A stretch of DNA of 23,461 bases from a virus. The DNA lies in the IMG/VR virus record IMGVR_UViG_3300012920_000274, positions 1 to 23,461 of that record. The stretch is one strand, 5' to 3'. Positions 1-23,461 of the stretch are shown piece after piece. Under the pieces are notes generated by a model. The model was not told where the DNA came from. It did not search any database and worked only from the letters and a program-made list of their open reading frames with translations. How positions within the stretch are numbered: position 1 is the stretch's first letter; every line of letters begins with the position of its first letter. A program made the position numbers and the translations under genes.

Positions 1-13
1 AGTTGTTTGCCAT
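1..13 (-). CDS. Start of a gene running off the left edge (partial)
   Basis: Only the first four codons (ATG GCA AAC AAC) are inside the window. They lie 10 bases after the stop of the upstream gene, with an A/T-rich leader (AATAAATAAGAT) before the ATG, as for other starts here. The same-strand operon context makes a real start plausible. Nothing can be said about the product. Confidence 0.4.
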
Positions 14-23
14 ATCTTATTTA

Positions 24-428
24 TTATCCGAGAGTTACAGCCGAGCTATCGACACCAAACACTCCGTATTCAACAACTTGGTCAACGAGAGTCCCGTAGA
101 CCTTAAATGTCTTGTCAACGTGCATGGGCAGAAACACAAACTCACCTCCCCCTAGCTTGGCTACAGCAGCGTCCGAGTCAGTGTCGTTGTATAGGTAGAT
201 GTAGTTCTCCCTTTCTGCGTTGACGTTTCTAACGAATAGGTATGCGTTGGTGACTTTGTCGTCAGCTTTGTATACAGTTAGAGCGTCAGCATGCACAGCG
301 GTCTTGACAACCTTTGCTTTCATCAAGACGCCAGAGTCCGCCTCAATAGCTGAACCAAGACTAAGGTTCAGTCTAGTGGGGAGGACGTCGTTCGCCTGAA
401 TGCTCAGCTGTGCGTTTACTCTACCCAT
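24..428 (-). CDS. Small virion-type beta protein, copy 1 of 3 (hypothetical)
   Basis: A 134-residue acidic, beta-strand-rich protein without signal peptide or membrane segment. I do not recognise a named family. Its central part (about 75-110: YIYLYND, then a Leu-Gly-Gly-Gly-Glu turn, then FLPM) resembles the equivalent parts of the proteins at 428-823 and 18643-19101, so the three look like divergent paralogues. The ATG overlaps the stop of the upstream gene as TAATG, which suggests translational coupling. Position after the adhesin and small basic genes suggests a virion or virion-decoration protein; this is inferred from context only. Confidence 0.8.
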   Translation of the reverse strand: MGRVNAQLSIQANDVLPTRLNLSLGSAIEADSGVLMKAKVVKTAVHADALTVYKADDKVTNAYLFVRNVNAERENYIYLYNDTDSDAAVAKLGGGEFVFLPMHVDKTFKVYGTLVDQVVEYGVFGVDSSAVTLG

Positions 429-823
429 TACCCTTCGTGAAAGAGGATGTGTTCGATCTTCATGTTGATGGCTGACGTAGAGAACTTAAAGTCATACGTG
501 CCCTGCCATGGAATAAGAGCGAAGTCACCAGCATACAATCTCCCGAGCTCTTGAGAGCCAGCTTTCAAGCTGATGTACTCTGCAGCGTTAGACGAAGGAT
601 TCTTGATGTAGATCTTGTGAGCCTTGTCGTTTGTAAAGTCTGCAGCAGCAAACAAGACAGTGTCTGTTTGGGCGGTAGCGTAGAGAGCTCTAGCTGCGCC
701 TGTGGTCTGGTCGATGCCAGTGTTGGTTCCAGCCTTCTTAAACTGGGTGCTTGTGCTCAACGACAAGACATCAGCAGTGATGTCAGGGCTGTTCAGCGAG
801 ATGGATGCGGATGTTGTAGCCAT
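428..823 (-). CDS. Small virion-type beta protein, copy 2 of 3 (hypothetical)
   Basis: A 131-residue Ser/Thr/Ala-rich protein. The second half has the pattern IYIKNPSSNAAEYISLKAG, then GRLYAGDFALIPW: a strand ending in Asn, a variable loop, a strand, a Gly-Asp turn and a hydrophobic strand. The same layout occurs in the neighbour at 24-428 and in 18643-19101. The start ATG lies 21 bases downstream of a TATATTTG box, and the stop overlaps the next start (TAATG), so this gene probably begins a short transcript with 24-428. A surface-exposed virion role is inferred; no family is assigned. Confidence 0.85.
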   Translation of the reverse strand: MATTSASISLNSPDITADVLSLSTSTQFKKAGTNTGIDQTTGAARALYATAQTDTVLFAAADFTNDKAHKIYIKNPSSNAAEYISLKAGSQELGRLYAGDFALIPWQGTYDFKFSTSAINMKIEHILFHEG

Positions 824-843
824 TTTGAAAAGTTTAGTTTGTG

Positions 844-851
844 CAAATATA
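844..851 (-). promoter_or_regulatory. Candidate Bacteroidota -7 promoter box
   Basis: On the minus strand this reads TATATTTG, a full match to TAnnTTTG. It sits in the gap between the gene ending at 857 and the gene starting at 823, giving a leader of roughly 15-20 bases. No good TTTG/TTG -33 element is visible at the expected distance. Confidence 0.5.
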
Positions 852-856
852 AGTAT

Positions 857-1105
857 TTATCGTTTCCTCTTTAGAACACGATATCTAGACACCCTTCCCT
901 TCTGACGCTTCTCTCTCCTTGCTCTTGCTTTTTCGGCTGGAGTGAGTTCGCCAGCAGTTACTGGGGTCTTGCTTGAGATTCTTTTTGTGGGACGAAAAGT
1001 CCTGTCCCCCTTGGAGTAATCCTTATCTCCAGAGAGCGTTCGCCAGTCCTCTTTGAACCAGCGCTTTAGGTTGAGACCTGCCTGTGTCTTCCTGACCTTG
1101 GGCAT
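857..1105 (-). CDS. Small basic phage protein (82 aa)
   Basis: A Lys/Arg-rich protein beginning MPKVRKTQAGLNLKRWFKED and ending in a basic tail (RVLKRKR). The N-terminal L-K-R-W-F-K-E-D-W segment is a recurrent motif in small basic proteins of marine phages and large DNA viruses; I do not name a family. The reading frame stays open upstream to 1153, but the ATG at 1105 is preferred because it overlaps the TAA of the preceding small gene as TAATG. The charge suggests DNA or RNA contact, perhaps in the virion; function unknown. Confidence 0.75.
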   Translation of the reverse strand: MPKVRKTQAGLNLKRWFKEDWRTLSGDKDYSKGDRTFRPTKRISSKTPVTAGELTPAEKARARREKRQKGRVSRYRVLKRKR

Positions 1106-1248
1106 TACTTCTTTCCTTTGTTGCCCCAGTTTGAGGCACCCTGCTTGCGGCACTTAGCCAAAGCCCCTGAAGCGTAAGCCGAAGGCCACACGCTGTATCT
1201 AGCCTTCACTTTGTGATAGCAGGCGTCTTTTTTTGTCTTTGCTTTCAT
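1105..1248 (-). CDS. Conserved small phage protein, DACYHKVK type (47 aa)
   Basis: Reading the minus strand from the ATG at 1248 gives a 47-residue protein with the blocks DACYHKVKARYSVWPSAYAS and ALAKCRKQGASNWGNK. I recognise this as a very common small protein of environmental phages, basic with two conserved Cys; its function is unknown. The start overlaps the previous stop (ATGA) and its own stop overlaps the next start (TAATG). The tight coupling on both sides and the recognisable sequence make it a real gene despite its size. Confidence 0.85.
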   Translation of the reverse strand: MKAKTKKDACYHKVKARYSVWPSAYASGALAKCRKQGASNWGNKGKK

Positions 1249-1397
1249 GAGTGCGATACTGTTTTGAACTTTGCTTTAGCCACGGCACCAGGATGCGGTT
1301 TGTACTCCCCTTTCATGAGGTAGTATCTACCGCGCTCCTCCATCCAGTGGTATCCTTTTGGTGGGTCTACTGAGACCTTTTTTTTCATCACCTTCAT
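1245..1397 (-). CDS. Small phage protein, PPKGYHWM type (50 aa)
   Basis: The minus strand from the ATG at 1397 encodes 50 residues including DPPKGYHWMEERGRYYLMKG and EYKPHPGAVAKAKF. The block 'DPPKGYHWM...YLMK...YKPHPGA' is familiar from small basic phage proteins that travel with the two flanking families. The segment NGDPPKGYKRD near the N-terminus of the transglycosylase at 19125-19718 is similar, so the motif may be a small virion-targeting or binding module (inference). It is coupled by TAATG upstream and ATGA downstream. Confidence 0.8.
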   Translation of the reverse strand: MKVMKKKVSVDPPKGYHWMEERGRYYLMKGEYKPHPGAVAKAKFKTVSHS

Positions 1398-1684
1398 TAG
1401 CAGTTCCACTTTCTAAGCGCTAGCGCCTTACGTGTTGGTTTCCCGTTGGGCTTCTTCATAGGCCCAGGCATACCTCCCATGCGAGCGCAGAAAGACTTGC
1501 GTCTCTTTGCGGCCTTGCTACCAGCTTTGAGTTTTGATGGCTTCGTGGTGACAGCGGTTTTTAGCTTGCTGCCAGGGTTGGCACGTCTGAAGGCCTTAAC
1601 ACCAGCAGAGGTAAGTCCACCAGATCTGCTCTTGTGAACCCCCATCTTCATGCTAGGCATCTTTTGCCTTCTCTTTGCTCTCAT
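1397..1684 (-). CDS. Small basic phage protein, RRKSFCARM family (DUF6321-like)
   Basis: A 95-residue basic protein with the hallmark blocks GGLTSAGVKAFRRANPGSKL, KAAKRRKSFCARMGGMPGPM and KALALRKWNC. I recognise these from a widespread small phage family, which I believe is DUF6321; function unknown. The Cys in SFCARM and the C-terminal Cys are typical. An ATG at 1660 (MPSMKMG) is an alternative start. The upstream ATG at 1684 lies only 4 bases after a TATATTTG box, so either the mRNA is leaderless or translation starts at 1660. It is first in a chain of four TAATG/ATGA-coupled small genes. Confidence 0.85.
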   Translation of the reverse strand: MRAKRRQKMPSMKMGVHKSRSGGLTSAGVKAFRRANPGSKLKTAVTTKPSKLKAGSKAAKRRKSFCARMGGMPGPMKKPNGKPTRKALALRKWNC

Positions 1685-1688
1685 GAAG

Positions 1689-1696
1689 CAAATATA
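1689..1696 (-). promoter_or_regulatory. Candidate -7 promoter box next to a start codon
   Basis: TATATTTG on the minus strand, followed by CTTC and then ATG. It lies in the 19-base gap between the adhesin gene and the small basic gene cluster. If it is a real -7 box, transcription starts at or near the ATG. Confidence 0.5.
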
Positions 1697-1703
1697 AGGA
1701 TTA

Positions 1704-4700
1704 TCAGTAAATCGCGCTTCCGTTGCTGTATGTGCCAGTCATGCCCTTAGCAGTCATAGCAGAAATCGTCGCTGAGTCCAAAAGCTCTGTAGTGCCATTA
1801 AGAGGGATTTTGCCAATGCTAAGACCAGATGGAGTGTTTGCATTAGCACACCAGCCCTGAATAGTGGTGTCTAGATTTGCCTTTGACATTGCGGTACCGT
1901 CAAACATTGAGGCTATGTTTGTAACGCTACTTAAATCCCAAGAGCTCAAGTCCTGGTTAAAGGCGTCGGCGCTCAAGAACATGTTTATCATGTTTGTCAC
2001 GCTAGAAGTATCCCAGTTGCCAATGTCTTGGTTGAAGGCGTTGGCGCCTGTGAACATAAACTGCATGTCAGTCACATTGGAAGTATCCCAAGAGCCAATG
2101 GGTTGATTGAACGCCTGGCATGCTCTAAACATCTCACCCATATTAACCACCCTAGAGGTGTCCCAGTTGTCTATGCCTGCTGAGCCTCCGTTGTTAAAGA
2201 CCACGCAATTCATAAACATTTCGTGGAGACTGACGTTTGCAGACGGGTCAGTATTCAAGGACCAAGAAGACAGGTCTCTGTCAAACTTAAAACAAGACTT
2301 TAAAAACCTTGCAAAAGAAGTGCTCTTACTTACGTTCCATCCGCTGATGTCTTCATTAAACGTTCCTGCCTGGAAGAACATGTTACTGAAGCTAGTGACA
2401 TTGCCAGTATCCCATCCTCCGACACCTGGACTCCAATCTGGGACATAATTTACACCGTTGGTGTGAGTGTAAGAAAGAACCGAGGGGTCCTCCTCTCCCC
2501 AGTATGAACGCCTAAACTGGCTACTGTTGTAAAACATCTGAGCCATCGAATTAACCTGACTTGTATCCCATCCAGAAAGATCACCTCCTCGACCGTTTTG
2601 ACCATCAAAAAGATGAGGGCAGTTATAAAACATTCCAAACATCCTAACTGGCTCGTTAGTATTGATGGTCCAAGTCCCAACCTCACCGTTAAAAGACCTT
2701 GCATTTTGAAACATTCTATCAAAAGTGGTGACATTAGAGACATCCCAGTTGCTCAGGTCCTGATTAAAGCTGTATGCGCCCTCAAACGTCAGACTCATAT
2801 TTGTCACCTGACTTGTGTCCCAGTTATTTAAAGGTTGGTTAAAATCAACATCTTTTGCGAACATGTTGATAATACTAGTGCAGTTAGACATATCCCAATA
2901 TGTCTGACCTTGATCATCTGTATGGGTGTCAACAGGATTGTTGAAAGGGGTACCATAGAAAAGCCCTCCTGCTGCGAACGAAACAGAAGGCATAATCCAC
3001 TCAGAAACATCTTGATTGAAGCTGGTGCTACGAAACATTTCACTCATGCTGGCGTTTCTAGCCCAGTTTTCACTAGTCCATGAATGTCCTCCGTTGTTGT
3101 ATTCAGAAGCATCTCGGAAAATCCTGTTCGTTGTAATGACATTGGTAAAATCCCAAGTATCTACTCTCTGATTAAAAATATCACATCCGTAGAACATAGA
3201 GGCCATGTCAACTCCGTCAGGGTTGTCTGTGTTTATGACCCACATGTGTACAGGGACATTAAAAGAGTCGCATTGCTGAAACGCACTGTTAAAAGAAACT
3301 ACGCTACTTGTATCCCAATTTTCAACTCCTCCGCCAGTCCAGCTATTTAGACCAGGAAAGGTGGCCCTTAGGCTAGTAACTTTATCCGTTACAAAAGCAG
3401 AGACGTCGGAAGGGTTGAAGTTGTCCATACTGCCAAACATAGTCTGATACTGAACTGTTCTTGTGTCTATAAGGTTGGGATGAGGCTTCCAGTTGGTTAT
3501 TTCGAAATTCGCAGGACAGCTTCCTTGAATTGCGGTTCCATCGGCGTTTACGATGGATGATTGGCTGAACGCTAAGTACTGATTGGAACCAAAGTGCATT
3601 TCAAAACCAAAGTTTGGGGTGGCATTCCACATTCTTCGCATTTGGTTATACAAAGACCCCTGAAGAGGCGCCTGTGATGTGCCCCATTTTGTAAAGTCAC
3701 CCTGAAGGTTTACACACCCAGTAAACACACCTCCTGGCAAATTAGATCCAGGAAATTCTCTGCCAGTTTCGGTTGAGAAGCCTGGCTGTAATTGACCTTT
3801 TATCGTAGGATTTGTCCTCTCTGCTGTAACCTCAAATTTAGGTGGCTCTGTAGCCGTCATAATCCAGTTTGGGCAATCCGCAAAGACACCTAAAGAACTT
3901 GTAGATCCGTCTGGTCTTGGTACCCTAACAAAAGAACAGAGATCCAAAGCAGCATTACCCCAATCCATGATGTTGATAAGCTTCGCACCTTCACGATGGC
4001 CTGTATGCTTGTTAAAGTGAAAGTTCATCCCTGAGAACACTCCGTCAATCCTGATAACAAAAGCTCCAGAATCTTGGTACGTATGAGTGATTTTAGGGTC
4101 GTTCCATTCAGTGATGTAGTCTTCGTTTCCGTCACCCCAAAAAACTTTAAAGTTGTAGTCACCGCCTTCAACTGTAGGTAAGGTATACTGATTTGAAGCA
4201 CTGGATATTACATTTGCTCCAGAAGAAGGTGTGGCACTAGGGAAGGTGGCAATCACCGAAGGAACATTATTTTCGGCTACAGCGTTCGTTAGGACACCAG
4301 GTCTCTTGTAATAGTCGTAATTATCGTAAGTGAGGTTTGTGGTGTTGATCTCAAAGGTAAAAGGATTGAGAGGCCCTAAGGGACACACAAGAGCATCTAC
4401 CTCATGGCTTGAGTTGTCGATAGACACTGAAGACGTTTTGGCGCTGGCGTCGATAGATATGTCTTGAGCCACAGAAGCCAAAGAGGGGTCTATCAGGATC
4501 TCCGCTTTTTGTCTTCCGCCTCCTTGAATACCGTACTGGAGACCTTCATAAATGCCGCTGGTGTAAAAGACATCCCCTTCCGAAACTTCAGTCCTTACCT
4601 GCACAGAGGGTGGTAGTCCAAGCTTGTAAGGAAAGGAGGGTCTAATAGTAGCTCTGTTGTAGTAATCGTAAACCTGTCTGTGCTCTTCCGCAGAAAGTGC

Positions 4701-5798
4701 TTTTTCATAGAAAGCCATTGCGTAAAACTGACCACCAGCGTTACTGTTTAACCTAAGGGTTCCATCGTTGTTGACCACGATACCTGCATGCCAAACGTTG
4801 CTGGAAGATGGGTTTCTCCCTGATCTAACGCTTTGATTTGATATCTCTTGCCCGTTTAAATAGTTGGACACTACAGTGTCGTCAACAGAAAAGGATATAA
4901 TCTGAACGTCGCCAGAGCCAAGACCCGCGTGCCGATCTGAATACATCCATCTTGTGCCGCCTGACACGCCAGTTTCTCCATCGGGGTACAGGTACTTATT
5001 AACGTATGAATTTAAATTAAGATAACCATTTAAGAATGGAACAAGGTTTGGATTTGATCCAGCGTCTGGGTAAGCGTTGTAATAGTTTGTAGCGTACGTG
5101 TAGATGTCGTCCACACCAAAGGTTGTACATAACTGACGTAGGAATTGAAGACCTAGTTGGTTGGGTCGATCAAAAACGCCGTCAGGGGGGTACGAGTAGG
5201 AGGTTACTCTATCTCGGTAGGTGTTGAGCTCGTAATGGGTGCCAAATCGAACACCGCCTCCACCCCTTGTCATAAACTCTGCCCCTGCGGACTCAAGCTG
5301 AACTGTTTGTATATCTTCAGGAGCGCCTACGCCATCTTCAACAAGTCCAATTATGTCCTCAGGACGATGATTGCTCACAGCAACGAGCACTCCAGTAAAA
5401 GAGCTAGGCACGTCGGAAGGCGCACCCCACCTCAGAGCCTTGCCGTCTTGATAAGGCAAACTTATCGCAGTCCCTTGATTGGTGGTTTTTACAAGACCCT
5501 CAGCAGAGGCCAACGCAGAACCAGTGGCCGCGTCAATAATCTGACCGTTGTTTCCATTTCCAGACAGGTCGTTGAACGAAGAACTGACCCCATCGAAACA
5601 TGCAGGGTCCGAAAAGTCGAACCAAAACCTTAAGTCTGATTGAGCAGGAAACTCTACAGGCTCATAAGGCTTCTGATTGAGATAGTCGATCCTATGAAGA
5701 ACCTTTACACTAGCAGACTTGCTGCTATTGTCTATGGAGACAGTAGAAGAGGCTGTAGATAGGTCTACAGATACAGTGTATTCATAGCACTGAGCCAA
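1704..5798 (-). CDS. Giant modular adhesin: LamG, PKD-like domain and BspA-type repeats
   Basis: A 1364-residue protein, probably a tail fibre or receptor-binding protein. In order: a short beta motif with STVSIDNSS (about 15-25); a LamG/concanavalin-like domain (about 55-390, starting DLRFWFDFSDPACFDG and ending ALSAEEHRQVYDYYN); a second SIDNSS motif (about 460); a PKD-like strand set (about 545-605, FKVFWGDGNEDYI and ITHTYQDSGAFVIRIDG); then a long array of BspA/DUF285-type repeats (about 830-1320) built on W-D-x-S-x-V-x-x-M-x-x-M-F followed by FNQ. BspA-type repeats are known in bacterial and protozoan surface adhesins. No ATG is available near the N-terminus; the start is a TTG two bases after the upstream stop. 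No membrane segments are seen. Receptor binding is inferred. Confidence 0.9.
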   Translation of the reverse strand: MAQCYEYTVSVDLSTASSTVSIDNSSKSASVKVLHRIDYLNQKPYEPVEFPAQSDLRFWFDFSDPACFDGVSSSFNDLSGNGNNGQIIDAATGSALASAEGLVKTTNQGTAISLPYQDGKALRWGAPSDVPSSFTGVLVAVSNHRPEDIIGLVEDGVGAPEDIQTVQLESAGAEFMTRGGGGVRFGTHYELNTYRDRVTSYSYPPDGVFDRPNQLGLQFLRQLCTTFGVDDIYTYATNYYNAYPDAGSNPNLVPFLNGYLNLNSYVNKYLYPDGETGVSGGTRWMYSDRHAGLGSGDVQIISFSVDDTVVSNYLNGQEISNQSVRSGRNPSSSNVWHAGIVVNNDGTLRLNSNAGGQFYAMAFYEKALSAEEHRQVYDYYNRATIRPSFPYKLGLPPSVQVRTEVSEGDVFYTSGIYEGLQYGIQGGGRQKAEILIDPSLASVAQDISIDASAKTSSVSIDNSSHEVDALVCPLGPLNPFTFEINTTNLTYDNYDYYKRPGVLTNAVAENNVPSVIATFPSATPSSGANVISSASNQYTLPTVEGGDYNFKVFWGDGNEDYITEWNDPKITHTYQDSGAFVIRIDGVFSGMNFHFNKHTGHREGAKLINIMDWGNAALDLCSFVRVPRPDGSTSSLGVFADCPNWIMTATEPPKFEVTAERTNPTIKGQLQPGFSTETGREFPGSNLPGGVFTGCVNLQGDFTKWGTSQAPLQGSLYNQMRRMWNATPNFGFEMHFGSNQYLAFSQSSIVNADGTAIQGSCPANFEITNWKPHPNLIDTRTVQYQTMFGSMDNFNPSDVSAFVTDKVTSLRATFPGLNSWTGGGVENWDTSSVVSFNSAFQQCDSFNVPVHMWVINTDNPDGVDMASMFYGCDIFNQRVDTWDFTNVITTNRIFRDASEYNNGGHSWTSENWARNASMSEMFRSTSFNQDVSEWIMPSVSFAAGGLFYGTPFNNPVDTHTDDQGQTYWDMSNCTSIINMFAKDVDFNQPLNNWDTSQVTNMSLTFEGAYSFNQDLSNWDVSNVTTFDRMFQNARSFNGEVGTWTINTNEPVRMFGMFYNCPHLFDGQNGRGGDLSGWDTSQVNSMAQMFYNSSQFRRSYWGEEDPSVLSYTHTNGVNYVPDWSPGVGGWDTGNVTSFSNMFFQAGTFNEDISGWNVSKSTSFARFLKSCFKFDRDLSSWSLNTDPSANVSLHEMFMNCVVFNNGGSAGIDNWDTSRVVNMGEMFRACQAFNQPIGSWDTSNVTDMQFMFTGANAFNQDIGNWDTSSVTNMINMFLSADAFNQDLSSWDLSSVTNIASMFDGTAMSKANLDTTIQGWCANANTPSGLSIGKIPLNGTTELLDSATISAMTAKGMTGTYSNGSAIY

Positions 5799-5800
5799 CC

Positions 5801-6220
5801 TTAGCCAATGGTTACGTCTTCGTTGACAGTGAAGCTACCTTTGACCCAGGTCGTCGTGGTCTCTGAGCCTGTCTGGACGGCTTGGATGTCGTACACATAG
5901 TTACCCCCAGGAACGTTGGCCATAGCTGTATCTGGGATAGTAACCTTGAGGACTCCGCTTGCCCCACCAGTAGTAGCATCAAGCGAAATGATACCAGCCG
6001 TACCTGTTCCAGGAGAGTTTTCATCGCTAAGAATGGGTGAAGAGCTATTATCGTTAGCTGTGGTTCTTACATCCATGTTAAACTCGTATCCAGAGTCGAT
6101 AGGAATAAAGGCGTTGTCAGTGGTAGAAGAGTCTTTAAACGTGATGTCCAGAGCCAAGGTGTCTCCACGGCGGCATGTGATGTCCAAAGTTTGAGCGATG
6201 TCTGTGTTTATGCTTCCCAT
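5801..6220 (-). CDS. BppU-like baseplate/fibre-adaptor protein
   Basis: A 139-residue beta-sandwich-type protein. The N-terminal DITCRRGDTLALDITFKDSS, with a central YEFNMDVRTTAND segment and a C-terminal YVYDIQAV...TWVKGSFTVNEDVT, follows the usual pattern of BppU N-terminal / Ig-like baseplate proteins, which attach receptor-binding proteins to the tail. Its place between the portal gene and the giant adhesin fits an adaptor role. The start overlaps the portal stop (TAATG), and the adhesin's TTG follows two bases after this stop. The assignment is by pattern, so moderate. Confidence 0.7.
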   Translation of the reverse strand: MGSINTDIAQTLDITCRRGDTLALDITFKDSSTTDNAFIPIDSGYEFNMDVRTTANDNSSSPILSDENSPGTGTAGIISLDATTGGASGVLKVTIPDTAMANVPGGNYVYDIQAVQTGSETTTTWVKGSFTVNEDVTIG

Positions 6221-8640
6221 TACTGATTGGTCATTGGTTGTTGTACTTCGCCTCCCTCACCTTGTCTTTGAGCGAGGAGCTTAGATTGTTCTGCTGCTTG
6301 CTTTTCGATACGGTCGTCCTTCTTCTCCTCTTTGAAGGTTTCGAGCTTCTCTTTGAACTCTTGGTCCTCAGCTCTGAATCCGAGCATAGACTGAGCCTTG
6401 ATGATGGCGATCTCTTTCTCGAACTCGTGCTTCATCTGCTCCAGCTGCATATCGAGCTGAGCCTTGAGCTGCATCTTCTGAGTTTCGATCTGAGCCTCCA
6501 TCTGCATTTCCTGTTGCTTCGCCTGGCTTGCTGCCTGAGCTGCCTGCTGCGCTTGCTCTGACTGTTGTTGAGCGTTCTGCTGAGCTGTTTCCTGAGTTGC
6601 CTTCATGCGCTTCTTGCGGCGCACAATAAGAAGGCGTTCAGCCTGATTTACATCTTTCATAGACCTGATGGCCATGGCGTCCTCCAAGTCGATCTCCTGT
6701 TGCTGCAGAGACATTTGAATGTTCTGCTCCAGGTACTGCTTGTCAGCGTCCTCCATGTCTTTGTTGACCAAGACGCCGAAGTTGTACATAGGAAGGCTTC
6801 TGAAAGACATGATAGCCTTAGTGTTGGTCACGCCGATAGCGTTCTCGTAAGCCTTGTGCAATACAGAGCCTTCAGGGATGACCTGCAAGCACTTGACAAT
6901 ATCCTCACACACCTTCTTGTAGATAACCATAGAAGCGTTGGTGATGTCGTAGATGGCGTTGTTGCCCGCTGCAATAGCTTGCTCTCTCACTCCAACAAGG
7001 GCATCTCCCTTAGGCGAAGAGGCGTCCATGGCCTCATTGATTCCCGTTGTGTCACGAATCATCTGCAAGTAGTGATTGTAGATGCCAATCAACTCGTTGA
7101 TGTTTCTGATGTTGTTCTGGATAGGCTGAATAGGAGACCCCTGGAATCCACCCTCAGCATTCTTGCTTCTGTAGTAGAAGACACCAGTCTTTTCGTAGAT
7201 GTCGTGCAAGTCGAGAGGCTGAAGGTCTCCACCCTTGCCAAGCTGCACGTTCTCCAAACCTTCAATGTCAATGACCAAACCGTCAGGCTTAGCTTTGGCG
7301 ATAGCTTGCTGAATCTTCAGGTGAGTGATCTGCAGCATGTCTGCAAAGCCCATACAGCTGTCCACCATGGACTTGGGCTTCATGTCTCTCAGATTCGTGC
7401 ATACAGCTGAATATGAAAGCTGAGCCCTGCTGAGGTCATGGATGTTCTTGGGCATGTTCTTGGCCTTCTCGTAGCCAAAAATGTAGTTGGTGCTCATAAT
7501 GAAGCTACCTCCGTACACGCACTCGACCTCCATCTTGTGGGGAGTCCTTTCGTAAACGCTACCTTGAGGGGTCTTGTAGTCAAAGCCCTTGTAGTAGAAG
7601 TTGGTGTTGCCGTGTCTGTTCTCTTTCTCTTCGAAGTAGATGCAGTCTACTGCTTTGAACTCAAAGTCCATCACCTCCACGGTGTACTGGTCGTACTCGT
7701 AAACGTATCTGCCTGAGCGCTCGTCAAAGCGACTTTTGTTGTATGCAGAGTACTTGTTGCCGTTAGAGCTGCGAACAGCCAAGGCAATCTTTTCGTAGTC
7801 TTGCTCATCGAAGGCGTCCCCAGCGAGGCGCTTCAACTCACCGATGGTGATCTTCTTCACATGACCAGCGTACACCAGGTCGTTCATCCCTGGGTCCTCC
7901 GTGTAGCTATGCACGAAGTTCAATGGGTCTACGTAGTGAGTTGTAATCCCGTAGTTTGGATCGTTTGATCTTTTTACTACAGCAGTACCAAGAGTCACGA
8001 GATCATTAACTGCTCTTCTGAACACGCTCTGATCAAAGTCGTTCCAGCGGAGAGTCATCTCTGTACCGATTTGTGCAGATACCTCTGCATCGGTCTTGAT
8101 GTTTGTCTCCATCAGGATCTCGGCCTCCTCTGGGGTATCAGGAATCTCGTCTGGGTCCATGTCGAGGACAACGCCCGTCTGAGCCTTCAGCTGTGCCAGC
8201 TGTTCCTTTGCCTCCACCTGCAACCTCATCTTTCTCTTCTTCTCGTTTTTCTCAGAAGAAGACAGAGGGTCTACAGCCTCAAGGTTTGGGTACAGGTTTC
8301 TAGATAGAATCTTGTTTACAACAATCCGTACGAACTTGGGGAGAATGGGAACTGGCGTGTAGTCCAGGTTCAGCAAGCTACCGTCACCCTCATTGGGGTC
8401 AAGAGACCTCAACAGTTTCTTGTAGATGCTCGTGTCCTGAACTCCGTTAGAATAGTCTCTATTCTTCTGGAACATCTTGTTCCGCTTCCCGAAAAGGCTG
8501 GAGGTTTCGCTGTTCTTACCCCACTGCTTCTCGATCGCCTTCGCATACTTAAGACCGTAGGAATTTGTTGCTTTCTCCTCCGCACTAGCCAAAGGGTCGG
8601 GAAAGCCGAACCCCTCCTCTTTTTGATTGTAAATGCTCAT
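6220..8640 (-). CDS. Portal protein
   Basis: An 806-residue protein directly downstream of the large terminase gene, the usual portal position. The N-terminal half has portal-type segments (NKILSRNLYPNLEAVDP; ...FRRAVNDLVTLGTAVVKRSN; FVHSYTEDPGM). The centre carries INELIGIYNHYLQMIRDTTG, then NEAMDASSPKGDALVGVREQ, the familiar clip/stem region of large phage portals. The C-terminal 130 residues are a Gln/Ala/Lys-rich coiled coil (about 675-785). The dodecameric portal forms the vertex channel through which DNA is packaged. The size and Gln-rich tail resemble crAss-like and related portals. A TATATTTG box lies 24 bases before the ATG. Confidence 0.9.
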   Translation of the reverse strand: MSIYNQKEEGFGFPDPLASAEEKATNSYGLKYAKAIEKQWGKNSETSSLFGKRNKMFQKNRDYSNGVQDTSIYKKLLRSLDPNEGDGSLLNLDYTPVPILPKFVRIVVNKILSRNLYPNLEAVDPLSSSEKNEKKRKMRLQVEAKEQLAQLKAQTGVVLDMDPDEIPDTPEEAEILMETNIKTDAEVSAQIGTEMTLRWNDFDQSVFRRAVNDLVTLGTAVVKRSNDPNYGITTHYVDPLNFVHSYTEDPGMNDLVYAGHVKKITIGELKRLAGDAFDEQDYEKIALAVRSSNGNKYSAYNKSRFDERSGRYVYEYDQYTVEVMDFEFKAVDCIYFEEKENRHGNTNFYYKGFDYKTPQGSVYERTPHKMEVECVYGGSFIMSTNYIFGYEKAKNMPKNIHDLSRAQLSYSAVCTNLRDMKPKSMVDSCMGFADMLQITHLKIQQAIAKAKPDGLVIDIEGLENVQLGKGGDLQPLDLHDIYEKTGVFYYRSKNAEGGFQGSPIQPIQNNIRNINELIGIYNHYLQMIRDTTGINEAMDASSPKGDALVGVREQAIAAGNNAIYDITNASMVIYKKVCEDIVKCLQVIPEGSVLHKAYENAIGVTNTKAIMSFRSLPMYNFGVLVNKDMEDADKQYLEQNIQMSLQQQEIDLEDAMAIRSMKDVNQAERLLIVRRKKRMKATQETAQQNAQQQSEQAQQAAQAASQAKQQEMQMEAQIETQKMQLKAQLDMQLEQMKHEFEKEIAIIKAQSMLGFRAEDQEFKEKLETFKEEKKDDRIEKQAAEQSKLLAQRQGEGGEVQQPMTNQ

Positions 8641-8663
8641 TTCTAGTGTGCAGAGTTATTGTG

Positions 8664-8671
8664 CAAATATA
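8664..8671 (-). promoter_or_regulatory. Candidate -7 promoter box for the portal transcript
   Basis: TATATTTG on the minus strand in the 36-base gap between the terminase stop and portal ATG. It would give a leader of about 17-20 bases. The -33 region is not conserved. Confidence 0.5.
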
Positions 8672-8676
8672 GGAAA

Positions 8677-10770
8677 TTAGCCGATTACCTTGTATCGCCT
8701 GAAAAACCGCTTCTCAGAGAAGTCAGACTTAGGCTTTGGCTTAGACTTTTGAGCCGCCAATAAAGCAAGGCCAGAGCTAATCGTAAGGTCAAACTTAGTT
8801 CTCTTGTCAATCTTATATCCAATCCAATCCTCAAGAGTTCTGTTAAGATACATCTTACCCATTTCACCAGTCTCATAGTTGACTCCGACATGGTCGTGAA
8901 TATAGGCTTCAATAGCTTGAGCGTGGGCGTGGATTACATCCTGAGAGTTTGAGGGGATACCCTTGGTCTTTACTTTGATGCTGGCTGAGCTAGAGCTCAA
9001 ATGCTTAGGTCTGTCAAGTAGGTATCCATCGTAACCTCTTGATTCAAAGTACCTTGCGATACCGTACTTATTGTTTTCAATTAAGAGAGGGTATCCGTAG
9101 AAAAAGGCCGCCATAAGACAGTCTTCGTAGAAGATCTTAGCCAGGTCTGGACGAGAAGCATACTCAACAACAAACATGTTTGCTGGCCTACCCATAGAGA
9201 ACTTGTTGTACAAGTGAAGAGCCCCCTTAGAGCCTCTGCCATCTACGGTCGCATCCAAGTCGTATGAGTCAACGCCTCCGCACCCGAACTCCTCAAAGGG
9301 AGGAACCCTTTTGCCTCTCTCCTCTTTCTTGACGTTTCTTTCTCCAGGCTCTGGCATCCAGGCTACACGGAACCTACCGTTGGGATCAGGAGAGAACACA
9401 ACCTCTTCGTCCTTGACCTTCCATACGAAGTTACCACGGACAACGGGGTTTGGGAAGAGCTCATCGTTATGCTCGATCTGCTGATAGATCTTACCAATGT
9501 TAAATATGCTCCCGTCGATACTGTCGCGAAAGGCTTCGTCCTCTGTAAAAGGGAACTGCCTTGTTATTTCGTTCAGCTCTGAGGGGTTTGACTTGAAGGC
9601 TTCTCTTTCGTTCTTCAGGTATTGTTTCGACCCTTGAACAATGTTATCGCCATCAAGACCAGCCACAGGGCTATCAGGATCTTCAACGACGGGGCGTCCA
9701 TGAATGTCAAAAAATCCCTCCAAAGACTCTTGAGCTGGAATGAAGAGTCGATATAGCCCAGACCTAGTTCTACCATTCGCATTCCTCTGACTCGGGTCCG
9801 AATCCTCCCATAGCTCCTTGTACTCTTTTCCGCCCTTGTCCATCGGATTTACTGTACTTCCGACTAGAGCTTTTCCGACGACTCTTCGCCCGACGATCAA
9901 ACACGTCCGTTGAATCCTCCAGGCGTCCCTTATGTCTGTAGGTTTTTCCCATTTTCCAGCCTCATCTAGATACATCAGGTGAAGCTTTTCACCGTCGTAT
10001 GCGTTGTTAGTGGTGTTCTTCCAGTTTATGACCGTATTAAGAGCTTCGCCCTTCTGCGAAGTCTTATTCTTCTTCGTGATTCTCTTACTCGGCTCGCGAA
10101 AAGCCAGCTCCATGCGTGGATTCGTGGTACCATCTTGAATGGGTTTAAAAAAGAAGGGGTAGTGGCGGAACATGTAGACCACCTTCTTCATGAATATATT
10201 CTCTTGAGCGTCCTTACCAGTCTTTGACTGGATGCCAAGGAGCTTGTCCTTGACTTGCGTCGCTTCATCTAGAAGCACAGACGAGCAGATATTCGTGTAC
10301 CCGCTACGTCTGCACTTAGTGTAGAGTTGCCCAATACAACGGGCGTCCGCCTCACACGCAGCCAAATGTACGAAAATATCTCTTTGGAACTCAAGAAAGT
10401 CAGGATACCCGATGTCCATTCGGGTCCACTGGAGCATCATATAGTGCCTCCCCGTAATATATGTAGGGACACCGTCATTGTAAAACCAAAAGCCCTCACG
10501 CCTGCGGCGAAACTCCTCTTCGATATACGGAGAAAACTTCTGTCGAAACTCCCGAGGCATCTCGCTCCACTCATCCATAGACTTAATCCTAGACAGCTCC
10601 TCTGGCATAGGTGGGCGCGTCCACACCTGCAAGTGGTTTGGCTCTCCATATCCTGCAATCTCCTTCTTGGGAGGCTGAGCGGGAAGAAGAATGACCAGCC
10701 CACCAAGCTCGATAGTTTCACCTTCCGAACCGTTGGGGCAAATCTTGATAATGTCCTCATCAGTAGACAC
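8677..10770 (-). CDS. terL: Terminase large subunit (packaging ATPase/nuclease)
   Basis: A 697-residue protein that would pump DNA into the capsid and cut concatemers. The adenine-side region FWFYNDGVPTYITGRHYMML (94-113) is typical of crAss-like and related TerL. The Walker A equivalent is TKCRRSGYTN (151-160): a deviant P-loop with Tyr where Lys is usual after Gly and basic residues upstream. Walker B is LHLMYLDE (263-270) with the catalytic Glu, followed by a GSTVNP coupling motif (304-309). The nuclease domain starts around GCGGVDSYDLDA (497-508), with the first metal-binding Asp at 501. It starts with GTG, overlapping the preceding zinc gene by 11 bases. No small terminase was recognised nearby. 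Confidence 0.93.
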   Translation of the reverse strand: MSTDEDIIKICPNGSEGETIELGGLVILLPAQPPKKEIAGYGEPNHLQVWTRPPMPEELSRIKSMDEWSEMPREFRQKFSPYIEEEFRRRREGFWFYNDGVPTYITGRHYMMLQWTRMDIGYPDFLEFQRDIFVHLAACEADARCIGQLYTKCRRSGYTNICSSVLLDEATQVKDKLLGIQSKTGKDAQENIFMKKVVYMFRHYPFFFKPIQDGTTNPRMELAFREPSKRITKKNKTSQKGEALNTVINWKNTTNNAYDGEKLHLMYLDEAGKWEKPTDIRDAWRIQRTCLIVGRRVVGKALVGSTVNPMDKGGKEYKELWEDSDPSQRNANGRTRSGLYRLFIPAQESLEGFFDIHGRPVVEDPDSPVAGLDGDNIVQGSKQYLKNEREAFKSNPSELNEITRQFPFTEDEAFRDSIDGSIFNIGKIYQQIEHNDELFPNPVVRGNFVWKVKDEEVVFSPDPNGRFRVAWMPEPGERNVKKEERGKRVPPFEEFGCGGVDSYDLDATVDGRGSKGALHLYNKFSMGRPANMFVVEYASRPDLAKIFYEDCLMAAFFYGYPLLIENNKYGIARYFESRGYDGYLLDRPKHLSSSSASIKVKTKGIPSNSQDVIHAHAQAIEAYIHDHVGVNYETGEMGKMYLNRTLEDWIGYKIDKRTKFDLTISSGLALLAAQKSKPKPKSDFSEKRFFRRYKVIG

Positions 10771-10942
10771 GACCGTGACTATCTCTTCTAAATGATGGTA
10801 CTCCTGTCTTTGGATCTTTCAGACCCATGTACTTACCACAAGGGCACTGAATGTTGTGCTGAGCCTTCCCATCAATCATCTTGATAGAAACCCCAGTCTT
10901 TGATTCTTCGTGCTCTGAACAGTCGCAAATGTAATTAGCCAT
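10760..10942 (-). CDS. Small zinc-ribbon-like protein
   Basis: A 60-residue protein with paired Cys motifs CDC (6-8) and CPCG (33-36), and a C-terminal YMGLKDPKTGVPSFRRDSHG. The pattern of two Cys clusters followed by P-K-[TS]-G-x-P-S occurs in small phage proteins encoded next to terminase. Metal binding is likely; a role in packaging is only suggested by position. Its 3' end overlaps the terminase GTG start by 11 bases, which implies coupling. The ATG has an A/T-rich leader (ATTCAATAAAC) and lies 14 bases after the tRNA gene. Confidence 0.75.
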   Translation of the reverse strand: MANYICDCSEHEESKTGVSIKMIDGKAQHNIQCPCGKYMGLKDPKTGVPSFRRDSHGRVY

Positions 10943-10956
10943 GTTTATTGAATTAG

Positions 10957-11030
10957 TACGCCCGACAGGATTCGAACCTGTGACCGTCTGCTTAGAAGGC
11001 AGATGCTCTATCCAACTGAGCTACGGGCGC
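10957..11030 (-). tRNA. tRNA-Arg (anticodon UCU)
   Basis: Complete 74-base cloverleaf on the minus strand: acceptor GCGCCCG pairing with CGGGCGT, D arm GCTC/GAGC, anticodon stem TCTGC/GCAGA with loop CTTCTAA (anticodon TCT), five-base variable loop, T arm ACAGG-TTCGAAT-CCTGT, discriminator A. The 3' CCA is not encoded (genome has CTA). It would read AGA/AGG Arg codons. It sits inside the packaging operon between the mini-lipoprotein and the zinc gene and is probably cut from that transcript. Confidence 0.97.
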
Positions 11031-11036
11031 AGCCCT

Positions 11037-11192
11037 TTAGTCGCAGTCAAAGCAACCCAGGCTCCCCACATCGGGAAAGTCTGGGCCCTGCTTGTTCCAG
11101 TTGTGATACCTGTGGTGCTTTTTTACCGTAGTGTTTGAAGCGCAACCAGCGAAAAGAAATGAAATTGAGATTAAAATAAGAATGTACTTCAT
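11037..11192 (-). CDS. Phage mini-lipoprotein (51 aa)
   Basis: Starting at ATG 11192, overlapping the previous stop as ATGA, the minus strand encodes MKYILILISISFLFAGCASN and a polar tail ending GSLGCFDCD. Met-Lys, a hydrophobic stretch and the lipobox F-A-G-C (Cys 17) make a textbook type II signal peptide, so the product should be a lipid-anchored outer-membrane or periplasmic peptide of about 35 residues with a C-terminal CxxC. Possible roles are an outer-membrane spanin-like lysis protein or superinfection exclusion; the sequence does not decide. The gene ends 7 bases before the tRNA. Confidence 0.8.
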   Translation of the reverse strand: MKYILILISISFLFAGCASNTTVKKHHRYHNWNKQGPDFPDVGSLGCFDCD

Positions 11193-11770
11193 GATCGCAA
11201 GTTAGAACGAAGAGCTTTTAAAAACAAGCGTTTTTGCTTTTTATCCATATCCCCTTCGCTCATGGCTTTTCTGAGAAGTCTTAGATTAGTGTTGGTTCTG
11301 CCTTCTGGAAGTGCGTCCAGATCCTTGCGGATATCATCAAACGACTTGCTAAAGTCAACGGCCTGAGCCTCTGGAGACTTCACTGCTGAGCTTACAATAG
11401 CCTCGAACTCCTTGGGGTCGTCAACCATATACTTGAGAGGACTGAAGCCATCCTTGCTAAGTCCGTCGTAGGTTTCCTGAGACATTCTTCTTCCTACAAC
11501 ACTAGCAGCTCTTCTTGTGCGGCGGTCTTGAGCCCTAGGCTCGAAGCCAAGCTTCTGAGCGATAGGACCGTACTGTTGAGCGTGAGTCATTTCGTGCTCT
11601 AGCACAGAGTCGTCTGCCCCAGGGAACATAATAACGTCTCTGGTTTTTGGGTCAAAGGCTCCAGAAGGCTTGAATCCGTGCTGATGGAGCATAGTCAAGA
11701 GATCCTTTGTCGTTGCTTTTCTGACGTTGGTATTCTCTCTCCTCTTTCTATGTCTTCTTTTTGGCTTCAT
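11189..11770 (-). CDS. Putative HExxH zinc metallopeptidase
   Basis: A 193-residue protein with a basic N-terminus (KPKRRHRKRRE) and the zinc-peptidase signature VLEHEMTHAQQYG, where His59, Glu60 and His63 form HExxH. The preceding strand RDVIMFPGADDS is the usual edge strand before such a helix. The third zinc ligand is uncertain. The C-terminal half is helical and charged. Similar 'LxHELTHxxQ' proteins occur in virion gene blocks of environmental phages; prohead maturation protease or entry enzyme are both possible. It is joined to neighbours by ATGA overlaps on both sides. Confidence 0.75.
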   Translation of the reverse strand: MKPKRRHRKRRENTNVRKATTKDLLTMLHQHGFKPSGAFDPKTRDVIMFPGADDSVLEHEMTHAQQYGPIAQKLGFEPRAQDRRTRRAASVVGRRMSQETYDGLSKDGFSPLKYMVDDPKEFEAIVSSAVKSPEAQAVDFSKSFDDIRKDLDALPEGRTNTNLRLLRKAMSEGDMDKKQKRLFLKALRSNLRS

Positions 11771-11994
11771 CGACTTCTTCTGACTTTAGGCCTGTTATTA
11801 GCTCGATTAACACTAGCTGATTGAGGCTTTGTTTTGTCAGAAGCGCCAACGTGAGCTTCATCAAGTCCATCTCCGTTGCCGTAAGTACCCTTACGTCTAT
11901 TGATCTTGTTGAGCTTGGCTCTGTAACGTTTGGCCTTGCCACCAGATCCGTATTTCCTGTATTCTTGCTTGTAGTCGCGCTTCTTGACCCGCAT
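11767..11994 (-). CDS. Small basic phage protein with GNGDG motif
   Basis: A 75-residue very basic protein: MRVKKRDYKQEYRKYGSGGK, then KAKRYRAKLNKINRRKG, then YGNGDGLDEAH and ASVNRANNRPKVRRSR. The 'DYKxEY...KxYRAxLN...KGTYGNGDGxDxxH...NR' pattern is recurrent in marine phages and vaguely recalls a degenerate HNH-type fold, but no catalytic His pair is evident. The frame stays open to a TTG at 12000, but ATG 11994 is preferred. That ATG is only 3 bases after a TATATTTG box. The stop overlaps the next start (ATGA). Confidence 0.75.
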   Translation of the reverse strand: MRVKKRDYKQEYRKYGSGGKAKRYRAKLNKINRRKGTYGNGDGLDEAHVGASDKTKPQSASVNRANNRPKVRRSR

Positions 11995-11997
11995 ACG

Positions 11998-12005
11998 CAA
12001 ATATA
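11998..12005 (-). promoter_or_regulatory. Candidate -7 promoter box next to a start codon
   Basis: TATATTTG on the minus strand in the short gap after the glycosyltransferase gene, followed by CGT and ATG. No alternative downstream Met exists near the start of the gene, so a transcript from this box would be leaderless. Confidence 0.5.
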
Positions 12006-12006
12006 A

Positions 12007-12858
12007 TCACATCTGATTATTGTATGCTTTGTCGAAGTATTTGATGGTTTCCTTACCCAGCTCTGGCGTCGTTCGGTTGATCGTGCCTAGAGGCTGAACG
12101 TTTGAGTTCTGAGTGTTTACGTCAAGAACATGTGTAGCCATCTTATCTTGTAAAGGAGACTTATCAAAGGATGCAACGACAATACCGATGCCCTTCTCAG
12201 AGAGATATCCACTCAAGAAGATGTCGTCTACAAAGAAGGCTGACACCTCTGGGAAGTCTTCGTTTTCAGACTTGTAGTCGAACACATCGTGATCAAAGTA
12301 AGAGGGTCTATACGCCACCGCTCCAGTACCGAAGAGAACGTCGACGCGCTTTACGCTAGACTCATCAGCCCCGCTGTAGATGCGCTCAAGGATCCCGTTG
12401 TTCTTGTCTGTGTGGAAGGGGTGGTCTTCATCAACCATGTAGATACGAGACCCCTTTCTGCACACCACAACGCCACATTCGATGAGGTCTGATGATAGTA
12501 GATTGGTGATCGTGTCGGCATTATACCTCTTGTCGTCATCAAAAGTAATGATGATGGGCTCCCTGTCCTCCGTGTAGTCAAGGTCGATCTCTCTTTTCAG
12601 GACGCCAAGAATCTTCGTGGCAGGACCATAGTCTTCATCGCAGTGAAGGAGGGTGATCTTTCCTTCGTCTGACAGCTTCTTGACTTCGTCGCTTAACTCG
12701 TAGTCCTTCTCCTCTCTAATTGAGTGAGTAGGGATAGAGAGTACAACCTCGTCAGGCTTGATGGTTTGATTAAGGATGGATTCGATCGTGACATGGACGT
12801 GCTCCATTCTCGACGGGATGGTGGTCAACGTGGCGATGACCTTTCTTTTGTTGTGCAT
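12007..12858 (-). CDS. Glycosyltransferase, GT-A fold (family 2-like)
   Basis: A protein of 283 residues from the chosen start. It opens with the nucleotide-binding strand KVIATLTTIPSR, continues with SILNQTIKPDEVVLSIP, and has an acidic metal-binding motif in PIIITFDDDKRYN (DxD type), then VLFGTGAVAYRPSYFD and FVDDIFLSGYL, where the second DD is the likely acceptor/catalytic site. These are the ordered motifs of inverting GT-A transferases; the sugar and acceptor are unknown. It may modify virion proteins, phage DNA or host surface glycans. The frame opens at an ATG at 12912, but ATG 12858 is preferred because it puts the first strand near the N-terminus and has the A/T-rich leader seen elsewhere. 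Confidence 0.82.
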   Translation of the reverse strand: MHNKRKVIATLTTIPSRMEHVHVTIESILNQTIKPDEVVLSIPTHSIREEKDYELSDEVKKLSDEGKITLLHCDEDYGPATKILGVLKREIDLDYTEDREPIIITFDDDKRYNADTITNLLSSDLIECGVVVCRKGSRIYMVDEDHPFHTDKNNGILERIYSGADESSVKRVDVLFGTGAVAYRPSYFDHDVFDYKSENEDFPEVSAFFVDDIFLSGYLSEKGIGIVVASFDKSPLQDKMATHVLDVNTQNSNVQPLGTINRTTPELGKETIKYFDKAYNNQM

Positions 12859-12892
12859 TATACTGTATTTAAAAAGTGGCCACATATATGGC

Positions 12893-13036
12893 TTAATCTT
12901 CGAACTCGTCATTCCAGGACTCGTCCCAGAACTTAAAATCTGTCTTATTCATCTGATATACAATCTCTTTCCAGTTATTTAGAGAATCTTTCAGCGAAAC
13001 CTCCGCTATAGTCTTTTGCGTCTTCGATTTCTCCAT
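12893..13036 (-). CDS. Small acidic protein overlapping the previous gene (47 aa)
   Basis: A 47-residue ORF from ATG 13036 to TAA 12893: MEKSKTQKTIAEVSLKDSLN, followed by NWKEIVYQMNKTDFKFWDES and WNDEFED. It overlaps the last 62 bases of the gene at 12975-13265 in another frame. The N-terminus is basic and the C-terminus acidic and Trp-rich, not what a random shadow usually gives. It fills the 116-base stretch between that gene's stop and the chosen glycosyltransferase start. No family is recognised. Confidence 0.6.
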   Translation of the reverse strand: MEKSKTQKTIAEVSLKDSLNNWKEIVYQMNKTDFKFWDESWNDEFED

Positions 13037-13265
13037 TTGTCTGTAGATCTTTGATCATTTGTTCCAACCGCTGTCTTTCGATAATTAGCTCCTTGCAGTC
13101 AGTAGCGGTCTGTTTGATCGACTGCAATTCTGCTTTCCTGGCAGCGCCTCCAGCTTCTGGATCAACAGGCTTCTTCACCTCGTCAATCATGTTGTTGATG
13201 GCTGCCTCCATAGAGATCATGAGGCGCTTCGCCGCCTCTACTGTTGTGAACTTAGGCTTCGGCAT
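12975..13265 (-). CDS. Small helical protein (hypothetical, 96 aa)
   Basis: A 96-residue, mostly helical protein with heptad-like spacing (MISMEAAINNMIDEVKKP, then ELQSIKQTATDCKELIIERQ and RLEQMIKDLQ), so a coiled-coil oligomer is likely. The C-terminus GGFAERFSK is soluble. No enzymatic motif is seen. The start overlaps the end of the GroES-like gene by 14 bases, so the two are likely co-translated. Its role is unknown; scaffold or adaptor is possible. Confidence 0.75.
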   Translation of the reverse strand: MPKPKFTTVEAAKRLMISMEAAINNMIDEVKKPVDPEAGGAARKAELQSIKQTATDCKELIIERQRLEQMIKDLQTNGEIEDAKDYSGGFAERFSK

Positions 13266-13842
13266 AGAGAAGGTCTTCTACTCTTGTTCTGTAGTACTCC
13301 TTTCCATCAATGGTGATGCGATAATCTCTATTCTCCTTGAATCCAACGATGTCACCCTTCTTAGCTCCGATGTCGTGAAGCTCTTGTGAGTCAAATGCAA
13401 CACGGGCCTTTGTGGGGAGCTTCTCTTTAAGGTTGACGATTTCGATAGTATCAGATGATACTTCGTTTTCTTGCTCGACTGGTTCGAGAAGAGCCCAGCC
13501 AAAGAGGGTATGTATGTGTCCACTTTTTTGGCTCTTATATGCGATAGCCTGATTCTGAACAGCGAACTGATCGCTGTAGTTTACGATGTAGTGGTTGTCG
13601 AACCCAGTAAGGACTTGACCTCCTTGCATAACGACAAGGTGATGGAAGTACAGGGTGTCTCCGATCTCCACCCCCGTGTCATACTTGAACGGGGCAGCTA
13701 CGACGGGACCCTCTGTCACTCGATAGTCGAACTCAGAGTTCTCAAACTTTGTCTCAATAAACAATTCAAGACCGCTCTCAGTCTTGATTGTATCGTTAAT
13801 GGGCTTCTCTAGCTCAACAACGAAGAAATTGAATGTCTTCAT
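13252..13842 (-). CDS. Duplicated GroES-like (Cpn10-fold) protein
   Basis: A 196-residue protein that reads as two co-chaperonin-type beta barrels. The first half contains VTEGPVVAAPFKYDTGVEIG, then GDTLYFHHLVV, the G-x-x-V-x-x-P...GD-x-V/L pattern of Cpn10. The second half contains LHDIGAKKGDIVGFKENRDY and YRITIDGKEYYRTRVEDLLY, matching the GroES C-terminal 'GDIV...IDGxEY...R..DIL' strands. Phage co-chaperonins such as T4 Gp31 replace GroES for capsid protein folding; here two barrels seem fused, with a loop of about 25 acidic residues between them. The mobile loop is not clearly recognisable. It is ATGA-coupled to the next gene. Confidence 0.65.
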   Translation of the reverse strand: MKTFNFFVVELEKPINDTIKTESGLELFIETKFENSEFDYRVTEGPVVAAPFKYDTGVEIGDTLYFHHLVVMQGGQVLTGFDNHYIVNYSDQFAVQNQAIAYKSQKSGHIHTLFGWALLEPVEQENEVSSDTIEIVNLKEKLPTKARVAFDSQELHDIGAKKGDIVGFKENRDYRITIDGKEYYRTRVEDLLYAEA

Positions 13843-13997
13843 TTCTTGTACGGGACAGCCTTGTTTAATGCTTCTTTTCTTGCCTTACAGCCACAGTCTT
13901 TGCCTGTTGCTTTCGAGGCTGCATCAACGATGGCCTTGATTCCCGTAGCCTTGGTGATCTTCTCGATAGAGTCACCCAAACCTTTGCTCTTGCTCAT
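13839..13997 (-). CDS. Conserved small phage protein, DCGC type (52 aa)
   Basis: From ATG 13997: MSKSKGLGDSIEKITKATGI, then a basic helical middle and KDCGCKARKEALNKAVPYKK. I recognise the 'SKGLGDxIEKxTxATGI...DCGCxxRKExLN' pattern as a very widespread small protein of marine phages; its function is unknown. The C-x-C pair and basic C-terminus suggest metal or nucleic-acid binding. The frame continues upstream to 14054 but would overlap the previous gene's end, and ATG 13997 has an A/T-rich leader (CTAAAATTTTTAATC). Its stop overlaps the GroES-like gene start. Confidence 0.85.
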   Translation of the reverse strand: MSKSKGLGDSIEKITKATGIKAIVDAASKATGKDCGCKARKEALNKAVPYKK

Positions 13998-14008
13998 GAT
14001 TAAAAATT

Positions 14009-14236
14009 TTAGTCGTATTCGATTAGGCAGGGCATTTCGTTGACAGACTTCCATAGAAGCTGTCCGTCTTCCCTTTGCAAATATACAAGATATCTGCTTT
14101 GATTGTAGCGCACCATTGACTCTTCGTCGTACACGATAGCACTAACCTCACCGCCCCCAGCTCTCATTCCGACGTAATAAGCCATGGCATCCTTAGGATC
14201 TCTCCCAATAACGATTTTTCTAATAACCCCCTCCAC
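14009..14236 (-). CDS. Small conserved phage protein (hypothetical, 75 aa)
   Basis: The recognisable part is IRKIVIGRDPKDAMAYYVGM, a Gly-rich GGGEVSAIVYDE segment, then YLVYLQREDGQLLWKSVNEM and PCLIEYD. It is compact, mixed alpha/beta. The same layout ('RKIVLGxDPKDAxAYxVG...LWKSIxxxPVxxEYD') occurs in environmental phages, without known function. The reading frame is open upstream to 14455, but that part is an out-of-frame shadow of the CxxC gene. Likely starts are GTG 14236, overlapping the previous stop by 17 bases, or ATT 14224. I chose GTG. Confidence 0.7.
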   Translation of the reverse strand: MEGVIRKIVIGRDPKDAMAYYVGMRAGGGEVSAIVYDEESMVRYNQSRYLVYLQREDGQLLWKSVNEMPCLIEYD

Positions 14237-14657
14237 TTGATATATTTGTTTGAGTAGGCGGTGGAGTGTTGTTATTGTTGTTGTTCTGGTTGGAGTATTG
14301 CTGTCTCCGTTGCCTGTTTGACTGAACGTTTCTTTTTCTTCTCTCAGAGAGCAACTTGAAGTTTCTTCTCTTTCTTTCTCCAATCCTGTAGTGGCCCCCA
14401 CTGGTTTTCGTAGAGAACTCAAGAGGCTCTTGAGGCTTTTCCTGGTTAGGGGCAAACTTCAAAATCTTCTCAGACTTGTCTACCCACTTGGCGCACAAGT
14501 ATGAAGGCCTAACCTTTGCGCCCCTCCAGAACTGACATTTGCCACCAGATTTGTAAAAGATGCAGTTGCCGCAGTTTTTTGCGTTCGTAGGGGCCTTCTT
14601 GTAACCTTTTGGAAGGCGACCATCAATAGGCTTCCTGTCTCTGTACTTTCTGGCCAT
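14220..14657 (-). CDS. Cys-cluster protein with Asn/Gln-rich tail
   Basis: A 145-residue basic protein. The N-terminal half has NCGNCIFYKSGGKCQFW and then SYLCAKW, a C-x-x-C...C...C arrangement that should bind zinc or an Fe-S cluster; 'CxxCxF...G.CxxW...V....xCxxW' resembles high-potential iron-sulfur and related small-cluster proteins. The C-terminal 60 residues are low complexity: basic (RRKRNVQSNRQRRQQ), then a run of six Asn, Pro and Gly, so disordered. ATGA overlap couples it to the gene upstream. Function is unknown. Confidence 0.75.
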   Translation of the reverse strand: MARKYRDRKPIDGRLPKGYKKAPTNAKNCGNCIFYKSGGKCQFWRGAKVRPSYLCAKWVDKSEKILKFAPNQEKPQEPLEFSTKTSGGHYRIGERKRRNFKLLSERRKRNVQSNRQRRQQYSNQNNNNNNTPPPTQTNISSGGGY

Positions 14658-14944
14658 CAGTTAAGAGAGATGTCTAAACCACCCAAGAGGTCGCTAAGAT
14701 CTGGTCCTGGATCGCAAGTTTCCTTAACGAACTCCAGGATAGCGTCAAGCTGCTCATGGTCTTGGATGTCATACTTATACATTGCAGTCAAATTGAGGTC
14801 GCCATTGTTTGACTCAGAGGCCAACCCAGCTACAAATATAGAAACAAAATCTTGCCTCACATCGTACTGGTCGATCAAGTCATCCATCTTTTGAGCTAGT
14901 TCTCTCATCTCAAACAAGAAATCGGTTTTATCTTTGTTACTCAT
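14657..14944 (-). CDS. Small acidic protein (hypothetical, 95 aa)
   Basis: A 95-residue acidic protein with an N-terminal helix (FLFEMRELAQKMDDLIDQYD), a strand pair (FVSIFVAGLASE; LNLTAMYKYDI) and an acidic C-terminus (CDPGPDLSDLLGGLDISLN). No signal peptide, membrane segment or catalytic motif. It is the first gene of its minus-strand run, opposite the plus-strand winged-helix gene, with only 12 bases between start codons. The stop overlaps the next start (ATGA). Confidence 0.75.
   Translation of the reverse strand: MSNKDKTDFLFEMRELAQKMDDLIDQYDVRQDFVSIFVAGLASESNNGDLNLTAMYKYDIQDHEQLDAILEFVKETCDPGPDLSDLLGGLDISLN
14929..14936 (+). promoter_or_regulatory. Candidate -7 promoter box for the winged-helix gene
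   Basis: Plus-strand TATCTTTG matches TAnnTTTG and lies 20 bases before the ATG at 14957, a good distance for a short leader. It falls in the start of the divergent gene. No clear -33 element. Confidence 0.4.
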
Positions 14945-14956
14945 AGTTCAATAGTT

Positions 14957-15376
14957 ATGGCCAGAAGTAAGGTATCAAGGAAAAAGATGTTCCGTGATTT
15001 TGCTTATCAAGATACGAAAAGTATTGGTAGGAACTATCTCAAGAATCTTAAGCAGTGTAGACGAGAGTACAGGAAAGAAGACCTCTCTTTCGCAGAGCTA
15101 GAGGTACTCTTGTGGGCTTACGACCTACAGTTCTTTACGCTCAAGTGGGCTGCAGAGCAGCTCGGCCTGAATGAAAACAACTTTGGCAACAGGTACGTAT
15201 ACCCCCTGATGAACAAGGGATACATATACAAGCACTTCGATAAGCTCACCCCGTCAGATACGTACGAGGATCACCTATTCAGAGATGAAACTAAGTACAA
15301 CTACAGGGTGAGATATGCCATAACGCAAAAAGCCCGAATCAAAGTTCAGGCTTTTTACAGAAAATTAGAAGTCTAA
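14957..15376 (+). CDS. Winged helix-turn-helix (MarR-like) regulator
   Basis: A 139-residue basic protein and the only gene on the plus strand in the first 20 kb. After a basic N-terminus (residues 1-35) comes the fold: LSFAELEVLLWAYDLQFFTL (helix), KWAAEQLGLNENNFGNRYVY (helix-turn-helix with recognition helix), PLMNKGYIYKHFDK (helix end and wing strand), then YRVRYAITQKARIKVQAFYR (wing strand and dimer helix). This is the MarR-type order, but without an obvious ligand site. As a lone opposing gene it probably regulates the flanking operons (inference). The start is ATG 14957 with the leader AGTTCAATAGTT. Its last 17 codons contain a terminator for the facing operon. Confidence 0.8.
   Translation: MARSKVSRKKMFRDFAYQDTKSIGRNYLKNLKQCRREYRKEDLSFAELEVLLWAYDLQFFTLKWAAEQLGLNENNFGNRYVYPLMNKGYIYKHFDKLTPSDTYEDHLFRDETKYNYRVRYAITQKARIKVQAFYRKLEV
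15327..15356 (-). terminator. Intrinsic terminator of the facing operon, inside the winged-helix gene
   Basis: The arms AAAAAGCC (15327-15334) and GGCTTTTT (15349-15356) pair perfectly; an inner GAA/TTC pairing extends the stem past one mismatch. On the minus strand it reads as a stem-loop followed by TTTTT, 21 bases after the stop of the gene at 15377-15991, so it should end the operon that begins near 20035. On the plus strand it also has a T-run but would cut the winged-helix mRNA just before its own stop. Confidence 0.7.
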
Positions 15377-15991
15377 TTACTTAGAGCGAGGATTCTTGAA
15401 ACGAGGAGCGTTTCTAGCTGTCACGTACTTGACTTTGCGCTTGGCGCTCTTTTTCATCTTGCTGACGCGCTGCTGCTCCATCATTTCTTTTTTTCCTCTT
15501 CTTTGCTTGCGTCTGATCTTCTTGCTAGGAGTCTTAGGTCTGGGGACTCTTCCGCCTTCTTCGACGAGCACGCCCTCCTTACCGCGAGCTGTGGGGTTGG
15601 CCATATCCTTAGCGCCCATTCCTTTTCTGAGGCCTGCACCGAGGGGTCCTGGAAGCACTCCAGCAAGAGTCTGTCTTCTGATAGCTCTCTTAGCGTCCTT
15701 TCCTGTCAAGCCTGCTTCTGATGCAGCTTGCTTGGCTTGCTTTCTAGCTGAGAGCATGCCCATCACGCCGCCCATCTGAGATCCAGCCTCCAAGAGGCCC
15801 TTTCCGAGAGGGGATCTAGCCATATTCTTAAGGAATCCGCCTTTCTTGTAGTAAGCGGCTCTACGGCCCTCAGCTGTGCTTGGTACTGAAGAGTGACCTT
15901 TCTTTCTGCGACGCTTTACAGCGCGGCTGTGTTGTCTTTTGCGCTGGGCCTCTTTTCTCTTGAGGCGGCCTCCGCCTGGGTATTTGTTCAT
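15377..15991 (-). CDS. Lysine/arginine-rich protein with hydrophobic centre
   Basis: A 204-residue, extremely basic protein. The N-terminus is RLKRKEAQRKRQHSRAVKRR, the C-terminus KMKKSAKRKVKYVTARNAPR. The middle (about 50-130) is Gly/Ala/Met-rich (GLLEAGSQMGGVMGMLSARK; LAGVLPGPLGAGLRKGMGAK) and might insert in a membrane or pack in the virion. Such proteins recur beside EF-hand-bearing basic proteins in environmental phages and may be DNA-condensing or ejected virion proteins (inference). No family is assigned. It ends one base after the convergent winged-helix stop. Confidence 0.75.
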   Translation of the reverse strand: MNKYPGGGRLKRKEAQRKRQHSRAVKRRRKKGHSSVPSTAEGRRAAYYKKGGFLKNMARSPLGKGLLEAGSQMGGVMGMLSARKQAKQAASEAGLTGKDAKRAIRRQTLAGVLPGPLGAGLRKGMGAKDMANPTARGKEGVLVEEGGRVPRPKTPSKKIRRKQRRGKKEMMEQQRVSKMKKSAKRKVKYVTARNAPRFKNPRSK

Positions 15992-16018
15992 GGTTTGATG
16001 ATTATTGTTTAGACTGTG

Positions 16019-16273
16019 TTATTCGAAGTCAGACGGGTTTGGCTCTTCGTACCAGTCTGAGTTTTGCAAGATAGTGAGAATTTGATTGTATGTGTAAGCA
16101 GTCTTTCCATAGAGGAAGGAAGGCTTATTCCCAAAGAACTTTATGACAGCCTGCGACCCATCAAGAGAGTGCCTAAGTTTTTCTTTTGACGTGTAAGGAA
16201 GGACAGAGAAGTCTATTGACTCCCCGTCTAATTCGATGCTGTCAACAATGACAAATCTTTTTGTTTCGCTCAT
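16019..16273 (-). CDS. Small protein (hypothetical, 84 aa)
   Basis: An 84-residue mixed alpha/beta protein: a strand pair (KRFVIVDSIELDGESIDFSV), a helix (YTSKEKLRHSLDGSQAVIKF), a loop, then TYNQILTILQNSDWYEEP. No catalytic motif, signal peptide or membrane segment. It follows the LamG gene by 5 bases in the same operon. Not recognised. Confidence 0.75.
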   Translation of the reverse strand: MSETKRFVIVDSIELDGESIDFSVLPYTSKEKLRHSLDGSQAVIKFFGNKPSFLYGKTAYTYNQILTILQNSDWYEEPNPSDFE

Positions 16274-16278
16274 CTGTA

Positions 16279-17106
16279 TCAGCTATCTGGGGTGTTTGAA
16301 TCAAACGCTGGGTCACCCTGAGTGGAGCCGTCGGTAACGCCTTGCGTGTCGGTGAGGTTGTCTTCAAGCCTGTAGTATCTAACCAAGTTGGCTTGTTTCT
16401 TATAGTTGCCGTTAGCAGACGTGAGATCAAAGGTGCTTCCGCTATTGTAAATAGCAGCAACGTTGCTGGCATCAAGGGCGGTGTTAAAGAAAGCAACTTC
16501 ATCAAGTTTCATGTCTGTGTGGAGGTTGCTGCTAGAAGAAGTAGTGAATGCTCCAAAGGTCAGATCAACATCTGTATCAAACGTAGTAGCCGACATATTT
16601 CCAGCAATAGTTGCAGCAGTCCCCCCTGAGTTAACAAGAGAGCCATTTTGATACAGCTTAAAGGTGTTGTTAACTGAAGGGTTTGCCCCTTTTTCCATTG
16701 TCATGGCAATATGAACCCAAGTGGTCTTGTCTCCGCTTAGTCCATTGGACATAAGGCTAGATTGCCATTGGACATTATTAAACTTACCCGTAACATACCA
16801 CACGGAACTCCCGAAGTTGATCTGTCTAAAGTTGAGGGAGGTTGCGGCACCCGTAGCGCTGTCAAACCCAAAGGCGGTCCAGTTGTTGTTGTCAAAATTA
16901 AAGTTACCCCAGAAGGAAATTGTAAAGCTGTCCCGAAAGAAGGTTTCTTTTTGGGACGCTGTAAATCCAGGAGCAAAAGTGTCTCCAGTGCCATCCAAAA
17001 ACAAAGACTTCGTGTTCGCATAGCTTACGCGACCTCCAGACTTCTCTGCGGCTACGTTGGCTGAGATGTCAGATGAAGTGATTGCTTGTCCTAGTCCTAG
17101 TGGCAT
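16279..17106 (-). CDS. LamG/concanavalin-like virion protein
   Basis: A 275-residue beta-rich protein with a LamG-type jelly roll: SLFLDGTGDTFAPGF (entry strand), DSFTISFWGNFNFDNNNWTA, TTWVHIAMTMEKG, FKLYQNGSLVNSGGTAA, then the closing signature DMKLDEVAFFNTALDASNVA and AIYNSG. LamG domains bind carbohydrate or protein surfaces; in phages they are common on fibres and head decorations. It is a single domain, unlike the adhesin at 1704-5798 which also carries one. The ATG overlaps the M15 peptidase stop (ATGA). Confidence 0.85.
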   Translation of the reverse strand: MPLGLGQAITSSDISANVAAEKSGGRVSYANTKSLFLDGTGDTFAPGFTASQKETFFRDSFTISFWGNFNFDNNNWTAFGFDSATGAATSLNFRQINFGSSVWYVTGKFNNVQWQSSLMSNGLSGDKTTWVHIAMTMEKGANPSVNNTFKLYQNGSLVNSGGTAATIAGNMSATTFDTDVDLTFGAFTTSSSSNLHTDMKLDEVAFFNTALDASNVAAIYNSGSTFDLTSANGNYKKQANLVRYYRLEDNLTDTQGVTDGSTQGDPAFDSNTPDS

Positions 17107-17579
17107 CAGTCAAAAATTACTTTGTACGCAGTTTTCCCATCAGTGTCTCGATAAGCCTCCAGACAGCGCTTACGATTTGGACCATCGTGAACATAACTAA
17201 CATGCACCCAACTAGGATTGTCGCCATCACCAAACTCCCAAACCATTTGATCGAACTCCAAATTGTCTTTAATGTAGTGGAAGAGTTCAGCATTTGAAAA
17301 GCCTCCGAATACATCCGCATCAAGATCGAGAGCCCTTCCTTGAACATGCTGGCTACGCTTTGAGCCGCCGATAGCACGGTTGAGCTCAGGCGAACGATAG
17401 CCGCTCGACACGTATAAAGGACTTCCGAAATGGTCGCGACAAGGCTGAAATACCCGCTCCGCAATTTGTCTAAGATTTTCAACAACCCATTCATCATCTG
17501 GTACATTATCAATGCCAAGGCGCTCGGCTACGCCGCTGCGAAGGCATTCGTTTAAAGTTAAATTCTTTGATAGTTTCAT
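17106..17579 (-). CDS. M15-family peptidoglycan peptidase (endolysin)
   Basis: A 157-residue single-domain zinc peptidase. Motifs: VSSGYRSPELN (58-67), SQHVQGRALDLD (76-87) giving zinc ligands His78 and Asp85, and SWVHVSY (123-129) giving His126. This is the SxHxxGxAxD...WxH signature of the peptidase M15A/VanY-like group that cuts peptide cross-links in cell-wall stems. Length fits phage M15 endolysins without a binding domain. No signal peptide, so release would depend on a holin, which I do not see in the window. Both ends overlap neighbours as ATGA. Confidence 0.92.
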   Translation of the reverse strand: MKLSKNLTLNECLRSGVAERLGIDNVPDDEWVVENLRQIAERVFQPCRDHFGSPLYVSSGYRSPELNRAIGGSKRSQHVQGRALDLDADVFGGFSNAELFHYIKDNLEFDQMVWEFGDGDNPSWVHVSYVHDGPNRKRCLEAYRDTDGKTAYKVIFD

Positions 17580-18640
17580 TACCTAAATGCTGCGCTTCCG
17601 CCAGATGCACGCTGCTTTCTGCGGCAGTCTCTGCCACCCCTCTTGGCGCAACGATCTTTTCTTTTCTTTTCAGGCGTATTGTACATCACGGCATCACCAG
17701 TAGTTCTAACTTTGGGTGGTCTTGGTGTTGGCTGCCTCTTTGGCTTTGGAGCATACTTGCTAGCCTGCTTGTCGATGTACTTCTGTACCTTCTTCTCTCC
17801 TTTGTCTCTCTGCTTCTTTTCCTTCTTGTATACAGCAAGCTTACGCTGAGTCAGCATTCTTGGATCTCCAGGACCCTTTCTGTACCCAACGATCTTTTTG
17901 CCCTTCTTTTCTCCGCGCTTGTGAGCCTTGGCAGCCTTGTTGCTAGCCTTTCTCCTGATCTCCTTAATCGCAGCCTCTCTTCTTCCGCTCTTAGAGATCT
18001 CTCTGCCGTCGGAGGTTCTGTACTTCCCAGTAGGAACCCGTCCTCCACTCTTAAATACGCCTCTTCCTTTCAAGATGTCCGCACGAGTCACCTTGCCGTC
18101 ACCAGTAAGATCTGGGAACTTTCCGCCCTTGGCGAACTTATTGTACTTCTTCTTGAGCTTCATAGCCTTATCTCTGCTTACTGCTTTTACAACCTTTCTA
18201 CCTCTAGTTCTAGAGAGAGTAGCCGCCCCCTTGGTGGTGTCTACTGCAGCTCCACGGCTTTTTGTTACAGAGCCCTTCTTCGTTCCTCTTGTATCATCAA
18301 AACCCTTGTCAGAATAGCCCTCTACTCTGTCCTTCTTAAGCTTCGTCTTATCAAAGCGCTTCTTAAGACGAGCGGCTCTGGCGTCAGAAATGTTTCTAAC
18401 AGAATCTTTGCGGAAGGTCTTTTCAGATCTGTATTTCTGCTTCTCAGTCCTCGTTTTCCCCTCCTTAATTACAGAAGCTGTTCTCTTGGCCTCTGAGGAC
18501 ATTTTGTTGGTATTGCGCTTGTTTGGCGTTGGAGCTCTTTTTGCCAATACTTCGTCAGCACTGCGCTGGCTGTTTTTCAGACGCCTTCTCCTAGCGGCAG
18601 CTGTTTCTTTTTTGGGGTCTCCCGTTTTTCTTGCTCTCAT
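17579..18640 (-). CDS. Large basic protein with EF-hand-like calcium motif
   Basis: A 353-residue protein with very high Lys/Arg content along its length. At 175-195 it carries FPDLTGDGKVTRADILKGRG, an EF-hand/dockerin-like loop (D177, T179, D181, K183, D188) seen repeatedly in Lys-rich phage proteins. The ends are basic and disordered (AAARRRRLKNSQRSADE; KDRCAKRGGRDCRRKQRASG). It could condense DNA in the head, coat the genome, or be a calcium-responsive virion component; none is proven. It lies 2 bases after 18643-19101 and overlaps the M15 gene by ATGA. Confidence 0.8.
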   Translation of the reverse strand: MRARKTGDPKKETAAARRRRLKNSQRSADEVLAKRAPTPNKRNTNKMSSEAKRTASVIKEGKTRTEKQKYRSEKTFRKDSVRNISDARAARLKKRFDKTKLKKDRVEGYSDKGFDDTRGTKKGSVTKSRGAAVDTTKGAATLSRTRGRKVVKAVSRDKAMKLKKKYNKFAKGGKFPDLTGDGKVTRADILKGRGVFKSGGRVPTGKYRTSDGREISKSGRREAAIKEIRRKASNKAAKAHKRGEKKGKKIVGYRKGPGDPRMLTQRKLAVYKKEKKQRDKGEKKVQKYIDKQASKYAPKPKRQPTPRPPKVRTTGDAVMYNTPEKKRKDRCAKRGGRDCRRKQRASGGSAAFR

Positions 18641-18642
18641 GA

Positions 18643-19101
18643 TTAGTCGATGCAGGCAGCGAACAGCTCAACAGCCAAGTTGGTGCTTGCCTTTGCCTTC
18701 AGTGTGTCAAAATTGGTGAATGATACAGCGTCACCAAGCTCGCTGGCGCCTCCAGAAGTGTACCTCTTTACATCCATCTCGTTGTTGAACAAGACGTAGG
18801 TCTCACCAGCACCAAGCTGGACAAGGTATTCTTCAACAGCGGACGTGGCTGTAAACCTCAGGTCTACTGTGCCAGAGTCCGCTATGTTGGTAATTCTTAA
18901 GTATTTCAGTTTGTCGACCTGAAGACTCCCTGCGTCAGGCCTGCTAGCCTGGATGTTGAGCAGGTCTTCCTCGGTCGTAGTAACACGTATGACCCTATTG
19001 ATGACTTGCTCAATAGAGTCTACGGTTAAAACGGTCTCGTTACCCCTTTCAATCCCGTTGAGATTGAGCTCTTCTTTGATTGTAACGGTTATAGTTGGCA
19101 T
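18643..19101 (-). CDS. Small virion-type beta protein, copy 3 of 3 (hypothetical)
   Basis: A 152-residue beta protein. The block KLKYLRITNIADSGTVDLRF followed by EEYLVQLGAGETYVLFNNEM has the same order as the proteins at 24-428 and 428-823: a strand ending in Asn, variable loop, strand, Leu-(Gly/Ala)-Gly-Glu/Asp turn, hydrophobic strand. This suggests one family used three times, perhaps as decoration or fibre-tip proteins. ATG 19101 is 4 bases after a TATATTTG box and there is no other Met close by. Confidence 0.8.
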   Translation of the reverse strand: MPTITVTIKEELNLNGIERGNETVLTVDSIEQVINRVIRVTTTEEDLLNIQASRPDAGSLQVDKLKYLRITNIADSGTVDLRFTATSAVEEYLVQLGAGETYVLFNNEMDVKRYTSGGASELGDAVSFTNFDTLKAKASTNLAVELFAACID

Positions 19102-19105
19102 ACCG

Positions 19106-19113
19106 CAAATATA
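19106..19113 (-). promoter_or_regulatory. Candidate -7 promoter box next to a start codon
   Basis: TATATTTG on the minus strand followed by CGGT and ATG, in the 23-base gap after the transglycosylase gene. As at 1689 and 11998, the spacing implies a leaderless mRNA if the box is used. Confidence 0.5.
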
Positions 19114-19124
19114 ACCACTTCTCT

Positions 19125-19718
19125 TTAATCGAAAAGTATCTTATTGAGGTACCCCCTTGTCTCCGCTGGAAGGTATTCCATCCACAGACGCGGGTCACTG
19201 TAAATATCGACTCCTTCCCCCTTCGCCTTCTTAAGAGCTTTGATGGTATTCCCCTCTCCAAAGTTGTAAGAAGAGTAGATACGAGCCAGCTTGTTCACCT
19301 CTGGAATCTTCTGTGGTGGATTTGCAATGAAAGGCAGCTTCATAAGCGCGTTGACCTTAGCATCACGCATCATTCTGCTGTGGTCGGCATTGAAAGGGTC
19401 CAACCCAGTAGGGATAAGGCCTCTATCTTCCATGTCTTTTTGAGTAGCAGGCATGATTTGCCATCTCCCACGGGCACCTGCTGGTGAAACAGCCTTATCA
19501 GGATCCCTTTCCCCTCCACTCTCTGCTTGCATCTGCCTCTGAATACGTTCAGAAGCGTCTGTTACGTAGTTAGTCGTGTCAGAAGCAGCTTCATCATGAA
19601 ATTCCGACCAATCAAGCGGCGACAAATAGCCATCGGCGTCCCTCTTGTACCCTTTTGGGGGGTCTCCATTGGTCTTCTTGACCTTCATCCCTCCCTGAGC
19701 GTATTTAACACCTCTCAT
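19125..19718 (-). CDS. SLT-type lytic transglycosylase
   Basis: A 197-residue protein. The lysozyme-fold signature runs QMQAESGGERDPDKAVSPAG (63-82; the Glu in ESGG, residue 66, is the expected catalytic acid), ARGRWQIMPAT (82-92), and RIYSSYNFGEGNTIKALKKA (147-166), followed by a C-terminal YLPAETRGYLNKIL that matches the usual SLT end. It would cleave the glycan backbone of peptidoglycan, for entry through the cell wall or for lysis with the M15 peptidase. The N-terminus carries a basic stretch with NGDPPKGYKRD, similar to the small protein at 1245-1397. No signal peptide. The start overlaps the preceding stop by ATGA. Confidence 0.87.
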   Translation of the reverse strand: MRGVKYAQGGMKVKKTNGDPPKGYKRDADGYLSPLDWSEFHDEAASDTTNYVTDASERIQRQMQAESGGERDPDKAVSPAGARGRWQIMPATQKDMEDRGLIPTGLDPFNADHSRMMRDAKVNALMKLPFIANPPQKIPEVNKLARIYSSYNFGEGNTIKALKKAKGEGVDIYSDPRLWMEYLPAETRGYLNKILFD

Positions 19719-20035
19719 CAGTAGCCAGCTTTACGACCAGTACTAGTTACTCGGAGTTTGCTGCCCTTTTTATTGCCAACCTGCTTCACCAACAGCTCCC
19801 CCTGCTTGTTTTTGATCTTAGTAGTCTCCTTGAACTTCTTGATCTTGCCCTGTTTGTTGACTTGGACAGTATCACTGCTTACAGTTTCTCCAGTACCAAG
19901 GTCAGTAACCTTCTGACTATCCTTAAACTTAGTCTTTGACTTAGACTTACCCTTCTTGGACTTCTGATTAGCCTGGGTTGTGGTGGTGGACTGAACTCTT
20001 ACTGTCCTAGGATCCCCCTTTTTTACTACTCTCAT
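19718..20035 (-). CDS. Small basic Lys/Thr-rich protein (hypothetical, 105 aa)
   Basis: A 105-residue basic protein: MRVVKKGDPRTVRVQSTTTT, a Ser/Lys-rich disordered stretch (KSKKGKSKSKTKFKDSQ), then a repeated beta-like pattern (GETVSSDTVQVNKQGKIKKF; KETTKIKNKQGELLVKQ). The sequence resembles a two-strand toggle that could pair with other virion parts; no family recognised. The frame extends to a TTG at 20047, but ATG 20035 is chosen. It is the first gene of the right-hand minus operon, with a possible promoter 110 bases upstream. Confidence 0.75.
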   Translation of the reverse strand: MRVVKKGDPRTVRVQSTTTTQANQKSKKGKSKSKTKFKDSQKVTDLGTGETVSSDTVQVNKQGKIKKFKETTKIKNKQGELLVKQVGNKKGSKLRVTSTGRKAGY

Positions 20036-20047
20036 GTTTGGATACAA

Positions 20048-20367
20048 CTATTCTCGCGCCATAAAGAAAAAGGATTCATCTGTGTACACACAAAAACCAT
20101 CTTTGGGTGCTTAATCACATCTGAATCGCTTCGATGCCGTAAAGGTATAAAGGAAAATTTAAAAAGTCAAGACTGAAGTGCCACTTTATAGGAAGGCTTC
20201 CAAGTTGTTGTAAACGAAGGTGTTACATGTTTTTGCGAGATTTGCATCTCGAAGTCAATCTGATCAAGAGCAGCGAAAAAATGGGTGAGTCATATAGAGG
20301 GTGGGGATTATACGTACTTGTACACGTGCAGACGCGCACACCAAAACGAAGTTTTTGACCCCCCTCC
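20048..20367. other. Divergent intergenic region, left part
   Basis: Between the minus-strand block and the plus-strand genes. It holds a possible leftward promoter (20144-20170), one short hairpin (CGAGAT at 20236-20241, TTGC loop, ATCTCG), GTAC/TGCAC-type small palindromes near 20310-20340, and a 43-codon plus-strand ORF at 20227-20358 that I do not accept as a gene. Nothing else is recognised. Confidence 0.5.
20144..20170 (-). promoter_or_regulatory. Possible leftward promoter of the right-hand minus operon
   Basis: On the minus strand: TTGACT (20165-20170), 15-base AT-rich spacer, TATACC (20144-20149) followed by TTTA. It combines a TTG-type upstream element with a TAnnCCTTTA-like -7 region and points at the gene starting at 20035, leaving a leader of about 100 bases. 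Confidence 0.35.
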
Positions 20368-20369
20368 CT

Positions 20370-20761
20370 CAACTATCTTCGATAGTTGCGCAAAACATTT
20401 GACCTTTTGTAACTTGTTACAAGTCAGCAGGTTAAGTGGCTCTACTTTCAGTAGAGGTTGAGAGGCAGGGAAGTACCCGAAGGGTAAGCAGTCATACCGA
20501 ACTAGCTGACAATCACCTCCTTACTCTAACAGGGTTAGAGTATAACCCCAAACCGAATGGACACTGAACCATTGGCAGAGCGGTGCAAGGCAGGGGAGAC
20601 GCAGGAAGCGGAGCTACGCAGGACTCCCGAGATTCCCTCCAAACTACTCTACCCAAGGGTAGAGTAAGAAGCTGCCAAAGTAGAGTTGTAGAGAAGTAAG
20701 AGAGAGGAGTCTACGACTCTCTTACTTCTCTACTAACTCCTAAGGGTCGAGAGTCGCCCTT
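20370..20761 (+). ncRNA. Structured leader: chain of short perfect hairpins
   Basis: A 390-base non-coding stretch ahead of the gene at 20791. Perfect stems in order: CAACTATC-TTC-GATAGTTG (20370-20388); TTGTAAC/GTTACAA (20407-20422); CTCTACT-TTC-AGTAGAG (20440-20456); TACCC-GAA-GGGTA (20474-20486); TACTCTAAC-AGG-GTTAGAGTA (20522-20542, 9 bp); AATGG/CCATT (20556-20573); a larger GGGAG/CTCCC stem (20594-20628); TACTCTACCC/GGGTAGAGTA (20645-20666, 10 bp); a 17-bp stem (20688-20733); and AAGGG(T)CGA-GAG-TCGCCCTT (20742-20761). I recognise no named RNA class. A long structured 5' UTR is the simplest reading; a role as a folded DNA site, such as a replication origin, is also possible. Confidence 0.7.
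20688..20733. repeat. 17-bp perfect inverted repeat
   Basis: GTAGAGAAGTAAGAGAG (20688-20704) and its exact complement (20717-20733) flank a 12-base loop that itself can form GAGTC-TAC-GACTC with part of the 3' arm. The 15-mer GGAGTCTACGACTCT in this loop region (20706-20720) reappears inside the coding sequence at 21246-21260. It lacks a T-run, so it is not a standard terminator. Confidence 0.9.
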
Positions 20762-20767
20762 CGGAGG

Positions 20768-20784
20768 TCAAACTTCAAACTTCA
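20768..20784 (+). promoter_or_regulatory. CAAACTT-repeat translation leader (copy 1)
   Basis: TCAAACTTCAAACTTCA, 6 bases before the ATG at 20791. Near-identical leaders precede three other genes here (21538, 22107, 22702). No Shine-Dalgarno is present, so this A/C/T motif probably acts as the ribosome loading site. Confidence 0.6.
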
Positions 20785-20790
20785 TCTACG

Positions 20791-21312
20791 ATGACTGATT
20801 TCAATTTCTCAGACTGCCGTAAGGCAGTGAACCAAGCTTCCTTCCGTCCAACCAAGAGCCGTAAGGCTCTTGCTGTCAAGCTTCTTTCAGAAGCTTTGGA
20901 CTTCATCAACAACCTCGATGAGGTTGTCGACAAGCCTTCGAAGAAGGCTGGCAAGAAGCGTCGTCGTAAGACGACGAAGCGGACACCTTCACAGAAGGTG
21001 GCAGACCGCCAAGACCGCCAAGCCCTCGCGACCAACGAAGTTGGTCCAATCAAGCCTTCGAAGAAGGCTAAGACAGCTTCCGTTAAGGAAGCTGCAAAGT
21101 CAGCCAAAGCCGTTAGCGAAGCTACTGGAGCTGCTCAAAGAGCAGCCAAGAAAGCTGAGCTGAAAGCTCAATCGGAGACTGCTGACAAAGTAGCTTCTTT
21201 GGAAGCTAAAATCGAGGCTCTCACCGCAGTGCTCGCTGTGCACATGGAGTCTACGACTCTGCCGACCCCTTCCAACGAAGTTGGGTTGGATGAAGTACCT
21301 TTCCAAGTCTAA
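20791..21312 (+). CDS. Lys/Ala-rich protein encoded by a hairpin-filled mRNA
   Basis: A 173-residue protein. The N-terminal 50 residues are a helical segment (KALAVKLLSEALDFINNLDE), then a strongly basic stretch (KKAGKKRRRKTTKRTPSQKV), an Ala/Lys helical region and a coiled coil near the C-terminus (ADKVASLEAKIEALTAVLAV). Nucleic-acid binding and oligomerisation are inferred; no family recognised. The striking feature is the coding sequence: about sixteen perfect hairpins of 4-8 bp with mostly 3-5-base loops, one every ~30 bases (see findings). The peptide blocks PSKKA and NEVG are encoded twice by the same hairpin. The start is ATG 20791 after the CAAACTT leader. It is the first gene of the plus-strand block. 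Confidence 0.9.
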   Translation: MTDFNFSDCRKAVNQASFRPTKSRKALAVKLLSEALDFINNLDEVVDKPSKKAGKKRRRKTTKRTPSQKVADRQDRQALATNEVGPIKPSKKAKTASVKEAAKSAKAVSEATGAAQRAAKKAELKAQSETADKVASLEAKIEALTAVLAVHMESTTLPTPSNEVGLDEVPFQV

Positions 21313-21336
21313 CCCTTTGGGTTAGTTGTCTAACTC
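21309..21336 (+). promoter_or_regulatory. Two mutually exclusive hairpins at the stop codon
   Basis: CTAACCC (21309-21315), TTT, GGGTTAG (21319-21325) form a 7-bp hairpin that includes the stop codon of the preceding gene. The same GGGTTAG can instead pair with CTAACTC (21330-21336) across a TTGT loop using one G-T pair. The two folds compete, as in attenuators. There is no T-run. Confidence 0.55.
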
Positions 21337-21337
21337 T

Positions 21338-21356
21338 AATTCATTGAAAATGAATT
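21338..21356 (+). promoter_or_regulatory. Hairpin sequestering a start codon
   Basis: AATTCATT (21338-21345), loop GAA, AATGAATT (21349-21356): a perfect 8-bp stem whose 3' arm contains the ATG of the gene at 21350. It should limit access to the start unless opened, for example by ribosomes ending at 21312 or by the switch just upstream. Confidence 0.7.
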
Positions 21357-21463
21357 TCTACGACTACTTCGAATCGGTCCCCGTGTTCTTGTGTGCACTG
21401 GCACTCGTGCCCTGCGCGGCCTACGTGGTGTGGGACGCGGTGGACCTGTTCCTCAACGGCTAA
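21350..21463 (+). CDS. 37-residue single-pass membrane peptide
   Basis: MNFYDYFESVPVFLCALALV followed by PCAAYVVWDAVDLFLNG. One hydrophobic segment (about 11-28) preceded by an acidic N-terminus, so a small inner-membrane peptide without a signal cleavage site. It could be a holin-like, pinholin-like or host-takeover peptide; length and context do not decide. Its ATG lies in an 8-bp hairpin. There is no CAAACTT leader, unlike most neighbours, so its translation may depend on coupling with the upstream gene (37 bases away). Confidence 0.65.
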   Translation: MNFYDYFESVPVFLCALALVPCAAYVVWDAVDLFLNG

Positions 21464-21470
21464 TCTGTTA

Positions 21471-21533
21471 GAGAGTTCCAGTATATACACTCTCTCTGAA
21501 CGTAGTGAAGAGAGTGTATATACGGAACCTCTC
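21471..21533 (+). repeat. Conserved 5' UTR stem-loop, copy 1
   Basis: Nested stem: GAGAG/CTCTC outer helix, TTCC/GGAA helix, unpaired A480 on the 5' side and C528 on the 3' side (offset 21000), then the 15-bp helix GTATATACACTCTCT/AGAGAGTGTATATAC and the 13-base loop CTGAACGTAGTGA. The second copy is at 22635-22697. Four base pairs differ between copies and each change is compensated, while both bulges and the loop are identical. It sits 27 bases before the ATG at 21560. Confidence 0.93.
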
Positions 21534-21537
21534 AATG

Positions 21538-21555
21538 TCAAACTTCAAATTTCAA
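21538..21555 (+). promoter_or_regulatory. CAAACTT-repeat translation leader (copy 2)
   Basis: TCAAACTTCAAATTTCAA, 4 bases before the ATG at 21560 and directly after stem-loop copy 1. Together they form a module repeated at 22635-22723. Confidence 0.65.
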
Positions 21556-21559
21556 TCTC

Positions 21560-21700
21560 ATGGATAAGCACATCCGCCGTCAGCTTCTTGCTGACCTCCT
21601 CGACAGCCACCTTCCTATGGACATCCTCGCCAACACAGCGGCGTGGGACGACCTCACCTGCGACGAGCAGATGACATTGGCTGACCTTATCGACTGCTGA
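21560..21700 (+). CDS. Small acidic protein (hypothetical, 46 aa)
   Basis: MDKHIRRQLLADLLDSHLPM, then DILANTAAWDDLTCDEQMTL and ADLIDC. Predicted helical and acidic, two Cys, no membrane segment. It follows the stem-loop plus CAAACTT leader module, which strongly supports this start. Within its coding sequence GTCAGC-TTCTT-GCTGAC (21579-21595) forms another perfect hairpin. One base separates its stop from the next ATG. Not recognised. Confidence 0.75.
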   Translation: MDKHIRRQLLADLLDSHLPMDILANTAAWDDLTCDEQMTLADLIDC

Positions 21701-21701
21701 T

Positions 21702-21812
21702 ATGGACACGAAGCCTTGCTCCATCTGCCTTGCAGACTTTGTGCCCACCGACGAAAGTGCGGAAAGCAGGCACACCTGCGAAGAATGCCAACAGGCATTT
21801 CAGGCACACTGA
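21702..21812 (+). CDS. Mini zinc-finger protein (36 aa)
   Basis: MDTKPCSICLADFVPTDESA, then ESRHTCEECQQAFQAH. The C-x-x-C...C-x-x-C arrangement (Cys 6, 9, 26, 29) is a clear zinc-knuckle or ribbon pattern, and His24/His36 are near. Such tiny proteins often work as phage inhibitors or adaptors of host enzymes (inference). Its TGA stop is part of the hammerhead ribozyme core (CTGACGA), so translation termination and ribozyme folding use the same bases. Two short hairpins lie in the coding sequence (GCAGG-CACA-CCTGC at 21766; AATGCC-AACA-GGCATT at 21784). Confidence 0.75.
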   Translation: MDTKPCSICLADFVPTDESAESRHTCEECQQAFQAH

Positions 21813-21968
21813 CGAGTCCTGAATGGACGAAACATCTCGGCAATATGTGGACGGACAATCCGCGTGAAGCACTTGTCAAGGTAGCACCCTGACCTGACCT
21901 TTGGTCGAATAGGGGGTAGACAAGTGTGAAGCACGTTGGCAGAGCCAATGAACCGAGGTGTCTGTGTC
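21803..21968 (+). ncRNA. Hammerhead ribozyme (stem I open, large insert in stem III)
   Basis: All conserved core bases are present. Stem I: GGCACA (21803-21808) with TGTGTC (21963-21968). Core CTGACGA (21809-21815). Stem II: GTCC-TGAAT-GGAC (21816-21828). GAAA (21829-21832), whose last A pairs with U21961. Stem III: ACATCTCGG (21832-21840) with CCGAGGTGT (21953-21961), 9 bp with one G-U. The cleavage-site triplet is GUC (21960-21962), so cleavage is predicted after C21962. Stem III is capped by a 112-base insert instead of a short loop. The insert has its own helices: CGGA-CAA-TCCG (21852-21862), CACTTGTC/GACAAGTG (21870-21877 with 21919-21926), GACC-TTT-GGTC (21896-21906) and CGTTGGC-AGA-GCCAATG (21934-21950). 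Cleavage would separate the upstream mRNA from the tRNA-like element and the gene at 22130. Confidence 0.85.
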
Positions 21969-22002
21969 AAAGCGAACGTGGCTTTGATGGGCGTAGCCCG
22001 CA

Positions 22003-22100
22003 AGCCGCATGGTGTAACGGAAAGCACGCCATTGTGTGGACGAACGACAGCGCAAGTCGCCACGCAGTGGAGGAGCAGGTTCGAATCCTGTCTGCGGCTC
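22003..22100 (+). ncRNA. tRNA-like element with extended anticodon arm
   Basis: The fold has acceptor AGCCGCA (22003-22009) with TGCGGCT (22093-22099), T8, D stem GTGT/GCAC (22012-22027) with a loop containing GG, and T arm GCAGG-TTCGAAT-CCTGT (22075-22091) with the canonical loop. The anticodon stem CCATT/AGTGG (22029-22033, 22066-22070) does not enclose 7 bases but 32. These continue the helix (GTGTGG/CCACGC), making 11 bp, and end in CGAC-AGCGCAA-GTCG. One extra C (22092) lies between T stem and acceptor, and CCA is not encoded. So it is either a tRNA mimic or a tRNA with a 25-base insert in the anticodon loop; removing it could leave U33-GUG (His), which is speculation. Two hairpins precede it (21967-21987, 21989-21999). 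Confidence 0.6.
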
Positions 22101-22106
22101 TATTTT

Positions 22107-22120
22107 TCAAACTTCAAAAA
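22107..22120 (+). promoter_or_regulatory. CAAACTT-type translation leader (copy 3)
   Basis: TCAAACTTCAAAAA, 9 bases before the ATG at 22130. The ATCTACG just before the start is also found before the ATG at 20791. It fixes the start codon of the next gene. Confidence 0.6.
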
Positions 22121-22129
22121 CCATCTACG

Positions 22130-22516
22130 ATGAAACATCATGACCTCATGCTTCTGCGCTACATGAACGTGCAGAGCGGCAACGGATTCTCCGTTGACAA
22201 AGACCTCAACGGCTACAACCCCACACGGGAAGCGTATGCGGTGGGTGGCGCGACGGAATCCGTCGAATGCGTGTACAACGACGACTTGTCTTTCAACAAG
22301 TTCAAGGCCATCATGGACTTGAAAATCGAGTTCATGGAGCGTCAGCCTGACACGACTACGCAGGTAATCGGTGCATGGGTGAACTGGGGAGGAGATGCTT
22401 TTATCGAGGTTTCCGACATCGTGTTCAACCTCAAAGAGGCAATCGCCTTGGGTAAGGAGCGCGGAGAGGAGGCCATTTGGGACTTCAAGAATGACCACGA
22501 AATCAAGCTGACATGA
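22130..22516 (+). CDS. Hypothetical protein (128 aa)
   Basis: A 128-residue protein: MKHHDLMLLRYMNVQSGNGF, then a middle with VECVYNDDLSFNKFKAIMDL, ATTQ-type loop, IGAWVNWGGDAFIEVSDIVF and an acidic C-terminal helix (EAIALGKERGEEAIWDFKND). Mixed alpha/beta, soluble; not recognised. The frame is open back to 21926 across the tRNA-like element, but the CAAACTT leader and ATCTACG before ATG 22130 identify the start. Two perfect hairpins persist in the first third of the coding sequence (CAACGGA-TTC-TCCGTTG at 22180; CGACGG-AAT-CCGTCG at 22251) and one looser one (ACTTGT/ACAAGT at 22284). Its stop overlaps the next start (ATGA). Confidence 0.82.
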   Translation: MKHHDLMLLRYMNVQSGNGFSVDKDLNGYNPTREAYAVGGATESVECVYNDDLSFNKFKAIMDLKIEFMERQPDTTTQVIGAWVNWGGDAFIEVSDIVFNLKEAIALGKERGEEAIWDFKNDHEIKLT

Positions 22517-22632
22517 AGAAAAAACCTAACTACGCCTTCCTCGCTTTCCTTGCGTGGATGGCCGCACTGCTGTGCCTCGCATTCCTTTCATCTTGTGGTA
22601 CTGCTGTTGAAAGCTGTGCCGCCTACCAATAA
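22513..22632 (+). CDS. Mini-lipoprotein (39 aa)
   Basis: MKKKPNYAFLAFLAWMAALL, then CLAFLSSCGTAVESCAAYQ. Three Lys, a 20-residue hydrophobic stretch and the lipobox F-L-S-S-C at Cys 28 indicate a type II signal peptide and a mature lipopeptide of about 12 residues. Tiny phage lipoproteins of this kind include Rz1-type outer spanins and exclusion lipoproteins; there is no neighbour here that looks like an inner spanin. ATGA overlap with the upstream gene implies coupled translation. It is followed at once by stem-loop copy 2. Confidence 0.75.
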   Translation: MKKKPNYAFLAFLAWMAALLCLAFLSSCGTAVESCAAYQ

Positions 22633-22634
22633 TA

Positions 22635-22697
22635 GAGAGTGTTAGTATATATACTCTCTCTGAACGTAGTGAAGAGAGTATATATACAACACCTCTC
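22635..22697 (+). repeat. Conserved 5' UTR stem-loop, copy 2
   Basis: Same architecture as 21471-21533: GAGAG/CTCTC, TGTT/AACA, unpaired A and C at the same places, the 15-bp helix GTATATATACTCTCT/AGAGAGTATATATAC and an identical 13-base loop. Differences from copy 1 are paired changes (T-A to G-C, two C-G to T-A in the lower helix, one C-G to T-A in the upper helix). Confidence 0.93.
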
Positions 22698-22701
22698 AAT
22701 G

Positions 22702-22719
22702 TCAAACTTCAAACTTCAA
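22702..22719 (+). promoter_or_regulatory. CAAACTT-repeat translation leader (copy 4)
   Basis: TCAAACTTCAAACTTCAA, two tandem CAAACTT units, 4 bases before the ATG at 22724, following stem-loop copy 2. Confidence 0.65.
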
Positions 22720-22723
22720 CCCG

Positions 22724-22981
22724 ATGGAAAACATCAAAGACATGACGAACGACGAGTTCATCAGCCACCTCATGACGGGGTACAACAAGCACGGGGCACT
22801 CGTGCAGTTGGTCATCTTGGACTGCCTTCAACGCGGTCTTGACCACTACATCTCGCAGAAGAAAGAAATCCTTGAATACCACAAGAATGGACGCGAGGGT
22901 ATCTCCCTCATCAACATGGAGGCATGGGTTGAGTGCTGTGAGGACACACAAAACCGAATCAACGACAAATACAATGGATAA
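22724..22981 (+). CDS. Hypothetical helical protein (85 aa)
   Basis: An 85-residue, largely helical acidic protein: MENIKDMTNDEFISHLMTGY, ALVQLVILDCLQRGLDHYIS, QKKEILEYHKNG, then a Cys-Cys pair in EAWVECCEDTQNRINDKYNG. No membrane segment. The start is supported by the stem-loop plus CAAACTT leader module directly before it. The last 8 bases overlap the next gene. Not recognised; the helical pattern (acidic, one hydrophobic helix) would suit a small host-factor binder, but this is a guess. Confidence 0.82.
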   Translation: MENIKDMTNDEFISHLMTGYNKHGALVQLVILDCLQRGLDHYISQKKEILEYHKNGREGISLINMEAWVECCEDTQNRINDKYNG

Positions 22982-23204
22982 CTTCTTCAAGCGACCAGTA
23001 GGTGCGGCTGTGCTGTTCCTCAACGACTTCCACTTTGGGAAGCGACTCAATGACCTCAATCGGTGCGCTCGGCTTGTACCTGACGACGTGAAGGGTATGG
23101 CATCCATCCTCTCGAACACACCGCAAGCTGGCACTGCCACGGCAGACCTTGCCATCGACCAACTCGTACGTTGGGCTAACGACGCAGAACAACTCGAAGC
23201 ATGA
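22974..23204 (+). CDS. Hypothetical protein (76 aa)
   Basis: A 76-residue protein beginning MDNFFKRPVGAAVLFLNDFH, then FGKRLNDLNRCARLVPDDVK and a helical C-terminus (TADLAIDQLVRWANDAEQLE). Its frame is open back to 22839, but ATG 22974 overlaps the previous stop by 8 bases and is the natural coupled start. No membrane segment or catalytic motif. Not recognised. The stop overlaps the next ATG (ATGA). Confidence 0.75.
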   Translation: MDNFFKRPVGAAVLFLNDFHFGKRLNDLNRCARLVPDDVKGMASILSNTPQAGTATADLAIDQLVRWANDAEQLEA

Positions 23205-23461
23205 AATTCAAGCACGACTTCAAGACAACCCTTCCGTATGTATCAATGCAGACGGCGTATGACGTGACCCTTTGCGAAGCAGAGAACGTGGTCATGGACA
23301 CTACCATTTCGGTTGACCCGAACCACCACTATGGTGGATGGTACGAAACCTACGACGTAGAGACAGGGGGAGACTACTTCCATGCCGAAGGCATCCTCGA
23401 AATCTACTGGGATGACAACGGAGATGTACGCCTCACGGGGTACGATGGATGCTTCGAACTC
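23201..23461 (+). CDS. Hypothetical protein, 3' end cut by the window (87 aa visible)
   Basis: From ATG 23201 the frame is open to the window end: MKFKHDFKTTLPYVSMQTAY, ENVVMDTTISVDPNHHYGGW, YETYDVETGGDYFHAEGILE, IYWDDNGDVRLTGYDG. Beta-rich and acidic, with Gly/Asp turns (WDDNGDVRLTGYDGC). It looks like a small single-domain beta protein; no family is recognised. It is coupled to the preceding gene by ATGA. Confidence 0.75.
   Translation, partial: MKFKHDFKTTLPYVSMQTAYDVTLCEAENVVMDTTISVDPNHHYGGWYETYDVETGGDYFHAEGILEIYWDDNGDVRLTGYDGCFEL

Follow-up and report, generated by a model that had tools for sequence, protein, structure and literature searches.

The window analysed here is an IMG/VR virus record of 23,461 bases, in which a dense array of hairpins lies near the right end, at the point where the genes diverge. 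The left 20 kb carries mostly leftward genes, including those for the portal, terminase, endolysin and transglycosylase, and small rightward genes occupy the right end. A 1,364-amino-acid protein with DUF285 repeats, encoded among the structural genes (positions 1704–5798, minus strand), is possibly a host-recognition protein. The terminase is 39–46% identical to its best matches among deposited phages, which are a Manatee Spring podovirus-like genome, Maribacter phage Panino and Flavobacterium elemo phages. The hosts are probably marine Bacteroidota, judging solely from these phage relatives; bacterial genomes were searched for a host link and no homologue was found. In a related 65-kb genome (G008), two encoded proteins (L068, positions 11996–14631), one a peptidase M43 protein and the other carrying a CHU_C type IX secretion signal domain, hint at a Bacteroidota host. 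All loci are metagenome assemblies, and the phages are known without an isolate. The features of the divergent region of the window are as follows.

20048–20301, unstranded: left part of the divergent intergenic region, free of the array, with one hairpin at 20236.
20302–20316, plus strand: conserved box TGGGGATTATACGTA, which in most loci precedes the array; here the array begins about 45 nt downstream.
20342–20790, plus strand: leader part of the array, from an inverted-repeat scan and comparison with relatives.
20370–20388, 20407–20422, 20440–20456, 20522–20542 and 20645–20666, plus strand: leader hairpins.
20683–20740, plus strand: long hairpin of about 22 bp just upstream of ORF1, from sequence and fold.
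20791–21312, plus strand: ORF1, encoding a basic, Lys/Ala-rich protein of 173 amino acids, with 11–12 hairpins in the coding sequence, from codon alignment and shuffles.
20813–20828, 20853–20872, 20878–20896, 20909–20927, 20933–20949 and 20959–20976, plus strand: hairpins in ORF1.
20984–21000, 21030–21046, 21053–21069, 21074–21094, 21130–21146, 21156–21170 and 21191–21208, plus strand: further hairpins in ORF1.
21309–21356, plus strand: last hairpins of the dense part, CTAACCC-ttt-GGGTTAG and AATTCATT-gaa-AATGAATT, from the inverted-repeat scan.

Several other structured elements accompany the array. Hairpins of at least 20 bp stand just upstream of early genes at 20683–20740, 21471–21535 and 22635–22699, the last two having a common top, CTGAACGTAGTGAAG, and all three are reminiscent of the RNase III sites that lie between genes in early mRNAs of the T7 type. 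At several early genes a start-codon hairpin of the form TTCATC-NNN-GATGAA or TTCATT-NNN-AATGAA carries the start codon in its 3′ arm; it is found at 20784–20795 in the window, and in the leaders and downstream genes of relatives. A tRNA-like element on the plus strand (22004–22099) has an acceptor stem, a T arm and an anticodon loop of about 32 nt, which may contain an intron or an extended arm; it scored 28.3 against the Rfam tRNA model, for which the gathering score is 29, and was not called by ARAGORN. The sequence CTGACGAGTCCTGAATGGACGAAAC (21809–21833) resembles the core of a hammerhead ribozyme, a likeness that may be due to chance; it gave no Rfam hammerhead match, even at relaxed thresholds.

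Between 20370 and 21356, 17 perfect inverted repeats with arms of at least 7 bp and loops of 3–5 nt were counted, in good agreement with the sixteen of the initial annotation. With arms of at least 6 bp and loops of 3–8 nt there are 21 non-overlapping perfect repeats, and the earlier total of at least 25 is reached only if 5-bp arms are included. The left 20 kb, which had been described as showing nothing comparable, indeed holds only 12 repeats with arms of at least 7 bp (loops of 3–8 nt), or 0–2 per kb, whereas the two kilobases that span the array hold 10 and 8. The array is present at 20370, where it had been said to start, but its onset lies somewhat earlier, about 45 nt past the box at 20302–20316; since 20048–20301 is without the array, this onset is sharp and one-sided. 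ORF1 contains 11 hairpins, compared with a mean of 0.93 and a maximum of 3 in 200 synonymous-codon shuffles, which preserve the protein and the codon usage, and in a set of 500 codon shuffles the observed count was reached in 0/500 at arms of at least 5, 6 and 7 bp. Same-codon shuffling, which had been named beforehand as a challenge to the array, thus does not reproduce its hairpin density. The chance rate in the Lys/Ala-rich ORF1 is about 1 per 519 bases, which is far under the observed density, although the figure of 0.2 per kb given originally was too low.

Relatives of ORF1 are encoded by 64 viral contigs. ORF1 is a genuine coding frame, because indels occur in multiples of three and stretches of the protein are conserved. 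Searches of Pfam, PHROG and PDB gave no match to the family, and no homologue was present in the phage collection; by sequence comparison, ORF1 is a member of a putative protein family that has not been described. Its predicted structure (mean pLDDT 75, pTM 0.28) combines a pair of N-terminal helices with a long helical stretch and has no match in the PDB. The observed number of hairpins exceeded the shuffle mean in 61 of 61 loci (60 fetched loci and the window) and nearly all loci beat every shuffle, these counts coming from kindred loci that are phylogenetically non-independent. In the main clade, leaders contain 4–9 hairpins per 480-nt leader, compared with about 0.2 in dinucleotide shuffles, and the ORF contains 9–25 perfect repeats with arms of at least 7 bp per kb in nearly all members. 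In a distant clade the repeats are fewer, shorter and of different sequence. Free loss of the palindromes among homologues, the second challenge raised initially, is seen in part: they are kept within the clade, but are few or missing in L054, G018 and G020, outlying relatives that each have a relative of ORF1.

The position of the array follows the box rather than the gene. The box TGGGGATTATA precedes the array in most loci and occurs once in each of three genomes searched; GGGGATTATA is present in one copy each in the window, G008, L025 and L004. Averaged over 50 loci, there are 0.1–0.3 hairpins per 250 bases to the left of the box; across it the mean rises from 0.24 to 3.3 per 250 bases, reaches a peak of 5.5 at 500–750 bases and returns to baseline by about 2 kb. 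The array, with its peak 0.5–1 kb downstream of the box, occurs on the downstream side only, and the 65-kb genome G008 has no second cluster of this kind. In G034, which is related through its terminase, the box and the ORF1 homologue are separated by a pair of unrelated genes, ORF X and ORF Y. ORF X contains 11 hairpins, compared with 1.00 in codon shuffles, and ORF Y contains 5, compared with 0.36 (0/500 shuffles reach the observed count in each case); the displaced ORF1 homologue contains 5, compared with 0.57 in shuffles, and the two genes beyond it contain zero at arms of at least 6 bp. The array is therefore a derived feature that belongs to one clade and depends on the distance from the box, not on the gene. 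It is non-essential in the wider phage group, because in L054, G018, G020 and G022 the box is accompanied by few array hairpins or none. Furthermore, both box and array are absent from G019, G021 and G023, and the array is absent from the known terminase-related phages MW202828, elemoA and Panino. We infer that the box is a replication origin or an early promoter; GC skew showed no clear switch or origin at the box, and a scan for host-type promoters gave no match.

The geometry of the hairpins bears on the question of whether they fold as DNA or as RNA. Among 239 unique leader hairpins, 66 have 2-nt loops and 136 have 3-nt loops (202/239 together), whereas the loop sizes of control hairpins are evenly spread over 2–10 nt. 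The closing pairs are CG in 139, TA in 76, GC in 15 and AT in 9, so that 215 of the 239 are closed by 5′-C..G or T..A, and the controls are without such a bias. In addition, the two end bases are complementary, almost always as C..G or T..A, in 88 of 111 leader tetraloops, which are thus effectively 2-nt loops. Loops of 2 nt closed by a 5′-pyrimidine and a 3′-purine fit DNA, the minimum loop in RNA being three, an argument that draws in part on what is generally known about loops in nucleic acids. A DNA-like signature of stems of 6–9 bp, loops of 2–3 nt and a 5′-Y/R-3′ closing pair is supported by these observations. The few loop classes described in the initial annotation do not hold: loops are set by size (2–3 nt) and closing pair, and their sequence is hypervariable across relatives.

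A function in RNA is nevertheless conceivable, in which the 5′ 1–2 kb of the first early transcript would fold into a series of RNA hairpins that shields the message, prevents R-loops or serves as the target of an RNA-binding protein, possibly the basic ORF1 product itself, with template switching merely supplying the hairpins. Template switching can indeed supply RNA hairpins as well (PMC8794818). The array is one-sided, extending toward the early genes soon after a promoter-like box, RNA folding of ORF1 gives a z-score of about −7 relative to codon shuffles, and GTAA and GAAA loops of the GNRA type occur in the ORFs, all of which would be in keeping with this possibility. However, the sense and antisense strands give equally stable folds, and at homologous stems there is, in small numbers, no excess of G.T over A.C, and hence no enrichment of G.U (one-defect haplotypes: GT 3, AC 5, with neither in the stem interior). 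Likewise, the tolerated and covarying G.U pairs of structured RNA stems were not found, again in small numbers. Effectively 2-nt loops with complementary ends are, from general knowledge, unexpected in RNA, and start codons are buried by the conserved hairpin TTCATC-TAC-GATGAA. The Rfam 15 covariance models, applied to the window, to its right end at relaxed thresholds and to eight relatives, gave no match at the gathering score over the array. An RNA function is consequently judged rather unlikely. Where RNA or single-stranded DNA shape had been proposed as the cause, the 2–3-nt loops, the Y/R closing pairs and the lack of a G.U excess favour the DNA level and disfavour a folded mRNA; a replication role is plausible.

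The manner in which stems and loops change was compared among relatives. At homologous sites hairpins are mostly either perfect or lost, and the rare one-defect haplotypes have their defect mainly at the stem end, with only two in the interior. In leaders, the changed stems of 17 close pairs comprise 13 compensatory and 3 broken cases with 0 G.T intermediates; in ORFs, 17 close pairs gave 7 compensatory, 16 broken and 1 G.T, an excess of broken stems as expected if protein constraint interferes. The window and L008 differ by one compensatory pair, with 80 flanking nt identical. Such frequent compensatory change with few intermediates would, on population-genetic grounds, be hard to reach by stepwise mutation. 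Loops that differ as reverse complements on the same stem number 11 in leaders, compared with 5.0 in permutations (p = 0.005), and 6 in ORFs, compared with 2.9 (p = 0.035), where the p values ignore phylogeny. Homogenization of arms and inversion of spacers are documented footprints of template switching (PMC8604942, PMC8794818), and the concerted change, together with the replacement and inversion of loops, matches template switching on DNA fold-backs combined with stem conservation. The repeated templated-palindrome formation initially listed among the possible causes gains support from these changes.

Divergence in the leaders is.054 in stems,.094 in the background and.221 in loops, and at third codon positions it is.070 in stems and.163 outside them; in upstream controls (stems.0995, background.0863) there is no slowdown of stems. 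Stems evolve at about half, and loops at about twice, the rate of their surroundings. Conversion by itself would not be expected to make stems evolve more slowly, which points to some selection on foldability. In a further alternative, the array would be a neutral mutational zone where frequent template switching in post-initiation single-stranded DNA leaves palindromes devoid of function, in parallel with a proposal for nematomorph mitochondrial coding palindromes. The gene-independent profile that decays with distance, the concerted change of arms and inversion of loops, and the near absence of the array from some related phages are readily accommodated by neutrality, as is a 2-nt insertion in L040, possibly a sequencing error, that lengthens a stem yet truncates ORF1. 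However, the slow stems, also at third codon positions, are not expected of conversion alone, and overall divergence in the zone is not much raised (leader background.094 versus.086 upstream). A purely neutral origin is considered unlikely.

Chance, composition or an assembly artefact, for which the low complexity of Lys/Ala coding, the termination of several contigs within ORF1 and a fold-back contig might speak, is ruled out by the shuffles and the independent assemblies, as 61/61 loci from many metagenomes lie above the mean of their own codon shuffles and the unrelated ORF X and ORF Y likewise exceed theirs. The contigs that end inside ORF1 (L039, L041–L044, L051, L052 and L058) do so more often than expected, which suggests that the array disrupts sequencing or assembly. 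The fold-back contig, L013 (1–9750), consists over its whole length of a perfect inverted repeat of 4,875 bp with a leader hairpin at its centre, and is either a chimera from library preparation or assembly or a real fold-back event. A packaging or genome-end structure, the former also suggested initially, was considered since many contigs terminate near or within ORF1, but was rejected: L025, L032 and L036 extend far beyond the region on both sides, and the ends are explained by breaks in assembly.

The preferred reading, to which a probability of roughly one half is assigned, is that the array marks a zone beside an initiation site where the DNA folds back on itself and is homogenized by template switching. 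The box, which separates leftward late genes from rightward early ones, would serve as this initiation site; initiation there would expose one strand, the exposed strand would fold into back-to-back DNA mini-hairpins, and switching of the polymerase template between arms would keep the stems perfect. Any sequence within the first 1–2 kb downstream of the box would in this way be held as perfect mini-hairpins. The phage might benefit in that a hairpin-covered strand would be compact and would offer sites recognized by shape, much like the early promoters of phage N4, which are recognized in the form of extruded DNA hairpins. A position-anchored zone of DNA-type hairpins that changes by concerted steps is supported, whereas we infer the exposure of the strand by initiation and the benefit of folding. 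Somewhat more tentative, and a little below an even chance, is the view that the array is a position-encoded DNA-structure element, in which any gene residing in the 1–2 kb next to the box is turned into, and maintained as, a hairpin tiling that acts by shape alone, with its protein-coding capacity retained.

Known systems resemble parts of this arrangement. In the early region of N4, a podovirus-like phage, the promoters are likewise short hairpins of DNA with loops of 3 nt, and are read by the virion RNA polymerase; in one structure the stem has 7 bp and the loop a sheared G:A pair (PMC4496689). The 136 of 239 leader hairpins with 3-nt loops match these in shape only. However, N4 uses a handful of hairpins in which certain bases are conserved, together with a giant virion RNA polymerase, whereas the array has dozens that are diverse in sequence, and no conserved bases of the N4 type were found in its hypervariable stems and loops. 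An uncalibrated search with PF00940 for a virion RNA polymerase was silent in 9 records, and a 2,618-amino-acid protein lacks the DxDxD motif and matches only PHROGs of unknown function. Template-switched short inverted repeats show the same concerted change of arms, loop inversion (GAA to TTC) and multinucleotide changes (PMC8604942, PMC8794818), but are known as isolated events and not as a whole tiled zone of 1–2 kb; in the array, concerted arm change is evident in leaders (13 versus 3) and less clear in ORFs (7 versus 16), and spacer inversion is evident in both. Nematomorph mitochondrial coding palindromes, for which maintenance by template switching has been proposed, are also perfect repeats within functional coding sequences, with no excess of imperfect ones (PMC6649704). 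They reach 284 bp and are scattered over the mitochondrial genes (PMC6649704), whereas the phage array has stems of 6–9 bp and loops of 2–3 nt in one box-anchored, gene-independent zone per genome of a dsDNA phage. Rickettsia palindromic elements (RPE) and REP sequences are palindromes in or between genes, but they are dispersed copies of a repeat family, whereas the array hairpins are mostly dissimilar and confined to one place per genome, with a single cluster in G008. A search of the open-access literature found no position-anchored, gene-independent hairpin tiling, and none of the families considered has this property.

If the preferred reading is correct, the array would represent a DNA element that is specified by its shape and its distance from a box, not by sequence, and that is imposed on coding genes; it would also show, from a natural case, that mini-hairpins arise in vivo in the DNA of a dsDNA phage. 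Two questions become testable: the extent to which hairpins are built by template switching instead of stepwise compensatory mutation, and whether phages use DNA hairpins other than promoters of the N4 type. It also calls for caution, as a strong RNA-folding z-score in a coding region may stem from processes at the DNA level.
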